DNA of 64,000 nt. It comes from an uncultured Isoptericola sp. (GTDB lineage Bacteria; Actinomycetota; Actinomycetes; Actinomycetales; Cellulomonadaceae). Position 1 is the first letter of the stretch; each line of letters begins with the position of its first letter. Positions 1 to 64,000 of this stretch are shown piece after piece. The translations under genes and the position numbers were made by a program. The DNA is taken from NCBI GenBank assembly GCA_947497265.1, contig CANMFP010000002.1:682001-746000 (forward strand), written 5' to 3'. Under the pieces are notes generated by a model that made no database searches, had not been told where the DNA came from, and saw only the letters and a list, made by a program, of their open reading frames with translations.

Positions 1-1
1 C

Positions 2-781
2 GAGGTGCGGCGCGTCGACGTCGCGGACACCGACGCGGTGGTCGCGGCGCTGGACGGCGCCGACCTGCTCGTGGCCGAGTCCCCCACGAACCCGATGCTG
101 GAGGTCGCCGACCTGCCCGCGATCCTCGCCGCAGCCCGGGAGCGCGGCGTGCCGTCCGTCGTCGACAACACGTTCGCCACGCCGCTCGGGCAACGACCGC
201 TCGACCTCGGGGCCGACGTCGTCGTCCACTCGGTCACCAAGTATCTGGCCGGCCACTCCGACGTCGTCCTCGGCGCCGTCGTGACGAACGACGACGACGC
301 CGCCGCTCGGGTCCGCGCCTACCGCACGCTGCACGGCGCGATCGCCGGGCCGATGGAGGTCTTCCTCGCACTGCGAGGCCTGCGCACGCTCCACCTGCGC
401 GTCGAACGCGCGAACGCCAACGCCGCCGAGATCGCGCGGCGGCTGGCTGACCACCCTCGCGTCGCCGAGGTGCGGCACCCGTCCCTGCCGTCCGACCCCG
501 GGCACGAGCGGGCCGCGGCGCAGATGGCGTCGTTCGGCGCGATCATCGGCATGCGGCCCGTCGGGGGCATCGAGGCAGCCGACGCCGTCGTCGCCGCGGT
601 GGAGCTCTGGGTGCCCGCCACGTCGCTCGGCGGGGTGGAGTCCACGCTGGAGCGCCGCCGCCGCTTCACCACCGAGTCCCTGACGGTGCCCGAGGACCTG
701 GTGCGCATGTCGGTCGGCGTCGAGGACGTCGAGGACCTCTGGGCGGACCTGTCCCGCGCGCTCGACGGCCTGCCCGTCTAG
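2..781 (+). CDS. PLP-dependent trans-sulfuration enzyme (cystathionine gamma-synthase/lyase family), 5'-truncated
   Basis: The last 259 residues of a Cys/Met-metabolism PLP enzyme; the N terminus lies before the window. The motif VVVHSVTKYLAGHSDVVLG carries the PLP-binding lysine, and an upstream SVVDNTFATP holds the aspartate that contacts the PLP ring. The C-terminal SLGGVEST block is typical of the family. These cytosolic enzymes act on cystathionine or O-acyl-homoserine, and the visible part does not settle gamma-synthase versus gamma-lyase. The segment after SLGGVEST is an Arg-rich RRRRF instead of the common HPxxMTH, which I believe marks an actinobacterial subgroup. The next gene follows on the same strand after 48 nt. 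Confidence 0.9.
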   Translation, partial: EVRRVDVADTDAVVAALDGADLLVAESPTNPMLEVADLPAILAAARERGVPSVVDNTFATPLGQRPLDLGADVVVHSVTKYLAGHSDVVLGAVVTNDDDAAARVRAYRTLHGAIAGPMEVFLALRGLRTLHLRVERANANAAEIARRLADHPRVAEVRHPSLPSDPGHERAAAQMASFGAIIGMRPVGGIEAADAVVAAVELWVPATSLGGVESTLERRRRFTTESLTVPEDLVRMSVGVEDVEDLWADLSRALDGLPV

Positions 782-829
782 GGTGGGACGAGGGGCCGCA
801 CCGCGCTCCCGTGCGACCCGGGAGGCCTC

Positions 830-1483
830 ATGCGTGCGACCCGTCACAGCCGGTCCGGACGGAGGGCTGCCACCACGGCCGCGGCCGTCGCGCTCCTGCT
901 CACCGCGGGCTGCGGCGGCGGGGCCGACCTGCCGGGTTACGGAGACGGCGGCGGCGCCACGGAGATCACCTCACCACCCGAGGACACGGCGTCGCCGGAG
1001 GACGCTGCTTCGCCTGACGCCACGGCATCGCCCGACGGCGGCACGTTCGAGGGCAGCACGGACGCCGCCAGCGGGGAGCCCGGCGGCGACCAGCTGCTCA
1101 CCGTCACCGACGTCGCCGTCGAGCCGCAGGACGGGTTCGACCGGGTGACCTTCACGCTGGACGGCAGCGGGACGCCGGGCTGGCGGGTCGAGTACGTCGA
1201 CCAGGCCCTCGATCCCGGCAAGGGCGACGCCGTGGACGTCGCCGGCGACGCGGTGCTGCAGGTCGTCATCCTCGGCACCGCGATGCCGATGGACTCGGGC
1301 GTCGAGGAGTACGACGGCGCACCGGTCGAGCCCGACGGCGCGACGTCCGTCGAGGAGGTCGTCTACCGCTTCGTCTTCGAGGGGCAGAGCACGGCCTTCG
1401 TCGGGGTCGACGGCGAGGCCAGGCCGTTCGCCGTGTCGGTCGAGGAGGACCCGACGCGCCTCGTGGTCGACGTCGGCCACTGA
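830..1483 (+). CDS. Secreted lipoprotein with AMIN-like domain
   Basis: A 217-residue protein starting at ATG 830 behind a GGGAGG ribosome site. The N terminus has an Arg-rich n-region, a short hydrophobic stretch and a lipobox (LLLTAGC), so it should be anchored outside the membrane through Cys28 or so. A low-complexity Ser/Pro/Asp/Glu linker follows to about residue 75. The remaining globular part (TDVAVEPQDGFDRVTFTL to the C terminus) resembles the actinobacterial AMIN-like beta domain, whose ligand is unknown. It ends 11 nt before the convergent gpsA stop. The lipoprotein call is firm; the function is not known. Confidence 0.75.
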   Translation: MRATRHSRSGRRAATTAAAVALLLTAGCGGGADLPGYGDGGGATEITSPPEDTASPEDAASPDATASPDGGTFEGSTDAASGEPGGDQLLTVTDVAVEPQDGFDRVTFTLDGSGTPGWRVEYVDQALDPGKGDAVDVAGDAVLQVVILGTAMPMDSGVEEYDGAPVEPDGATSVEEVVYRFVFEGQSTAFVGVDGEARPFAVSVEEDPTRLVVDVGH

Positions 1484-1494
1484 GGCGGGACGGC

Positions 1495-2508
1495 TCAGTC
1501 CGTCAGCCGCTCGGCCTTCTGCGGGCGCGAGAGAAGAGCACGGGCCATGTCGTCCACCGACATCCCCTCGTGCAGCACCGCGACGACTCCCGCGGTGATC
1601 GGCATGTCCACGCCGTGCTTCTGCGCCAGCTCCAGCACCGATCGGGAGGACTTCACGCCCTCGGCCGTGGTGCCGGTGGCGACGAGTGCGTCCTCGAGCG
1701 ACATCCCCTGGCCGACGTACTTGCCGAGGGTGTGGTTGCGAGACAGCGGTGAGGCGCACGTCGCCACCAGGTCACCCATCCCTGCCAGGCCGGCGAACGT
1801 CTCGGCCTGCGCGCCGAGCGCCCGGCCGAGCCGGGTGATCTCGACCAGACCGCGGGTGATGACCGTCGCGGTGGTGTTCCAGCCGAAGCCGCGGCCCTGG
1901 GCCATGCCGATCGCCAGCGCGATGACGTTCTTCACCGCGCCGCACAGCTCGACGCCGACGACGTCCGAGTTCGTGTACGGGCGGAAGTACGCGTTGGAGC
2001 ACGCCTCGGCCGCGAGGCGCGCGTTGGCCTCGTCCGGGCACGCGACGACCGTCGCCGTGGGCTGACGTGTCGCGATCTCCTTGGCGAGGTTCGGGCCCGA
2101 GACGACGACGACGCGGTCGAGCGAGATGTCCAGCGCCTCGGCGATGACCTGGCTCATGCGCTTGTCGGTGCTGAGCTCGATGCCCTTCATGAGGGACACC
2201 ACCACGGCGTCCGGCTCCAGGTGCTCGCGCAGCCCTTCGAGAGTCGTGCGCGCCACCTGGGACGGGATGGCGACCACGACGACCCGGGCGCCGGAGAGCG
2301 CGGCGGCGGCGTCCGTCGTCGCGCGCATGGCGGGCAGCTCGACGTCCGGAAGGTACTTGGCGTTGCGGCGGTCCTCCGCGACCTCTCGCGCCACGGCCTC
2401 GTCGCGACCCCACAGCGTGACGTCGCAGCCGGCGTCGGCCATGACCATGGCGAAGGTGGTCCCCCAGGATCCGGAACCGAGGACGGCGGTCTTCAGGACG
2501 CCGCTCAC
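1495..2508 (-). CDS. gpsA: NAD(P)-dependent glycerol-3-phosphate dehydrogenase
   Basis: 337 residues, normal length. It reduces dihydroxyacetone phosphate to sn-glycerol 3-phosphate for phospholipid synthesis in the cytosol. The N-terminal Rossmann motif is VLGSGSWGTTFA. LMKGIE and VVSGPNLAKEIA are the family blocks around the substrate site, and ELCGAVKNVIALAIGMAQG contains the catalytic lysine region. Its start overlaps the stop of the upstream acyltransferase gene by 4 bp, so the two consecutive phospholipid steps are translationally coupled. This pair next to murA is conserved in actinobacteria. Confidence 0.97.
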   Translation of the reverse strand: MSGVLKTAVLGSGSWGTTFAMVMADAGCDVTLWGRDEAVAREVAEDRRNAKYLPDVELPAMRATTDAAAALSGARVVVVAIPSQVARTTLEGLREHLEPDAVVVSLMKGIELSTDKRMSQVIAEALDISLDRVVVVSGPNLAKEIATRQPTATVVACPDEANARLAAEACSNAYFRPYTNSDVVGVELCGAVKNVIALAIGMAQGRGFGWNTTATVITRGLVEITRLGRALGAQAETFAGLAGMGDLVATCASPLSRNHTLGKYVGQGMSLEDALVATGTTAEGVKSSRSVLELAQKHGVDMPITAGVVAVLHEGMSVDDMARALLSRPQKAERLTD

Positions 2509-3266
2509 GGGCGCTCCACCGGTGGGTAGTGCATCTTCTTCACCTCGTAGTCAGGGTGCTTGCGCAGGTCGAACCGCTGCTCCGGCGGCTGCTCGTCGCG
2601 AAGGTCGGCGAGCAGCACGGTGATCGCGTCCATCACGCGGTTCATCACCTCGCGCAGCGTGGCGGCGTCCTGCGGGCGGTCGTACAGGTCGGACAGGTCC
2701 ACGGGCGGTCCAGCGACGACCTGCACCCGCTTGCGCGGGAACGGCTTGGGCAGCTTGCCGTAGCGCGGCAGGATGTCGACGGCTCCCCACTGCGCGATCG
2801 GCACCACCGGCAGCCGGGTGGTCAGCGCGATGCGCGCGAGACCGGTCTTGGGTTCCATCGGCCAGCAGTCCGGGTCGCGCGTGAGCGTCCCCTCGGGGAA
2901 GACCGCCACGCAGGCGCCGTCGCCGAGCTCCTCACCGGCACGCTGCAACGAACGTGCCGCGGCCGCGCTCCCCCGGTCCACCGGGATCATGTTGGTGGCC
3001 CGCAGCGCGGAACCCACGACGGGAGCCGTGAACAGGCTGCGCTTGGCCAGCACGCGCGGCTCGAAGCCCTGGTCGAACAGGTAGTGCACGAACGTCAGGG
3101 CGTCGAGCTCGGTGACGTGGTTCGCCGCGGCGATGAAGCCGCCCTCGGTCGGGAAGTTCTCGCTGCCGCTCCACTCGTAGCGGCACATCGAGAACATCGT
3201 CGACCGGACGATCTTCGCGATGACGCGATAGAGACGCGACTCGGGTCTGGCGGGGGGCACGGCCAC
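2505..3266 (-). CDS. 1-acyl-sn-glycerol-3-phosphate acyltransferase (PlsC-like)
   Basis: 253 residues from GTG 3266. The acyltransferase motif I (NHVTELDAL, HX4D type) is near residue 50 and motif III (FPEGTLTRD) is near residue 125; these bind the acyl donor and the phosphate of the acceptor. The expected role is acylation of lysophosphatidate at the membrane, right after GpsA makes glycerol 3-phosphate, which fits the 4-bp overlap with gpsA. A Gly/Pro/Arg-rich tail extends past the fold. The acyl chain and acceptor specificity cannot be read from sequence, so a related lysophospholipid acyltransferase is possible. Confidence 0.9.
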   Translation of the reverse strand: MAVPPARPESRLYRVIAKIVRSTMFSMCRYEWSGSENFPTEGGFIAAANHVTELDALTFVHYLFDQGFEPRVLAKRSLFTAPVVGSALRATNMIPVDRGSAAAARSLQRAGEELGDGACVAVFPEGTLTRDPDCWPMEPKTGLARIALTTRLPVVPIAQWGAVDILPRYGKLPKPFPRKRVQVVAGPPVDLSDLYDRPQDAATLREVMNRVMDAITVLLADLRDEQPPEQRFDLRKHPDYEVKKMHYPPVERP

Positions 3267-3338
3267 AGAGCCTACCTGCCCGACGGCGGCACGGTGCCCA
3301 GTGGGCCCGGCCCCGGCGAGCAGATGGACCTCGGCGCG

Positions 3339-4655
3339 TCAGCCGCGGGTGACGTCGGCGCCCAGGGCGACGAGCTTGTCCTGGAAGGACTCATAACCCC
3401 GGTCGATCAACGAGATACCCCGCACCGTCGAGGTGCCCTTGGCCGCCAACGCAGCGATCAGGTGGGAGAACCCGCCGCGCAGGTCCGGCACCTCGATGTC
3501 CGCCGCCGCCAACGGCGTCGGCCCCGAGACCACCGCCGAGTGATGGAAGTTGCGCTGCCCGAACCGGCAGTCGCCCCCACCCAAGCACTCCTTGTACACC
3601 TGGATCGTGGCACCCATCTGCCGCAACGCCTCGGTGAACCCGAAACGGTTCTCATACACCGTCTCGTGCACGATCGACAGCCCCGTGGCCTGCGTCAACG
3701 CCACCACCAACGGCTGCTGCCAGTCCGTCATGAAGCCCGGATGCACATCCGTCTCCAGCACGATCGGGCGCAGATCACCGCCGGGGTGCCAGAACCGGAT
3801 CCCGTCGTCCTGGACGTCGAACTGCCCACCCACCTTGCGGAACGTGTTCAAGAACGTCATCATCTCCGGCTGCGAAGCGCCCTTGATCGTCACGTCCCCA
3901 CCGGTGGCCAAGGCTGCCGAGGCCCAGGACGCCGCCTCGATCCGGTCCCCCAACGCCGTGTGGTTGTACCCCTCGAGACGATCCACACCCTCGATCCGGA
4001 TCACCCGATCGGTGTCCACCGAGATGATCGCGCCCATCTTCTGCAGCACCGCGATCAGATCCATGATCTCCGGCTCCGTGGCCGCACCCGACAGCTCCGT
4101 GATCCCCTCAGCACGCACCGCCGTCAGCAACAGCTGCTCCGTCGCCCCCACCGACGGGTACGGCAACGTGATCTTCGTGCCCTGCAACCGCCGCGGCGCC
4201 CGCAGATGGATCCCGTTCGGACGCTTGTCCACCACCGCACCGAACTGCCGCAAGATGTCCAGGTGGTAGTCGATCGGCCGATCCCCGATCCGGCAACCAC
4301 CCAGATCCGGGATGAACGCCTCACCCAACCGGTGCAACAACGGACCACAGAACAAGATCGGGATCCGGCTCGCCCCCGCATGCGCATCGATGTCCGCCAC
4401 GTGCGCCGACTCCACGTTCGACGGATCCAGGTCCAAGATCCCCGCGTCCGGGTCGTACTTCACGTTCACCCCGTGCAGGTCCAACAACCCCGAGACCACA
4501 CCCACGTCCCGGATCTGCGGCACGTTGCGCAACACGCTCGCGGACTCACCCAGCAACGACGCCACCATCGCCTTGGACACGAAGTTCTTCGCACCCCGCA
4601 CCGAGATGGTGCCCTGCAACGGCGTCCCACCGTTCACGTACAGCAGATCAGTCAT
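3339..4655 (-). CDS. murA: UDP-N-acetylglucosamine 1-carboxyvinyltransferase
   Basis: 438 residues. It transfers enolpyruvate from PEP to UDP-GlcNAc, the first committed step of peptidoglycan synthesis. The RGAKN motif near residue 20 holds the conserved Lys-Asn pair, and the PEP-reactive cysteine is Cys121 in LGGCRIGDRPID, so the fosfomycin-target cysteine is present and not replaced by Asp as in mycobacteria. Codon use differs from both neighbours: a stretch around residues 97-125 uses TTG, GGT and GAT repeatedly, where flanking genes use CTG/CTC, GGC and GAC. The 72-bp gap to the acyltransferase suggests an operon. Confidence 0.96.
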   Translation of the reverse strand: MTDLLYVNGGTPLQGTISVRGAKNFVSKAMVASLLGESASVLRNVPQIRDVGVVSGLLDLHGVNVKYDPDAGILDLDPSNVESAHVADIDAHAGASRIPILFCGPLLHRLGEAFIPDLGGCRIGDRPIDYHLDILRQFGAVVDKRPNGIHLRAPRRLQGTKITLPYPSVGATEQLLLTAVRAEGITELSGAATEPEIMDLIAVLQKMGAIISVDTDRVIRIEGVDRLEGYNHTALGDRIEAASWASAALATGGDVTIKGASQPEMMTFLNTFRKVGGQFDVQDDGIRFWHPGGDLRPIVLETDVHPGFMTDWQQPLVVALTQATGLSIVHETVYENRFGFTEALRQMGATIQVYKECLGGGDCRFGQRNFHHSAVVSGPTPLAAADIEVPDLRGGFSHLIAALAAKGTSTVRGISLIDRGYESFQDKLVALGADVTRG

Positions 4656-4688
4656 AGCTCGTCGTACATCCTGTCGTCACGGGGTGCA

Positions 4689-4706
4689 GCAGCACGATGG
4701 TGCTGC
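4689..4706 (-). terminator. Small hairpin in the murA upstream region
   Basis: A perfect 7-bp stem (GCAGCAC/GTGCTGC) with a 4-nt loop, in the 212-bp gap between the end of the WYL regulator and the start of murA on the minus strand. There is no U-run. It may end the regulator transcript or fold in the murA leader. Nothing else recognisable was seen in this gap. Confidence 0.3.
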
Positions 4707-4867
4707 CCTGGAGCGGGCCGTGAGGGCTCGCGGCGCGCGGGTGTGCGCAGCGCGTTCGATCCTGCCCTCGCAGGCCCGGTGGTGCCAACATCCGGCACGC
4801 CCGCAGTATTCACGTTCACCACACCTTCACGCCGCGGACGCGGACTCGCGCGACGGCGTGCCGGTCT

Positions 4868-5818
4868 TCACGGGATCGTGACGTATCGGGCGACCAGCTC
4901 GGCGCCGAGGCGGGCGAGCTCCGCACGCACCTCGGGCGGATCCTCCACCACGGCTCCGTCGCCCCAGCCGGCGAGGTGCCTCGCGACGTCGAGCGGCGTC
5001 GGTGCGCCGACGCGCACCCGGACCACGCCGTCGTCCGCCGCGCCCTCGACGCTCACGTGCCGGCCGAACTGGGCTCGCAAGACCCCGACGTGCCGCTCCG
5101 GGACGCGGACCGTGGCCCAGGTCGTCGAGCGCAACGTCTCGACCTCGTCGACCACCTGCGCCCACACGGCGCCGAGGTCCAGGTCCGCCGGCACCTCGGC
5201 AGCGTCATCGGTGACCTCCGCCGCGACGACGCGGTCGACCCGGTAGGTGCGCGGTCCGCGATCCGTCCCGGCCACGAGGTACCAGGTGCCGTCCTTGTCC
5301 ACCGCGCCCCACGGGTCGACGACACGGTCCGACGACCGCCCGGTGGCGCCGGTGTACCGCAGCCGGACGCGCCGCCGTCGGACGACGGCGTCCTGCAGCG
5401 CCTCGAGGTGCGGCGCCTGTTCCCGGGCGGCAGCGCCCCATCGCTCGCGGTCGACGACGGTGGCGACGGCCGCCGCCTCGGCCTCGGCCCGGAACGGCGT
5501 GGGCAGCGCCCGGACGAGCTTGCGCAACGCCGCGCTCGCGTCGTCGTCCGCGGCGATGGCCGGTCCCGCACGGAGGAACAGCGCGCGGGCCTCCGGCGCG
5601 GTGAGACCGCTGAGGTCGGTCCGGGCGCCGCCGAGCAGCGACCATCCGCCGCCCCGGCCGCGCTGCGGGTACACGGGGACCCCGGCGGCCGACAGCGCCT
5701 CCAGGTCGCGGCGTGCGGTGGCCACCGAGACCTCCAGGGCGTCGGCGAGCTCGCCGGCGGTCACCCGCGGCCGGGACTGCAGGTGCAGGAGCACCTGGAT
5801 GAGGCGATCGGCTCGCAC
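4868..5818 (-). CDS. WYL-domain transcriptional regulator (HTH_11 + WYL)
   Basis: 316 residues from GTG 5818. Residues 1-60 are a DeoR-like winged helix (RLIQVLLHLQSRPRVTAGELADALEVSVATARRDLEAL is one continuous domain; the recognition helix is SVATARRDL). Residues 145-225 form a WYL domain with RLRYTGATG, DPWGAV and WYLVAGTDRGPRTYRVDRV. A helical extension follows. WYL proteins sense small ligands, often nucleic acids or nucleotides, and regulate adjacent genes. It is divergent from a VOC-fold gene 102 bp away, which is its most likely target. The ligand is unknown. Confidence 0.88.
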   Translation of the reverse strand: MRADRLIQVLLHLQSRPRVTAGELADALEVSVATARRDLEALSAAGVPVYPQRGRGGGWSLLGGARTDLSGLTAPEARALFLRAGPAIAADDDASAALRKLVRALPTPFRAEAEAAAVATVVDRERWGAAAREQAPHLEALQDAVVRRRRVRLRYTGATGRSSDRVVDPWGAVDKDGTWYLVAGTDRGPRTYRVDRVVAAEVTDDAAEVPADLDLGAVWAQVVDEVETLRSTTWATVRVPERHVGVLRAQFGRHVSVEGAADDGVVRVRVGAPTPLDVARHLAGWGDGAVVEDPPEVRAELARLGAELVARYVTIP

Positions 5819-5920
5819 ATCTCGAGACTGCCACAGAAAGTAGTCAGAAGGTGAGCACTTTGCCGCGCAGGATGGATCTCGACGGTGTCACCGAGGCGCC
5901 GCACCACCGGGAGGATGACC

Positions 5921-6331
5921 ATGCTGCGCGGACTCACCACCATCACGTACTTCGCCGACGACGTCGCCGCGGCCCGCGACTGGTACGCCGAGGTCCTCGG
6001 CGCCGAGGCCTACTTCGCCCGCGAGGTCGAGGGCACCCTGGCGTACGCCGAGTTCCGCATCGGCGACTACCAGCACGAGCTCGGGATCATCGACCGACGG
6101 TTCGCGTCGGTCGCCCGTACCGAAGAGCCGACCGGCGCGGTCGCCTACTGGGCGGTGGACGACGTCGCGGCGACGTACGAGCGGCTGCTCGCCCTGGGCG
6201 CCGTCGGCCACGACGAGCCGACCGAGCGCGGCCCGGGGTTCGTCACCGCGACCGTCGTCGACCCTTTCGGCAACCTGCTCGGGGTGATGGAGAACGCCCA
6301 TTACGACGAGGTGCTCGACTCGCTGCGGTGA
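5921..6331 (+). CDS. VOC-fold (glyoxalase/bleomycin-resistance type) protein
   Basis: 136 residues if translation starts at ATG 5921, which has GAGG six nucleotides upstream; ATG 5915 overlaps that site and is less likely. Two beta-alpha-beta-beta-beta repeats are recognisable: VAAARDWYAEVLGAEAYF in the first and GAVGHDEPTERGPGFVTATVVDPFGNLLGVMEN in the second. VOC proteins are small metal-binding lyases, dioxygenases or drug-binding proteins, and the substrate is not apparent. The divergent WYL regulator probably controls it. The gene converges on the DUF1877 gene with 13 bp between stops. Confidence 0.85.
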   Translation: MLRGLTTITYFADDVAAARDWYAEVLGAEAYFAREVEGTLAYAEFRIGDYQHELGIIDRRFASVARTEEPTGAVAYWAVDDVAATYERLLALGAVGHDEPTERGPGFVTATVVDPFGNLLGVMENAHYDEVLDSLR

Positions 6332-6344
6332 CGACGGGTTGGTG

Positions 6345-6845
6345 TCAGTTCAGCATCAGCACGACGCCGTCACCCGCGGCGGCTGCCGCGGAGCAGAAGC
6401 GCCGCAGCTCGTCGTACCGCTCGCCGAGCACCTGGGGTCGTTCCTCGGCCAGGTGCTCGGCGGGGTCGGGGCACCCGTCGCCGTCGCAGAGGCGCGTGAC
6501 GTCATACCCGTCGGCCAGCGCCGCGAAGGGCGTCGCGCTGAGGAACGCGGCGGCGTGACGTACCTCGTCGGGAGTGAGCGAGCGCACCGGGCCCAGCCCG
6601 CCGTCGATCCCCAGCGGCGTGCCGCCGTGGACGACGTCGACCGCCGGCTCCCGCGCACGGAGCAGGGCGTCCAGCGGGCCCCACGCCCGGCCGACGCTGA
6701 AGTAGCGCGCCTCCTCGGGCTCCAGGTCGAGCTCGACCCACTCCTCGGCGAGCGCGTCGAGACGTTCCGCGGCCCACGCCGCGTCCGACTGCGCCCTGTC
6801 CATGTCCGCGGCCGCGAGCCGCGCGTACTCGCAGTGAATGCCCAT
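6345..6845 (-). CDS. DUF1877 (YfbM-like) family protein
   Basis: 166 residues from the ATG at 6845 (MGIHCEYARL), the standard N terminus of this family; longer upstream starts add an Arg/Pro-rich non-conserved segment. Internal motifs fit DUF1877: WVELDLEPEEARYFSVGRAW, near a domain that packs as an alpha-beta fold, and GTPLGIDGGLGPVRSLTPDEV. The function of the family is unknown; it is a small cytosolic protein with no signal or membrane segment. It stands alone, with a long inverted repeat upstream. Confidence 0.82.
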   Translation of the reverse strand: MGIHCEYARLAAADMDRAQSDAAWAAERLDALAEEWVELDLEPEEARYFSVGRAWGPLDALLRAREPAVDVVHGGTPLGIDGGLGPVRSLTPDEVRHAAAFLSATPFAALADGYDVTRLCDGDGCPDPAEHLAEERPQVLGERYDELRRFCSAAAAAGDGVVLMLN

Positions 6846-6909
6846 GGCCCGCGACCGTAGCGGTACGGCGGGCACCGCAGGGCGGGCAAAACGGCCGGAC
6901 CGGTGCTGA

Positions 6910-6958
6910 CCGCGCAAAACGTCACGCAAGACTGTGAGATGCGACAAGTTTTGCGCGG
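6910..6958. repeat. 11-bp perfect inverted repeat with A-rich arms
   Basis: CCGCGCAAAAC (6910-6920) is repeated in inverse at 6948-6958 with 27 nt between. It lies between the end of the MarP-like gene and the start of the DUF1877 gene, both on the minus strand. It could be a terminator stem or a regulator site near the DUF1877 promoter. The AAAA/TTTT core is unusual in this GC-rich sequence. Confidence 0.5.
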
Positions 6959-7008
6959 CGATCCGGGCACAACTCGGGTGTAGTCATCAGGGGTGTGCTG
7001 GCGATACG

Positions 7009-8181
7009 TCAGCGGGCACAGCTTCCGGGCGTGACCGCGGCGTCCAGGTCGGGGGCCTGCGCGACCACGGGCATCAGCTCGGTGGTGGTCACGCCGTACG
7101 CGAGGGCGTCACCTCCGCTGGACCGCCCGAAGATCACGCCGACGACGTCACCGTCGGTGGACAGCACCGGACCACCGGAGCTGCCGGGATGCACGCTGGC
7201 GGCGAGCGCATAGATGTCGCGCTCGCCACCTCCCGTGCCACCGGACCCGGGGATCCGCACCGGGCCGACGTCGAGCACCTCGGCGCCCGTCGAGGTGAAC
7301 GGACCGCCGTGCGGATACCCCTGGACGGCGGCCGGGTCGCCGGTCTCGAGCGTCGGCGCGACGCTCAGGGGGTCGGCGTCCAACCCGTCGACGGCGACGA
7401 CGGCGAGGTCCGCCCCGGGGTCGTAGTACACGACCCGCCCCTCCTGCGCCGGTCGTCCCGGGAGCTCGACCAGCGGCCGGTCCACGCCCGCCACCACGTG
7501 CGCGTTCGTCACCACGCGGTCCGGGGAGCTGACGAAACCCGACCCGGTGATCCCGGTCCCGCAGGCGTACGCCGTGCCCCAGATCCGCGCGACCGACTGG
7601 GCAGACGCCTCGAGCGCCGGGTCGTCCAGGTCGACCGTGGGTGCCGTCGTCGTCCGGCGCGGATCCAGCAGGCCGTCCAGACGCGGCAGGCCGTCGTCCA
7701 GCACCGCGCCGCGGACCTCGGCCAGGGACCGACTGACCGGCGTCGGCGTGAGGTCCTCGATGCTGCGCAGCACCGCGGACGACGAGACGGCGGACGCGAC
7801 GCCCGGCGTGCCGGTCGCCTTCACGGCTGTTCCGACGAACGACAGTGCGAGAGCCGCCACCACCAGGCTGGCGACGCCGCCGAGGAGCCGGTCGAGCGGC
7901 CGCAGCCCCGAGCGGTCCACCTGCTGGCGCAGGCTGTGTCCTACGCCGGCACCCATCGACGCCCCGAGCAGCGGCAGCGCGACGGCCAGGAGCACCGTCG
8001 CCGGACCGCGCCACTGCGGTTCCGGCAGCGCGTCGACCACCAGCGGGACGACGAGGAAGGCGGCCACTCCCCCGACGACGAGACCGACGAGCCCGCCGAG
8101 CGTGGCGAGCAGCCCGCGGCTCAGCCCCGCCATCAGGGCGAACAGCAGGACGACGACGAGCACCAGGTCGAGCAGGGTCAC
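7009..8181 (-). CDS. marP: MarP-type membrane serine protease (CvpA-like TM domain + trypsin-like domain)
   Basis: 390 residues from GTG 8181 behind GGAGG. Residues 1-120 form about four transmembrane helices (MTLLDLVLVVVLLFALMAGL begins the first). The periplasmic part carries a trypsin-like triad: His228 in TNAHVV, Asp258 in PGADLAVV and Ser335 in HPGSSGGPV. Cys207 and Cys388 lie where mycobacterial MarP forms its regulatory disulfide. MarP protects cell envelope integrity in acid and oxidative stress by cleaving periplasmic targets. Length and residue spacing match MarP closely; the orthology is inferred, not searched. Confidence 0.9.
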   Translation of the reverse strand: MTLLDLVLVVVLLFALMAGLSRGLLATLGGLVGLVVGGVAAFLVVPLVVDALPEPQWRGPATVLLAVALPLLGASMGAGVGHSLRQQVDRSGLRPLDRLLGGVASLVVAALALSFVGTAVKATGTPGVASAVSSSAVLRSIEDLTPTPVSRSLAEVRGAVLDDGLPRLDGLLDPRRTTTAPTVDLDDPALEASAQSVARIWGTAYACGTGITGSGFVSSPDRVVTNAHVVAGVDRPLVELPGRPAQEGRVVYYDPGADLAVVAVDGLDADPLSVAPTLETGDPAAVQGYPHGGPFTSTGAEVLDVGPVRIPGSGGTGGGERDIYALAASVHPGSSGGPVLSTDGDVVGVIFGRSSGGDALAYGVTTTELMPVVAQAPDLDAAVTPGSCAR

Positions 8182-8331
8182 GGGGCCTCCGCGGGCGGGC
8201 TGGGACGTCGGGGACCGCTGAGAATACGCGGTCGACCTGGATGTCCGCTGAGGTCCTGGTCCGCGCCTCGAGAGGCCCGGCGTACACTCCCGGGAGGAGC
8301 TGACCCTGGTTCCCCGATCATGGGAGTCCGG

Positions 8332-9522
8332 ATGCCCGGCGCCACACCCCCGTCCCCTGCCGTCCCTGCCGACACGCTGCTCAGCCTCGGGCTGCTCGCC
8401 GGTTCGTCGATGGAGAACGAGCGGCGGCTGCCGATCCATCCACACCACCTGGACCGGATCGACGAGGACGTCCGCGCGCGCATGATCGTCGAGCGCGGCT
8501 ACGCGGCCGACTTCCGGCTGGAGCGCGGCTACGTCGAGTCCCGGGTGGGCCGAGTCGCGGAACGCTCCGAGGTGATCGAGTCCGCCGACGTGCTGCTCCT
8601 GCCCAAGCCGCAGGCGGCGGACGTCGCCGCGATCCCTGAGGGCCGCGTGCTGTGGGGGTGGCCGCACTGCGTGCAGGACGCCGGGATGACGCAGACGGCG
8701 ATCGACCGCCGGCTCACCCTGATCGCCTTCGAGGCGATGAACCACTGGACGTCCCGGGGTGACTTCGGCTTGCACGTGTTCCACAAGAACAACGAGCTCG
8801 CCGGCTACTGCTCCGTCCTGCACGCCCTGAGCCTGACCGGCTCGACCGGCGACTACGGCCCGCGGCTCAGCGCTGTCGTCATCGGGTTCGGTGCGACGGC
8901 ACGAGGCGCCGTCACCGCGCTCAAAGCGCACGGGATCCACGACATCCAGGTGCTCACGCAGCGAGGCGCCGCAGCGGTCGGGTCCCCGATCCACAGCGCG
9001 CACATCACCCAGCTCCACACCAGCGAGGGGGCCGCCTACCTCAGCGAGGTGACGACGCAGGACGGCGAGGTCCCGCTCCCGGAGTTCCTCGCCTCGCACG
9101 ACATCGTCGTCAACTGCACGCTCCAGGACGTCGCCGCACCGCTGACCTACCTGCGCACAGAGGACCTGGCGGGCTTCGCCACGGGAAGCCTGATCGTCGA
9201 CGTCTCGTGCGACCAGGGCATGGGGTTCGAGTGGGCCGTGCCCACCACGTTCGACGACCCGATGCTCACCGTCGGCGACGGCGTGAGCTACTACGCCGTC
9301 GACCACACCCCGTCCTACCTGTGGAACTCCGCGACCTGGGAGATCAGCGAGGCGATCCTGCCCTTCCTGCGCACGGTCCTGGAAGGACCGGCCTCGTGGG
9401 CGGCGAGCCTCACCGTCTCGCGGGCGATCGAGATCCACGACGGGACGATCAAGAACCCGAGCATCCTGAGCTTCCAGGGTCGGGACGCCGCCTACCCGCA
9501 CGCCCTGACCACCCCGGCCTGA
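8332..9522 (+). CDS. Alanine dehydrogenase/PNT-fold enzyme, N5-(carboxyethyl)ornithine synthase-like
   Basis: 396 residues from ATG 8332, with GGGAG five nucleotides upstream. The N-terminal half has the AlaDH/PNT substrate domain (SSMENERRLPIHP, VLLLPKP, EAMNHW). The NAD(P)-binding Rossmann loop is VVIGFGATARGAV, about 185 residues in. It lacks the canonical alanine dehydrogenase active-site blocks and looks closer to the opine-forming N5-(carboxyethyl)ornithine synthases, which condense pyruvate with an amino acid reductively. Substrate is an inference. It is monocistronic and converges on the response regulator gene. Confidence 0.72.
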   Translation: MPGATPPSPAVPADTLLSLGLLAGSSMENERRLPIHPHHLDRIDEDVRARMIVERGYAADFRLERGYVESRVGRVAERSEVIESADVLLLPKPQAADVAAIPEGRVLWGWPHCVQDAGMTQTAIDRRLTLIAFEAMNHWTSRGDFGLHVFHKNNELAGYCSVLHALSLTGSTGDYGPRLSAVVIGFGATARGAVTALKAHGIHDIQVLTQRGAAAVGSPIHSAHITQLHTSEGAAYLSEVTTQDGEVPLPEFLASHDIVVNCTLQDVAAPLTYLRTEDLAGFATGSLIVDVSCDQGMGFEWAVPTTFDDPMLTVGDGVSYYAVDHTPSYLWNSATWEISEAILPFLRTVLEGPASWAASLTVSRAIEIHDGTIKNPSILSFQGRDAAYPHALTTPA

Positions 9523-9548
9523 CGGGCTCCGCGCGTCGGGGCCGGGGA

Positions 9549-10250
9549 TCAGCCCGTCGGCGAGACCAGGCCCACCCGGTAGGCGAGCACCACCGCCTGC
9601 ACCCTGTCGCGCAGGCCGAGCTTGGCGAGGATCCGTGAGACATAGGTCTTGACCGTCTCCGGAGTGATGACCAGCTCGCCGGCGATCTCCGCGTTCGACA
9701 GCCCGGCGGCGAGCTGCTCGAGCACCTCCAGCTCCCGGGCGGTCAGACGGGCCACGACGTCGTCCCGCTCGGGCCGCGCCGTGTCCGCCGGGCGCAACCG
9801 CTCGGCGTACCGGCCGATCAGCGTGCGCGTCACGGTGGGCGCGAGCAGCGAGTCGCCGCGGGCGATCGTCCGGAGGCCGTCGATCAGCTCGGCCGGGGAG
9901 GAGTCCTTGAGCAGGAACCCGCTGGCCCCCGCTCGGAGCGCCTCGTAGACGTACTCGTCGACGTTGAACGTGGTGACCACCAGCACCTTGGCCGGCGTCT
10001 CGGCGTCCGGCCCCGCGATCCGGCGCGTCGCCTCGATGCCGTCCAGCACGGGCATCCGGATGTCCATCACGACGACGTCAGGGCGCAGCCGCAGCGCCGC
10101 CTCGACGGCCGCACGGCCGTCTCGCGCCTCGCCCACGACCTCCATGTCGGGCTGTGCGGAGAAGATGGTCACGTAGCCGACCCGGACCAGCTCCTGGTCC
10201 TCGCAGACGAGCACGCGGATCGGGTTGCCTTCCGCCGGTGCGACGGTCAT
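9549..10250 (-). CDS. NarL/LuxR-family response regulator
   Basis: 233 residues from ATG 10250 with an AGGAGGAG ribosome site. The receiver domain (residues 11-125) has the acidic pair CEDQ, the phospho-acceptor Asp63 in VVVMDIRMP and the conserved Lys in LLKDSSP. A LuxR-type HTH (LTARELEVLEQLAAGLSNAEIAG) sits at about 165-225. Its start overlaps the kinase stop by 4 bp (ATGA), so the two are a coupled two-component pair. The controlled genes may include the adjacent CPBP protease or be elsewhere. Confidence 0.95.
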   Translation of the reverse strand: MTVAPAEGNPIRVLVCEDQELVRVGYVTIFSAQPDMEVVGEARDGRAAVEAALRLRPDVVVMDIRMPVLDGIEATRRIAGPDAETPAKVLVVTTFNVDEYVYEALRAGASGFLLKDSSPAELIDGLRTIARGDSLLAPTVTRTLIGRYAERLRPADTARPERDDVVARLTARELEVLEQLAAGLSNAEIAGELVITPETVKTYVSRILAKLGLRDRVQAVVLAYRVGLVSPTG

Positions 10251-11491
10251 GAGCTCCTCCTGGTCGAGGCCGACGGGATCAGGGCGTGCACACGGAACCC
10301 GCCGTGCGGCAACGGGCCGGCCTGCAGGTCTCCGTCGACCACCCGGACACGTTCGCGGAGCCCGGCGAGGCCGCGGCCGCCGGTCGACGACACCGGGCCG
10401 GCAGGCGACGTGGTGCTGGGCATTGCGGCCGGCGCGACACCCGGCGCGCCGGACCCGTGCGTGATCACCTCGATCTCGAGGCGCTCGTCGCCGTGCCGCA
10501 GGCGCACGGCGGTCGGTCGCCCGGCAGCGTGCTTGAGCGCGTTGGTGAGCGACTCCTGCACCACCCGGTACGCCGCGAGCTCGACGGCGTCCGGCAAGGG
10601 CCGCGGGTCGCCGTCCTGCACCCACTCGATCGGCTGAGCCGCCTGCCGAGCCTGCTCGACGAGGTCACCGACCTGGCCGAGAGCCGGCGCCCGCCGCGCA
10701 GGCTCCGACTCCCCGGTCGCCTCGAGGACGCCCAGCAGGTCCCGCAGGTCGGTCAGGGCTCGGCGGCCCGTGCTGCCGATGGCCGCGAGCGCCTCCCCCG
10801 CCCGCTCGGGCGTCGCGGGCAGGTGGTACTGGGCCGCGTCGGCCTGGACGACCATGGCCGTCACGTGGTGGGTCACGACGTCGTGCAGCTCCCGAGCGAT
10901 CCGGGCTCGTTCGTCGGACGTCGCCACGGCGGCGGCCAGCCGTCGGCGCTCGGCCTCCTCCGCCCGCCGACGGCGCACCACCGAGCCGGCCGTCCAGATC
11001 ACCACCAGGGCGAGGTAGAAGGTGATGAAGTCCAGCATCCGGTTGGGTGAGCCGAGGCCCGACAGCACCGCCGCGAGGGCGGCAAAGCCGACGGTCGCCA
11101 GGACGGCGACGACACGGCGACGCCGCGCGAGGTGTGCCCCCGCCGAGTACAGCGCGACGTAGAGCCCGACGCTCGCGAACGTCGGCGGGTAGGCGAGGGC
11201 CTGGTTGAGGGCGAGCGCCGTGCCGACCGCCGCGAGGCTGGCCGCCGGCCATCGACGTCGCGCCACGAGCGGGAGGGACTGCGCGAGGACGAGCACCACG
11301 GCCAGCGGGTCCGTCGCTCGCTCGGGCAGGTCGCCCAGCTCGACCGCGATGGTGGACAACGTCGGGACGAAGCCGAGCCCCGCGAGGAGCACCGCGAACA
11401 GGCCGTCCCGGACGGCCGGTCGCAGTGCGCGCCACGCCTGGAGCGGTGAGCCGGCACGGGTGAACCGGCTGGTGAGGGAGTTGACGGGCAC
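10247..11491 (-). CDS. Sensor histidine kinase, HisKA_3 type
   Basis: 414 residues from GTG 11491. Several transmembrane helices occupy residues 30-175 with little extracytoplasmic loop, so it probably senses a membrane or intramembrane signal. The dimerisation box is RIARELHDVVTHHV with phospho-acceptor His203. The ATPase domain keeps the N box (QESLTNALKHAA) and the G2 box (GGRGLAGLRERV), but the first glycine box reads THGSGAP rather than DDGxG and carries a Pro/Ser/Thr-rich insertion. It pairs with the overlapping response regulator and resembles DesK-like actinobacterial kinases. Confidence 0.92.
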   Translation of the reverse strand: MPVNSLTSRFTRAGSPLQAWRALRPAVRDGLFAVLLAGLGFVPTLSTIAVELGDLPERATDPLAVVLVLAQSLPLVARRRWPAASLAAVGTALALNQALAYPPTFASVGLYVALYSAGAHLARRRRVVAVLATVGFAALAAVLSGLGSPNRMLDFITFYLALVVIWTAGSVVRRRRAEEAERRRLAAAVATSDERARIARELHDVVTHHVTAMVVQADAAQYHLPATPERAGEALAAIGSTGRRALTDLRDLLGVLEATGESEPARRAPALGQVGDLVEQARQAAQPIEWVQDGDPRPLPDAVELAAYRVVQESLTNALKHAAGRPTAVRLRHGDERLEIEVITHGSGAPGVAPAAMPSTTSPAGPVSSTGGRGLAGLRERVRVVDGDLQAGPLPHGGFRVHALIPSASTRRSS

Positions 11492-11500
11492 GACCTGAGC

Positions 11501-12376
11501 CTACGGGCGAGGGCCGCGCGCCGGGACCAGCGTTCCGCGGCGCCGGGCGAGCACGATCATCAGGCCGGCGAGGAGCACGCCGAGCGTCACGGTCACCAGC
11601 GATCCCTCGATGCCGAAGGCGCCACCCGTGAGCAGGGCCGGGCCCGAGACGTGGGCGACCAGGAGGCCCGGGGACACGTGCCCGGAGACCGCGATGCCGA
11701 GCAGCCCGACGGCGGTGTTCCAGGCGAGGTGGAGACCGATGACGAACCAGAGGTTGCGGCGCCACAGGAACGCGGCGCCGAGCATCGCGCCGGCCTCGAT
11801 GCTGATCGCCAGCCCGGTCCAGAGCGTGGCGCCCGGGTTGAGCATGTGCATCAGCCCGAAGAGCAGGGCGGTGACCGCCAGGGCGGTCCAGCTCCCGAGC
11901 AGGCGCTCGACGGCCTGGATCCCGAGGCCGCGGAACATCAGCTCCTCGGTGACGGCCGCCCCGCACGCGACGGCGGCCACCGGGGCCATGACGGCGAGGA
12001 CGTCGACGTCGGCCCAGGTGAACGAGTAGCCACCGAGGGCCGTGATGACGACCGCGGAGACCAGGACGAAGCCCAGCCCGATGGCGGCACCCGACAACGC
12101 CTCGGGCACGGCGCGGTGACCGGCGATCTCCGGCGTGCGACGCCCGGCGACGAAGCGCATGACGGCCCGGTAGAGGACGATCGCGAGGACTGCGCCCAGC
12201 ACCGGGAGCGGAGTGAACGGTTCGCTCTGCGCCGTCAGGCCCCCGACGGCGCCGACACCGACCAGGCCGATCAGCATCCAGACGAGCGGATATCGGACGA
12301 CGCGGCCGACCGCGCCTCCGGCGTCGTCACGCGTGCCGTGGCGATGTGTGATGCTCATGCTGCTCGTGCTGCTCAT
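11501..12376 (-). CDS. CPBP-family intramembrane metalloprotease
   Basis: 291 residues from ATG 12376, with GGAGG five nucleotides upstream. About eight hydrophobic segments are visible. The CPBP (Rce1/Abi) catalytic blocks are present: EELMFRGLG (Glu-Glu-x3-Arg), then HMLNPGATLWTG, and HLAWN. Members cleave membrane peptides or prenylated substrates, and some handle bacteriocin immunity; the substrate here is unknown. It is 9 bp upstream of the kinase gene on the same strand and is probably co-transcribed with the two-component genes, perhaps as an accessory of their signalling. Confidence 0.88.
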   Translation of the reverse strand: MSSTSSMSITHRHGTRDDAGGAVGRVVRYPLVWMLIGLVGVGAVGGLTAQSEPFTPLPVLGAVLAIVLYRAVMRFVAGRRTPEIAGHRAVPEALSGAAIGLGFVLVSAVVITALGGYSFTWADVDVLAVMAPVAAVACGAAVTEELMFRGLGIQAVERLLGSWTALAVTALLFGLMHMLNPGATLWTGLAISIEAGAMLGAAFLWRRNLWFVIGLHLAWNTAVGLLGIAVSGHVSPGLLVAHVSGPALLTGGAFGIEGSLVTVTLGVLLAGLMIVLARRRGTLVPARGPRP

Positions 12377-12500
12377 GTGGGCCTCCGTCGGTGTGCGGCC
12401 GCGGACCCGCGACCAGCAACGACGCTACGAGCGTGCACGTCCGGGCGAATCGCCCGCGGGTGAGCAACCGGGGTAGCTCCTCCGGGGGATGTCGTCGACG

Positions 12501-12550
12501 ACGACGGCCCCTGCGGTACCGCTCGAGCGGTACGGCAGGGCCGCCGTCGT
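12501..12550 (-). terminator. Long imperfect hairpin after the sugar ABC operon
   Basis: A nearly symmetric palindrome centred on GCTCGAGC (12521-12528) with about 24-nt arms and a few bulges, 16 nt past the last permease stop. There is no U-run, which is usual for actinobacterial terminators. It separates the ABC operon from the CPBP gene that follows on the minus strand. Confidence 0.6.
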
Positions 12551-12565
12551 CCGTGCCCGTGCACG

Positions 12566-13447
12566 TCAGCCCTTGACCGCTCCTGTGAGCCCGCCGACGA
12601 TGCGGCGCTGGAAGAGGGAGAAGAAGATCAGGGCCGGGATCGCCGACAAGGACACGAAGGCGAGCACCCGCGCCGTGTCGGTCGAGTACTGCGACGCGAA
12701 CGCCTGCACGCCGAGCGGAAGCGTGTAGAGCGCGTCGTCGCTCAGGAGGAACAGCGGCAGCATGTAGCTGTTCCAGCTGGCCACGAACGCCAGGATGCCG
12801 ACGGTCACGACGCCCGGCATCGAGAGCGGGATCACCATGCGGGCGAAGAACCCCAGCCGGCTCGCGCCGTCGATGGACGCCGCCTCCTCGATGTCCCGGG
12901 GGATCGCCCGCAGGAACGGCACGAGGATGATCACCGTGACCGGAAGAGCGAACGCGACCTGCGGCAGGATGATGCCCGCGAGCGTGTTCGTCAGGCCGAG
13001 GTTCCGTACCAGGATGTACAGCGGCGTGATGGCCACCGTCATGGGGAACATCAGCCCGGCCGCGAAGAGCGAGTACATCGCCTCCTTGGCCTTGAACGGG
13101 TAGCGCGCGATGACGTAGCTCGCTCCGAGGCCCAGCACCACGACGCCGACGGTCGTGCCGATACCGGCGACGAGCGAGTTGAACATCTGCTGCCAGAACA
13201 TCGAGCCCGTGAGCACGCCGATGTAGTTGTCGATCTGCCACGGTGCGGGCAGGCCCGCCGGTGACTGGATGATCTGCGAGTTCGTCCGGAACCCGCCGAG
13301 CACGATGTACAGCACCGGTGCCAGGCACACCCCGACCAGCCCGAACGCGACGAGGTACGCCGTCGGGCTGCCCCATCCGCCGCTCTCGTGCGACTTCCTG
13401 AGCGTCTGTGGCGTCGTCGGCTGCGGCGTCGTCGTCGTGGCCGTCAC
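12566..13447 (-). CDS. Carbohydrate ABC transporter permease, MalG type
   Basis: 293 residues from GTG 13447, preceded by GGAGG. Six transmembrane helices are predicted after a Thr/Pro-rich cytosolic N terminus. The EAA loop that contacts the ATPase is recognisable: EEAASIDGASRLGFFARMVIPLSMPG. It is the third gene of an operon (binding protein, MalF-type permease, this) and its start overlaps the upstream stop by 4 bp. No ATPase gene is present, so an MsiK-like shared ATPase encoded elsewhere is likely, as in streptomycetes. Confidence 0.94.
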   Translation of the reverse strand: MTATTTTPQPTTPQTLRKSHESGGWGSPTAYLVAFGLVGVCLAPVLYIVLGGFRTNSQIIQSPAGLPAPWQIDNYIGVLTGSMFWQQMFNSLVAGIGTTVGVVVLGLGASYVIARYPFKAKEAMYSLFAAGLMFPMTVAITPLYILVRNLGLTNTLAGIILPQVAFALPVTVIILVPFLRAIPRDIEEAASIDGASRLGFFARMVIPLSMPGVVTVGILAFVASWNSYMLPLFLLSDDALYTLPLGVQAFASQYSTDTARVLAFVSLSAIPALIFFSLFQRRIVGGLTGAVKG

Positions 13448-14457
13448 GAGGCACCTCCGGTCAGCGCGCCCTCGGTGTCGCGGCGCAGGACGAAGCGCTG
13501 GTAGACCAGCGCGATGGTCAGAGAGATCAGGAAGATCACGACGGCGACCGCGTTGCCGTAGCCGTAGCTGCCGGAGATCCGGCCGTTGACGACCATGTAC
13601 GTCGCCATCGTCGAGGTACCCGCGGTCGAGGCCACGTACTGCCCCCACATCACGTACACGAGGTCGAAGAGCTGCAGCGAGCCGATGATCGACAGGAACG
13701 CCCAGATCCGGATGGTCGGGCCCAGCAGCGGCAGCGTGATGTACCGCTGCGCCTTCCAGTAGGAGGCGCCGTCGATCGCTGCCGCGTCGTGCAGCTCCTC
13801 GGGGATGCTCTGCAGCCCCGCGAGCATGAGGATCACCGCGAAGCCGATGTACTTCCAGACCAGGACGGCCATGAGGGACCAGATCGCCACGTCCGGGTCG
13901 GCGAGCCAGTCACGGGTCAGCCCGTCCAGGCCGATGCGCGCCAGCAGGTCGTTGGCCGCACCGGTGGTGTGCAGCATCAGGCCCCACCCGATGCCGACGA
14001 TGACCTCGGAGAGCACGTACGGGACGAAGATGAGCACGCGGATCAGCGCACGGCCCCGCATCCGCTTGTTCAGCAGCAGCGCGACGCCGATGGCGGCCGG
14101 CCCCTGCAGCACCAGGGACATGACGAGGATGAACCCGTTGTGCGCCAGGGCGTCCTGGAAGGCGGGATCGGTGAGGATCAGTCGGTAGTTCTGGAGCCCC
14201 ACGAAGTCCGTCGGCGGCCCGTAGCCCTTCCAGCGGAAGAACCCGTAGTACGCCGCCATGACGACGGGGAAGATCACGAAGGCGACGAAGACGACGATGC
14301 CGGGGCCGGCGAGCAGGGCGATCTCCGCCCACTTGCCCCACGGGAGGCGCCGGGCCTTCCGCGGCCGTCCGGCCGGCGAGGGTGCGCGCGTGGCACCCTC
14401 ACCGGCCGGACGGGGCTCCGGAGGCACGTCGACGACGGCGGTCGGAGCGTGGTTCAT
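13444..14457 (-). CDS. Carbohydrate ABC transporter permease, MalF type
   Basis: 337 residues from ATG 14457 with AAGGG upstream. A Pro/Ala/Arg-rich cytosolic N terminus of about 40 residues precedes six transmembrane helices, and the EAA loop is present (AAAIDGASYWKAQRYITLPLLGP). With the downstream MalG-type protein it forms the heterodimeric channel of a sugar importer. It follows the binding-protein gene by 5 bp. The sugar cannot be deduced from the permease; an oligosaccharide released by plant or chitin polymer breakdown is plausible given the genome context. Confidence 0.94.
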   Translation of the reverse strand: MNHAPTAVVDVPPEPRPAGEGATRAPSPAGRPRKARRLPWGKWAEIALLAGPGIVVFVAFVIFPVVMAAYYGFFRWKGYGPPTDFVGLQNYRLILTDPAFQDALAHNGFILVMSLVLQGPAAIGVALLLNKRMRGRALIRVLIFVPYVLSEVIVGIGWGLMLHTTGAANDLLARIGLDGLTRDWLADPDVAIWSLMAVLVWKYIGFAVILMLAGLQSIPEELHDAAAIDGASYWKAQRYITLPLLGPTIRIWAFLSIIGSLQLFDLVYVMWGQYVASTAGTSTMATYMVVNGRISGSYGYGNAVAVVIFLISLTIALVYQRFVLRRDTEGALTGGAS

Positions 14458-14462
14458 GTCGG

Positions 14463-15782
14463 TCAGCCCTTGGCCGCAGCGTCCGTGATCGCCTGGACGA
14501 GGCCCTCCGCGTCGGTGTTGCCGGCCAGGAGCTCGACGACGGCCTGGTTGAGGGCGGTGCCGACGTTCTGGCCGTAGTTGGTGTCGAGCCAGTCGGAGAC
14601 GTAGGTGGCGTTGTCCAGCGCCTCCATCATCTGGATGTTGTACGGCTCGGTGACGGCGTCCTTCGCCTCCTTGTTCAGCGGGATCGTCCCGAACGCCGCG
14701 TAGAAGGTCTCCTGGTTCTCCGGGGAGTTCATCAGGGCGATGAAGTCCGCGCAGAGGTCCTTGGGGGCGGTCGCGGAGCACGAGTAGCCACCGCCGCCGC
14801 CCATGAACGCGCCGGGGTCGCCGCCGCCGTCAGGCAGCTGCGGGAACGGGAACCAGCCGAGGTCCGGCAGCGGCTCCTCGTCGGGCGTGAGCGAGGTGAC
14901 GACGCCGGGCTGCCAGGCGCCCATGAGCTCCATCGCGGCCTGGTGGTTGGCGAGGAGCCCGGCGGAGCTGCTGGCACCCTGCTGGGCCGAGGTCGACAGG
15001 AAGCCCTCGTTGAACGGCTCGACCGCCGCGAGGTCCGCGAGATCCTGACCGGCCTGGAGGTAGCACTCGTCCGAGAAGTCCAGCGACTCGTTCGTCGCGG
15101 TCAGCGTCTCCTGCGAGCACTCCCGCAGGGCGAAGAAGTAGAACCAGTGGGCCGCCGGCCAGGCGTCCTTGCCGCCCAGGGCGATCGGCGTAATGCCCGC
15201 CGCCTTGAGCTTGTCGACGGCGTCGTACAGGTCGTCCATCGTCTCGGGCGTCTCGGTGATGCCCGCCTCGGCGAACAGGTCCTGGCTGTACCAGATGCCG
15301 CCCGGCTGGATGAGCTGCGGGCCCGCGACGAGCTCGCCGTCGACCGTGAGCGCCTCGTACGCGGCGTCACCGAGCTGTTCGCGCAGCTCCGGGGCGTCGA
15401 CGGCGGTCCCGGTGAGGTCCGCGAGCTGGCCGGCGGCGGCCATGTCCTTCATCTTGCCGCCACCGCGCTGCATGAAGACGTCGGGCGCGTCGCCCGAGTT
15501 GAGCGCCGTCTGCAGCTTGCCGTCGACCTCTTCGTTCTGGATGTGCTGCGCCTCGACGGTGATGTTCTCGTGCGCTGCCTCGTACTGGGCGGCCACGTCG
15601 TCGAACCACGCCTTGCCGGGCCCGGTCGTGTAGTTGGTCCACACGGTGAGGGTGTACGGCTCGCCCTCGGCGACCTCGGTGCCGCCGGGCTCGGGGGTGC
15701 CGGAACATGCCGAGAGCACGAGCGCTCCCGCGAGGATGCCGGCCGCAGCGCCTGCGGCCTTACGGCGGTTGATGGGGGTCAT
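14463..15782 (-). CDS. Sugar ABC transporter substrate-binding lipoprotein
   Basis: 439 residues from ATG 15782, with AAAGGAG about ten nucleotides upstream. The signal peptide ends at a lipobox LVLSAC with Cys26, so it is an anchored lipoprotein. The rest is a family 1 solute-binding fold (YTLTVWTNYTTGPGKAWFDD, then APDVFMQRGGG and FMGGGGGYS). It captures a sugar outside the membrane and delivers it to the two downstream permeases. It is the first operon gene, and a LacI-type palindrome lies 34 bp upstream of its start, divergent from the LacI regulator gene. Confidence 0.94.
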   Translation of the reverse strand: MTPINRRKAAGAAAGILAGALVLSACSGTPEPGGTEVAEGEPYTLTVWTNYTTGPGKAWFDDVAAQYEAAHENITVEAQHIQNEEVDGKLQTALNSGDAPDVFMQRGGGKMKDMAAAGQLADLTGTAVDAPELREQLGDAAYEALTVDGELVAGPQLIQPGGIWYSQDLFAEAGITETPETMDDLYDAVDKLKAAGITPIALGGKDAWPAAHWFYFFALRECSQETLTATNESLDFSDECYLQAGQDLADLAAVEPFNEGFLSTSAQQGASSSAGLLANHQAAMELMGAWQPGVVTSLTPDEEPLPDLGWFPFPQLPDGGGDPGAFMGGGGGYSCSATAPKDLCADFIALMNSPENQETFYAAFGTIPLNKEAKDAVTEPYNIQMMEALDNATYVSDWLDTNYGQNVGTALNQAVVELLAGNTDAEGLVQAITDAAAKG

Positions 15783-15813
15783 CGTTGACAATCTCCTTTG
15801 TTTGCCGGCGGGG

Positions 15814-15825
15814 TATAACGTTAAA
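15814..15825. promoter_or_regulatory. Predicted LacI-family operator
   Basis: TATAACGTTAAA contains the perfect 8-bp palindrome TAACGTTA (15816-15823), centred on a CG step as in many LacI/CcpA operators. It sits in the intergenic region between the sugar-binding protein gene and the LacI gene and overlaps a TTATAC hexamer on the minus strand that could be the operon -10 box. Binding there would block the ABC operon. This site is inferred from sequence only. Confidence 0.65.
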
Positions 15826-15953
15826 CCTCGCGATCGAGAGTTCACCACCACGACTCCCAGGCCGTCAAGAGAGGCCACTGATCGTCACCGTTCCGTGACC
15901 GGGCGCGAGACCAAGATGTGCGGACCTGAGCGGGCCTGGCAGAGTGACCCGTC

Positions 15954-16979
15954 GTGGGAAAGAAACGGACGACCCAGATGAGCGACGTGGCCCGGGTTGC
16001 CGGGGTCTCCCTGATGACCGTGTCGAACGTGCTCAACGGGCGCCCCAACGTCGGCGCCGAGACGCGGCTCCGCGTGCTGGAGGTCGTCGACGAGCTCGGC
16101 TACGAGATCAACCTGACCGCGCGCCGGCTGCGCACCGGGCGGACCGGCACGGTGGGCCTCATCGTGCCGCGGTTCGACCACCAGTACTACAGCGAGCTGG
16201 CGGCCCGGATATCCGACGCGCTCGCCCCCGAGGGCCTGCACCTCGTGGTGGAGCAGTCCGGCGCCAACCGCGAACGTGAGCTCTCCGCCCTCTCGCTCGC
16301 CCGCCTCCAGCAGTACGACGGCGTCCTGCTGAGCGCCGTCGGCCTCGACTTCCGCGACCTCGACCGCATCCACCCCGACGTCCCGATCGTGCTCCTCGGC
16401 GAGCAGGACGTGCCCGACCGCTACCACAGCATCAAGATGGGCAACGTGGCCGGAGCTCGGCTCGCGACCGAGCATCTGCTGGCGGGCGGGGCTCAGCGCA
16501 TCGCGGTGCTCGGCGGCCGGCTCGACGCACCCCACCTCGACATGGCGTCGTCGCGGGCGCAGGGCTGGGCCGACGCGCTGGACGCCGCCGGGCTGGACCC
16601 GGATCCGCAGCTCGTGATCCCCCTGGAGTTCTTCTCGATCGCCGAGGCGCGCTCCGCGATCGCCGATCGGATCGCGGGCGGGCTCGCCGTCGACGGCGTC
16701 CTCGGCGTCACCGACGAGATCGCGATCGGCGCCATGTCCGGCCTGCGCGACGCCGGCCGCACCGTGCCCGACGACGTCCAGGTCGTCGGGTTCGACAACC
16801 TGCGGGTCTCGGAGCACGTCTTGCCGGGCCTGACGAGCGTCGACCCCGGCCACGACGCGATGGTGGCGGAGGCGCTGCGGCTGCTCCGGCGGCAGATGGA
16901 GGACAAGGGCGCCGCACCGGAGCACGTCGTCAGCGACGTCGCCCTGGTGGAGCGCGGGAGCACTCGCCGTCCGAGGTGA
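15954..16979 (+). CDS. LacI-family transcriptional regulator
   Basis: 341 residues from GTG 15954 (GKKRTTQMSDVARVAGVS); an internal ATG at 15978 would cut into the helix-turn-helix and is less likely. Residues 9-55 are the LacI HTH plus hinge (VSLMTVSNVLNGRPNV, ARRLRTGRTGTVG). The rest is a periplasmic-binding-like sensor domain (VGLIVPRFDHQYYSEL, VVGFDNLRVSEH). It is divergent from the sugar ABC operon and is the obvious local repressor; the inducer is probably the imported sugar or its phosphate-free derivative. Confidence 0.95.
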   Translation: MGKKRTTQMSDVARVAGVSLMTVSNVLNGRPNVGAETRLRVLEVVDELGYEINLTARRLRTGRTGTVGLIVPRFDHQYYSELAARISDALAPEGLHLVVEQSGANRERELSALSLARLQQYDGVLLSAVGLDFRDLDRIHPDVPIVLLGEQDVPDRYHSIKMGNVAGARLATEHLLAGGAQRIAVLGGRLDAPHLDMASSRAQGWADALDAAGLDPDPQLVIPLEFFSIAEARSAIADRIAGGLAVDGVLGVTDEIAIGAMSGLRDAGRTVPDDVQVVGFDNLRVSEHVLPGLTSVDPGHDAMVAEALRLLRRQMEDKGAAPEHVVSDVALVERGSTRRPR

Positions 16980-16995
16980 CGACGAGTCCTCCTCA

Positions 16996-17061
16996 CCGCT
17001 GTGGGTGCACGACACGCCGCCTGCTCCCAGGGAACCGCGGCGTGTCGTGCACCCACAGCGG
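16996..17061. terminator. Perfect 25-bp inverted repeat, bidirectional terminator
   Basis: Two perfectly complementary 25-nt arms (16996-17020 and 17037-17061) with a 16-nt loop lie between the convergent lacI and lpdA genes. No T-run follows on either strand. The position between two 3' ends makes a bidirectional terminator the simplest reading. Confidence 0.75.
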
Positions 17062-17150
17062 GGGCGGCGGGGAGGACGGAGGCCCGGGCCCGCTCTCGTC
17101 GAGCGGGACCGGGCCTCCCAGCCCGCGGCGCTACCGCCGTCGGGCCGTGA

Positions 17151-18554
17151 TCAGAAGTTGATCATGTGCCCCGCGAGGCCGTGAATGGCCTCCTGGACGG
17201 ACTCCGACAGCGTCGGGTGGGTGTGCACGTTGCGCGCCACCTCGTCGGCCGTGAGGTCCCACTTCTGGGCGAGCGTGAGCTCGGGCAGCAGCTCGGAGAC
17301 GTCTGGCCCGATGAGGTGCCCGCCGAGCAGCTCGTTGTACTTCGCGTCGGCGACAAGCTTGACGAACCCGACCGGGTCGCCGAGGCCGTGCGCCTTGCCG
17401 TTCGCCATGAACGGGAAGGTGGACACCTTGACGTCGTAGCCCTCGTCCTTGGCCTGCGCCTCGGTGAGGCCGAAGGAGGCCACCTGCGGCTGGCAGAACG
17501 TGGCGCGCGGCATCATGCGGTAGTCGCCCAGCGTCATCGTCTCGGCGTCACCGATGGTCTCGGCGGCGACGACACCCTGCGCCTCGGCGACGTGGGCGAG
17601 CATGAGCTTCGCGGTGACGTCGCCGATGGCGTACAGGTGCGGCACGTTGGTGCGCATGTGGTCGTCGATGGCGATGGCGCCGCGCTCGGTGAGCTGCACG
17701 CCGGTGTTCTCCAGCCCGAAGTTCTCGACGTTGGGCGCGAACCCGACCGCCATGAGGACCTTGTCGACCTCGAGCGAGCCGGGCTTGTCGTCCTTGACGC
17801 CCTGGTAGGAGACGGTGACGGACGAGCCCTTGTCCTCGACGGTCTGCACGGCCGTCGAGGTGAGGATCTTGACGCCCAGCTTCTTGTACTGCTTGGCGAT
17901 CTCCTTCGAGACGTCGGCGTCCTCGTTGGGCAGGGCGCGGTCGAGGTACTCGATGATGGTGACGTCCACGCCATAGTTCTTCATGACGTAGGCGAACTCC
18001 ATGCCGATGGCGCCGGCGCCGACGATGGCGATCGACTTCGGCAGCTCACGGGTCATGATCTGCTTCTCGTAGGTCACGACGTTCTCGGAGAGCTCGACGC
18101 CCGGGAGCAGGCGGACCTTCGATCCGGTCGCGATGATCGCGTTGTCGAACGTCACGGTCTCGGTGCCGCCCTTGTTCAGGGTCACCTCGATCGTGTTGGC
18201 GTCGCGGAACGCGCCGCGACCGTCGTACTCGGTGATCTTGTTCTTCTTCATGAGGAAGTGGACGCCCTTGACCCGGCCGTCCGCGACGTCGCGGGACCGG
18301 TCGAACGCCTTGCCGAAGTCGAACGTCACATCACCGGACATGCCGAAGAAGTCGGCCTGGTGGTTGAAGAGGTGGGCGAGCTCCGCGTTGCGCAGCAGCG
18401 CCTTGGAGGGGATGCAGCCCACGTTGAGGCAGACACCACCCCAGTACTTCTCCTCGATGATGGCGACGGACTTGCCGAGCTGTGCCGCACGGATCGCGGC
18501 GACATAGCCGCCGGGGCCAGCTCCGAGGAGGACGACGTCGTAGTGGGAAGCCAT
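17151..18554 (-). CDS. lpdA: Dihydrolipoyl dehydrogenase
   Basis: 467 residues, standard length. It is the E3 component of pyruvate and 2-oxoacid dehydrogenase complexes and of the glycine cleavage system, reoxidising dihydrolipoyl groups with NAD. The FAD motif is [16 protein letters not shown], the redox pair is Cys42/Cys47 in [15 protein letters not shown], the NAD motif is [15 protein letters not shown] and the C-terminal active-site His-Glu is in HTHPTLSE. The gene is monocistronic, and a divergent or independent promoter is expected upstream at 18555-18634. It fits with the lipoate ligase-like gene elsewhere in the window. Confidence 0.97.
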
Positions 18555-18634
18555 GAGGCCACCCTATGAGGTCTCGGTGACCGGCGCGGCGTGATCTGTG
18601 TCGCACCGGCCAGGACGGCACGACAGACGGCGCC

Positions 18635-19078
18635 TCAGCGCACCGAGTCGACGCCGTCGTTGGCGAGCTGGTCGGCCCGCTCGTTGCCCGGGTCCCCCGC
18701 GTGCCCCTTGACCCACACCCAGCTGACCTGGTGGCGCGCCACCTCGGCGTCGAGCGCCTGCCACAGGTCGACGTTCTTGACGGGCTTCTTGGCCGACGTC
18801 GTCCAGCCGTTGCGCTTCCAGCCGGCGATCCACGTCTTCATCCCGTTCATCACGTACGACGAGTCGGTGTGGACCGTGACGGCGCTCGGCTGCTTGAGCG
18901 TGCGCAGCGCCTCGACCACCGCGGTGAGCTCCATGCGGTTGTTGGTGGTGAGCTTCTCTCCCCCGAACAGCTCCTTGGCGTGCTCGCCGGACTTCAGCAG
19001 AGCACCCCATCCCCCGAGCCCCGGGTTGCCCTTGCAGGCCCCGTCGGTCCACATCTCCACGATCGGCATGTCACTCAC
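18635..19078 (-). CDS. rnhA: Ribonuclease HI
   Basis: 147 residues. It degrades RNA in RNA-DNA hybrids in the cytosol. The four metal-binding acidic residues are visible: Asp12 in [10 protein letters not shown], Glu50 in [12 protein letters not shown], Asp72 in [10 protein letters not shown] and the Asp in [10 protein letters not shown]. The conserved His loop is in [11 protein letters not shown]. This is a single-domain, bacterial-type enzyme without the N-terminal hybrid-binding domain. It lies 80 bp downstream of lpdA in the opposite order of transcription and is probably monocistronic. Confidence 0.95.
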
Positions 19079-19186
19079 GCGGTCACCCTATGTCCCACCG
19101 TGACCCGCCGGGACCGGTGTGTCGGTGGCCGGGCGTAGCGTCCCAGACATCGACACGAGCCAGGGACGACGGCGGGAGGCCACGTC

Positions 19187-20050
19187 ATGAAGTTCGGTTT
19201 CATCGGCAGCTACGGGAGCCCCACGCAGCAGGTGCGGCTCGCCCAGGAGTGCGAGGCTCACGGCTGGGACGGGTTCTTCACCTGGGACGGTGTGAGCCTG
19301 GACGTCGAGGGCTTCGACGCCCAGCCGACGTTCGACCCGTTCGGGATGCTCGCGGCCGCGGCCGCGGTGACCGAGCGGATCATCCTCGGCGCGATGGTCT
19401 TCGCGTTCCCCCGCCGCCGTCCCTGGGAGCTGGCCCAGCAGATCCTGACGGTCGACCACCTCTCCGGTGGGCGGCTCGTGCTCCCCGTGGGTGTGGGCGT
19501 CCCGATGGACCGCGCGTTCACCTCCGTGCCGGGCCAGCCGTCGACGCTGCGCGAGCGCGCGCACGCCCTCGACGAGGTGCTGGCGTGGCTCGGGCGCTCC
19601 TGGTCCGGCGAATCGTTCGAGCAGTCGGGCGAGCACGTCACCACGGGCACGTTCCAGTTCCCCGTCCCACCGGTCCACGGGCGGGTCCCCGTCTGGCCGG
19701 TGGCAGTCTGGGACGCGGAACGCCCGCCTCGGCGCAGCCTCGACCGTGCCCTGCGGTGGGACGGCATGGTGCCGCAGGTGCGCGGCGACTCCCCTGAGGA
19801 CGCCGAGGCCGGCCCGGAGCAGATCCGCGAGCTGGTCGACTGGATCGCCGAGCACCGGGACGGCGGCGCCGGGCACTACGACGTCGTCATGCAGGGCCGG
19901 CTCGACGCCGACCCCGCCGTCGCGCAGGAGCAGGCGCGCACAGCGGCCGAGGCCGGTGCCACCTGGTGGGTCGAGTCCTGGTGGGACCCCACCACAACGA
20001 CGCCCGAGAGCCTTCTCGAGCGGGTGCGCCAAGGCCCGCCGAGCCTCTGA
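19187..20050 (+). CDS. LLM-class (luciferase-like) flavin-dependent oxidoreductase
   Basis: 287 residues from ATG 19187. The luciferase-like TIM barrel shows KFGFIGSYGSPTQQVRLAQECEAHGWDGFF at the start, the family block LGAMVFAFPRRRPWELAQQI, and LTVDHLSGGRLVLPVGVG. These enzymes use reduced FMN or F420 and act on aldehydes, sulfonates or nitro compounds. It lacks any clear substrate clue and its neighbours are unrelated. It ends convergent with leuD, separated by a large inverted repeat. FMN versus F420 cannot be resolved here. Confidence 0.85.
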   Translation: MKFGFIGSYGSPTQQVRLAQECEAHGWDGFFTWDGVSLDVEGFDAQPTFDPFGMLAAAAAVTERIILGAMVFAFPRRRPWELAQQILTVDHLSGGRLVLPVGVGVPMDRAFTSVPGQPSTLRERAHALDEVLAWLGRSWSGESFEQSGEHVTTGTFQFPVPPVHGRVPVWPVAVWDAERPPRRSLDRALRWDGMVPQVRGDSPEDAEAGPEQIRELVDWIAEHRDGGAGHYDVVMQGRLDADPAVAQEQARTAAEAGATWWVESWWDPTTTTPESLLERVRQGPPSL

Positions 20051-20094
20051 CGACCCCCGCTGCCGGGCACCGCTCCACGACACCGACGCACGAA

Positions 20095-20192
20095 CGGGCG
20101 GGCTGACGATGCCGCGCGCGGTCGTCAGACGGGAAGCGCAGGGCGCGCAGCGCCCGTGAGCGCGACCGCGCGCGGCATCGTCAGCCCGCCCG
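20095..20192. terminator. Perfect 30-bp inverted repeat between convergent genes
   Basis: Arms at 20095-20124 and 20163-20192 are exactly complementary over 30 nt, with a 38-nt loop. It lies between the 3' ends of the LLM oxidoreductase gene and leuD. No U-run is present. It is most simply a bidirectional terminator; the arm length and perfect match also fit a recent small mobile hairpin. Confidence 0.75.
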
Positions 20193-20215
20193 TGGACGCA
20201 AGCCGGACACGAGAG

Positions 20216-20854
20216 TCAGGAGACAGGCCGCGCCGGCTCGATGTCGACCTTCGGCAGGTGCTTGGCCGGGAGGGTCTTCGGGCGCCACGCGGCGCGCGTC
20301 TCCTCGAAGGCGGTGATGTCGGGCTCGTTCTGCAGGGTCAGGCCGATGTCGTCGAGGCCCTCCATGAGGCGCCAGCGCGTGTACTCGTCGATCTGGAACG
20401 GCACGGTGACGTCGTCGGCGTGCACGGTGCGCGACTCGAGGTCCACGGTCACCTCGGTGCCGGGCTTGGCCTCGAGGATCTTCCAGAGCAGCTCGATGTC
20501 CTCCTGGGCGACCATGCCGGCCACGAGACCCTGCTTGCCGGAGTTGCCGCGGAAGATGTCGGCGAACCGGGAGGCGAGCACGACGCGGAACCCGTAGTCC
20601 TTGAGCGCCCAGACGGCGTGCTCGCGCGACGACCCGGTGCCGAAGTCGGGGCCGGCCACGAGCACGGAGCCGGAGGAGTACGCCTCCTGGTTCAGCACGA
20701 ACGACGGGTCGCTGCGCCACGCCGCGAAGAGCGCATCCTCGAACCCGGTGCGCGTCACCCGCTTGAGGTAGACGGCCGGGATGATCTGGTCGGTGTCGAC
20801 GTTGCTGCGGCGCAGCGGCACCCCGACGCCGGTGTGGGTGGTGATCTTCTCCAT
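20216..20854 (-). CDS. leuD: 3-isopropylmalate dehydratase small subunit
   Basis: 212 residues. With LeuC it isomerises 2-isopropylmalate to 3-isopropylmalate in leucine synthesis. The N terminus has [24 protein letters not shown], the swivelling-domain signature, then [17 protein letters not shown] and [17 protein letters not shown]. It follows leuC by 28 bp on the minus strand, so leuCD is an operon. The regulator NdgR is divergent upstream. Its 3' end is capped by the 30-bp inverted repeat. Confidence 0.97.
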
Positions 20855-20882
20855 GGTGACTCCTGTAGAAAGCGCGGGGGGC

Positions 20883-22358
20883 TCAGACGAACGACGGGGC
20901 GGTCAGCGGTGCCAGCGGGGTGCCGTCGAACGTGGTCAGGTCGACGTCGCCCTCCAGGTCGAGGTCGGACAGCGAGGACAGCGTGCCGCGGATGGCGGTC
21001 GCGGCGGCGACCAGCGGCGAGACGAGGTGCGTCCGACCGCCCTTGCCCTGCCGGCCCTCGAAGTTCCGGTTCGACGTGGACGCCGCGCGCTCGCCCGGCG
21101 CGAGCTGGTCGGGGTTCATGCCGAGACACATCGAGCACCCGGCGTTGCGCCACTCGGCGCCGAACTCCTTGAAGATGACGTCCAGCCCTTCGGCCTCGGC
21201 CTGCAGGCGCACGCGGGCCGACGCCGGCACGACGAGCACACGCACGTCCTCGGCCTTCGCGCGGCCGCGGAGGACCTTCGCAACGGACCGGAGGTCTTCG
21301 ATGCGTCCGTTGGTGCAGGAACCGATGAAGACGGTGTCGACCTTGACGTCGCGCAGCGGCATGCCGGCCTCGAGGCCCATGTACTCCAGCGCCCGTTCGG
21401 CGCTGACGCGCTCGCCCTCGTCGGCGATGTCGGCCGGGACGGGCACGTTCGCCGAGAGGGGCAGGCCCTGGCCCGGGTTGGTTCCCCAGGTGACGAACGG
21501 CTCGAGGTCGGAGGCGCGCAGCACGACCTCCTCGTCGAACGTGGCGTCGTCGTCGCTGCGCAGCGTCTTCCAGTACTCGACGGCGGCGTCCCAGTCCTCC
21601 CCCTCGGGCGCGTGCGGGCGGCCCTGGAGGTACTCGAACGTGGTCTCGTCGGGAGCGATCATGCCCGCGCGAGCACCCGCCTCGATGGACATGTTGCAGA
21701 TGGTCATCCGCGCCTCCATCGAGAGCTTGCGGATGGCCTCGCCGCGGTACTCGAGCACGTAGCCCTGCCCGCCGCCGGTGCCGATCTTGGCGATGATCGC
21801 CAGGATGATGTCCTTCGAGGTGGCGCCCGGGGGCAGCTCGCCGTCGACCGTGATCGCCATGGTCTTGAACGGCGCCAGCGGCAGCGTCTGCGTGGCGAGC
21901 ACGTGCTCGACCTCGGAGGTGCCGATGCCGAAGGCGAGTGCACCGAAGGCACCGTGCGTGGAGGTGTGCGAGTCGCCGCACACGACCGTCAGCCCCGGCA
22001 TGGTCAGCCCGAGCTGGGGGCCCACCTGGTGGACGATCCCCTGGTCGGCGTCGCCGAGGGAGTGGATCCGCACGCCGAACTCGGCCGCGTTGTTGCGCAG
22101 CGTGTCGATCTGCGTGCGGCTGGTGAGGTCCGCGATCGGCAGGTCGATGTCGAGCGTGGGCGTGTTGTGGTCCTCGGTGGCGATGGTGAGGTCCGGGCGC
22201 CGCACGGGGCGGCCGGCGAGGCGGAGCCCCTCGAACGCCTGCGGGCTCGTCACCTCGTGCACGAGGTGGAGGTCGATGTAGAGCAGATCCGGTGCCCCCT
22301 CGGCGCCCTGGCGCACCAGGTGCGCCTCCCAGACCTTCTCTGCCAGCGTGCCGGCCAT
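20883..22358 (-). CDS. leuC: 3-isopropylmalate dehydratase large subunit
   Basis: 491 residues, slightly longer than E. coli LeuC. It carries the [4Fe-4S] cluster and the catalytic core of the isomerase. Cluster cysteines are in IGSCTNGR and [10 protein letters not shown], and [20 protein letters not shown] is the aconitase family signature. The start at ATG 22358 follows GAGGAGC upstream. leuD follows in the same operon. A 6-bp hairpin (GCCACC/GGTGGC, 22375-22390) lies upstream but has no U-run, so no attenuator is claimed here. Confidence 0.97.
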
Positions 22359-22438
22359 CTCGAGCTCCTCGTTCTGCCACCTGTGGGTGGCTGTCGTCGA
22401 CGTGTGGGTACGCGATCCGACGCCCTGTCCACGAACCG

Positions 22439-22455
22439 AAGTTTGTGTAGAACTT
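22439..22455. promoter_or_regulatory. Candidate NdgR/LtbR operator
   Basis: AAGTTTGTGTAGAACTT is an imperfect palindrome with arms AAGTT/AACTT in the 131-bp region between divergent leuC and ndgR. It is AT-rich against a GC-rich background. NdgR/LtbR proteins are known to bind this intergenic region in streptomycetes and corynebacteria. The exact site is an inference. Confidence 0.5.
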
Positions 22456-22489
22456 GCAATCTCACCAAGCGAGACGTCAGTATCGACCT

Positions 22490-23209
22490 ATGGACGATAC
22501 TAGCGGAGTCGGCGTACTGGACAAGGCCGCGTCCGTACTCGGAGCACTCGAGGCCGGTCCCGCCACCCTGGCGCAGCTGGTCTCCTCGACCGGCCTCGCC
22601 CGCCCGACGGCGCACCGCCTCGCGGTCGCGCTCGAGCATCACCGGTTCGTGGCCCGTGACATGCAGGGCCGGTTCGTGCTGGGCCCGCGCCTCAACGAGC
22701 TCGCGACGGCCGCCGGTGAGGACCGCCTGCTCGCCGCCGCGAACCCGGTGCTCACGGCCCTGCGCGACCACACCGGCGAGTCCGCGCAGCTCTACCGCCG
22801 CCAGGGCGACCATCGCGTCTGCGTGGCCGCCGCCGAGCGTCCCGTCGGTTTGCGCGACTCGATCCCGGTCGGCGCCACGCTGACGATGCACGCCGGTTCC
22901 GCGGCCCAGATCCTGCTCGCCTGGGAGGAGCCCGACCGCCTGCACCGCGGTCTGCGCGAGGCGGTCTTCACCGCGACGATCCTCTCCGGCGTCCGACGGC
23001 GCGGCTGGGCGCAGTCGGTCTCGGAGCGCGAGCTGGGCGTCGCCTCGGTGTCGGCACCGGTCCGCGGGCCGTCCGGGCGGATCGTCGCAGCCGTCTCGGT
23101 CTCCGGACCGGTCGAGCGACTCACCCGTCAACCAGGTCGGTTGCACTCGGCGTCCGTGGTCGCGGCGGCCAACCGCCTCACCGAGGTGCTGCAGCGCGCC
23201 GGCGAGTGA
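22490..23209 (+). CDS. ndgR: IclR-family regulator NdgR/LtbR (amino-acid dependent regulator of leuCD)
   Basis: 239 residues from ATG 22490. The N terminus SGVGVLDKAASVLGALE and the HTH TLAQLVSSTGLARPTAHRL match NdgR of streptomycetes and LtbR of corynebacteria almost residue by residue. The C-terminal IclR effector domain contains GRFVLGPRLNELA, GESAQLYRRQGD and GVASVSAPVRGPSGRIVAAVSVSG. It controls leucine (and other amino acid) biosynthesis genes. The divergent leuCD operon with a palindrome between them is the classic arrangement. Confidence 0.95.
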   Translation: MDDTSGVGVLDKAASVLGALEAGPATLAQLVSSTGLARPTAHRLAVALEHHRFVARDMQGRFVLGPRLNELATAAGEDRLLAAANPVLTALRDHTGESAQLYRRQGDHRVCVAAAERPVGLRDSIPVGATLTMHAGSAAQILLAWEEPDRLHRGLREAVFTATILSGVRRRGWAQSVSERELGVASVSAPVRGPSGRIVAAVSVSGPVERLTRQPGRLHSASVVAAANRLTEVLQRAGE

Positions 23210-23309
23210 CGGCGCGCCGAACTGATTGTCGCGGGGTCGCCCCGCAGGTCAGTAGGCTCCCGACCAGCGGGGCGACCCTGCCCCGCCGACCGAGAGGCGT
23301 GAGGACCCG

Positions 23310-23477
23310 ATGCCGGCCAAGGCCAAGACCCTCCTGATCTGGCTCGTCGTGATCTTTCTGATCTACGCGATCGTGACGAGCCCGGACCGCGCTGCGGACA
23401 TCATCAAGGCGATCTGGGACGTGATCGCCAACGCGTTCGGCAGCTTCGGGGAGTTTCTCGCCAACCTGACGTCGTAG
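23310..23477 (+). CDS. Small single-pass membrane protein (55 aa)
   Basis: A 55-residue ORF starting at ATG 23310 with GTGAGGAC upstream. It reads MPAKAKTLLIWLVVIFLIYA and then a short amphipathic tail, so one N-terminal transmembrane helix followed by about 30 cytosolic or surface residues. The stop at 23477 is 2 nt before the GTG of the PH-domain gene, so the two are translationally linked. The C-terminal part is amphipathic (AIWDVIANAFGSFGEFLANL). Function is unknown; similar short proteins seem common in actinobacteria next to PH-domain genes. Confidence 0.72.
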   Translation: MPAKAKTLLIWLVVIFLIYAIVTSPDRAADIIKAIWDVIANAFGSFGEFLANLTS

Positions 23478-23479
23478 CC

Positions 23480-24343
23480 GTGGACAACGCACCAGACCGA
23501 GCGGTGCGCGCGCACCGCCACCTGCGCCGCTACGTGCTGGCCCACGAGCGGGCGGTGTTCGCGTCGCGCCTGCACTGGGCCACGCTGCTCGAGCCGATCC
23601 TGACGACCGTGGCCGCGACCGTCGTCGTCGCGCTGCTGCACCAGGCGACCGGCATGGGTGGGGTCTGGGTCCTGTGGCTGCTGCCGGCGGGCCGACTCGC
23701 CCTGAGGTGGGCCGAGTGGAACTACCAGTGGTTCGTCGCGACGGACAAGCGTCTGCTGCTCACCTACGGGTTCGTGGTCCACAAGGTGGCCATGATGCCG
23801 ATGTTGAAGGTCACGGACATGAGCTACACCCGTACCCCGATGGGGCAGGTGCTGGGTTACGGCCGGTTCGTGATGGAGTCAGCCGGCCAGGACCAGGCGC
23901 TGAGCCGCGTCAACTACGTCCCGGATCCGGACGTCACCTACCGCAAGCTGACGGACACCATCTTCTTCCCCAACAAATCCGGCACGCCCGAGGCTCGCCC
24001 GGCACCGACTCCCCCGGCCATCGTCCCCGTGGGCAAGCGCGAACCCCGACCGACGACGGCGGAGCTCCCGACGGTCGGGCAGGCCGGGCCGGCAGAGTAT
24101 CGCGAGCCGGGCCCCGACAGCTCTGCGCAGGGCATCGACCACCCGCAGAGCACCGGCCCCGCGCAGGGCGCCGACCACCACGTCGACGTCGCACCGTTCG
24201 ATCCGGAAGCGCCGCCTGCCCAGGAAGGGCCCCGCTCACGGACCCGCCGCCGCGGCCTGTTCCCGGTGAAGCGGAAGCAGGACCTGTACGAGCCGCCGAC
24301 CAGCAGCGGCGCCGGCCCCACGGTCCCCGAGCCCTTCCTCTGA
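23480..24343 (+). CDS. Bacterial PH-domain (YdbS-like) membrane protein
   Basis: 287 residues from GTG 23480. Two transmembrane helices lie at about residues 30-75 (LEPILTTVAATVVVALL, then MGGVWVLWLLPAGRL). They are followed by a bPH_2-type domain: YQWFVATDKRLLLTYGFVVH, MMPMLKVTDMSYTRTPMGQVLGYG and FVMESAGQDQALSRVNYVPD. The remaining 120 residues are low-complexity, Pro/Glu/Arg-rich and probably cytosolic. Bacterial PH proteins may organise lipid or stress functions; the specific role here is unknown. It is coupled to the upstream 55-aa gene. Confidence 0.85.
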   Translation: MDNAPDRAVRAHRHLRRYVLAHERAVFASRLHWATLLEPILTTVAATVVVALLHQATGMGGVWVLWLLPAGRLALRWAEWNYQWFVATDKRLLLTYGFVVHKVAMMPMLKVTDMSYTRTPMGQVLGYGRFVMESAGQDQALSRVNYVPDPDVTYRKLTDTIFFPNKSGTPEARPAPTPPAIVPVGKREPRPTTAELPTVGQAGPAEYREPGPDSSAQGIDHPQSTGPAQGADHHVDVAPFDPEAPPAQEGPRSRTRRRGLFPVKRKQDLYEPPTSSGAGPTVPEPFL

Positions 24344-24377
24344 GCCCGCCGTACGCACGAACGTGCGGGAACGACGA

Positions 24378-24403
24378 AGGCCCGGTCCGTCAGGACCGGG
24401 CCT
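24378..24403. terminator. GC-rich hairpin after the PH-domain gene
   Basis: An 11-bp perfect stem (AGGCCCGGTCC/GGACCGGGCCT) with a 4-nt loop, between the end of the PH-domain gene and the 3' end of the first tRNA-Glu on the opposite strand. It can terminate transcription from both sides. Confidence 0.8.
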
Positions 24404-24412
24404 CGTGCTCTG

Positions 24413-24485
24413 TACCCCCAGCGGGATTTGAACCCGCGTTACCGCCGTGAGAGGGCGGCGTCCTAGGCCGCTAGACGATGGGGGC
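24413..24485 (-). tRNA. tRNA-Glu (anticodon CTC), copy 1
   Basis: A 73-nt cloverleaf on the minus strand beginning GCCCCCATCGTCTAGCGGCC. The anticodon loop CTCTCAC gives CTC, reading GAG. The T-arm is GCGGGTTTGAATCCCGC and the acceptor stem pairs GCCCCCA with TGGGGGT, including one G-U. The discriminator is A and CCA is not encoded. An identical copy lies 55 nt away. Confidence 0.97.
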
Positions 24486-24540
24486 CGGACGTGACTCCGT
24501 CGCCGGAGCCGGTGCGACGATCCTCGAACGGACCGATGCG

Positions 24541-24613
24541 TACCCCCAGCGGGATTTGAACCCGCGTTACCGCCGTGAGAGGGCGGCGTCCTAGGCCGCT
24601 AGACGATGGGGGC
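24541..24613 (-). tRNA. tRNA-Glu (anticodon CTC), copy 2
   Basis: Identical in all 73 nt to copy 1, on the same strand. The linker between them (24486-24540) is unrelated. Together with tRNA-Gln upstream they probably form one precursor transcript. The pairing with gltX in the same region is common in actinobacteria. Confidence 0.97.
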
Positions 24614-24710
24614 CTATGGTTCCTCGACCGCGAGGGCCGATTTGCCGTGAGTACTCTAGCGCACCGTGCAGGACCAAGGATCCCGAGGAGAGGCGCGGAA
24701 GAACACTGCG

Positions 24711-24782
24711 CTGGGGTACCAGGACTCGAACCTAGACTAAGTGGACCAGAACCACTCGTGCTGCCAATTACACCATACCCCA
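24711..24782 (-). tRNA. tRNA-Gln (anticodon CTG)
   Basis: A 72-nt cloverleaf starting TGGGGTATGGTGTAATTGGC. The anticodon loop TTCTGGT gives CTG, reading CAG. T-arm is CTAGGTTCGAGTCCTGG, and the acceptor stem pairs TGGGGTA with TACCCCA. The discriminator is G and CCA is not encoded. It is first in the tRNA-Gln/Glu/Glu order on the minus strand. Confidence 0.97.
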
Positions 24783-24979
24783 TGGTGTTCGGACCTACCC
24801 GGACATATCCGACTTCAACGCCGGTTTCCGTACGGCCCAACGACCCGAAACATTACCGGACCGGCCGCTTGGATCCAAACTCGATCCTCGGTGCCCTTCG
24901 TCACGTCCCACCGGGTCCCCGCCGCCCGCACCCGGGCGGACCGGCTGACGTCCGGGCCCGGACGTGGGACGCTGCTGGC

Positions 24980-25744
24980 ATGCCGTCGACTCCCGACCCG
25001 CAATCACCCTCCGACCGCGCCGCCTCCTTCTCGACCGGCGCGGACGTGTACGCCAGGGTGCGCCCCACCTACCCGGCCGACGCCGTCGACTGGATGGTCC
25101 CGCCGGGGGCCGCCCACGTCCTCGACCTGGGGGCCGGCACGGGTCTGCTCACGCGGCGGCTCGTCGATCGCGGCCTGGACGTCGTCGCCGTCGACGCCTC
25201 CCCGGCGATGCTGGACGAGCTGGTCGCCACCCTGCCGGACGTCACCGCGCACGTGGGCACCGCCGAGAACCTCCCGCTGCCGGACGCCTCGATCGACGCC
25301 GCAGTGGTCGGGCAGGCCTGGCACTGGTTCGACGAGGCTCGCGCGTCGGCCGAGATCGCCCGCGTCCTGCGGCCGGGCGGCACGCTCGCCGTCGTCTGGA
25401 ACGACCGCGACGAGCGCATCGACTGGGTCGGCCGCTTCGGCGAGATCCTGCACACCGGCGACCAGCTCCAGCCGGACAGCGACCAGAGCAGCGGCGCCCC
25501 GACCCTCGACGACTCGTTCGGCGAGATCGAGGTCGCCGAGTTCCGCTGGCTGCACCACCTGCCGACCGCCGACCTGCGCGCGCTCGCCGGTTCCCGCAGC
25601 TACCTGCTCACCCTGCCGGAACCCGAGCGCGACCAGCTGCTGCAGCGGGTCGACGACCTCGTCGTCACCCACCCCGACCTCGCGGGGACGCAGGAGATCG
25701 CCATGCCCTACGTCACGACGGCGTACCGCGCGCGACGGCGCTGA
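24980..25744 (+). CDS. Class I SAM-dependent methyltransferase
   Basis: 254 residues from ATG 24980. Motif I is VLDLGAGTGLLTRRLVDRG, motif II is DVVAVDASPAMLDEL, and HVGTAENLPLPDASIDAAVVGQAW is motif III/IV. This is the UbiE-like Rossmann fold with a helical C-terminal cap. The methyl acceptor is not apparent. It is near the tRNA cluster but not linked to it by operon. Its 3' end overlaps the 3' end of the convergent LysR gene by 32 bp. Confidence 0.9.
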   Translation: MPSTPDPQSPSDRAASFSTGADVYARVRPTYPADAVDWMVPPGAAHVLDLGAGTGLLTRRLVDRGLDVVAVDASPAMLDELVATLPDVTAHVGTAENLPLPDASIDAAVVGQAWHWFDEARASAEIARVLRPGGTLAVVWNDRDERIDWVGRFGEILHTGDQLQPDSDQSSGAPTLDDSFGEIEVAEFRWLHHLPTADLRALAGSRSYLLTLPEPERDQLLQRVDDLVVTHPDLAGTQEIAMPYVTTAYRARRR

Positions 25745-26612
25745 GCCGGCGGGCCGCAGCCGACGGCGCCGCCCCGTCGCGCCACACGACCCGCAGCCGT
25801 CGCGTCAGGTCGAGGCCGTCGACCCCGAGCGCGACGAGCCTGCCCGCCGCGACGTCGTCGGCCACCGTGAGCCCGGACAGCACCGCGACCTGACCGCCGT
25901 GCTGCACGGCCGCCTTGAGCGCCGACGTCGAGCCCAGGGTCGGCAGGTGGGCGGGCAGGCTCTCGCCGACGGCGGCGAGTGCCCGTTCCAGGATCTCCCG
26001 GGTGCCCGAGCCGGTCTCGCGCAGGACCAGCCGGCCGGCGAGCAGCTCCCCCGCCCCCACCGACCGACGCCGCGCCCAGCGATCCCCCGGCGCCACGACG
26101 GCGACGAGCTCGTCGTGGGCCACGGTCCGGCTGCGCAGCCCGCGCCGCACCCCGAGGCTCTCGACGAAGCCGAGCTGGGCGCCGCCCTCCAGCACGAGCT
26201 CCATGACGTCGTGCGAGTTGCGCACCAGCAGCTCCACGTCCTCGCCGCTCCCCTGCACGGCCAGCTGGGCCAGCCACCGGGGCACGAGGTACTCCGCGAC
26301 CGTCAGGCTCGCGGCGACCCGCAGCGCCGTCGTCGGCCCCGCGCGCAACCCCGCGGCCGCCGTCTCGAAGCGCTGGGACGCCTCGACGACCTCGCGCGCC
26401 CAGCCGGCGGCCGCCTGACCGGTCGGGGTGAGGGCGGTGCCACGCGAGCCGCGCGTCACGAGCTCCAGACCCAGGCGCCGCTCCAGCCGGCGCAGGCCCG
26501 CGGACGCCGTCGGCTGGGCGATCGCGAGCGCTCGCGCGGCGGCGCTGATCGAACCGTGCGTGTCCAGGGCGACGAGCAGCTCCAGCGAGGCCAGCGACGT
26601 CCGATCCACCAT
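25713..26612 (-). CDS. LysR-family regulator (YeiE/CysB-like)
   Basis: 299 residues, normal length. Residues 1-60 form a LysR HTH (SLELLVALDTHGSISAAARALAIAQPTASAGLRRLERRLG). The substrate-binding domain follows (RVAASLTVAEYLVPRWLAQLA; VLRETGSGTREILERAL). It is divergent from a YeiH-family membrane protein, as in the E. coli yeiE/yeiH pair, where the regulator responds to sulfite. The effector here is inferred, not shown. The 32-bp 3' overlap with the methyltransferase gene is convergent. Confidence 0.9.
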   Translation of the reverse strand: MVDRTSLASLELLVALDTHGSISAAARALAIAQPTASAGLRRLERRLGLELVTRGSRGTALTPTGQAAAGWAREVVEASQRFETAAAGLRAGPTTALRVAASLTVAEYLVPRWLAQLAVQGSGEDVELLVRNSHDVMELVLEGGAQLGFVESLGVRRGLRSRTVAHDELVAVVAPGDRWARRRSVGAGELLAGRLVLRETGSGTREILERALAAVGESLPAHLPTLGSTSALKAAVQHGGQVAVLSGLTVADDVAAGRLVALGVDGLDLTRRLRVVWRDGAAPSAAARRLSAVARGTPS

Positions 26613-26681
26613 AGGACGAGTCTATGGATGGATCACGACCTCGCCCTACCGGCCGGCTCCGGACGCGACGAGGGTGGTCGC

Positions 26682-27767
26682 ATGCCCCGACTCGCGCCCG
26701 GCCTCGCCCTGACCGCCGGCGCGACCGCGACCCTGCTCGGGCTCGCTCCCCTGCTGGCCCGGGCGGCTCCCTCCGTGTCGCCGCTCGTCCTGGCGCTGCT
26801 GCTGGGCGCCGCGTGCGGCTCGGCGCTCGGCGCACGCGGTCGGCAGGACCGCACTCCCGGCCGACGGCACGCCGCCCGGCTCGCCCGCGCCGTCGAGCCG
26901 GGCACCGGCTGGGTGGCGCGGCACGTGCTGCGCGCCGGGGTCGTGCTCCTCGGCCTGCAGCTCTCGCTGGGCGACGTCCTCGGGCTCGGGTGGCGGGGCC
27001 TGGCGGTCGTGGCACTCACCCTCACGGCGACCTTCGGCGCCACCGTCGCGCTCGGCCCCCGGCTCGGCGTGCCGCGCGACACGACGCTGCTGGTCGCGAC
27101 CGGGTTCTCCGTCTGCGGCGCCGCCGCCGTGTCCGCCATGGCAGGGATACTCGACCGCCTCCCCCGGCGCCGCGACGACGAGGCCCCGCAGGACGCCGCA
27201 GCCGTCGCCCTCGCACTCGTCGCGCTCTACGGGACGGCAGCCGTGGTCGTGCTCCCCCGGCTGGCCGGGCTCCTCGGCCTCACGGGCACGCAGGCCGGCG
27301 TGTGGATCGGCGCGAGCGTGCAGGAGGTCGCCCAGGTCGTCGCCGCGGCGGGCGGCCTGGCGGGCGCCACGGCGCTCACCACCGCCACGGTGGCCAAGCT
27401 GGCGCGGGTCGCGCTCCTCGCGCCGCTCGTGGCCGGCACGGGCGCCCTCCGGTCGCGCCGTGCGGCGCTCACCGCACGAGCGGCACGGCACGACGGCGGA
27501 CGTCGCCCGCCGCTCGTCCCCGGGTTCGTGCTCGGGTTCCTCGGCGCCGTGGTGCTGCGCAGCCTCGGCGTCGTCCCGGACCCGGTGCTCGACGCGGCCG
27601 CTCTCGTCACGACCACCCTGTTCGTCGCCGCGATGTTCGCGCTCGGACTGGGCGTCGACGTGCCGCGGCTGGTGCGCACCGGCGGGCGGGCGCTGCTGCT
27701 CGGCGCGTGCTCCACCGTCGTCGTCACCGGCACCGCGCTGGGCGCCGTCCTGCTGCTGGTGCCCTGA
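26682..27767 (+). CDS. YeiH/UPF0324-family putative sulfate/sulfite exporter
   Basis: 361 residues from ATG 26682, with GAGGG seven nucleotides upstream. About ten transmembrane helices are visible. The family blocks are RAGVVLLGLQLSLGDV, CGAAAVSAMAGIL and VWIGASVQEVAQVVAAA, the last typical of the membrane core. Members are annotated as putative sulfate or sulfite exporters. Divergence from a YeiE-like LysR regulator with only 69 bp between starts supports that role, but transport specificity is inferred. Confidence 0.85.
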   Translation: MPRLAPGLALTAGATATLLGLAPLLARAAPSVSPLVLALLLGAACGSALGARGRQDRTPGRRHAARLARAVEPGTGWVARHVLRAGVVLLGLQLSLGDVLGLGWRGLAVVALTLTATFGATVALGPRLGVPRDTTLLVATGFSVCGAAAVSAMAGILDRLPRRRDDEAPQDAAAVALALVALYGTAAVVVLPRLAGLLGLTGTQAGVWIGASVQEVAQVVAAAGGLAGATALTTATVAKLARVALLAPLVAGTGALRSRRAALTARAARHDGGRRPPLVPGFVLGFLGAVVLRSLGVVPDPVLDAAALVTTTLFVAAMFALGLGVDVPRLVRTGGRALLLGACSTVVVTGTALGAVLLLVP

Positions 27768-27799
27768 CCGGTTCCCGGCGCCCGCCGGGCCGCGACACC

Positions 27800-28549
27800 T
27801 CAGAGGCCGAGGGCGGGCGGCACCTCGCCGAGGCCCGTCACGACCACCATCCCGGCCGAGCGCAGCGCGTCGGCGTCCACCGCGTGCTCGTCGGCCCGGC
27901 GGGCGCCGGGGCGGTCGACCCACACGCCGACCAGACCGGCGTCGTGCGCCGCCCGCGCGTCGATCGTGGGCTCGTCGCCCACGTAGGCGGTGCGCTCGGG
28001 CGCGGAGCCCAGGCGCCGGGCACCCTCGACGAACACGTCCGGGTGCGGCTTGCCGTAGCCCAGCGTGTCGAGCCCGACCAGCACCGGCAGATCGACCCCG
28101 ACGGCGGCGAGCTTGCGCTCCTGCAGGGCGACCGCGGCGTTCGTCACCACCCCGACGCGGACGCCCGCGGAGCGCAGAGCGTCCACGCACGGCACGGCGT
28201 CGTCGAACGGCTGCCACGACCGCTCGAACGTGCCCCAGAACAGCTCGTCCCACGCGTCGAAGGCGTCCTCGCCCACCGGAGCTCCCCCGAAGGTGCGGTG
28301 CAGCAGGTCGGCCCGGAGCCGGCGCTGGGTGCGGTGGTCCGTCTCGCCGCGCGTGTAGGCGCGGTAGTGACCCGCCGGGTCGGCCCGCCAGTGGTCGAGC
28401 ACCGAGGCATGGTCGACGTCGCCGGGCAGGTGCGCCTGCGCCACGGCCGCGAGCGCCGTCGCGAACGCACCCTTGGTGTCGACCAGGGTGTCGTCCACGT
28501 CCAGCAGGACGGCGTCGACCCGCCCGCCGACGGCCCCGAACGCCGTCAC
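27800..28549 (-). CDS. HAD-family hydrolase (phosphatase)
   Basis: 249 residues from GTG 28549, whose start overlaps the gltX stop by 4 bp. HAD motif I is [13 protein letters not shown] with the nucleophile Asp and a general-acid Asp; motif II is [11 protein letters not shown]; motif III Lys is in LGYGKPHPD; motif IV is [18 protein letters not shown]. The cap domain between motifs I and II is of class I type. It is probably a small-molecule phosphatase such as phosphoglycolate phosphatase-like; the substrate is not decided by sequence. Coupling to gltX is unusual and may be only positional. Confidence 0.9.
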
Positions 28550-30003
28550 CGGGCGGGAGCCTGCGGCGGGTTCTCCGCGAGGCGGGCCAGGGCGGCGTCG
28601 ATCCGGCCGAGGGTGCGCTCGCGGCCGAGCACCTCGAGCGACTCGAACAGCGGCAGGCCGATCGTGCGGCCGGTCACGGCGACGCGCACCGGCGCCTGCG
28701 CCTTGCCGAGCTTGAGCCCGTGCTGCTCGCCCGTGGACGCGACGGCGTCCTTCAAGGGCTCCGCCTCCCACGGCTCGAGCTGCGCGAGCACGGCGCGCAC
28801 GTCGGTGAGCAGCTCGACGGCGCCCGGCTTCATGGCCTTGTTCCACGACTTCTCGTCCTCGACCGGCGTGTCGAGGAACAGGAAGTCGACGTTGTCGGTG
28901 ATGTCGCTGAGCAGCGCCACCCGGGACTGGGCGAGCGGTGCGACGGCGGCGAAGGCGGCGGCGTCGAACCGCTCCTCGGCCCAGGGGGCGTGCGGGGCGC
29001 GCAGCCACGGCCCGACGGCGGCGACGAACTCGTCCACGGACAGCGCGCGGATGTACTCGCCGTTGAACGCGGCGAGCTTCTTGAGGTCGAAGAACGCCGA
29101 GGCGCTGTTCACGTCCTCGATGCGGAACCGGGAGATCATCTCCTCGAACGGCAGGATCTCCTCGTCGTTGCCCGGCGCCCAGCCGAGCAGCATGAGGTAG
29201 TTGACCATCGCGGCGGGCAGGTAGCCCTCGGCGAGGTAGTCCTCGAGCGCCACCTTGTCGCGGCGCTTGGAGAGCTTCTGCCGCTTCTCGTTGACGATGA
29301 CCGGCAGGTGCGCCCAGACCGGCGGCTCGGCACCGAGCGCGGCCCACAGCAGCTGCTGCTTGGGCGTGTTCGACAGGTGCTCCTCGCCCCTGATCACGTG
29401 GGTGATGCCCTCGTCCAGGTCGTCGACGACGTTCGCCAGCAGGAACACCGGCGACCCGTCGCCGCGCGCCACGACGAAGTCCTCCATCGCGTCGTTCGGG
29501 AAGACCGGGTTGCCACGGATGAGGTCCACCACGCGGGTCTCGCCGTCGTCCGGCGTCCGGAAGCGCAGCGCGCGGCCGGGCGCCTCCTCGAGGCCCCGGT
29601 CGCGGCAGAAGCCGTCGTAGCCCGACTGCTTGTTGCCCGTGCGCGCGGCCACGTCGTCGCGCGTGCAGTCGCAGTAGTAGGCGCGGCCGGCCTCACGGAG
29701 GCTGCTGAGTGCTTCACCGTGCTTCTGGACGTTGGCCGACTGGAAGTACGGCCCCTCGAAGGTCGGGTCGTCCGCGTGCATGCCGAGCGCCGCGTGGGCG
29801 GCGAGGATGCCGTCCACCCACTCGGGCTTGTTGCGGGAGGTGTCGGTGTCCTCGATGCGCAGCACGAACGTCCCGCCCGTCTGCTTGGCGACAGCCCAGT
29901 TGAACAGCGCGGAGCGCGCGCCGCCCACGTGGAACATGCCCGTCGGCGACGGGGCGAAGCGGACACGGACGTCGGAACTACCAGCTGCGGGGATCACGGG
30001 CAC
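28546..30003 (-). CDS. gltX: Glutamate--tRNA ligase
   Basis: 485 residues from GTG 30003. It charges tRNA-Glu with glutamate, matching the two tRNA-Glu genes upstream. The class I HIGH motif is [13 protein letters not shown] (HVGG at 25-28). The KMSKS equivalent is KLSKRRDK near residue 250. The insertion YYCDCTRDD carries the Cys residues of the zinc-binding site. The C-terminal anticodon-binding half ends at residue 485, normal for the family. gltX is 55 bp downstream of an FAH-family gene. Confidence 0.97.
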
Positions 30004-30058
30004 AGCCTAGTTGGCGACGGCGCGACGCATCGCCCGCGGGCGCCGGACGCGGCGCCGC

Positions 30059-30844
30059 TCAGACCTCGCGCCGCACCACGGGGTTGGCGAGCACCCCGAT
30101 GCCCTCGACCTCGCACTCCACGCGGTCCCCGGCCTCGATCGGGCCGACACCGGCCGGGGTGCCGGTGAGCAGCACGTCGCCCGGCAGCAGCGTCATCGCC
30201 TTCGAGGCGTAGGACACCAGATACTCGACGTCGAAGATCATCTGCGAGGTACGGCCGTCCTGCTTCGGCGCACCGTTGACGCGCGAGCGGACCGCGACGT
30301 CCTCCGGGTCCAGGTCGGTCTCGATCCAGGGACCGAGCGGGCAGGACGAGTCGAAGCCCTTGGCGCGCGCCCACTGGTCGTCGGTCCGCTGGGCGTCCCG
30401 GGCGGTGACGTCGTTCGCGACCGTGTACCCGAGCACGTAGGCGCGGGCGTTCTCCGGCTCGACGTCCTTGCAGAGCTTGGAGATCACGACGGCGAGCTCG
30501 GCCTCGTAGGAGACCTCCTGCGTCCAGTCGGGCAGCACGACCGGGTCGTCCGGGCCGACGACGGAGGTGTTCGGCTTGAGGAACAGCAGCGGCGCGGTGG
30601 GCGGCTCGCTGCCCATCTCCCGGACGTGGTCCAGGTAGTTGCGGCCCACGGCCACCACCTTCGAGCGCGGGATGACCGGTGCGAGGAGCCGGACGCCGTC
30701 GCCGAGCTCGACCCGCTCCCCTGTCGGCATGGCCGGCATGTAGAGCGGATCACCGCTCAGCACGGCCAGATAGGTGGTGTCCCCCTCGGACTGGACGAAG
30801 GCGAAGCGGGGGTCGTCGCCGGTGGTGAATCTCGCGATGCGCAC
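30059..30844 (-). CDS. Fumarylacetoacetate hydrolase-family protein
   Basis: 261 residues from ATG 30844. The FAH fold is evident: PRSKVVAVGRNYLDHVREMG, LFLKPNTSVVGPDDPVVLP, YEAELAVVIS with the metal-binding Glu pair, and GTPAGVGPIEAGDRVECEVEGIG. Members hydrolyse or decarboxylate 2-oxo acids, for example oxaloacetate decarboxylase or acylpyruvase. In mycobacteria the same gene stands next to gltX, so the neighbourhood is ancestral. The specific substrate is not decided. Confidence 0.92.
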   Translation of the reverse strand: MRIARFTTGDDPRFAFVQSEGDTTYLAVLSGDPLYMPAMPTGERVELGDGVRLLAPVIPRSKVVAVGRNYLDHVREMGSEPPTAPLLFLKPNTSVVGPDDPVVLPDWTQEVSYEAELAVVISKLCKDVEPENARAYVLGYTVANDVTARDAQRTDDQWARAKGFDSSCPLGPWIETDLDPEDVAVRSRVNGAPKQDGRTSQMIFDVEYLVSYASKAMTLLPGDVLLTGTPAGVGPIEAGDRVECEVEGIGVLANPVVRREV

Positions 30845-30942
30845 AGGTCAAGGCTAACGGTCCGGGGTAATGTCACCATGCACAGTGCGGTCGCGGGCGA
30901 CGCCGGGCGGCCGTTCCAGACGACCCTCCACGAAGGAGACCC

Positions 30943-31428
30943 ATGAGTACGCCTCCTCCCGAGCAGCCCGGCCAGCAGCCCTACGGCCAGGAGCCCGGTC
31001 GACAGCCGGCCCAGCAGCCCTACGGCGAGCAGCCGTACGGTCAGCCCGCCCCCGGTCAGCCTTCGCCCGGCGGGCCTTCCTACGGTCAGCAGCCTCCCAC
31101 CGAGAAGCGCGGGCTGGCCATCGCCGCGCTCGTGCTGGGCATCCTGGCGCTGCTCGGCTGCTGGATACCGGTCCTCAACATCGGCTCGATCATCATGGGT
31201 CTCGTCGGGCTGATCCTCGGCATCGTCGCGATCGCGAAGGCCTCCAAGGGCGAGGCCGGCGGCAAGGTCATGGCGATGGTCGGTGCGGCGCTCAGCGTCC
31301 TGGCGATCGTGCTCTCGATCGTCGTCAACGTGATCGCGTTCAACGCCGGCTCCACGTTCATCGACGAGAACCCCGAGATCCTGCAGGAGCTCGAGCAGGA
31401 CATGGAGATGGAGATGGAGAACAGCTGA
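30943..31428 (+). CDS. DUF4190 membrane protein (161 aa)
   Basis: 161 residues from ATG 30943. The first 50 residues are Pro/Gln/Gly/Tyr-rich repeats (EQPGQQPYGQEPGRQ), followed by a DUF4190 core with two transmembrane helices (GLAIAALVLGILALLGCWIP, LVGLILGIVAIAKASKGE). The short tail ends in an acidic cluster. DUF4190 proteins are common actinobacterial envelope proteins of unknown function. The next gene is a paralogue with the same core and the same spacing. Confidence 0.82.
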   Translation: MSTPPPEQPGQQPYGQEPGRQPAQQPYGEQPYGQPAPGQPSPGGPSYGQQPPTEKRGLAIAALVLGILALLGCWIPVLNIGSIIMGLVGLILGIVAIAKASKGEAGGKVMAMVGAALSVLAIVLSIVVNVIAFNAGSTFIDENPEILQELEQDMEMEMENS

Positions 31429-31527
31429 CCCGACGGGACAGCCGCGACATTTCACCCGCGGCGCTCCGCCGGACGCCGCGCACGCTCGGTATCGTCACGT
31501 CCTCCATCCCCCGACGAAGGACGACGC

Positions 31528-32445
31528 ATGAGCACGCCCTCCTACGACGCGCAGGGCCCGACGGGCCAGCCCGCCGCACCGCCCAGCCCTTACACCGACC
31601 ACGGCGCGCCGACGCCGTACGGGAACCAGCCGGCTGCCCCGGCACCGCCGAGCGGGCAGCCTCCGGCACCGGGTCCCTACGGGCCGCCGCAGCCGCGGCC
31701 GGCGTCGGAGCGCAGCGGGCTGGCCATCACGGCGCTCGTGCTGGGCATCGTGGCGCTGCTGGGCTGCTGGATCCCGTTCCTCAACATCGGCTCGGCCGTC
31801 ATCGGCGTGGTCGGCGTCGTGCTCGGCATCATCGCCATCGTCAAGGCGGCACGGGGCACGGGCGGCGGCAAGGTCATGGCGATCATCGGTACGGCGCTCT
31901 CCGTCGTGGCGATCGCGCTGTCCATCGTCATCTCGATGGTGACCGCGGCGTTCGTCAGCAGCACCGTCGAGGAGCAGACCAGCCTGATCGAGCAGTCCCT
32001 CGAGGACGCCGGCATCGACTCCGAGGACGTCGACGCCATCACGTCGGGAGAGGCCACCAACGCCGGTGGTGTCGTCGGCTTCGACGAGACGTACACCTAC
32101 GCCGACGGCCTGGCCGTCACCGTGACCGCCCCGGAGGAGTTCACGCCCGGTGAGTACGCCGTCGGCGCCGAGGGCGAGGGCACCCCGGTCGTCTTCGAGG
32201 TCACGATCGAGAACGACACGGACGAGGTCTTCGACCCGGTCCTGATGTACCCGATCGTCGCCTCGGGCGGGTCGGAGTCCATGGCCGTGTACGACGACGG
32301 CATCGACATGATGCCGAGCTCGAAGATCCAGCCGGGCAAGTCGCTGACCTTCTCGGTCGCGTACATGGTCGCGGACACGGGCGACGTCCAGGTCGACCTG
32401 GAGCCGGGCTTCCTGGAGTACGAGACGCTCACCGTCACCAGCTGA
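31528..32445 (+). CDS. DUF4190 membrane protein with C-terminal DUF4352-like domain
   Basis: 305 residues from ATG 31528. It shares the Pro-rich N terminus and the DUF4190 two-helix core with the previous gene (SGLAITALVLGIVALLGCWI; VKAARGTGGGKVMAIIGTAL). It then adds an extracellular beta-rich region of 130 residues (VTVTAPEEFTPGEYAVGAEG, FEVTIENDTDEVFDPVLMY), like DUF4352. The second domain probably faces outside. The two genes are tandem paralogues, 99 bp apart. Function is unknown. Confidence 0.82.
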   Translation: MSTPSYDAQGPTGQPAAPPSPYTDHGAPTPYGNQPAAPAPPSGQPPAPGPYGPPQPRPASERSGLAITALVLGIVALLGCWIPFLNIGSAVIGVVGVVLGIIAIVKAARGTGGGKVMAIIGTALSVVAIALSIVISMVTAAFVSSTVEEQTSLIEQSLEDAGIDSEDVDAITSGEATNAGGVVGFDETYTYADGLAVTVTAPEEFTPGEYAVGAEGEGTPVVFEVTIENDTDEVFDPVLMYPIVASGGSESMAVYDDGIDMMPSSKIQPGKSLTFSVAYMVADTGDVQVDLEPGFLEYETLTVTS

Positions 32446-32520
32446 GCCGATCTCGCCCGGTGACGACGCCCGCCCCCGCCGAGGTGCTCGACGGGGGCGG
32501 GCGTGCGCGTGCGGGGGACC

Positions 32521-33489
32521 TCAGGCCCGGGCCAGCACCTCGCCGTGCAGGATGGCGAACCAGCCGTCCGGCGAGTGCGCCCAGGTCAGCCAGTCCTGCG
32601 CGAGCTGCTCGAGCGCGACGTCGTCGGCCAGGTTGGACTCGACGGCCTGCCGCGCGAAGTTCGACTCGACGCACCGCTCGGCCCAGAGCTGACCCCACCA
32701 CTCACGGTCGGTGGGCGTCGCGTAGCACCACGACGACGCGCTCGGCACGGTCCCGGAGACGTCGAAGCCGGCGTCCAGCACCCAGGAGAAGAGGCGGCGG
32801 CCGGCGTCGGGCTCGAACCCGTAGGCGTGCGTGACCTCGTGGTAGAGCGTGTTCCACTCGCGCAGGCCGGCGGACTCCGGGTACCAGGCCATGGCGGCGT
32901 AGTCGGCGTCGCGCACCGCGAGGAGACCGCCCGGCTTGGCGACCCGCTTCATCTCGCGCAGCGCCGCGACCGGGTTCGACAGGTGCTGCAAGAGCTGGTG
33001 GGCGTAGACGACGTCGAAGGTGTCGTCGTCGAAGGGCAGCTCGTAGGCGTTGGCCTGCTGGAAGCGGACGTTGTGGGCACCGATCGCCTCCGCGTGCGAG
33101 CGGGCGGCGTCGAGCACCGTCTCGGAGGCGTCCACGCCCACCACGTCGCCACCCGCGACGATGCGGCCGAGGTCGGTGGTGACGGTGCCCGGCCCGCAGC
33201 CGACGTCGAGCACGTGCATGTCGTCGCGCAGGTGGGGCAGCAGGAACCCGGCAGAGTTCTGCGCGGTGCGCGCCCGGTGCGCGCGCAGCACCGACTCGTG
33301 GTGCCCGTGCGTGTACGACTCGGACTCCTGGCTCGGCACCGTCTGGTGGGTGCTCGGGGCTTCGATCGCGTCGGAGAGTGCGGCGCCGTGCGGCTCGTCG
33401 GAGGCGCTCCCGCTCGGTCCGTCGGACGGGCTGCCGAAGCTCGGCGCTTCCGGGAACTCGGGTTCGGACTCCATCGGCAGATCGCTCAT
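32521..33489 (-). CDS. Class I SAM-dependent methyltransferase (UbiE-like)
   Basis: 322 residues from ATG 33489. After a Ser/Pro/Glu-rich N terminus of about 55 residues, the fold starts with DDMHVLDVGCGPGTVTTDL (motif I), GDVVGVDASETVLDAARS and VRFQQANAYELPFDDDTFDVVYAHQLLQHL. The C-terminal cap is long and Trp/Tyr-rich. Members methylate quinones, sterols or small metabolites; the acceptor is not decided. It is divergent from the membrane acyltransferase-like gene. Confidence 0.9.
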   Translation of the reverse strand: MSDLPMESEPEFPEAPSFGSPSDGPSGSASDEPHGAALSDAIEAPSTHQTVPSQESESYTHGHHESVLRAHRARTAQNSAGFLLPHLRDDMHVLDVGCGPGTVTTDLGRIVAGGDVVGVDASETVLDAARSHAEAIGAHNVRFQQANAYELPFDDDTFDVVYAHQLLQHLSNPVAALREMKRVAKPGGLLAVRDADYAAMAWYPESAGLREWNTLYHEVTHAYGFEPDAGRRLFSWVLDAGFDVSGTVPSASSWCYATPTDREWWGQLWAERCVESNFARQAVESNLADDVALEQLAQDWLTWAHSPDGWFAILHGEVLARA

Positions 33490-33563
33490 GTGCCCAACCT
33501 AGTGAACGCGCCGCGCCGAGACACCCTGTTCTCACGAGACGGACGCTGCGGGATCATCGGCGC

Positions 33564-34697
33564 ATGGTCTCCGACGAAGGCGCACCGGCCCCGGACGCAC
33601 CGGCCGCGTCCCGCAGGTTCGTCCCGGCCCTGCGCCGGGCCGGGACGCGTCTGCGCGGTGGTCCCGGCCGGGTGCCCGGCCTCGACGTCGCCCGCGGCCT
33701 GGCGGTCCTCGGCATGTTCACGGCGCACGTCGGCGTCGTCGAGGGTCCGACGGTGTGGCTCACCGTCGCGGACGGGCGCTCGTCGATCCTGTTCGCGCTC
33801 GTCGCGGGCGTCTCGCTCGCCGTCGTCACCGGCGGGCCCCGCCCCCAGACCGGTGACGCCCTGGTGCACGCGCGCGCCCGGCTCCTGGTCCGGGCCGTGC
33901 TGCTGCTCGCCCTCGTGGGTCTCCTCGACCTGCTCGGGACGCGCGTGCTGCTCATCCTCGGGTTCTACGCCGCCTACTTCGTGCTCGCGCTGCCGTTCCT
34001 GCGCTGGGGCCCGCGCCGGCTGGCCCTCGCCGCCGCGGCGGTCACCGTCGTCGGCCCGCTGCTCGCCTACTGGGTGCCGGAGCACCTGGGCCGGGCCGGG
34101 CTGCGGGTGCCGCGGGACGGCTCCGGCGCACTGACGGACTTCCTGGTCACCGGCCACTACCCCGCCGTGGTGTGGATGGCGTACGTCTTCGCCGGGATGG
34201 CGATCGGTCGGTGCGACCTGCGCTCCGCGCGGCTGCGCGGCCGGATGGTGACCGGCGGGCTCGCGGCGACCGCGGTCGGATATCTCGCCTCCTCGTCGCT
34301 GGCGGTGGAGTTCGATCCGGGGTCCGCCGCCGGGTACCTCGTCCGGTCCGGGCCGCACGACGACACGTTCTTCGAGGTGGTGGGATCGGGCGGGTTCGCG
34401 CTGACGGTGCTCGGTCTGTGCCTGTACGCCGGACGCATCGGGTCGGTCGTGCTCGCGCCGCTGGCCGCCGTCGGGTCGATGGCGCTGACGGTCTACTCGT
34501 TGCAGATCGTCGCGATCTGGCGGTGGGACCTGGTGGAGGCGACGACCAACGGGCCGCTGACGGCGCTGGTCCTCGTGACCCTCGTGGCGGCGAGCGCCTG
34601 GCGGGCGCTCCTCGGGCGCGGACCGCTCGAACGGGCGATCACCGGCGTGGCGCGGCGGACGGCACCACCTCCGACGACGGACCGTCCGGCGGCCTGA
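33564..34697 (+). CDS. Multipass membrane protein, DUF418/HGSNAT-like
   Basis: 377 residues from ATG 33564. The first transmembrane block begins PGLDVARGLAVLGMFTAHVG, the signature of DUF1624/heparan-N-acetyltransferase-like proteins, and a DUF418-like region follows (YSLQIVAIWRWDL). Around nine helices are predicted. Such proteins often acylate or transfer groups on envelope glycans, but no substrate is evident. Divergent from the methyltransferase gene. Confidence 0.82.
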   Translation: MVSDEGAPAPDAPAASRRFVPALRRAGTRLRGGPGRVPGLDVARGLAVLGMFTAHVGVVEGPTVWLTVADGRSSILFALVAGVSLAVVTGGPRPQTGDALVHARARLLVRAVLLLALVGLLDLLGTRVLLILGFYAAYFVLALPFLRWGPRRLALAAAAVTVVGPLLAYWVPEHLGRAGLRVPRDGSGALTDFLVTGHYPAVVWMAYVFAGMAIGRCDLRSARLRGRMVTGGLAATAVGYLASSSLAVEFDPGSAAGYLVRSGPHDDTFFEVVGSGGFALTVLGLCLYAGRIGSVVLAPLAAVGSMALTVYSLQIVAIWRWDLVEATTNGPLTALVLVTLVAASAWRALLGRGPLERAITGVARRTAPPPTTDRPAA

Positions 34698-34713
34698 GGA
34701 GCCGCCCGGCAGG

Positions 34714-34881
34714 TCAGCCGGCGTAGCGCAGCAGTGTCCAGAGCAGTGCCGAGAGGCCGACGAGCAGCCCCACGGCGGGGCCGTGCTGCTGGATCCAGGA
34801 GTCCTGGGGCACGTGTGGCGTGGGCTTGATGCCGTCCTGCTCCGCGTCGAGGTCCGACTGCGTTCCGATGGTGGCCATCAT
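34714..34881 (-). CDS. Small membrane protein (55 aa)
   Basis: A 55-residue ORF from ATG 34881, with GGAGG five nucleotides upstream. It has a hydrophilic N terminus (TIGTQSDLDAEQDGIKP), then GPAVGLLVGLSALLWTLLRYA, one C-terminal transmembrane helix. The strong ribosome site, clean codon bias and C-terminal hydrophobic helix support a real tail-anchored-like protein. Function unknown. It converges on the membrane acyltransferase-like gene and is divergent from the next gene. Confidence 0.65.
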   Translation of the reverse strand: MMATIGTQSDLDAEQDGIKPTPHVPQDSWIQQHGPAVGLLVGLSALLWTLLRYAG

Positions 34882-34932
34882 CACCACCTCCTGTCCCTTC
34901 GATCATACGCCGGACCGACCTACTCTGGCAGG

Positions 34933-35862
34933 GTGACGCCACCGGTCCCCGCACCCGCCGAGGCCCTCGAGCGCCTGCCGCGTACCGCCGTCGTACGCGA
35001 CTGGCGCACCCGGGCCGCCGAGCACGCCGACCGTGCGGACGCACTGACGGCCGTCTGGCGCGACGCCCGCGACCGGGGCGAGAAGCACGCCGTCGAGGAC
35101 TTCCTCTTCACCTACTACCCGACGCGGGTGAGCCACCTGCGGCGGTGGCACGCCGGGGCGGGCGCCGTCGTCCCCGTACCCGACGGCGACGAGCGGTACG
35201 GGTGGCGCTGGTACCGCGGCACGACGCTGCCCGACGGCGCGGACGGCGCCACGCTGGACGTGTCCGCGTTCCTCGCCGACCGGGGCGAGGCGGTGCGCTA
35301 CGTCCGCTCGCTCGTCGGGGCGACGGCGGCACGGCCGGGGACGTTCGGCTGCTTCGGGCTGCACGAGTGGGCCATGGTGTACCGGGACGCCGCCGCCGGC
35401 CGCGACCACCGGCACCCGCTCCCCTTGCGGCTCGGCCATGACGGGACCGACGCCGTGGTGGAGTCCCACCGCATCGCCTGCTCCCACTTCGACGCCTATC
35501 GGTTCTTCACGCCGGAGGCCCGCGAGGCCAACTGGCTGCGCCCCACCCGCGAGCGCCAGGTCGCGATGGAGCAGCCGGGCTGCCTGCACGCCAACATGGA
35601 CCTGTACAAGTGGGTGTCCAAGCTGGGGCCCGCCGTGCCCGGTGACCTCCTGCTGGACTCCTTCGAGCTGGCCCGCGACATCCGCTACACCGACATGGCG
35701 GCCTCGCCGTACGACGTGTCCTCGTACGGGGTCGGGGCGGTGTCGGTCGAGACGCCCGAGGGCAAGGCCGAGTACGTGCGCCGCCAGCGCGGTTTCGCCG
35801 ATCGCGCGAACGCCCTGCGGCTCCGGATCGTCGAGGTGTGCGACCGGCTGCTGGCCGACTGA
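34933..35862 (+). CDS. Putative 3-methyladenine DNA glycosylase-annotated family protein
   Basis: 309 residues from GTG 34933. It belongs to an actinobacterial family with strong blocks such as EDFLFTYYPTRVSHLRRWH, CSHFDAYRFFTPEA and EQPGCLHANMDLYKW, then LDSFELARDIRYTDMAASPYD. I recall this family being annotated in genomes as 3-methyladenine DNA glycosylase, but I do not see a helix-hairpin-helix or the AAG fold, so the activity is unproven. Conservation of Cys, His and Asp residues suggests an enzyme. Monocistronic, with a weak ribosome site. Confidence 0.7.
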   Translation: MTPPVPAPAEALERLPRTAVVRDWRTRAAEHADRADALTAVWRDARDRGEKHAVEDFLFTYYPTRVSHLRRWHAGAGAVVPVPDGDERYGWRWYRGTTLPDGADGATLDVSAFLADRGEAVRYVRSLVGATAARPGTFGCFGLHEWAMVYRDAAAGRDHRHPLPLRLGHDGTDAVVESHRIACSHFDAYRFFTPEAREANWLRPTRERQVAMEQPGCLHANMDLYKWVSKLGPAVPGDLLLDSFELARDIRYTDMAASPYDVSSYGVGAVSVETPEGKAEYVRRQRGFADRANALRLRIVEVCDRLLAD

Positions 35863-35868
35863 CCGGCG

Positions 35869-36408
35869 TCAGGCGGTTCCGGCCCGGCGCGCGCGGTGCG
35901 CCGCCTGGGCGTTGCGGTTGGTGCAGGTGACCGAGCAGTAGCGTCGCGACCGGTTGCGCGAGAGGTCGAGCACGACGCCGGAGCAGTCCGCGTCGGCGCA
36001 GACGTCCAGCCGGGAGTGCTCGTCGGCACGGACGACGTCGACCATGGCCATCGCGGTCTCGGCGAGGATGCGGTCGGCCAGCGGGGCGTCGTCCTCGACG
36101 GCGTGCAGGTGCCAGTCCTCGTGCTCGTGGCGGACGAGGCGCGGCACGGCGCCGACCTCGGCGAGCATCGCGTTGACGAGCGGTGCGACGTCGTCACGGT
36201 CGGCGAGCAGCAGCTCCCGCAGCCGTGGCGCGAGGGCCAGCACGGCGTCCAGCTCACCCTCGGTGCCGTCGAGGCGCCCGGTGTAGCGGTGGCGCCGGAA
36301 GAACGCGTCGAGCTCCGCCACCGTGGTGAGGGTGGCCGGCGGCTCGGCAGCGTTGACGAGCTCCGTCGCAGACTGCAGCGCCTCCACGGCGTCAGGAGTG
36401 AAAGACAT
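35869..36408 (-). CDS. CGNR zinc-finger (ABATE-domain) transcriptional regulator
   Basis: 179 residues from ATG 36408. The N-terminal ABATE region (about 1-110) contains EAAEPPATLTTVAELDAFFRRH-like helices. The C-terminal CGNR finger is LDVCADADCSGVVLDLSRNRSRRYCSVTCTNRNA, split here into the pairs CADADC and CSVTC, expected to bind zinc. These proteins regulate adjacent genes. It is divergent from an EamA transporter, 39 bp between starts, and probably controls it. The effector is unknown. Confidence 0.88.
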   Translation of the reverse strand: MSFTPDAVEALQSATELVNAAEPPATLTTVAELDAFFRRHRYTGRLDGTEGELDAVLALAPRLRELLLADRDDVAPLVNAMLAEVGAVPRLVRHEHEDWHLHAVEDDAPLADRILAETAMAMVDVVRADEHSRLDVCADADCSGVVLDLSRNRSRRYCSVTCTNRNAQAAHRARRAGTA

Positions 36409-36409
36409 G

Positions 36410-36439
36410 TTGACACGTTATCAAGAGCGACCGTAGTGT
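36410..36439 (+). promoter_or_regulatory. Predicted promoter of the EamA gene, possibly leaderless
   Basis: TTGACA (36410-36415) and TAGTGT (36434-36439) are separated by 18 nt. The ATG of the transporter begins 8 nt after the -10 hexamer, so the transcript would be nearly or fully leaderless. TGACAC/GTGTCA half-sites flank the spacer and could be the operator of the divergent CGNR regulator. Confidence 0.6.
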
Positions 36440-36447
36440 CATGAGCC

Positions 36448-37419
36448 ATGAAGCAAATGACGCCTGACGTCTCCGCCGCGCGCCGTCCGCGGACCAGCGC
36501 GGGGCTCGCTCTCGCCGTCGTCTCGGCGATCAGCTTCAGCCTCTCCGGACCGCTCGCCGGCGCCCTGTTCGACACCGGCTGGAGCCCCGGTGCCGTCGTC
36601 CTCGTGAGGATCACGATCGGCGCCCTGGTGCTGCTGCCGTTCGGCATCGCGGCGCTGCGCGGCGACTGGGACGCCGTCCGGCGCAACGTCCGGCTCGTCA
36701 CTCTCTACGGGCTGCTCGGCGTCGCCGCGACCCAGTTCTGCTACTTCGCCGCCGTGCAGCACATGCAGGTCGGCCCGGCCCTGCTGGTCGAGTACTCGGC
36801 ACCGGTGGCCGTCGTCGTCTGGCTCTGGCTGCGCCACGGCCAGCAACCCGCGCCGGCGACCTTCGGCGGCATCGCGCTCGCGCTGGCCGGCCTCGTCCTG
36901 GTTCTCGACCTCACCGGCGCGCGTGTCTCCCTCGTCGGCACGGCCTGGGCGCTCGGCGCGATGGTGGGGGCCTCGGCCTACTTCCTCATCAACGCCCGGG
37001 CGGACACCGGGCTGCCGCCGCTCAGCCTCGCCGCCGGCGGGCTCACGGTCGGGGCGGTCGCGCTCGGCGCGCTCGCCGCCGTCGGGCTGCTGCCCGTGAC
37101 CGCGTCGACGGCACCTGCCACGCTCGGCACGGCGGCGGTGCCCTGGTGGCAGGTGCTCGCCGTCCTCGGTCTCGTGACGGCCGGTGTCGCCTACGTGACC
37201 GGCATCGCCGCCGGACGTCAGCTCGGTGCACGCGTGGCCGCGTTCATGGGCCTGCTCGAGGTGCTCAGCGCGGTGCTGCTCGCCTGGGCGCTGCTCGGCG
37301 AGCTGCCGAGCCCCGTCCAGCTGGTGGGCGGAGCGCTCGTGCTCGCCGGCGTCGTCGTGGTCCAGCAGGGCGAGGCCGCCACGGCTCGCCGCGCGGAAGC
37401 CCTCGCCACGAGCGCCTGA
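36448..37419 (+). CDS. EamA-family (DMT) metabolite transporter
   Basis: 323 residues from ATG 36448. Ten transmembrane helices form two EamA repeats (LALAVVSAISFSLSGPLAG, then VGTAWALGAMVGASAYFLIN at the start of the second). It probably exports an amino acid, sugar or other small metabolite; specificity is not readable. The adjacent divergent CGNR regulator and the leaderless-type promoter suggest local control. The next gene, APH(3')-like, follows 20 bp downstream on the same strand. Confidence 0.92.
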   Translation: MKQMTPDVSAARRPRTSAGLALAVVSAISFSLSGPLAGALFDTGWSPGAVVLVRITIGALVLLPFGIAALRGDWDAVRRNVRLVTLYGLLGVAATQFCYFAAVQHMQVGPALLVEYSAPVAVVVWLWLRHGQQPAPATFGGIALALAGLVLVLDLTGARVSLVGTAWALGAMVGASAYFLINARADTGLPPLSLAAGGLTVGAVALGALAAVGLLPVTASTAPATLGTAAVPWWQVLAVLGLVTAGVAYVTGIAAGRQLGARVAAFMGLLEVLSAVLLAWALLGELPSPVQLVGGALVLAGVVVVQQGEAATARRAEALATSA

Positions 37420-37439
37420 CCTCGGCGAGGATGGCCCGC

Positions 37440-38183
37440 ATGGCCCTCCCCCTCGCCTCCGCTCCCCGGGAACCTGTCGCCGTCCCGGCCGCCGTCCGGG
37501 CGCTCGCCACCGACGACGACGTCACCCCCGTGTGGCGCAACCAGCTCGGCGGGCTCACCTTCCGCCTCGTCGGCGCGGCCGGGACGCGGTACGTCAAATG
37601 GGTCGCGCACGGCACGCCCGAGCTCGACCTCGCCGCCGAGGCCGAGCGCCTCGCCTGGGCGACGCGCTACACCGCGGTGCCCCGCGTGCTCGGCCGCGGG
37701 CACGACGAGGACGGTGCGTGGCTCGTCACCGCCGCGCTGCCGGGGCGATCCGCCGTCGACCCGGCCTGGAAGGCGCGGCCCGACGAGGCCGCCCGCGCAA
37801 TCGGGGCCGGGCTGCGGGCCCTGCACGACTCCCTGCCGGTGGACGCGTGCCCGTTCTCCTGGAGCGCTCAGGAGCGCGCCGACCGGTTGGACGCCGCCGC
37901 GCGCGAGCGGCTCGGCCCGATCCCCGCCGTGGACCGCCTCGTCGTCTGCCACGGGGACGCCTGCGCACCGAACACCCTGGTGGCCGACGACGGCGCACCG
38001 GCCGGGCACGTCGACCTCGGCACGCTCGGGGTGGGCGATCGCTGGGCGGATCTGGCGACGGCGAGCATGAGTCTGGGCTGGAACTACGCCGGCGACCACG
38101 AGGCCGCCTTCTTCGCGGCGTACGGCATCGCACCCGACGCGGAGCGGATCGCCTTCTACCGGCACCTGTGGAACCTGGGCTGA
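37440..38183 (+). CDS. Aminoglycoside 3'-phosphotransferase (APH(3'))-like kinase
   Basis: 247 residues from ATG 37440, with GAGG nine nucleotides upstream. The active site is clear: Lys53 (RYVKW), the catalytic block VVCHGDACAPNTLV with Asp173 and Asn178, and the metal-binding Asp192 in HVDLGTLGVGDRWADLA. The C terminus YGIAPDAERIAFYRHL closely resembles APH(3')-II. It is about 17 residues shorter than classical APH(3'). It could inactivate aminoglycosides or phosphorylate another small molecule. Chromosomal context, with no mobile element nearby, suggests an intrinsic gene, coupled to the EamA gene. Confidence 0.85.
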   Translation: MALPLASAPREPVAVPAAVRALATDDDVTPVWRNQLGGLTFRLVGAAGTRYVKWVAHGTPELDLAAEAERLAWATRYTAVPRVLGRGHDEDGAWLVTAALPGRSAVDPAWKARPDEAARAIGAGLRALHDSLPVDACPFSWSAQERADRLDAAARERLGPIPAVDRLVVCHGDACAPNTLVADDGAPAGHVDLGTLGVGDRWADLATASMSLGWNYAGDHEAAFFAAYGIAPDAERIAFYRHLWNLG

Positions 38184-38321
38184 GCCCTGCCGGCCTACGC
38201 GAGAACCCGTAGGTCACGCCCGCCGCGGCATCGACGTTGACGGGTTTCGCCTGATGCGCACGTGGTTGCCGAGGCCTACCGTCGAATTTGTCCAGATACC
38301 TGACGAACAGGAGACGCAACG

Positions 38322-39044
38322 ATGCGATGGCGCACAGCACTGGTAGCGGCCGTGACCGGCCTGGTGGCACTGCTCGCACCCCTGGCGCTGGCCCCCACGG
38401 CCGCCGCCCACGGCTGGGTCACCAACCCACCCAGCCGCCAGGACCACTGCAGCAACGGGACGTTGTCGTTCGACTGCGGAGCTCTGCAGTACGAGCCCCA
38501 GAGCGTCGAAGCCCCGAAGGGGTCGATGCAGTGCTCCGGCGGCGGCGGGTTCGAGATCCTCGACGACGAGAGCAAGCCGTGGCCCCGGACCACCGTGGAC
38601 TCCTCGGTGACGATGCGGTGGCAGATCAAAGCGATGCACTCCACCAGCACCTGGGAGTACTTCGTGGACGGGGTGCTGCACCGCACCATCGACGACGGCG
38701 GCGCGCAACCTGGCGCCGTCGTCGAGCACACGCTCGACAGCCTCCCCGCCGGTGACCACACGATCCTCGCCCGCTGGAACGTCGCGGACACCGCCATGGC
38801 CTTCTACGCCTGCGTCGACGTGACGGTCGGCGGCAACGGCGGCGGCGACCCGGACCCGGACCCCACGCCGGACCCCGAGCCGGGTGACTGTGAGGCCGCG
38901 GCCTGGGAGCCGGGCGCCGTGTACCTCGGGGGCGACCAGGTCTCCCACGACGGCCGCACCTACCAGGCCAAGTGGTGGACCCGCGGTGAGGACCCGTCCT
39001 CCGCCGGCCAGTGGGGTGTGTGGAGCGACCTCGGCGCCTGCTGA
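38322..39044 (+). CDS. Secreted AA10 lytic polysaccharide monooxygenase with CBM5/12
   Basis: 240 residues from ATG 38322 (CAGGAGACG upstream). Signal peptide cleavage after TAAA leaves His30 as the new N terminus (HGWVTNPPSR), the first histidine-brace residue. His106 in MHSTSTW is the second and Phe161 in AFYACVD is the axial residue. A Pro/Asp linker follows, then a C-terminal CBM5/12 (AAWEPGAVYLGGDQVSHDGR). It oxidatively cleaves chitin or cellulose outside the cell. Chitin is the likelier target for a CBM5/12. This fits the sugar ABC importer in the window. Confidence 0.93.
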   Translation: MRWRTALVAAVTGLVALLAPLALAPTAAAHGWVTNPPSRQDHCSNGTLSFDCGALQYEPQSVEAPKGSMQCSGGGGFEILDDESKPWPRTTVDSSVTMRWQIKAMHSTSTWEYFVDGVLHRTIDDGGAQPGAVVEHTLDSLPAGDHTILARWNVADTAMAFYACVDVTVGGNGGGDPDPDPTPDPEPGDCEAAAWEPGAVYLGGDQVSHDGRTYQAKWWTRGEDPSSAGQWGVWSDLGAC

Positions 39045-39063
39045 TCCGGGCCTGCTGAGCAGA

Positions 39064-39131
39064 TCTGGTCGGCAGTTCGTCTTCTGGTCGGCAGTTCGAG
39101 CTGCCGACCAGACGACGAACTGCCGAACAGA
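39064..39131. terminator. 68-nt near-palindrome (GTCGGCAGTTCG-type repeat)
   Basis: Arms of about 34 nt fold back around 39097-39098 with three mismatched pairs and essentially no loop. The arms themselves contain a direct repeat of CTGGTCGGCAGTTCG. It lies between the LPMO gene end and the helicase start. It probably terminates LPMO transcription; the internal direct repeat also looks like a small dispersed element. Confidence 0.65.
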
Positions 39132-39166
39132 CGACGCCGCCGGGACAGGCTGGGAGAATGGTCCCG

Positions 39167-41899
39167 ATGACTGCCACCGACACTGCCGCCACCGCCTCGA
39201 CCACGACCCCGCGCCCGGCCGGCACCTTGCTGCCCTACCTGCCCGCCCCGACGGGCAAGGCACCGGACGCGGACGTGCTCTTCGAGGGCTTCGGCGAGTG
39301 GGCGGCGTCCACGGGCCGGTCCCTCTACCCGCACCAGGAGGAGGCGCTGCTCGAGCTCATGACGGGCTCGCACGTGGTACTGGCGACGCCGACCGGGTCG
39401 GGCAAGTCCATGGTGGCGATGGGCGCCCAGTTCGCGGCCCTGGCCGCCCGGCGGTCCGGGCTCGGCGGGCGGACCTACTACACCGCGCCGCTCAAGGCCC
39501 TGGTCAGCGAGAAGTTCTTCGACCTGGTCGCGGCGTTCGGCTCGCGCAACGTGGGGATGATGACGGGCGACTCGGCGGTCAACGCGGACGCGCCGATCAT
39601 CTGCTGCACCGCCGAGATCCTCGCCAACCTCGCACTGCGGCGAGGGGCCGGCAGGCCGGGCGACGACGACTTCATCTCCCAGGTCGTCATGGACGAGTTC
39701 CACTACTACGGCGACCCGCAGCGCGGCTGGGCCTGGCAGGTGCCCCTGCTCGAGCTGCCGCACACCCAGTTCGTGCTGATGTCCGCGACGCTCGGCGACA
39801 CCACCCGGCTGCGAGAGGACCTCGAGGAACGGTCCGACCGCCCTGTGGCCGAGGTCGCCGACGCCGAGCGGCCCGTCCCGCTCACGTTCTCCTACGTCCA
39901 GGACCCGCTGCCCGAGGTGATCGAGGAGCTGGTCACCACCCACCGGGCGCCCGTCTACGTCGTGCACTTCACGCAGAAGGACGCCGTCGACCGCGCCCAG
40001 GCGCTGCTCAGCTCGAAGCTCGCCTCCAAGGAGGAGAAGGCCGCGATCGCGGCGGAGATCGGCGCGTTCCGGTTCGGCACCGGGTTCGGCAAGGTCCTGA
40101 GCAAGTACCTTCGCGCCGGGGTCGGCGTCCACCACGCCGGGATGCTGCCCAAGTACCGCCGCCTCGTGGAGCGCCTCACCCAGCGCGGGCTGCTCAAGGT
40201 CGTTTGCGGCACCGACACGCTGGGCGTCGGCATCAACGTGCCCATCCGCACCGTCCTGCTGACGTCCCTGGTGAAGTTCGACGGCGAACGGATGCGGCAC
40301 CTCACCGCCCGTGAGTTCCACCAGATCTCCGGACGCGCCGGGCGCGCGGGCTACGACACCCTCGGCGAGGTCATCGTCATGGCCCCCGAGCACGTCATCG
40401 AGAACCGCAAGGCCGTCGCCAAGGCGGGCGACGACCCGAAGAAGCTCAAGAAGCTGGTCCGCAAGAAGGCCCCGTCGGGCTCCGTGAACTGGACGGACTC
40501 GACCTTCGAACGCCTCCGCGACGCTCCGCCGGAGCCGCTGACCAGCCAGTTCCACGTCAACCACGCCATGGTGCTCAACGTCCTCGCCCGCACGCGGGAC
40601 GAGCGCGCCGCGGACGAGGCCGGGGCCGTCGACCCGGTCGAGGCGATGCGCCACCTGCTGACCGCGAACCACGACACCGCCGCGCAGCAGGCCGCGCACG
40701 TGCGCCAGGCGCTGCGCATCTACCGCTCCCTGCGGGTCGCCGGCGTGGTCGAGCGGGTCCGCGTCCCGGACCCGACGCGCCCGGCGGGCTACCGTCCCAG
40801 CGTCCGGCTCGAGGTGGACCTCCCCCGGGACTTCGCCCTCAACGCCCCGCTGTCGCCGTTCGCCCTGGCCGCGATGGACCTGCTCGACGTGGACTCCCCC
40901 ACGCACGCCCTCGACGTCGTCTCCGTCATCGAGGCGACGCTGGACGACCCTCGCCAGATCCTCTACGGCCAGCAGCGCAAGGCGCGCGGCGTCGCCGTCG
41001 CGGAGATGAAGGCCGAGGGCATCGAGTACGAGGAGCGCATGGAGCTGCTCGAGGACGTCACCTGGCCCCGGCCGCTCGCCGAGCTGCTGGAACCCGCGTT
41101 CGCGCAGTACAAGCAGACGAACCCGTGGGTCGCCGGCGCCGAGCTCGCGCCCAAGTCCGTCGTGCGGGACATGCTCGAGCAGGCCATGACCTTCGCCGAG
41201 ATGGTCAGCATCTACGGCTTGGAGCGCACCGAGGGCGTGGTCCTGCGCTACCTCGCCGACGCGTTCCGAGCGGTCCGCCAGGTGGTCCCCGACGAGCACC
41301 GCACCGAGGACGTGCACGAGGTCATCGAGTGGCTCGGTGAGCTCGTGCGGGGCGTCGACTCGTCCCTGCTCGACGAGTGGGAGCGGCTGCAGAACCCGGT
41401 GGACGACGACGCCGACACCGTCATCGAGGGCGAGCTCGCCGAGGCCGGCGCCGAGGCTCCCGCCCGACCCGTCACCGGCAACCCTCGCTCCTTCCGCCGC
41501 CTGGTGCGCAACGCCATGTTCCGCCGCGTCGAGCTGGCCGCGCGCGAGGACTACGACGCCCTCGAGGCGCTCGACAAGGCCTCCGGCTGGGACGGCGACA
41601 CCTGGGCCGACGCCCTGGAGGAGCTCTTCGAGGCCCAGGGCGACGACGCGATCGGGTTCGGCGCGGACGCCCGCTCCACGGCCCTGCTGACCATGCTCGA
41701 GCCGGGCGCCGAGCTCCCCGCCGGCGCTCCGCCGTCGGACACCCGGACCGTGCCGGCCGGCACGTGGTGGGTGCGCCAGGTGCTCGACGACGTCGACGGT
41801 GACCGCGACCGCGCGATCACCGCCCTCGTCGACCTCGCCGCGAGCGACGAGGCGGGCGCACCGGTGGTGAGCATCCTGCACGTGGGCCGGTTCGCGTAG
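39167..41899 (+). CDS. DEAD/DEAH-box RNA helicase, Ski2-like (DUF3516)
   Basis: 910 residues if ATG 39167 is used; ATG 39158 is also possible, with GGGAG partly overlapping. Walker A is ATPTGSGKS, followed by the DEAD-box variant VVMDEFHYY and the SAT motif VLMSATLG, and the second RecA domain contains TDTLGVGIN and QISGRAGRAG. The C-terminal third is the DUF3516 extension. It resembles exosome-linked Ski2/Mtr4-like helicases and probably unwinds structured RNA. Actinobacteria widely carry it. Monocistronic; the preceding palindrome probably insulates it. Confidence 0.93.
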   Translation: MTATDTAATASTTTPRPAGTLLPYLPAPTGKAPDADVLFEGFGEWAASTGRSLYPHQEEALLELMTGSHVVLATPTGSGKSMVAMGAQFAALAARRSGLGGRTYYTAPLKALVSEKFFDLVAAFGSRNVGMMTGDSAVNADAPIICCTAEILANLALRRGAGRPGDDDFISQVVMDEFHYYGDPQRGWAWQVPLLELPHTQFVLMSATLGDTTRLREDLEERSDRPVAEVADAERPVPLTFSYVQDPLPEVIEELVTTHRAPVYVVHFTQKDAVDRAQALLSSKLASKEEKAAIAAEIGAFRFGTGFGKVLSKYLRAGVGVHHAGMLPKYRRLVERLTQRGLLKVVCGTDTLGVGINVPIRTVLLTSLVKFDGERMRHLTAREFHQISGRAGRAGYDTLGEVIVMAPEHVIENRKAVAKAGDDPKKLKKLVRKKAPSGSVNWTDSTFERLRDAPPEPLTSQFHVNHAMVLNVLARTRDERAADEAGAVDPVEAMRHLLTANHDTAAQQAAHVRQALRIYRSLRVAGVVERVRVPDPTRPAGYRPSVRLEVDLPRDFALNAPLSPFALAAMDLLDVDSPTHALDVVSVIEATLDDPRQILYGQQRKARGVAVAEMKAEGIEYEERMELLEDVTWPRPLAELLEPAFAQYKQTNPWVAGAELAPKSVVRDMLEQAMTFAEMVSIYGLERTEGVVLRYLADAFRAVRQVVPDEHRTEDVHEVIEWLGELVRGVDSSLLDEWERLQNPVDDDADTVIEGELAEAGAEAPARPVTGNPRSFRRLVRNAMFRRVELAAREDYDALEALDKASGWDGDTWADALEELFEAQGDDAIGFGADARSTALLTMLEPGAELPAGAPPSDTRTVPAGTWWVRQVLDDVDGDRDRAITALVDLAASDEAGAPVVSILHVGRFA

Positions 41900-42010
41900 A
41901 ACGTCCGGCGCCGCCCGGATCGTCCCGGGAGAAGTTGCGGGTCAACCCGGGCGGCGGTCGAATCGGCTCAGAGGGAACACTCCCTCGCCTCGACGAGTCG
42001 GGAGGCTGCC

Positions 42011-42502
42011 ATGGACAGCTCGACCATCATGTGGATCGTCATCGCGGTCGTCGTCGTGATCCTCCTCGCCCTGCTGGTGTGGTTCCTGGTGCGACGGTCA
42101 CGCACGGCCACGGCGAAGCGGCGCGAGGCGGAGCAGGCGAAGGCCGCGGAGCTGCGCCGCGACGCCGAGAGCGAGCGCATCGCGGTGCAGGAGCGTGAGG
42201 CGTCCGCCGAGAAGCTCGACGCCGAGGCCCGCCTGCAGCAGGCCGACGCCGACCGCAAGGCGGCCGAGGCGGCACGGCTCCAGCAGGAGGCGCAGGACCG
42301 CAACGCCGAGGTCGGCGAGAGTCGGGCCGGAGTCGAGGAGCGGCTGCGCCGTGCCGACGAGCTCGACCCCGACCACCGGGCCACCACCGGCACCGTGAAC
42401 ATCCACGACACCGGCGAGGGGCACCAGCCGGAGCACCGCGCCGACGCGCCGCCGGACACTCACCGCGGGACGGCCGACCGCGAAGGCCGCCACCACACCT
42501 GA
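42011..42502 (+). CDS. Single-pass membrane protein with coiled coil
   Basis: 163 residues from ATG 42011. One N-terminal transmembrane helix (IVIAVVVVILLALLVWFLV) is followed by an Ala/Glu/Arg-rich coiled coil of about 80 residues (KRREAEQAKAAELRRDAE). The last 45 residues are a His/Asp/Thr-rich disordered tail. It probably exposes the coiled coil to the cytosol. No known domain. Function unknown; such proteins often organise envelope or division complexes. Confidence 0.75.
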   Translation: MDSSTIMWIVIAVVVVILLALLVWFLVRRSRTATAKRREAEQAKAAELRRDAESERIAVQEREASAEKLDAEARLQQADADRKAAEAARLQQEAQDRNAEVGESRAGVEERLRRADELDPDHRATTGTVNIHDTGEGHQPEHRADAPPDTHRGTADREGRHHT

Positions 42503-42515
42503 GCGGCACCTGCCG

Positions 42516-43268
42516 TCACAGACCCGCGACACCCCGGGTGAGCGTGGCGACCCCGCCCACGTAGGCGAGCACGATGAGCACCCGGCGCGTGGCGCTCGCC
42601 GACACCCGCGGGGCGAGCGCCTCACCCAGCGCGAGACCACCGACGATCGCCACCATCAGCAGCACCCACTGCCACGGGTCCATGGTGGGGAACGAGGCGT
42701 CCGCCAGCACGAGCTTCGCGGTCAGCGCCGCCAGGGCGTTCACCGCGAAGAAGGGCTGCGCCGTCGCGGCGAACCGCTTCGGGTCCCAGCCGCTGAGCAC
42801 GGAGTACACCGCCACCGGCGGCCCTCCGATCCCGGCCGCCACCGACCCGAACCCGCTCGCCACTCCCGTCACGGCCAGGGGCCAGCGGGACCCGGCGCCG
42901 AGCGGGTGCGCGCCCTCGCGCCGTAGGCGGGTCGTCAGCACGGCGAGCGTCATCGCGAGGATGACGACGACACCCACGGTCGCCTCGAGGGCGGGCGCGC
43001 TGACGCCCCGCAGCAGCAGCGCCGCCGGCACCGTGACCACCAGCGACGAGAGCGTCAGCCAGGCGAACTTGCGCCACTCGACGTCGCGCACCACCCGCCC
43101 GAGGATGATCGTCGAGGCGATGGCGCCCGAGAGGTTGACGAAGAGCACCCCTTCCAGCGGCCCCACGATCAGCACGATGAACGGCCCCGCCACCAGCCCG
43201 AACCCCATGCCCGTCACCCGTTGCAGGATCCCGCCGACGAGGACGGCGAGCACGAGGAGGGTCAGCAC
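42516..43268 (-). CDS. TauE/SafE-family membrane protein (sulfite exporter-like)
   Basis: 250 residues from GTG 43268. About eight transmembrane helices with the TauE blocks GFGLVAGPFIVLIVGPLEGVL and GSVAAGIGGPPVAVY, which are the family signatures. Members export sulfite, sulfonates or organosulfur compounds. It is convergent with the coiled-coil gene and divergent from YbaK. Substrate not decided. Confidence 0.85.
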   Translation of the reverse strand: MLTLLVLAVLVGGILQRVTGMGFGLVAGPFIVLIVGPLEGVLFVNLSGAIASTIILGRVVRDVEWRKFAWLTLSSLVVTVPAALLLRGVSAPALEATVGVVVILAMTLAVLTTRLRREGAHPLGAGSRWPLAVTGVASGFGSVAAGIGGPPVAVYSVLSGWDPKRFAATAQPFFAVNALAALTAKLVLADASFPTMDPWQWVLLMVAIVGGLALGEALAPRVSASATRRVLIVLAYVGGVATLTRGVAGL

Positions 43269-43355
43269 GGCCCCACGGTACGCCGCGCCCGTACCACGAC
43301 GGTGCGCAGACCGGCCGGCGGCACGAGGACCGCGACGTCGGGCACACTGGGTGCC

Positions 43356-43850
43356 GTGGTCAGCAAGAGGACGGCGAGCGGCGGGACGCCCGCGCTGCTC
43401 GCGCTGGAGAAGGCCGGGGCCGCGTACGCCCTGCACCCGTACAGCCACGACCCGACGAGCGGGCTGAGCTACGGCGCGGAGGCCGCGGCGGCGATCGGAG
43501 TCCCGGCCGAGCAGGTGCTCAAGACGCTGATGGCGGACGTCGACGGCGAGCTGGTCGTCGCCGTCGTCCCCGTCACCGGCTCGCTGGACCTCAAGGCGCT
43601 CGCTCGCGCCGCGGGCGGCAAGCGGGCCGGGATGGCGGAGGTGGCCCGAGCCCAGCGGGCCACCGGGTACGTCGCGGGCGGCATCTCACCGCTGGGGCAA
43701 CGGACCCGGCACCGCACCGTCCTGGACGCCTCGGCCGAGGCCTTCGACGTCGTCTACGTCTCCGCGGGCCGCCGCGGGCTGGACGTCTCGCTGGCACCGC
43801 ACGACCTGGTGCGGCTCACCGGCGCGACCCTCGCGACGATCGGCCGCTGA
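43356..43850 (+). CDS. ybaK: Cys-tRNA(Pro) deacylase, YbaK type
   Basis: 164 residues from GTG 43356. The YbaK fold is visible: GAEAAAAIGVPAEQVLKTLM, LVVAVVPVTGSLDLKALARAAGGKRAGMA with the catalytic lysine, and GYVAGGISPLGQRTRHRTVLD, the family's strongest block. It removes Cys misacylated to tRNA-Pro, protecting proline codons. It is free-standing, not fused to ProRS. Confidence 0.92.
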   Translation: MVSKRTASGGTPALLALEKAGAAYALHPYSHDPTSGLSYGAEAAAAIGVPAEQVLKTLMADVDGELVVAVVPVTGSLDLKALARAAGGKRAGMAEVARAQRATGYVAGGISPLGQRTRHRTVLDASAEAFDVVYVSAGRRGLDVSLAPHDLVRLTGATLATIGR

Positions 43851-43895
43851 GCCGGTGGAGGCTCCGCACCCCGCGGCCCCACCGGACGTCCCGGT

Positions 43896-44306
43896 TCAGG
43901 CGCGCTGGTAGGTCGGGTAGCGCGCGTCGCTGGGCACGATGTCCTTGCCGAGCGGCAGCAGGGACACCGGGATCATCTTGAGGTTCGCGATCGCGAGCGG
44001 GATGCCGATGATCGTGACCGCCTGGGCGATCGCCGTCAGCACGTGGCTGATGGCGAGCCAGATCCCCGCGACGACGATCCAGATGATGTTGCCCAGCACC
44101 GACCAGGCGCCCGCCTGCGGCTTGTCCACCACCGTGCGGCCGAACGGCCACAGCGCGTACCCGGCGATCCGGAACGACGCGATGCCCCACGGGATCGTGA
44201 CGACGAGGATGCAGCAGATGATGCCCGCGGCGGCATAGCCGAGCGCGAGCACCAGTCCCCCGAAGACGAGCCAGATGATGTTGAGCAGTGCCTTCACGTC
44301 TCCCAT
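43896..44306 (-). CDS. YccF-domain inner membrane protein
   Basis: 136 residues from ATG 44306, with GGAGG upstream. It contains two YccF repeats: NIIWLVFGGLVLALGYAAAG followed by IPWGIASFRIAGYALWPFGR, and NIIWIVVAGIWLAISHVLTA followed by IGIPLAIANLKMIPVSLLPLG. Four or so transmembrane segments. Role unknown, although YccF is widespread. It converges on YbaK. Confidence 0.88.
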   Translation of the reverse strand: MGDVKALLNIIWLVFGGLVLALGYAAAGIICCILVVTIPWGIASFRIAGYALWPFGRTVVDKPQAGAWSVLGNIIWIVVAGIWLAISHVLTAIAQAVTIIGIPLAIANLKMIPVSLLPLGKDIVPSDARYPTYQRA

Positions 44307-44378
44307 GATCCCACCTCCGACGGGGGTGCGGGATCCGGGGGCACCCTGAGCGCACCCCGGCGTTCGTAGACTGGCTCC

Positions 44379-45128
44379 ATGCCTTCCCTCCACGACCGGC
44401 TCGCCGCGGTGCGCGCGCGGGTCGACGACGCCGCGACCGCAGCGGGACGCGACCCCTCCGCGGTGCGCGTGCTGCTCGCGACCAAGACCCAGGACGCCGG
44501 GACGGTCCTCGCCGCGGTCGCGGCCGCGACCGACCTGGCGTCCTCCCGCGGCGACGACGGCCCGGTGCTGCTCGGCGAGAACCGCGTCCAGGAGCTGGTC
44601 GCGAAGGCGCCCGACCTCGCCGGTCTCGTCGCGGCGGGCCGGGTCGAGGTGCACATGATCGGCAACCTGCAGCGCAACAAGATCAACCAGATGCTGCCGA
44701 CGGTCACCGGCCTGGAGACGATCGACCGGGCCGCGCTGGCCGACGCCCTGGCCGGGCGTGCGGTGCGCGCCGGCCGCACGCTCGACGTCATGGTGCAGGT
44801 CAACGTCTCCGGCGAGGAGAGCAAGTCCGGGGTGGCGCCGTCGGGCGCCGTCGCGCTGGCCCACCACGTGGCCGGGCTGGACGGCCTGCGGCTCACCGGC
44901 CTCATGACCATCGGCGCGCGCTCCGACGACGACGGCGTGGTGCGGGGCGGGTACGCCCGGTTGCGGACGCTGCGCGACGAGATCCTGGCCAGCGGCGCGC
45001 CCGGGACCGCTGCGGCGCACGACCTGTCGATGGGGATGTCCGGCGACCTGGCGCCGGCCGTCGCCGAGGGCGCGACGATCGTGCGCGTGGGCACCGGCGT
45101 CTTCGGTGCGCGGCCTACCCCGGCGTAG
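44379..45128 (+). CDS. YggS-family PLP-homeostasis protein
   Basis: 249 residues from ATG 44379. A single-domain alanine racemase-like barrel with the PLP lysine Lys36 in LLATKTQ, HMIGNLQRNKIN and LMTIGARSDD, and the C-terminal SMGMSGDLAPAVAEGATIVRVG. YggS/PLPHP proteins bind PLP and balance vitamin B6 and amino acid pools rather than act as an enzyme. Its 3' end overlaps a relic ORF on the other strand. Confidence 0.92.
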   Translation: MPSLHDRLAAVRARVDDAATAAGRDPSAVRVLLATKTQDAGTVLAAVAAATDLASSRGDDGPVLLGENRVQELVAKAPDLAGLVAAGRVEVHMIGNLQRNKINQMLPTVTGLETIDRAALADALAGRAVRAGRTLDVMVQVNVSGEESKSGVAPSGAVALAHHVAGLDGLRLTGLMTIGARSDDDGVVRGGYARLRTLRDEILASGAPGTAAAHDLSMGMSGDLAPAVAEGATIVRVGTGVFGARPTPA

Positions 45129-45240
45129 GCGAACCCGGCTCGCGGTGTCCCGCCCCGCGGGCGAGGAGGTCGACGGCGGCCTCCGCGTTGACCCGGCCCG
45201 TCCCGCAGGCGAGCACGACGGCGGCGCGAGGCCGGGCCGT
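45115..45240 (-). pseudogene. Possible S8-peptidase C-terminal relic (weak)
   Basis: On the minus strand a frame reads CGTGRVNAEAAVDLLARG and then stops at 45115, overlapping the YggS 3' end. The phrase resembles the C-terminal end of subtilisin-type (S8) proteases, GxGRVNAxAAV. No signal, catalytic Ser, His or Asp is present in the frame or its neighbours. It may be a decayed fragment or chance. The remaining gap, 45129-45403, holds an AT-richer island near 45290-45320 and nothing else recognised. Confidence 0.2.
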
Positions 45241-45403
45241 GGGACCTCTGCGTCCCGGCCAAGACCTCGTTGTCCGTGGCGGCGCTGTTCGGATAGGTAA
45301 CAAACGTGGAGAATAGTTTCCCTCGCGCCGCTTGCCCTGAACCATAGTGTCCTCGGGCGACCAGGGAAAGTCCGGTCCCGACTTCGTGACCGGGACGGTG
45401 ACC

Positions 45404-46480
45404 TCACGGGACCCGGTGGATCCACTCCTGCGTCGCGAACTTGGTGCGCACCAGGTCCTCCGCACGCTCGAGCTCGTCGGGACGCAGCGCCGAGTCGGTC
45501 GTGCGGTAGCGGCTGCGGAAGTGCTTCTCGAACGCGTCGAGGATCGCCTCGCGCGACAGGCCCGTCTGCGAGCGCAACGGGTCCACCCGCTTGTTCGCGC
45601 TGCGGGTGCCCTTGTCCGACAGCTTCTCGCGGCCGATGCGCAGCACCTCGAGCATCTTGTCCTGGTCGATGTCGTAGGCCATCGTCATGTGGTGCAGCAC
45701 CGCTCCCCCGGCGAGCCGCTTCTGTGCCGACCCCGCCAGCTTGCCCACCGCGGACGCGACGTCGTTCATACCGGAGAAGTGCGCCTCGACCCCGACGTCC
45801 GCGAGCGCACCGAGCACCCAGTCGTCCAGGAACGCGTACGACCGCTCGAAGCTCATCCCGTCCACGAGGGAGGCCGGCACCACGAGCGAGAACGTCACGC
45901 AGTTGCCCGCCTCCATGAACATCGCACCGCCACCGCTGATGCGCCGCACCACCGTGACGCCGTGCTCGTCCACCCCGTCGTCGTCGATCTCGTTGCGGTA
46001 GGACTGGAAGGACCCGATGAACACCGCCCGCTCGTCCCACTCCCAGAACCGCAGCGTGGGGCCGCGTCGGCCCTCCGCCAGCTCCTCGGTCAGCACCTGG
46101 TCCAGGGCCGCGAGCGTCCGCGGCGGCAGCGGTCCAGGACGCAGCACCTCGAACGTGTGGTCGTCCCAGGAGGTGGCACGCCCGAGGGCCCGGCGCACGG
46201 CCACCGCGACCGCCCACGGGTCGAACCCGACGAGCGCGACGGGACCGGCCAGCAAACCTTGGGCCTCCGCGGCACGGAGCCCTTCCTCGACGGCGGCGGC
46301 CAGGTCGCGGGCCGAGGTCTGCTCGGGCAGACCGGTCAGCGCCGCATCGATGACGCCCAACGCCTCGTCCGGCTCCAGGAAGAAGTCGCCGCTCAGGCGG
46401 ACGTCGACCAGCCGACCGTCCACGACATCGACGTCGACCGCCACGAACTTGCCACCGGGAACCTTGTACTCTCCTCGCAC
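45404..46480 (-). CDS. Lipoate--protein ligase family protein
   Basis: 358 residues from GTG 46480. The N-terminal 85 residues resemble the LplA accessory C-terminal domain placed at the front, and the BPL/LplA catalytic domain follows. The lipoate-binding loop is VVRRISGGGAMFMEAGNCVTF and the catalytic lysine is in KLAGSAQKRLAGGAVLHHMT. It probably attaches lipoate to E2 subunits or the glycine cleavage H protein, which matches lpdA in this window. Divergent from the RpiR regulator. Confidence 0.88.
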   Translation of the reverse strand: MRGEYKVPGGKFVAVDVDVVDGRLVDVRLSGDFFLEPDEALGVIDAALTGLPEQTSARDLAAAVEEGLRAAEAQGLLAGPVALVGFDPWAVAVAVRRALGRATSWDDHTFEVLRPGPLPPRTLAALDQVLTEELAEGRRGPTLRFWEWDERAVFIGSFQSYRNEIDDDGVDEHGVTVVRRISGGGAMFMEAGNCVTFSLVVPASLVDGMSFERSYAFLDDWVLGALADVGVEAHFSGMNDVASAVGKLAGSAQKRLAGGAVLHHMTMAYDIDQDKMLEVLRIGREKLSDKGTRSANKRVDPLRSQTGLSREAILDAFEKHFRSRYRTTDSALRPDELERAEDLVRTKFATQEWIHRVP

Positions 46481-46531
46481 GGGTCCACGGTAGCCCTCGA
46501 CACGCTCGCCCGGTGCCACGGATGAGACCCT

Positions 46532-47467
46532 GTGCCTGTGACCTCGAACGGCGCACCCCGCGCACGACACCGACCCTCGGGAACGACGACGGACGGTGAC
46601 GTGCTCGTCCGGCTCAGGCAGGTACAGCCAACACTTCCACCCGCCGAGAAGCGCGTCGCCGAGGCCGTCCTCGCGGCCCCCACCGCCGCCGTCGGCGCCA
46701 CGATCTCCGAGCTGGCGGCCCGGGCCGGCGCCTCCCAGGCGACCGTGGTGCGCTTCTGCCGGGCCGTCGGCTACACCGGCTACGCCGGGTTCCGCATCGA
46801 CCTCGCGCAAGCCACCAGCCGCCGGGCGGTCGAGCTGGAGCGCTCGGGCGTCGCCCAGGGAGAGATCAACCGGACCGACGACGCCACCGACGTCGTCTCC
46901 AAGATCGCCTTCCACGAGGCGCGCGCGATCGAGGAGACCGCGCGGCTCCTCGACCTCGACGCGCTGGAGAGGGCGGTGGCCGCCGTCGCCCGCGCCGACC
47001 GCATCGACGTGTACGGCGTCGGGTCGTCCGGGCTGACCGCCCAGGACCTCGCGCAGAAGCTGTCCCGGATCGGCCTCGTGTGCCTCGCACCCGTGGACTC
47101 GCACCAGCAGCTGCAGTCGGCCGCGCTGCACGGCGCCGGCTCCGTGGCCGTGGCGGTCTCCCACACCGGCCGTACGGTCGAACCGGTCCAGGCGCTCACC
47201 CTGGCCCGGGAGCGCGGCGCCGTGACGATCGCCGTGACCAACTCCCCCACCTCACCGCTGGCCGAGGCGGCCGACGTCGTGCTGACGACCGCCGCACGCG
47301 AGACCCAGTTCCGCTCCGGCGCGCTGTCGAGCCGGATCGCACAGCTCGCCGTCGTCGACTTCCTGTTCGTGCGCGTCGCGCAGCGTCGGGACGAGTCCAC
47401 GACCGCCGCGTTGGCGGTCACCTACGACGCCGTCCAGCAGCACCGCACGGACCCTCGCCCGCGGTGA
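46532..47467 (+). CDS. MurR/RpiR-family transcriptional regulator
   Basis: 311 residues from GTG 46532 (or GTG 46538). Residues 18-90 are the HTH_6 domain (ISELAARAGASQATVVRFCRAVGY), then an SIS domain from about 140 with DRIDVYGVGSSGLTAQDLA and VAVAVSHTGRTVEPVQAL, which binds phosphosugars. Such regulators control amino sugar or sugar metabolism. The target genes are not clear; the divergent lipoate ligase-like gene is only 51 bp away. Confidence 0.92.
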   Translation: MPVTSNGAPRARHRPSGTTTDGDVLVRLRQVQPTLPPAEKRVAEAVLAAPTAAVGATISELAARAGASQATVVRFCRAVGYTGYAGFRIDLAQATSRRAVELERSGVAQGEINRTDDATDVVSKIAFHEARAIEETARLLDLDALERAVAAVARADRIDVYGVGSSGLTAQDLAQKLSRIGLVCLAPVDSHQQLQSAALHGAGSVAVAVSHTGRTVEPVQALTLARERGAVTIAVTNSPTSPLAEAADVVLTTAARETQFRSGALSSRIAQLAVVDFLFVRVAQRRDESTTAALAVTYDAVQQHRTDPRPR

Positions 47468-47486
47468 GGTCGGCGCGGCCGGGACC

Positions 47487-49142
47487 TCAGTGCGGCTCGG
47501 CGCCGGCGTGCACCAGCCCGTAGACGTGCGCGTCGATCAGCGCCTCCCAGGCCGCCTCGATGATGTTCGGGCCGACGCCGACGGTCGACCACGTGTGGTG
47601 CCCGTCCGTGGTCTCCACCAGGACACGCGTCGTCGCGTCCGTGCCGTGCTCGGCATCCAGGATGCGCACCTTGAAGTCGACCAGGTCGAACTTCTCGATC
47701 TGCGGGTAGACGCGCGTCAACGCGTGGCGCAGCGCCTGGTCGAGCGCGTTGACGGGTCCGTTGCCCTCACCGGTGACGACGATGCGCTCGCCTCCCGCGT
47801 GCAGCTTCACGGTGGCCTCGGCCAGCGCCTCGGCGTCGCGCCGGTCGGCGTTCGCGACCCCGCCCTTCCGGCCGCCCGAGGTCTCGACGATCGCCCGCCA
47901 CGACTCGATCCGGAAGTAGTGCGGCCGGTCCCCGGTGAGCTCCTCGCGCAGGATCAGCTCGAACGAGGCGTCCGCCGCGTCGAACGTGTAGCCCTGCGCC
48001 TCGGCCTCCTTGACCCGTGTGGTGACCCGCGTGAGCAGCTCGCTCTGGCCCGCCAGGTCGAAGCCGAGCTCGCGGCCCTTGAGCTCGATCGACGCGCGCC
48101 CGGCCATGTCGGAGACCAGCATGCGCATGTCGTTGCCCACGGCGGTCGGATCGATGTGCTGGTACAGGTCCGGGTCCACCTTGATGGCACTGGCGTGCAG
48201 ACCCGCCTTGTGGGCGAAGGCGCTCGCCCCGACGTAGGGCTGGCGCGCGTAGGGCGCGATGTTGGTGATCTCCGCGACGGCGTGCGCGATCCGCGTCGAC
48301 TCGGCGAGCCCGTCGCCGGGCAGCGTCGAGATGCCGCTCTTGAGGGCGAGGTTCGCCACGACGGCCAGGAGGTCGACGTTGCCGGTGCGCTCGCCGTAAC
48401 CGTTCACGGTGCCCTGGACGTGCGCGCAGCCGGCCTCGACGGCCGCCAGCGTGTTCGCGACGGCGCAGCCCGAGTCGTTGTGGGCATGCATCCCGAGCAG
48501 CGCGTCCCCCGGCAGGGCGTCGCGGCCGTGCGGCATCCCGAGGGACTCGCGCAGCTCGGTGACCACCTCCCCGACCCAGGACGGAAGCATGCCGCCGTTC
48601 GTGTCGCAGAGCGCCACGACCTCCGCGCCCGCCTCGAAGGCCGCCGCGACCGCGGAACGGGTGTAGCCGGCGTCGTACCGGTATCCGTCGAAGAAGTGCT
48701 CCGCGTCGACCACGACACGGCGGCCCTCGCCGACCAGGAACTCCACGGTGTCGCGGATCATCGCGATGCCCTCGTCCGGCGTCGTGCGCAGCGCACGCTC
48801 GACGTGGCGGACGTCGGACTTGGCGACCAGCGTCACCACCGGGGCCTCCGAGTCGAGCAGCGCACGCACCTGCGGGTCGTCCCACGCCCGGGTGCTCGCC
48901 TTGCGCGTCGAGCCGAACGCGGCGAGCACCGCGTTCCGCAGATCGACCTCCTTGGCCACGCGCCGGAAGAACTCCGTGTCCTTCGGGATGGCGCCGGGCC
49001 AGCCGCCCTCGATGAAGCCCACCCCGAGCTCGTCGAGGAGCGGCGCGATCGCGAGCTTGTCCGCGACGGAGAGGTTCATCCCCTCCTGCTGTGCGCCGTC
49101 GCGCAGGGTGGTGTCGTACACGTGGAACGGGGCGGCGGCCAT
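47487..49142 (-). CDS. cimA: (R)-Citramalate synthase
   Basis: 551 residues from ATG 49142. Homologue of the isopropylmalate synthase family, condensing acetyl-CoA with pyruvate for isoleucine synthesis without threonine. Key features: YDTTLRDGAQQEGMNLS (Arg14, Asp15), GWPGAIPKDTEFF, DTNGGMLPSWVGEV, MHAHNDSGCAVANTL, and a C-terminal LeuA-like regulatory domain. The length and the GGWPG block favour CimA over LeuA. It is preceded by a leader peptide and terminator. Convergent with the RpiR gene. Confidence 0.92.
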   Translation of the reverse strand: MAAAPFHVYDTTLRDGAQQEGMNLSVADKLAIAPLLDELGVGFIEGGWPGAIPKDTEFFRRVAKEVDLRNAVLAAFGSTRKASTRAWDDPQVRALLDSEAPVVTLVAKSDVRHVERALRTTPDEGIAMIRDTVEFLVGEGRRVVVDAEHFFDGYRYDAGYTRSAVAAAFEAGAEVVALCDTNGGMLPSWVGEVVTELRESLGMPHGRDALPGDALLGMHAHNDSGCAVANTLAAVEAGCAHVQGTVNGYGERTGNVDLLAVVANLALKSGISTLPGDGLAESTRIAHAVAEITNIAPYARQPYVGASAFAHKAGLHASAIKVDPDLYQHIDPTAVGNDMRMLVSDMAGRASIELKGRELGFDLAGQSELLTRVTTRVKEAEAQGYTFDAADASFELILREELTGDRPHYFRIESWRAIVETSGGRKGGVANADRRDAEALAEATVKLHAGGERIVVTGEGNGPVNALDQALRHALTRVYPQIEKFDLVDFKVRILDAEHGTDATTRVLVETTDGHHTWSTVGVGPNIIEAAWEALIDAHVYGLVHAGAEPH

Positions 49143-49184
49143 CGGTGGCTCCCGTAGGTCGATAGGGCTACAGCTCTGGACAAC

Positions 49185-49212
49185 AAAAAAGACCCTCCGG
49201 GTACGGAAGGTC
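49185..49212 (-). terminator. Attenuator terminator in the cimA leader
   Basis: On the minus strand an 8-bp stem (GACCTTCC with GGAGGGTC) and a 6-nt loop, then six consecutive T. It lies 43 nt before the cimA start and after a leader peptide and first hairpin, the usual attenuator layout. The U-tailed stem is rare for this GC-rich window. Confidence 0.85.
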
Positions 49213-49213
49213 T

Positions 49214-49242
49214 GCGCGTCCGGTCAGGTGAACCGGACGCGC
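49214..49242 (-). promoter_or_regulatory. Hairpin between leader peptide and attenuator terminator
   Basis: A stem of 11 bp (GCGCGTCCGGT with ACCGGACGCGC) directly after the leader-peptide stop. It is expected to be the pause or anti-terminator region whose folding decides whether the downstream terminator forms. Confidence 0.6.
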
Positions 49243-49289
49243 TAGCTAATGAGGCGGCAGCGCGTGTGGCGCCGGAAAGCACGAGTCAT
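49242..49289 (-). CDS. Putative cimA leader peptide (15 aa)
   Basis: ATG 49289 to TAG 49242 reads MTRAFRRHTRCRLIS. It ends in Leu-Ile-Ser immediately before the first hairpin, so ribosome stalling at low charged tRNA-Leu or tRNA-Ile could prevent terminator formation. No good Shine-Dalgarno is seen, and only two regulatory codons are present, so the peptide call is moderate. Confidence 0.5.
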   Translation of the reverse strand: MTRAFRRHTRCRLIS

Positions 49290-49397
49290 GGGTCACATAA
49301 TGCCACAGGGCTTGTGGAAGGTCACCCGTGTGTCCACCGGGTGGGCGGGACGCAGGTGTGGTCGGCTAGGGGCGTCGACGACACGAGGAGGACGACA

Positions 49398-49964
49398 GTG
49401 AGCGATCCCCAGCGGCCCTACGGCTCGGATGACCCCACCCGGAGCATGGGACGGGTGCCTTCCGGCCAGGAGCCACCCGGCGTCGTCCCACCGGCCGGCC
49501 AGCCGGCCTGGGCACCGGCCGAGCCGCTGCCACCCCAGCGGCCGCAGCTCGACGTCGGCCGGTACTGGGCCGGCGCCGCCGCGACCGTCCTGGTCTGCAC
49601 GCTCCTCGGGCTCGCCGCCTCGGTGATCTTCGACGAGGTGTTCGACATCGGTCTCTACGCGCCGCCCGACGCGATCGGCGCCGGCAACGACGCGTCATGG
49701 GCAGGCGCCGGGGCCGTGTTCGCACTGCTGGCCGCCGTGGTGCTGCACCTGCTGGTCGTCATCGCCCCGCGCCCTCGGATGTTCTTCGGGTGGCTCGTCG
49801 GGCTGACCACCGTCATCCTCGCCGTGCTGCCGTTCACCGGGAACCCTGATCCTCTCCCGGGGGCCATGACGGGTCTGGTGTGGGTCATCCTCGGCCTGGC
49901 CGTGTCGTCCATGCTCGGGTCGGTGCTGAGCCGCACCCTGTCGATGCCCGTCACGACCACCTGA
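49398..49964 (+). CDS. Small multipass membrane protein (DUF6069-like)
   Basis: 188 residues from GTG 49398, with GAGGAGG upstream. A Pro/Gln-rich N terminus of 55 residues is followed by four transmembrane helices (WAGAAATVLVCTLLGLAA begins the first; SMLGSVLSRTLSMP closes). Function unknown. It is divergent from the cimA leader with a shared intergenic region, 49290-49397. Confidence 0.75.
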   Translation: MSDPQRPYGSDDPTRSMGRVPSGQEPPGVVPPAGQPAWAPAEPLPPQRPQLDVGRYWAGAAATVLVCTLLGLAASVIFDEVFDIGLYAPPDAIGAGNDASWAGAGAVFALLAAVVLHLLVVIAPRPRMFFGWLVGLTTVILAVLPFTGNPDPLPGAMTGLVWVILGLAVSSMLGSVLSRTLSMPVTTT

Positions 49965-50102
49965 CCGACCTCTCGGCGGCGTCGCCGGTGAGGTGTGCGA
50001 GCAGCGCCACGGCCTCCGCCTCCACCGCGCACCAGGCCGCCCCGTCGACATACGACGGCGACCGTGACCCGCGTCGTCACGGCCACTCGGCGGCCCCCGG
50101 TC

Positions 50103-51236
50103 TCAGGCCAGGCGGCGCATCCAACCGTGCCGGTCCGCGGCGCGACCGTACTGGATGTCCGTGAGCTCGGTGCGGATCTGCATCGTCAGCTCACCGGGCT
50201 CACCGGTGCCGACGGTGTGGTCGAACGTCCCGCTGGCCAAGCGCCCGACCGGTGTGATGACGGCGGCGGTGCCACAGGCGAAGACCTCTCGCACGGTGCC
50301 GTCCGCCAGCCCTGCGACCACCTCGGCCAACGGGATGCGGCGTTCGACGACGTCGCGCCCGCGGTCCGAGACGAGCTGCAGGATCGACGAGCGCGTGACC
50401 CCCTCGAGGATCGACCCGGTGAGCTCGGGCGTGTGGACGCTGCCGTCCGCCATCACCACGAAGACGTTCATCCCGCCGAGCTCCTCGAGAAAGGAGTTCG
50501 TGACGGCGTCGAGGAAGCACACCTGGTCGCAGCCGTTCTCCTGCGCCTGCGTCTGCGGCAGCAGGCTCGCGGCGTAGTTGCCCCCGCACTTGGCGTCGCC
50601 CGTGCCCCCGGGACCGGACCGGTGGTAGTCCTCGGCGACCCAGATGGAGACCGGCCTGACACCGCCCGCGAAGTACGGGCCGACGGGTGAGGCGATGCAC
50701 AGGTACTCGACCTCGGCCGCGGGCCGCACCCCGAGGAACGCCTCGGAGGCGAACATGAAGGGTCGCAGGTACAGGCTCGAGTCCTCACCGCCGGGCACCC
50801 ACGCCCGGTCGGTGCGGACGAGCGCCGCGATGGAGCCGATGAAGTCGTCGACCGAGAGGGCGGGCAGCGCGAGCCGGTGCGCGGACCGGGCGAACCGCGC
50901 CGCGTTCGCGTCCGGACGGAAGGTCCAGACAGAACCGTCGGCGTGCTTGTACGCCTTCATGCCCTCGAAGATCTCCTGCGCGTAGTGCAGGACGGCGGTG
51001 GCCGGGTCGAGCTGGAGCGGGCCGTACTTCTCGATCCGTCGGTCCAGCCAGCCGGTGTCCTGACGCCAGGTGATGCGCGCCATGTGGTCGGTGAAGACCG
51101 TGCCGAAGCGTGGTTCGGCGAGCGCTGCCTCCCGTTCGGCGTCGGGAGTCGGCGCGTCGGACTGCTCGACGTCGAACAGGGCGACGAGGTCCTCGAGCTC
51201 GGCGGGGAGGATGGCGGAACTGTCGGTGCTGGTCAT
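50103..51236 (-). CDS. ilvE: Branched-chain amino acid aminotransferase
   Basis: 377 residues from ATG 51236. It catalyses the final transamination of Val, Leu and Ile. The class IV PLP lysine is in GDAKCGGNYAASLLPQ, with HTPELTGSILEGVTRSSIL and EVFACGTAAVITPVG. Type IV fold, length usual. It is the second enzyme of the branched-chain block on the minus strand. The nearest upstream gene, leuB, is 127 bp away. Confidence 0.95.
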   Translation of the reverse strand: MTSTDSSAILPAELEDLVALFDVEQSDAPTPDAEREAALAEPRFGTVFTDHMARITWRQDTGWLDRRIEKYGPLQLDPATAVLHYAQEIFEGMKAYKHADGSVWTFRPDANAARFARSAHRLALPALSVDDFIGSIAALVRTDRAWVPGGEDSSLYLRPFMFASEAFLGVRPAAEVEYLCIASPVGPYFAGGVRPVSIWVAEDYHRSGPGGTGDAKCGGNYAASLLPQTQAQENGCDQVCFLDAVTNSFLEELGGMNVFVVMADGSVHTPELTGSILEGVTRSSILQLVSDRGRDVVERRIPLAEVVAGLADGTVREVFACGTAAVITPVGRLASGTFDHTVGTGEPGELTMQIRTELTDIQYGRAADRHGWMRRLA

Positions 51237-51363
51237 GTCTGCGGACCCTTTCGCGTGCGGACCTGTGTAGTGTTCCACGGCTTCACCGCCGTGACCTACG
51301 CGAGCACCGGTCCGATCCGGGAAGAATGGCCGTGCGCCCCCTTCCCGGCGCCGACGACCGGGC

Positions 51364-52407
51364 TCAGCCCGCTACTCGTGCGGCGAGATCGCGACCGACC
51401 TCCGCCGTCGTACGCACCGTGTCGCCGCGATCCGCGAGGTCCGCCGCCACGGCCGCCTCGACCCGCCGCGCCTCGTCGCCGAGGCCCAGGTGCTCGAGCA
51501 GGAGCGAGACCGAGAGCACCGTGGCCGTCGGGTCGGCCTTGCCCTGACCGGCGATGTCCGGGGCCGAACCGTGCACCGGCTCGAACATCGACGGCGCGGT
51601 GCGGTCGGGGTTGATGTTCGCGGACGCTGCCAGGCCGATGCCACCGGTGATCGCGGCCGCCTGGTCGGTGAGGATGTCGCCGAAGAGGTTGTCGGTGACG
51701 ATGACGTCGAACCGCGACGGGTTCGTCGTGAGGAAGATCGTCGCCGCGTCCACGTGCAGGTAGTCGGTGGTGACGTCGGGGAACTCGGCGTTCACGGCCT
51801 CGACCGTGCGGCGCCACAGATGGCCGGCGTGCACCAGGACGTTGTGCTTGTGCACGAGCGTCAGGTGCTTGCGGGGCCGTGCCTGGGCGCGGGCGAAGGC
51901 GTCCCGGACGACACGCTCCACACCGAACGCGGTGTTGACCGACACCTCGGTGGCGATCTCGTGCGGTGTGCCCGTGCGGACCGATCCCCCGTTGCCGACG
52001 TACGGCCCCTCGGTGCCCTCGCGGACGACCACGAAGTCGACGTCGCCAGGGTGCGCGAGCGGGCTGGTCACACCCTCGTAGAGCTTGCCGGGGCGCAGGT
52101 TCACGTAGTGGTCGAGCGCGAAACGGAGCTTGAGCAGCAGGCCTCGCTCGAGGACTCCGGACGGGACCGTCGGGTCGCCGATGGCGCCGAGCAGGATCGC
52201 GTGGTGCTCGCGGATCCGCTGCAGGTCGGTGTCGGTGAGGGTCTCACCCGTGGCGTGCCAACGACGCGCCCCGAGGTCGAACTCTGTGGTCGAGACCTTG
52301 AGGTCGGATCCGGCGACGGCGGCGTCCAGGACGGCGAGCCCCTGCTCGACGACCTCGGTCCCGATGCCGTCTCCTGCCACCACTGCGAGGTCGATGTTGC
52401 GCGTCAT
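51364..52407 (-). CDS. leuB: 3-isopropylmalate dehydrogenase
   Basis: 347 residues from ATG 52407. It oxidises 3-isopropylmalate in leucine synthesis. NAD-binding and substrate blocks: [56 protein letters not shown] and [13 protein letters not shown]. Lys/Asp/Asp metal site visible. leuA is absent from this window. Confidence 0.96.
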
Positions 52408-52465
52408 GCACGGAGCCTACGCTGCGGCAAGCCATGATACGGACGGCCGTCTCGTTATGCGGACG

Positions 52466-52864
52466 CTAGATCTTTCGGGAGGACAAGACGCAGAACTCGT
52501 TGCCGTCCGGGTCCGCCAGGACCGTCCATGTCACGCCGTCGGGCTGGCCGACGTCGATCACGGTGGCGCCGAGCCCGACCAGCCGCTCGATCTCGGCGTC
52601 CCGGTCGTCGCTCGTGTGCGGCGCGAAGTCCCAGTGCAACCGGTTCTTGCCCGCCTTCTCGTGCTCGACCCGGACGAAGACCATCCCGGGCGGCACCCGG
52701 TGGAACTCGAGCTGCTCCACGAACTCAGCCGCCCACGGCGGCACCAGGACGCACTCCTCGTCGGACTCGTGGTTGAACTGCCAGCCGAGCGCCTCGGCCC
52801 ACCAGCCGGCCAGTCGTCGTGGGTCGGTCGTCTCCACGACCGTCGAATACCAGCGCAGCGACAT
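52466..52864 (-). CDS. VOC-family protein (Glyoxalase_6 type)
   Basis: 132 residues from ATG 52864. VOC beta-alpha repeats: DPRRLAGWWAEALGWQFN, and LHWDFAPHTSDDRDAEIERLVGLGATVIDVG, with GVTWTVLADPDGNEFCVL at the end. Metal-binding His and Glu are present. Substrate unknown. It lies between leuB and the ASCH gene. Confidence 0.85.
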   Translation of the reverse strand: MSLRWYSTVVETTDPRRLAGWWAEALGWQFNHESDEECVLVPPWAAEFVEQLEFHRVPPGMVFVRVEHEKAGKNRLHWDFAPHTSDDRDAEIERLVGLGATVIDVGQPDGVTWTVLADPDGNEFCVLSSRKI

Positions 52865-52897
52865 CCTCGTCCCTCCCGACGCCCGCGGGCGCGGGCC

Positions 52898-53455
52898 TCA
52901 CTCCGAGTACAGCACCTCGAACCGCTCGCAGACGACCTCGACGCCCGGGCCGAACTCGTGCGCACTCCCGGCCAGGGTCCGTCGCCAGTACCGCTCGTGC
53001 TGCTCGCGCCACGTCTCCAACGACCGGTCGTCCTCACCTTCGGCCCAGGCGTGCTCGGCGGTGACCTCGCTGAACGGCACCGTCGTCACCTCGGTCGTCC
53101 GGACCAACGCTCGCGGATCACCGGCGCCGTCCAGCAGGATGGACAGGTCGCCCTTGCGCGGGAGCTGCTCCGCGGCGTCCTCGTACTCGACGACGAGCGA
53201 CGCCGTCGCCGTCTTCGTGCCGGCGAGCACGAGGCCGAGAAGCTCGTCAGCGAGCTCCGACGAGTCACCGAAGGACCAGGCGGGCGGCGGGACCACGTTC
53301 TCCGCCCGCTCCCCCACCGTGCCACCGTGACTGGTGCGGCCCGCGCTCGGTCGGGCGACGTCCCAGAACCGCGTGATGTGCTCGGCCTGCGCCGTGTCCT
53401 CGAGCTGGGCCTGTGCCTGGTCCGGGATCCCGCCGTGGGACGTCGCGTCGCTCAT
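52898..53455 (-). CDS. ASCH-domain protein
   Basis: 185 residues from ATG 53455; an upstream ATG at 53464 would add three residues but overlaps the ribosome site. It carries an ASCH/PUA-like fold (AENVVPPPAWSFGDSSELADEL, GTKTATASLVVEYED, KGDLSILLDGAGDPRALVRTTEVTTVPFSEVT) and a C-terminal WREQHERYWRRTL. ASCH domains bind RNA or act as N4-acetylcytidine hydrolases. Function here is unknown. Confidence 0.85.
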   Translation of the reverse strand: MSDATSHGGIPDQAQAQLEDTAQAEHITRFWDVARPSAGRTSHGGTVGERAENVVPPPAWSFGDSSELADELLGLVLAGTKTATASLVVEYEDAAEQLPRKGDLSILLDGAGDPRALVRTTEVTTVPFSEVTAEHAWAEGEDDRSLETWREQHERYWRRTLAGSAHEFGPGVEVVCERFEVLYSE

Positions 53456-53513
53456 GCGGTTCATCCTGCCATCGGGGGCGGCGCCGTGCCGTGGGACCCG
53501 CCCGGCGTATGCA

Positions 53514-53553
53514 CGTGCGGCCGCCACCCCCGGGTCGGGGCGGCGGCCGCACG
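53514..53553 (-). terminator. Strong hairpin downstream of ilvC
   Basis: Arms of 17 nt (53514-53530 and 53537-53553) with one mismatch and a 6-nt loop, located 27 nt past the ilvC stop on the minus strand. No U-run. It is the probable terminator of the ilvBNC transcript. Confidence 0.7.
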
Positions 53554-53579
53554 CGTCGTTCGCTGACGAGGGGTGGGTG

Positions 53580-54635
<1,056 letters not shown>

Positions 54636-54696
54636 TCACGTCGGGGTGGTGTCGGGTCGATGGTGCCAGGCGTCGGCAGGAGGCGGCGCGCGCGTC

Positions 54697-55218
54697 TCAG
54701 GCGCTGCGCACGCGTTCCAGCGCCCGGTCGGTGATGGACCTGGACCCGCGCCCGACGGCGAGGGTCCCGGACTTGACGATCTCGCGGACGCCGAACGGGG
54801 CGAGCGCCGCCAGCAGCGCGTCGAGCTTGGCGGAGGTGCCGGTCGCCTCGATGACGACGCTGTCCGGGACCACGTCGACGACGTGCGCGCGGAACAGCTC
54901 GACGACCTCGAGCACCCCGGAACGGGTCGCGGCGTCCGCCTTGACCTTGACCAGGAGCAGCTCGCGCTGCACGGACACCTCGGCGTCGAGCTCGACGATC
55001 TTGATGACGTGCACAAGCTTGTTCAGCTGCTTGGTGACCTGCTCGAGCGGGTGCTCCTCGACGTCGACCACGACGGTGATCCGGGAGATCTCCTCGTGCT
55101 CGGTGGGGCCTACGGCCAACGAGTGGATGTTGAAGGCGCGGCGGGCGAACAGGCCGGCGACCCGCGTCAGGACGCCGGGCTTGTTCTCCACCAGGACGGA
55201 CAGGGTGTGGCGAGACAT
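54697..55218 (-). CDS. ilvN: Acetolactate synthase small (regulatory) subunit
   Basis: 173 residues from ATG 55218. N-terminal ACT domain (HTLSVLVENKPGVLTRVAGLFARRAFNIHSLAVG), a second regulatory domain after 85 (RELLLVKVKAD) and the usual C-terminal dimer region. It confers valine feedback on IlvB. Its start is 6 bp past the ilvB stop. Confidence 0.97.
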   Translation of the reverse strand: MSRHTLSVLVENKPGVLTRVAGLFARRAFNIHSLAVGPTEHEEISRITVVVDVEEHPLEQVTKQLNKLVHVIKIVELDAEVSVQRELLLVKVKADAATRSGVLEVVELFRAHVVDVVPDSVVIEATGTSAKLDALLAALAPFGVREIVKSGTLAVGRGSRSITDRALERVRSA

Positions 55219-55224
55219 GTCGGC

Positions 55225-57048
55225 TCAGTCCTCTCGTTCCCAGGCGGGCGAGATGCCCCGCGCGTACTGGATGTCGTCGTTGCTCACCCCGGCGGCGACC
55301 ATGGGCCAGACCATCGCGTCGCGCGAGACGTTGAAGTCGACGACGACGGGCCGGTCGTCGATCTCGTTCGCCTTCTTGATCGCGTCGTCGACCTCCGACT
55401 CGTGCTCCACCCGGATGCCGACGCAGCCGTACGCCTCGGCCAGCTTGACGAAGTCGGGGATGCGCAGCGTGCCGTGGCCCGTGTGCAGGTCCGTGTTGGA
55501 GTACCGCTCGTTGTAGAACAGGGTCTGCCACTGGCGGACCATGCCGAGCGAGCTGTTGTTGATCAGCGCCACCTTGATGGGGATGTCGTTGATGGCACAG
55601 GTGGCCAGCTCCTGGTTGGTCATCTGGAAGCAGCCGTCACCGTCGATCGCCCAGACGTCGCGGTCGGGCTCGCCGACCTTCGCGCCCATCGCCGCGGGGA
55701 CGGAGTAGCCCATGGTGCCCAGACCACCGGAGTTGATCCACGTGTTCGGGCGCTCGTACCTGATGAACTGCGCGGCCCACATCTGGTGCTGCCCCACGCC
55801 TGCGACGTAGATCGCGTCGGGTCCGACGATGTCACCGAGCCGCGAGATCACGTGCTGCGGCGCGAGGTGTCCGTCCGCCGTCGCCGAGAAGCCCAGCGGG
55901 TACGTCTCGCGCCACGTGTCGATCTGGTGCCACCACGCCTCGACGTCCGGCTTGCCGACCCGTTCCTGCTCGGCCTGCAGGGCGGGCACCAGGTCCTCGA
56001 TCACCTCGCGCAGGTCGCCGACGATCGGCACGTCCACCGCGCGGTTCTTGCCGATCTCCGCCGGGTCGATGTCCGCGTGGACGACGGCGGCGTGCGGCGC
56101 GAAGCTGGACAGCTTGCCGGTGACGCGGTCGTCGAACCGCGCACCGAGGGCCACCACGAGGTCGGCCTTCTGCAGGGCCGCCACGGCGGGCACCGTGCCG
56201 TGCATGCCGGGCATGCCCAGGTGCTGCGGATGCGAGTCCGGCACCGAGCCGCGTGCCATCAGCGTGGTCACGACCGCGGCACCGGAGGTGTCGACGAGGC
56301 GCCGCAGCGCTGCCGAGGCACCGGACCGGATGACGCCGCCGCCCACGTACAGCACGGGGCGTCGGGCGGTGGCGAGCAGCTTGGCGGCCTCACGGATCTG
56401 CTTGGCGTGCGGCTTGGTGACCGGGTGGTAGCCGGGCAGCGCCAGCTCCTGCGGCCACGAGAACGTGGTGCGCTCCTGCATCGCGGACTTGGCGATGTCG
56501 ACCAGCACCGGCCCGGGGCGCCCGGTCGAGGCGATGTGGAACGCCTCGGCGATGGTGCGCGGGATCTCGTCCGGGTCGGTGACCAGGTAGGAGTGCTTGG
56601 TGACCGGCATCGTGATCCCGACGATGTCCGCCTCCTGGAAGGCGTCGGTGCCGATCGCCGGTGCGGCGACCTGCCCGGTGATGGCCACCATCGGGATGGA
56701 GTCCATGTTGGCGTCGGCCAGCGGCGTGACGAGGTTCGTCGCCCCCGGACCCGAGGTCGCCATCGTCACGCCGACCTTGCCGGTGGCGTGCGCGTAGCCG
56801 GAGGCCGCGTGGCCGCCGCCCTGCTCGTGGCGCACGAGGATGTGGCGCAGCCGGTCGGAGTCCATCAGCGGGTCGTAGGTGGGCAGGATCGCACCGCCGG
56901 GGATGCCGAAGACGTTCTCGACCCCGACGGCCTCGAGCGACCGGACGATCGACTGCGCGCCCGTGACCTGCTCGCCTACCGCGCGGTCGACGCCGCGCGG
57001 CGCGGTGCGTGCAGCCACCTGGGCTGGTGTCGGGTTCGGCTGGCCCAT
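55225..57048 (-). CDS. ilvB: Acetolactate synthase large (catalytic) subunit
   Basis: 607 residues from ATG 57048, with AGGAGAG upstream. It makes acetolactate or acetohydroxybutyrate using ThDP, FAD and magnesium. The catalytic Glu is in [20 protein letters not shown] and the ThDP motif is [19 protein letters not shown]. Catalytic core conserved. ilvN and ilvC follow. It is preceded by a leader with attenuation features. Confidence 0.97.
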
Positions 57049-57098
57049 GGGGTCTCTCCTGCCGCTCGATCGGGTGGATCCAAGGAATCTGTGCAATG

Positions 57099-57126
57099 AA
57101 AAACCCCCCGGTCCCGGTGCCTGGGG
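57099..57126 (-). terminator. Attenuator terminator in the ilvB leader
   Basis: A GC stem (minus strand CCCC...GGGG at 57104-57126) followed by five T (57099-57103). It lies 50 nt before the ilvB start and after the leader peptide, the pattern of transcription attenuation. Confidence 0.85.
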
Positions 57127-57168
57127 ACTGACGAGGGGTGAGCGCGCTGACGAAGCCTGTGCGTGGGC

Positions 57169-57222
57169 TCAGCCGGCGCGCTCAGGAAGTACTACAAGGA
57201 GAATCGTCTGCACGTGACGCAC
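57169..57222 (-). CDS. ilvB leader peptide (17 aa, ILLVVL)
   Basis: GTG 57222 to TGA 57169 encodes MRHVQTILLVVLPERAG, with six consecutive Ile, Leu and Val codons. This is the classic ilvB leader type, in which stalling at Ile, Leu or Val codons when the charged tRNA is scarce would prevent the downstream terminator from forming. Confidence 0.88.
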   Translation of the reverse strand: MRHVQTILLVVLPERAG

Positions 57223-57245
57223 GTTACGCCGTCGGACGATGGATG

Positions 57246-57842
57246 TCACGCCGTGGTCCGACCGTCCCGCATCGTGGACACCGTGGTGTCCGGATCGTCG
57301 TCGAACGCCGGCAGACCGTCGATGCTCGTGCGGTTCTTGCGGCGGCGGTACTCCGCCTGCCCGTCGGGCCCCTTGCGGTCCATGTAGCCGGGCAGCAGGT
57401 CCCGCTCCCCCGCGTGGTCGTACAGCGGGACGCCGTACCCGCAGGAGTCGGAGACCCGGTCCACGTCGACCACGATGACGGCACGCGCCCCGCGCCGCTC
57501 CGAGAAGTGCTCGACGAGCTCGTCGAACCCGGCGTCGTACAGGCTCACCACCCGGCCGCGGCCGTGCAGGCGCACGACGTTCGGCGGCCCGGCGAAGGCG
57601 CAGAACATCAGCGTGACGCGCCCGTTCTCGCGCAGGTGCGCGATGGTCTCGGCGCCCGACGCAGTGATGTCCAGGTAGGCGACGGTGTGGTCGTCGAGCA
57701 CCACGAAGGACCCGTCGACGCCCTTGGGAGACACGTTGACGCGACCCTCGCCGGACAACGGCGCCGTGCCGACGAAGAAGACGTGCTGCGCCTCGACGAA
57801 CGATCGGAGCCGGTCGTCGATGCGCTCGTGAACCTTTCCCAT
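57246..57842 (-). CDS. Pyridoxamine 5'-phosphate oxidase-fold protein
   Basis: 198 residues from ATG 57842; GTG 57851 is an alternative. The split-barrel flavin fold is visible: AQHVFFVGTAPLSGEGRVNVSPKG, VAYLDITASGAETIAHLREN and VTLMFCAFAGPPNVVRLHGRG. Such proteins reduce or bind FMN/F420 with small substrates. It is 18 bp after the frameshifted dehydrogenase gene and ends 23 bp before the ilvB leader, so it may be the last gene of the Ole-like operon. Confidence 0.88.
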   Translation of the reverse strand: MGKVHERIDDRLRSFVEAQHVFFVGTAPLSGEGRVNVSPKGVDGSFVVLDDHTVAYLDITASGAETIAHLRENGRVTLMFCAFAGPPNVVRLHGRGRVVSLYDAGFDELVEHFSERRGARAVIVVDVDRVSDSCGYGVPLYDHAGERDLLPGYMDRKGPDGQAEYRRRKNRTSIDGLPAFDDDPDTTVSTMRDGRTTA

Positions 57843-57860
57843 GGGGCACACCCTGCCAGA

Positions 57861-58776
57861 TCACCAGTGCTCGGCACCGGCGAACGACGTGGGAGCGGGG
57901 ATGACGCCCAGCACCTCCCGCAGCACCCTCAGGTGGTAGGTCCGCTCCGTGGCGAGATGGCTCAGTGCGTACCGCGTCAGCCGCGGCGCGGGTCGGTACG
58001 GCGACCACGCGGACCCGCACCCCACGGCGCCGGAGCACGTCGACGACGGCGTCGCGCAGCACGACCGGTTCGGCGTCGGCCACGTTGACCACCAGCGGTA
58101 CCGCGCCGCCGTCGGTGGCCGGGCAGGCCGCCGCGAGGGCCCCGTCCTCGATCGTGGCAGCAGACCGCACCGCCGCGAGCAGGGTCTCGACGTGGGTCAA
58201 CGACTGGCGCACCCGCCCACCGCCGGGCAGGACCAGGAACCCGCCGCGCACGGCCGCCTCGATCCGCGGCAGGAGCGTGCCGTCACCAGGGCCGTAGACG
58301 GCGTGCGGTCGCAGGATCACGACGCCGCCCCGGACGTCGCGGCGCACGTCGTCGAACAGGTACTGCTCGGCCTCGGCCTTCGTGCGACCGTACGGCTCGA
58401 GGTAGTGGTCGACCGGCGCCTCGGACTCCTCGGCCCGCACGCTGGGCGCGAAGGGGTCGTAGACGCTCCCGGAGGAGACGTGGACGAACCGGGCGTCGCC
58501 GAACGTCTCGCGCACCGCGCGGGTGCCGGCGACGTTGACGGCGCGCGCCACGCCGAGGTCGGACCAGTCCGAGACCACCGCACCGGCATGCACGACCACG
58601 TCGACGGCGGGGGCGTCCCCCAGCGGCCCGTCGGTGAGGTCCCACCGGCGATGCCGGGCACCGTGGATCCCGTCCGGCCGGCGAGAGTAGGTCCACACCT
58701 CGTGGCCGCGCGCGACGGCGTCCCGGGCGACCGCGCCCCCGACGAACCCGGACGCCCCGGTCACGGCGATCCTCAC
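57861..58776 (-). pseudogene. OleD-like NAD(P)-dependent 3-beta-HSD/epimerase, apparent frameshift
   Basis: From GTG 58776 the fold starts MRIAVTGASGFVGGAVARDA (Rossmann GxxGFxG) and has the catalytic YxxxK in EPYGRTKAEAE. Around plus positions 57981-57999 the reading frame changes by one nucleotide: the original frame runs on into unrelated sequence, while the +1 frame gives a coherent C terminus LTRYALSHLATERTYHLRV ending GAEHW at a stop (57861). The gene spans 916 nt, which is 3n+1. A sequencing error or a true frameshift mutation are both possible. It is the fifth gene of the Ole-like operon; 4-bp overlap with the ligase. Confidence 0.75.
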
Positions 58777-60446
58777 GGGACCTCCGCGGCCGGCCGGCCG
58801 GCCGGTCGGCGGGCCGCCGCGCGCACGAGCGCCTGCCGGTCGGGCTTGCGGCTGCGGCCGGCCGTCGGGACGTGCGTGGCGTGCAGCACGACGTCGGGCA
58901 GCGCGTCGTGGTCGACCACGCCCGGCAGGGCGGCGCGCACCCGCGCGACGAGCGGGTGGCCGGGGTCGAGAGCCAGCTGCGTCGCGGCGTCGGCGGATGA
59001 CTGCGCCGACGTGACGACGAGCACGACCACCTCGTCCCCGTCGGTGCGGGGCACGCCGACGAGCACCGCCTCGCCGACCCCGTCGAGGGCCGCGATCCGC
59101 GGCTCGTACAGCCCGGGGTAGATGTTCGTCGTGCCACGGATGATCATGTCGCGCGTGCGTCCCACGAGCACGACCCGCCCGTCGGGCTCGAACCGGGCGA
59201 GATCACCGGTGCGGTGCTCGGTCGCCCGCACCGCGGCCCCCGCACCGTCGAGGTCGTGCAGGTAGCCGGTCATGAGCGAGGGTCCGCCGAGCACCAGCTC
59301 ACCGACGCCGTCGTCCTGCGTGCCCTCGACGGGTTCCAGCCGCGCGGCCACGCGGGGCAGCGGGCGACCCACCAGGTCCCCGTCACCCTCGAACGCGAGC
59401 TTGTCGCCCGCCTCGACGACGGCGACCGGCAAGATCTCGGTCATCCCGTAGACACCGACCCACCGCGTGCCGGGCAGCACCCTGGCCGCCCGGTCGAGCA
59501 GTGCGCGCGTGACCGGCGCTCCCCCGACGAGCGCGACTCGCGGCCCGCGAGCGGGCAGCCGGCCGGCCTCGACGGCGTCGAGCAGGGCGGTGACGTCCGC
59601 GGGCACGAGGTAGGTCCCCGCGGCGTCGGCCAGGCACCGCCCGAAGGTCACCACGTCCCGACCCGGCGGGTCCGCGGGGATCGACCAGGTCGCGCCGGCG
59701 AGCAGCGCGGGCATGCCCAGGAGCATCTGGTCGGTGTGCACGACGTCCCCCGGGGCGAGGTCGAACACCTCCCGCAGCAGGTCGCACCCGGCCAGCAGCG
59801 ACCCTGCGCTGTGCACCACGGCACGCGGCTGCGCCGTCGTGCCCGAGGTGAACACGACCAGGGCGTCGCGCCGCGGGTCGAGGCTCGGCAGCGCGCCGCC
59901 GTCCTGGACACCGCGGGCCAGGGACCCGGCCGAGCGCGAGCGGTGAGGGACCCCCGGCAGCCACAGCCCGGCGTGCACGTGCCGCACGGGCAGCGTGGCG
60001 TAGTCCGGCAGCAGGATGCCCCGGGCGCGGGCGAGCCGGCGCAGCGGACCCCGCGAGACGGCGTAGAGCAGCGACTCGGTGATCGCGAGCGTCGGCCGGG
60101 CGGCGGCCACGCGCGCGGCGAACAGCTCCGGCGTCGATCCCGGGTCGACGAACACGACCGTCCCCCCGGCACGGACGACGCCCAGGGCCAGCACGACGCC
60201 CTCGGGACGAGGACGGACCGAGAACAGCGCGCGGTCGCCCGCCTCGAGCCCGTCAGCACCGAGCGCCGTCGCCGTCGCGGTGATCCGCTGCGCGAGCTCG
60301 CCGTAGGTGACCTCCTCCCGCACCCGTGGCCCGCGCCGCCCGCCCCGGGTCCACCGCCGCAACGCGACGTCGTCCGCGCCGAGGTGCCCGGGAGCGCCAC
60401 GGTCGAGGACCGGGCCCAGCAGGTGGGCGTCGGTCGATCCGGTCAT
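58773..60446 (-). CDS. OleC-like AMP-forming acyl ligase
   Basis: 557 residues from ATG 60446. ANL adenylation motifs: FTSGTTAQPRAVV (core 3, with Ala and Arg replacing the usual Gly and Lys), YGMTEILPVAVV (core 5, OleC-like), RTGDLARFEPDG (core 7) and AGRSRKPDR with the catalytic lysine (core 10). OleC enzymes activate a beta-hydroxy acid and form a beta-lactone. Its position between the P450 and the dehydrogenase fits that. Ligation to CoA or a carrier cannot be excluded. Confidence 0.85.
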   Translation of the reverse strand: MTGSTDAHLLGPVLDRGAPGHLGADDVALRRWTRGGRRGPRVREEVTYGELAQRITATATALGADGLEAGDRALFSVRPRPEGVVLALGVVRAGGTVVFVDPGSTPELFAARVAAARPTLAITESLLYAVSRGPLRRLARARGILLPDYATLPVRHVHAGLWLPGVPHRSRSAGSLARGVQDGGALPSLDPRRDALVVFTSGTTAQPRAVVHSAGSLLAGCDLLREVFDLAPGDVVHTDQMLLGMPALLAGATWSIPADPPGRDVVTFGRCLADAAGTYLVPADVTALLDAVEAGRLPARGPRVALVGGAPVTRALLDRAARVLPGTRWVGVYGMTEILPVAVVEAGDKLAFEGDGDLVGRPLPRVAARLEPVEGTQDDGVGELVLGGPSLMTGYLHDLDGAGAAVRATEHRTGDLARFEPDGRVVLVGRTRDMIIRGTTNIYPGLYEPRIAALDGVGEAVLVGVPRTDGDEVVVLVVTSAQSSADAATQLALDPGHPLVARVRAALPGVVDHDALPDVVLHATHVPTAGRSRKPDRQALVRAAARRPAGRPAAEVP

Positions 60447-61627
60447 GCTGCCTCCACCGTCAACGAGCGGTACGCGGGGATGAGGACGCCGCGGGCGACC
60501 GCCCGGTCCACGACGGTGACGGTGCGTCGCGCCTCGGCGACGGGCCGCAGGGCGTCGAGCACCGCGTCGACCTGGGCCAGGGCCAGGGGCATCCCGAGGC
60601 AGAAGTGCGGCCCCGCGCCGAACCACAGGTGCCGGACAGCGGCGTCGGCCGGGACACCCGGGTCGAACGGTCCGGCGTCGCGACAGCACGAGATCGTCGC
60701 GATGACGACGCGGTCGCCGGGCCGCACGCGCACCCGGCCCACGGTCGCCTCCGCGCGCACCGATCGCAGCATCGCGGGCGTGGGTGCCGTGATGCGCAGC
60801 GCCTCCTCGACCACGCGACCACGCAGGGTCGCGCCCTCCGAGGTCGCCGGGTCGGCGGCCAGCAGCCGGTCGAGCCAGCCGGTGTCCGCCGCGAGCGCCA
60901 CCAGGCGCGGGACGAAGGACTGGACCGTCTCGGTGCCGGTGAGCACGAAGGCCCCCACGGCGCCGAGGGCCTCGGCCTCCGAGAGGCCCAGCTCGCGCAT
61001 CCGCCCCGGGACGGTGGCAGGGTCGCCGGCCCGGTAGGCGTCGCGCGCCGGTTCCGACAGCCGTGCGAGCACGGCACGGGCGTGGCGCACCTGCGCGGGC
61101 GTCAGGCTGTGCCGGTGCAGGCGCACCATGCCCACGACGGACTGGGCGGCCGACATCGCCTCGCGCACCGCGGTGTCCGTGGGCGGCAGCCCGGTCATCG
61201 CACAGATCACCGTGCCGGCGATGGCTGCGGTCTCGTCGACGAGGTCGACCCGCGTGCCCGCCAGCAGCCGCTCCGGCAACGCCGCCAGGGCGGCCGGCAC
61301 GCTCACCGCGACGAGCTCGCGCACGGCGCGCGGGGTGAACAGCCCCGCGAGGGTCCGGCGTAGGCGGGCGTGGTCGGCACCCTCCATGTTGAGCAGCACC
61401 GAGGGTCCCAGCACAGGGGTCCACAGGTCGGACGGCGCACCCGGGCCGACCTTGGAGAACCGGTCCGTGTCGAGCAGCACCTCGCGCGCCGTCGCGGCGT
61501 CGGAGACGACGACCCCGATCCCGGGCACCCGGACGACCGGTCCGAGCCGCCGCAGCCCACGGATCGCCGGGTAGGCCAGCGGATGAGCCGCCCGCTGGAC
61601 CCGGTCCTCCCAGCGCACGGCCGTCAT
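60443..61627 (-). CDS. Cytochrome P450
   Basis: 394 residues from ATG 61627. The heme-thiolate loop is WFGAGPHFCLGMPLAL with Cys343; the I-helix oxygen-binding part is VLTGTETVQS and the ExxR pair is Glu275-Arg278 in EEALR. No ferredoxin gene is adjacent. It is expected to hydroxylate or epoxidise the lipid intermediate of this operon. Overlaps the neighbours by 4 bp. Confidence 0.94.
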   Translation of the reverse strand: MTAVRWEDRVQRAAHPLAYPAIRGLRRLGPVVRVPGIGVVVSDAATAREVLLDTDRFSKVGPGAPSDLWTPVLGPSVLLNMEGADHARLRRTLAGLFTPRAVRELVAVSVPAALAALPERLLAGTRVDLVDETAAIAGTVICAMTGLPPTDTAVREAMSAAQSVVGMVRLHRHSLTPAQVRHARAVLARLSEPARDAYRAGDPATVPGRMRELGLSEAEALGAVGAFVLTGTETVQSFVPRLVALAADTGWLDRLLAADPATSEGATLRGRVVEEALRITAPTPAMLRSVRAEATVGRVRVRPGDRVVIATISCCRDAGPFDPGVPADAAVRHLWFGAGPHFCLGMPLALAQVDAVLDALRPVAEARRTVTVVDRAVARGVLIPAYRSLTVEAA

Positions 61628-62415
61628 CGGATGTCCACCACCTCGGGCCGGTACCGGTGGTCGGCGTACCAGCCGAGCGTGCGAACCAGGCCCCAGGCGT
61701 GCGCGCGGCGCGTCGAGGCGCGCACGACGACCTCGCGGTGCGCGCCGTAGCGCGTCGTGAGGCGGCGGACGGCGTTGACGAGGGCACGGTCCTCGTGGAC
61801 GTCCTCGATCGCCGTCCGCGGGAAGCCTCCGGCTGCCTCGTACAGGGCGGCGGTGATCGCCATGTTGCAGCCAGGAGCCATCACGTACGGGCCTTGGTAC
61901 GCCGGGTCCTGGTTGCCCGGCCGGAACCGACCGAACGTGCTCGCGACGACGACCGCCGTCGCCAGGACGCCCTGCTGGACGCGCGAGACGGGGAGGTCGT
62001 CGGTGCGCGGCACCAGGCGTCCGGCGACGAGGTCGTGCCCGACGGCGAACGCCTCCCGGACGCGGCGGGTCCAGTCCGGCGGGGGCAGGCAGTCCGCGTC
62101 GGTGCGCGCGAGATGCGTCGCTCCGGCGGCGATCGCGGCACGCATCCCCGTGTCCGCGGCCGCGCCGGTGCCCTTCTGGAGCTCGTCGACCACGCGCCAG
62201 CGCGTCATCCCCCAGTCCTTCGCCGTGGCGCGCACGAGCTCGCCGGTCCCGTCGGACGAGTCGTTGTCCACCACCACGAGGTCGAAGTCCGCGTCCTCCT
62301 GGTCGCGCAGGGCGGCCAGGGTCGCACCGATGCCGTGCACCTCGTCGCGAGCCGGGACGATCACGGCCAGCCGCTGCAGGCCCGGGGGCACCAGGGTGTG
62401 CCGGTCGCCGCTCAC
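61624..62415 (-). CDS. Family 2 glycosyltransferase
   Basis: 263 residues from GTG 62415. The GT-A fold begins LAVIVPARDEVHGIGATLAAL, then VVVDNDSSDGTGELV, and the metal-binding DxD-like ARTDADCLPPPDW. The C-terminal DVHEDRALVNAVRRL supplies the catalytic acidic block. No transmembrane helix, so it is cytosolic or peripheral. It probably glycosylates the operon product. 4-bp overlap with both neighbours. Confidence 0.88.
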   Translation of the reverse strand: MSGDRHTLVPPGLQRLAVIVPARDEVHGIGATLAALRDQEDADFDLVVVDNDSSDGTGELVRATAKDWGMTRWRVVDELQKGTGAAADTGMRAAIAAGATHLARTDADCLPPPDWTRRVREAFAVGHDLVAGRLVPRTDDLPVSRVQQGVLATAVVVASTFGRFRPGNQDPAYQGPYVMAPGCNMAITAALYEAAGGFPRTAIEDVHEDRALVNAVRRLTTRYGAHREVVVRASTRRAHAWGLVRTLGWYADHRYRPEVVDIR

Positions 62416-63506
62416 AGCCGCACGACCGTCGCGCCGATGCTGATGCCCCCGGCGAGCCCCACCAGGACCACCAGGTCCCCGGGCCCGACCCGGCCCGCGT
62501 CGAGGGCGGTGCGGACCTGCAGCGGCAAGGAGGCGGACGCCACGTTGCCGTGCTCGGCGACCGTGACGACGGTGCGCCCCGGGGGCAGCCCGAGCGCGAC
62601 CCGGACGTCCTCGAGGTAGGCGACCGCCACCTGGTGGACCGCGACGAGGGCGACGTCGTCCCAGGTGACCCCGGCCTGCGCCAGCGCCCGCAGGACGACG
62701 TCCGGCCCGAGCGCGAGGAACGCCTCGCGCAGGCGCGATCCGTCGATCTCGAAATAGGTCCGCTCCGGGTCCCGCGGGTGGGCCGTGCCGCCGCCCGGGA
62801 GCATGCCGACGTCCCAGCGCGTCGAGTCCGCGCCGAAGGCGCTCGCGAGGATCCCGCGCGGTGCCGGCCGGCCCTGCTCGTCCCGTGCGCCCGCCTCCTC
62901 GGGGGTGGCCCTGCGCACGAGGACCGCTGCTCCGGCGTCGGACATCGTGTAGCCGGGCGCGGAGAGCAGGTAGGTGGCCCGGTCCGGCACGTCGTGACGG
63001 ACGCCCCGCGTGGGCGCCTCGCCGCAGGCGACGAGCACCGTGTCGTACCGCCCGGCCCCGATGAGCGCCTCGGCGACCTCGATCCCGTTCAGCACCGAGT
63101 TGCACGCGTTCTTGACGTCCATCACCGGCGCACGGATGCCCAGCTTCGCCGCGACGATGTGGCTCGTCGCCGGTTCGATCATGTCCTGGGTCGCCGAGGC
63201 GAACAGCAGCAGGTCGATCTCCTCGGCCGCGACGCCCTCCGCGGCGAGCAGCTTCTCGGCGGCGGCGACGGCGAGGTCGGACGCGTCCCAGGAGTCGGGC
63301 AGGACGTGCACCTGGCGCACCCCGGTCAGCCGGGACACCATCGGCACCCGCGGGACGGCACCGGGGTTGCGGCGGGCGAGCTCGAGCTCGGCGGCACGGA
63401 CGTCGACGGTGCGTTCGGGCAGGTGGACGCCGATGCCGGCGATCACCGCCGTCGTGGACGTCGGTGGGGGTGCGGTCCGGTGGGACGGCTGGACGTTGAC
63501 GGGCAC
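62412..63506 (-). CDS. OleA-like beta-ketoacyl-ACP synthase III family (Claisen condensation)
   Basis: 364 residues from GTG 63506. The catalytic triad is Cys135 (KNACNSV), His291 (VAVHQVA) and Asn321 (EHGNVAS). Glu111 in QDMIEPATSHIV sits 24 residues before the cysteine, as OleA's Glu117 does relative to Cys143, a feature of head-to-head condensing enzymes rather than FabH. It is first of the operon and would join two acyl chains into a 2-alkyl-3-oxo acid. FabH-type chain initiation is the alternative. Confidence 0.87.
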   Translation of the reverse strand: MPVNVQPSHRTAPPPTSTTAVIAGIGVHLPERTVDVRAAELELARRNPGAVPRVPMVSRLTGVRQVHVLPDSWDASDLAVAAAEKLLAAEGVAAEEIDLLLFASATQDMIEPATSHIVAAKLGIRAPVMDVKNACNSVLNGIEVAEALIGAGRYDTVLVACGEAPTRGVRHDVPDRATYLLSAPGYTMSDAGAAVLVRRATPEEAGARDEQGRPAPRGILASAFGADSTRWDVGMLPGGGTAHPRDPERTYFEIDGSRLREAFLALGPDVVLRALAQAGVTWDDVALVAVHQVAVAYLEDVRVALGLPPGRTVVTVAEHGNVASASLPLQVRTALDAGRVGPGDLVVLVGLAGGISIGATVVRL

Positions 63507-63555
63507 CCGCGACAGAGTAGCGACGACGGCCGGCCGGCGTCCGGCCGTCCACAGG

Positions 63556-64000
63556 TCAGCGGTCCGCGGGCTCCTGCCACGTGCACACGCACGCCTCGTT
63601 GCCCTCGGCGTCGGCGAGCACCCACCAGGCCGGTGCGTAGCGGTCCGTCACGAGCCGTCCGCCCGCGGCCACCGCGTCGGCCACCCGCTGCTCCGCGACG
63701 TCGGTGCCGACGTAGACGTCGAGGTGGATCCGGTTGCGCTGCTCGCGAGGGGCGTCCATCTGCTGGAACCACACGGTCGGCCGCGACCCCGCAGGGTCGA
63801 CGAGCGCGGGGGCGGCGTCGTCGGGATCGCTCCCGGTCATCTCCTCGTAGCCGAGGACGGCGCGCCAGAACGGCTGCACGGCCGCACCGTCGAGCACGTC
63901 GATCGCGATGGTGAGCCCGGCCGCCGCCGTCGCGTCGGCCGGCACGTCGAGCTCGCGGGCGGCCTGCGAGACCTGCACCGCGAGCGCCACGTCCCGCTCG
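63556..64000 (-). CDS. VOC-family protein, 5'-truncated, probably fused to pterin dehydratase
   Basis: The C-terminal 147 residues of a protein that continues past the window end. The VOC part is evident: PFWRAVLGYEEMTG, VWFQQMDAPREQRNRIHLDVYVG and WWVLADAEGNEACVCTW. The first visible residues, ERDVALAVQVSQAAREL, resemble the end of a pterin-4a-carbinolamine dehydratase domain. Such fusions are common in actinobacteria. It is 49 bp upstream of the Ole-like operon on the same strand. Confidence 0.82.
   Translation of the reverse strand, partial: ERDVALAVQVSQAARELDVPADATAAAGLTIAIDVLDGAAVQPFWRAVLGYEEMTGSDPDDAAPALVDPAGSRPTVWFQQMDAPREQRNRIHLDVYVGTDVAEQRVADAVAAGGRLVTDRYAPAWWVLADAEGNEACVCTWQEPADR

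Follow-up and report, generated by a model that had tools for sequence, protein, structure and literature searches.

A partly decayed five-gene operon in an uncultured Isoptericola and its putative OleA-type pathway to an oxidised, glycosylated lipid

The window analysed here, a stretch of 64,000 nucleotides from an uncultured Isoptericola sp., contains five consecutive genes on the reverse strand, which in their 5' to 3' order encode an OleA-like KAS III of the thiolase family (positions 62412 to 63506), a family 2, GT-A glycosyltransferase (GT2; 61624 to 62415), a cytochrome P450 (P450a; 60443 to 61627), an AMP-forming ligase that falls outside the OleC clade (58773 to 60446), and a frameshifted OleD-like SDR (57861 to 58776). 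The genes for KAS III, GT2, P450a, and the ligase are open frames; KAS III comprises 364 amino acids when read from the GTG at 63506, and its start may lie at 63446 instead. Pfam assigned the same families as the initial annotation, and the 4-bp overlaps it described are present at all four junctions, including that between the ligase and the SDR, which starts at 58776. Of 80 related loci searched for the same gene order, 68 have it, and all 68 are among the 76 in which 6 kb or more of sequence follows the KAS gene, so the arrangement is not due to chance. The gene set occurs in many actinobacterial genera, and the conserved order is found in varied chromosomal settings. A large biosynthetic cluster was considered and rejected, as the scanned neighbours are mostly housekeeping or transport genes. 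Farther along the same strand lie genes for a PNPOx-fold protein (57246 to 57851) and, given for context only, a putative ilvB assigned by eye (55225 to 57018; cluster c8); cluster c8 was also found after the operon in several relatives. The PNPOx gene had been placed 18 bp downstream of the SDR gene, and its ATG at 57842 does lie 18 bp past the end of the conserved SDR C terminus at 57861, but that C terminus is in another frame. We rejected the PNPOx gene as a sixth member of the operon, since a homologue occurs in only 2 of the 80 loci (L036 and L054) and directly follows the ligase gene only in L036.

KAS III carries the OleA glutamate (Glu111; Glu-91 in a 344-residue numbering) noted in the initial annotation, within the motif MIEPATS, and the residue aligns with the Glu-Pro of OleA. 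Specifically, EPATS aligns with the canonical EPS at the place of Glu-117 of Xanthomonas campestris OleA, and no such Glu-Pro glutamate was seen in the alignment of the two FabH-like proteins of the genome or of 1zow. This glutamate and the catalytic Cys, His, and Asn (in the motifs EPATS, DVKNACN, HQV, and GN) are invariant in 22 of 22 aligned KAS rows, the row of the window itself included. The OleA signature EPxx[AS]x(14,18)DxxNACL, given in PMC7158056, is matched in all but its last letter (NACN versus NACL). In trees with long branches, KAS III grouped with OleA and not with FabH (support 99/97 and 100/99); in the latter tree, the KAS rows of the five-gene loci do not form one side of a branch but are interspersed with other KAS rows. 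Raw scores lean the other way: the FabH models PRK09352 and fabH gave 159.7 and 130.6 bits against 128.1 bits for the NCBIfam OleA model NF006720 (cut-off 285; the canonical OleA of the genome scored 433.2), and in a sequence search of the PDB, FabH chains came top with 108 bits compared with 83 for OleA. Plain identity to canonical OleA is 23-29%; with the FabH-like proteins of the genome it is 25-29%. On the trees and the alignment, we rejected FabH and conclude that KAS III is probably OleA-type, with a putative non-decarboxylative Claisen condensation as its activity.

The ligase had been described as OleC-like. In the ligase tree, however, the five-gene ligases form a clade (100/99) separate from the OleC clade (100/100), although their position beside OleC or other ligases has low support (82/78, on long branches). 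Further, a hinge-region (A8-type) motif, GRxx[DN]MxxRxxxNxYP, is present in 17 of 17 five-gene ligases (the [DN] position being D in 15 of them and N in the other 2) and 4 of 4 ligases from loci with a variant gene order but in 0 of 11 rows of the OleC clade. Conversely, the C-terminal pattern HN[AS]K, which we derived in the present alignment, occurs in 9 of 11 OleC-clade rows and in none of the 21 five-gene and variant-order ligases, nor in any of 64 predicted ligases; in that scan, the ligase of L046 lacked the A8-type pattern, and the entry L049_5 is an erroneous gene call. With a ligase placed apart from the OleC clade and unlike it in two motifs, lactone formation is possible but unsupported. 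Since the strict A8-type pattern is absent from all six other ligases of the genome (0/6), we infer rather than observe that the motif would be a sign of thioester formation. Among NCBIfam models, the ligase scored 141.2 bits with PRK06187 (a generic, long-chain acyl-CoA ligase model), 141.0 bits with the OleC-related PRK09274, and 99.8 bits with the OleC model NF045786; the cut-off of the last, 900, does not discriminate, because the OleBC of the genome itself reaches only 277.9 bits. Among five relatives with the five-gene set that were scanned, PRK09274 came above the generic model in two, L037 (162 versus 153 bits) and L104 (147 versus 131 bits). The best solved matches to the ligase profile are thioester-forming enzymes, namely gramicidin synthase adenylation domains, FadD5, and fatty-acyl-, feruloyl-, and malonyl-CoA synthetases. 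In three Herbiconiux loci, another adenylating enzyme adjoins OleD-KAS-P450; the two that were scanned matched TIGR02304 with 336 and 348 bits (cut-off 251.9), and a Psychromicrobium locus holds a homologue that is 46% identical to this enzyme. At least six further AMP-binding proteins are encoded in the genome.

All 13 aligned rows of GT2 keep the TDAD motif; in the wider set of loci, the pattern was missed in three GT2 rows (L087, L089, and L091). An AlphaFold model of GT2 (pLDDT 88.7) matches GT-A enzymes in the PDB; when GT2 and the P450 were compared with that database by sequence and by fold, the matches were generic GT-A and P450 enzymes. In P450a, the heme cysteine (Cys-343) and ExxR (Glu-275 and Arg-278) are shared by all 9 aligned rows, and with the heme cysteine kept, we rejected the possibility that P450a is a heme-less activator of the glycosyltransferase. 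A second P450 clade, P450b, is linked to the operon, either upstream or downstream, in 42 of 80 loci; none was found in this strain or in the only other KAS carrier found in the genus. In the P450 tree, neither group b nor group g forms a single clade: L084_b2 is unrelated, L195_g3 is a P450b, and two Terrabacter P450a proteins had carried the label b owing to a bit-score limit.

The OleD-like SDR was taken for an ordinary complete gene in the initial annotation, which overlooked damage to it: the open frame runs from 58776 to 57169 (535 codons) and is frameshifted. Compared with two intact relatives, a net deletion of 62 bp lies near position 57989, so that the N-terminal and catalytic part, including YxxxK (as YGRTK), is in frame and the conserved C terminus, which ends at 57861, is in another. 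An assembly fault could alternatively account for the lesion. The best NCBIfam family of the SDR is OleD (NF042422), at 81.9 bits compared with 277.3 bits for the canonical OleD of the genome, both under the cut-off of 580. dN/dS for oleD was 0.31 against L037 and 0.40 against L039, whereas that between L037 and L039 was 0.17; for the other four genes, dN/dS against the sister L036 was 0.04-0.20, which shows purifying selection on them. Only 2 of 18 searched genomes of the genus have the KAS gene, and in the second of these GT2 is broken and oleD is absent. The same genome as the window also contains a complete canonical oleA-oleBC-oleD operon (G000:C3; locus L140, 5024 to 9902). The initial annotation was right that OleB is missing from the five-gene operon, but OleB is present elsewhere in the genome as an OleBC fusion; nor can the P450 and glycosyltransferase be said to replace OleB here, given that the two operons coexist. 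Two of the findings that the initial annotation had itself named as refuting its proposal are thereby borne out in part, namely an OleB homologue at another place in the genome and a ligase that stands apart from OleC and is without its motif. In a survey of oleD across the family (48 rows, of which G005, G112, G151, and G186 were not evaluable), the gene was lost in 3 of 44 evaluable genomes and frameshifted in this strain, and all four genomes with a lesion, which represent two genera, hold the full oleA-oleBC-oleD operon.

We noted that the statement that no described pathway has exactly this set does not hold, as the same five kinds of gene, together with a predicted product, appear in PMC7064751 (2020). 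There, an Actinoplanes cluster is listed as OleA, glycosyltransferase, OleC, P450, and OleD, with a hydroxylated, glycosylated β-lactone as the prediction. The cluster, in Actinoplanes atraurantiacus, is like the present operon actinobacterial, without oleB, and made up of the same five kinds of protein, a likeness that is one of published description and not of sequence; its OleA is reported there to be active on p-nitrophenyl hexanoate. The two differ in that OleC precedes the P450 in the Actinoplanes listing whereas the P450 precedes the ligase here, and in that the Actinoplanes genome is reported in the same text to be without oleB whereas this genome has oleBC. The Actinoplanes order was found in four sampled genomes of the class (L185, L187, L188, and L199), with the P450 label in L187 and L199 resting on BLAST, as Pfam found none. 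With the canonical olefin operon, as given in PMC7158056, the operon shares a putative OleA-type condensation and OleD-type reduction, but it has NACN rather than NACL in KAS III, a ligase of another clade, no OleB, and an added P450 and GT2. The lipstatin and nocardiolactone β-lactone pathways, likened here by description only, also have oleACD-like genes without oleB according to PMC7064751. The loci L184, L186, and L197 are not classed as lipstatin-like; at L184, the one of the three that was scanned, the large protein proved to be a type I PKS with an α/β hydrolase beside it. No product of this gene set was found in the literature searched, and the one printed prediction that we found, the β-lactone of PMC7064751, was drawn from protein domains and treats the ligase as OleC. 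New in the present analysis are the linkage of the P450b clade on either side, the different adenylating enzyme of one sublineage, and the observation that oleD is damaged only in genomes that also hold a full olefin operon.

From the gene content, order, conservation, motifs, clades, and lesions observed above, we infer every chemical step and the product of the following scheme. KAS III would join two acyl-CoAs head to head to give an α-alkyl-β-keto acid, which the OleD-like SDR would reduce to the α-alkyl-β-hydroxy acid; P450a, joined in many relatives by the second P450, may hydroxylate a chain, and GT2 may add a sugar. The ligase would convert a carboxylate to an acyl-AMP, more likely for thioester formation or transfer than for an OleC-type β-lactone. 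These steps would end in an α-branched fatty acid that is oxidised and glycosylated, or in an ester of it. An oxidised, glycosylated lipid, as initially proposed, fits the gene set. In this strain, the pathway would run only if the truncated OleD works or the OleD of the olefin operon substitutes for it. Judged from sequence, we tentatively favour, with a little less than even confidence, the view that the operon specifies the synthesis of an oxidised, glycosylated α-branched lipid by an OleA-type route, of a kind first noted in Actinoplanes, and that it is partly decayed in this strain.

The proposal of PMC7064751 and of the initial annotation, that the ligase acts as OleC and the operon makes a hydroxylated, glycosylated β-lactone, is consistent with the gene set, with an operon that lacks OleB, and with the absence of an OleB match in all seven tested carriers without a canonical OleA (0/7); the OleC-related PRK09274 is also among the best models for the ligase and the top one for L037 and L104. 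We nevertheless regard it as rather unlikely, as the ligase is outside the OleC clade, lacks the OleC motif, and scores higher with the generic PRK06187 than with the OleC model, and another adenylating enzyme takes its place in one sublineage. The level scores with PRK06187 and PRK09274 and the profile matches to CoA ligases would also suit a FadD that feeds acyl-CoA to KAS III, in a pathway ending at a ketone or hydroxy acid that is glycosylated and hydroxylated. The other AMP-binding proteins in the genome and the joint occurrence of the KAS, ligase, and OleD genes, which resembles that in ole operons, make this improbable.

Compatible with any of these readings, the operon in this strain may be a non-functional relic under decay. 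This is suggested by the oleD frameshift and its raised dN/dS, by the rarity of KAS in the genus together with the broken GT2 and missing oleD of the other carrier, and by the lack of P450b in both; against it stand four open genes with low dN/dS and the presence of a canonical OleD in the genome. We consider a relic a real possibility that falls somewhat short of being probable.

Beyond the partly decayed α-branched lipid pathway that we tentatively favour, it is conceivable, if doubtful, that these operons represent an uncharacterised class of actinobacterial glycolipid, in which mycolate-like α-alkyl-β-hydroxy acids from an OleA-type condensation would undergo oxidation by one or two P450s, glycosylation by GT2, and activation by a thioester-type ligase, never passing through a β-lactone. 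Within this proposal, OleD would be shared with the olefin pathway where the two coexist, and the operon's own oleD could therefore be lost. If the β-lactone prediction is wrong, these clusters would yield a so far unknown glycolipid, and the oleD pattern would offer a testable case of one enzyme serving two lipid pathways.

All five genes lie on the reverse strand of the window (contig C2, 682001-746000), whose source genome comprises 3.77 Mb in 41 contigs: the OleA-like KAS III (KAS) at 62412-63506, the GT2 at 61624-62415, the P450 at 60443-61627, the AMP-forming ligase at 58773-60446, and the OleD-like SDR, which starts at 58776 and whose frame remains open to 57169. The gene families proposed in the initial annotation matched our Pfam results, and the claimed 4-bp overlaps were borne out at all four junctions. 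Among named organisms, Isoptericola halotolerans KCTC 19046 is the closest here, with a KAS identity of 90%.

The KAS has the OleA-type Glu-Pro plus the catalytic residues, and trees placed it with OleA and not with FabH (99/97; 100/99). Raw scores and identities count against this placement and lean toward FabH: NCBIfam models gave 159.7 bits for PRK09352, 130.6 for fabH, and 128.1 for the OleA model (cut-off 285), a PDB search put FabH chains (108 bits) ahead of OleA (83), and identity was 23-29% to canonical OleA and 25-29% to the genome's own FabH-like proteins. Further, the KAS carries NACN at the place of the NACL included in the OleA signature in the available text of PMC7158056. We read the KAS as a member of a distant OleA-type clade.

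The ligase, which had been called OleC-like, falls outside the OleC clade. In a 38-row tree, ligases of the five-gene set and of loci ordered KAS-GT2-ligase-P450-OleD (variant order) formed one clade (100/99) and OleC another (100/100); the sisterhood of the two is weak (82/78), with long-branched outgroups from this genome. The window ligase scored 141.0 bits on PRK09274 (the best-matching model for canonical OleC rows), 141.2 with the generic model for long-chain acyl-CoA ligases, and 99.8 with that for OleC; for the genome's own OleBC, the values were 329.7, 120.9, and 277.9. Of five five-gene relatives scanned, L037 and L104 had ligases scoring best on PRK09274 (162 vs. 153; 147 vs. 131), and for L071, L088, and L112 the generic model came first. 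An A8-type motif of the hinge region, GRxx[DN]MxxRxxxNxYP, occurred in 17/17 five-gene ligases (with D in 15), 4/4 variant-order ligases, and 0/11 OleC-clade rows, and its strict form was not found in any of the six other AMP-binding proteins of this genome. HN[AS]K, present in 9/11 OleC-clade rows, was absent from the window ligase and from all 21 five-gene and variant-order rows. Across 64 predicted full-length ligases of fetched loci, 63 had the A8 pattern and none HN[AS]K. The best solved matches of the ligase profile (E <= 1e-30) were gramicidin synthase adenylation domains and fatty-acyl-, feruloyl-, and malonyl-CoA synthetases. We infer that these motifs and matches favor thioester formation over lactonization.

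From 209 relatives, a scan of genome contigs with the KAS as query retained the best 80 loci; of these, 68 had KAS-GT2-P450-ligase-OleD in order on one strand, and 4 of the 12 exceptions had <6 kb of sequence after the KAS. The chromosomal setting varies: in Promicromonosporaceae and Cellulomonadaceae, the set lies close to ilvD and a presumed ilvB, and in Arthrobacter it is flanked by adk on one side and a gene for an M24 peptidase on the other. KAS matches at E <= 1e-60 were present in 48/221 family genomes (P450 matches at E <= 1e-20 in 49/221) and in 33 of 394 sampled class genomes, the latter including related KAS from other contexts. L195:7631-9589 (G791) holds a single 652-aa open frame with both GT2 and P450 domains. 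L184:3856-13999 (G777) is possibly an OleABCD-PKS hybrid cluster: next to a type I PKS, a KAS from the wider clade of the five-gene KAS is accompanied by an alpha/beta hydrolase, an OleD-like gene, and a ligase of the OleC clade.

A second P450 clade (SH-aLRT 100, quick tree) was linked in 42/80 loci. In Promicromonosporaceae, Cellulomonadaceae, and one Terrabacter, it lies upstream in divergent orientation; in Saccharopolyspora and Microbacteriaceae, it lies downstream. It was not found at Arthrobacter, Lentzea, and Pseudonocardia loci, where up to 8 kb of flanking sequence was covered, and none of this genome's four P450 matches is its ortholog. Its presence in 38/48 fetched family stretches indicates an accessory partner.

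At three Herbiconiux loci, OleD-KAS-P450 lacks a nearby GT2 or ligase; in two of them, GT2 is matched weakly (33-36%, E 1e-4 to 1e-6) at a distance of 6 to 8 kb. Upstream lies an F390-synthetase-related adenylating enzyme (TIGR02304; 336.1 and 348.5 bits in the two scanned, cut-off 251.9; the third 55% identical), and Psychromicrobium (L110) has KAS-P450-OleD plus a 46%-identical homolog. Around the KAS of L107, L109, L114, and L110, this enzyme replaces the ligase beside OleD, KAS, and P450, and GT2 is not close. Thus, adenylation is retained although the type of enzyme differs.

OleB had been thought missing. This genome also carries a canonical ole operon on the reverse strand of contig C3 (L140): oleD at 5024-6115, oleBC at 6112-8886, its N terminus matching haloalkane-dehalogenase models, and oleA at 8880-9902 (OleA model 433.2 bits, over the cut-off). 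In the genus, canonical OleA was present in this and every other genome searched (18/18), and the five-gene KAS in 2/18; in the family, 13/48 KAS carriers also had canonical OleA. Nine carriers were tested for OleB (E <= 1e-10): both with canonical OleA gave a match and none of the seven without it did, indicating that the five-gene set is independent of OleB.

The window SDR is broken. The C terminus that is conserved in eight relatives sits in a different frame here, ending at 57861, and DNA alignment with two intact relatives revealed a net deletion of 62 bp near 57989. Such a lesion does not resemble a single-base error; a misassembly is conceivable. Elsewhere, GT2 is interrupted by a frame break and oleD is absent in the sister genome G140 (L036, L148); two Cellulosimicrobium genomes (G110, L043; G126, L044) also lack oleD, and in Promicromonospora kroppenstedtii (G186; L066/L248) the P450 is in pieces, the ligase missing, and OleD a fragment. 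Among 44 evaluable family genomes, canonical OleA accompanied 3/3 oleD-less cases vs. 8/41 others (Fisher p = 0.012), or 4/4 vs. 7/40 once the window's frameshift is added (p about 0.002, by hand); these cases have limited independence because only two genera supply them. The dN/dS of window oleD was 0.31 vs. L037 and 0.40 vs. L039 (L037 vs. L039, 0.17), and that of the window's other genes was 0.04-0.20 vs. the sister. G110, G126, and G140 each contain canonical oleA and oleBC together with an almost full-length oleD, and so do the oleD-intact controls G111 and G114. Sharing of OleD with the canonical operon would explain these observations, and so would simple decay.

Although the initial annotation knew of no described pathway with exactly this set, the available text of PMC7064751 describes an Actinoplanes atraurantiacus cluster with the five gene kinds and a predicted hydroxylated, glycosylated beta-lactone product. 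That text records activity of the A. atraurantiacus OleA toward p-nitrophenyl hexanoate; it also states that an OleA labeled "A. actinoplanes", presumably this protein, was purified but precipitated. Four sampled class genomes have the order KAS-GT2-ligase-P450-OleD, as the genes are listed there for Actinoplanes, and their ligases belong to the window ligase's clade. Pfam gave no P450 domain in the labeled P450 of L187 and L199, so that label rests on BLAST. L188, another of the four, has an extra GT2-domain gene between ligase and P450 (L188:2391-3911, G731), whose protein combines a BrkB-like domain with this second GT2 domain. No product for the five-gene set was found in the open-licence papers searched. 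Overall, we conclude that the five-gene set is real and conserved, that its kind has been described before but with the genes listed in another order, and that this strain's copy is probably impaired.
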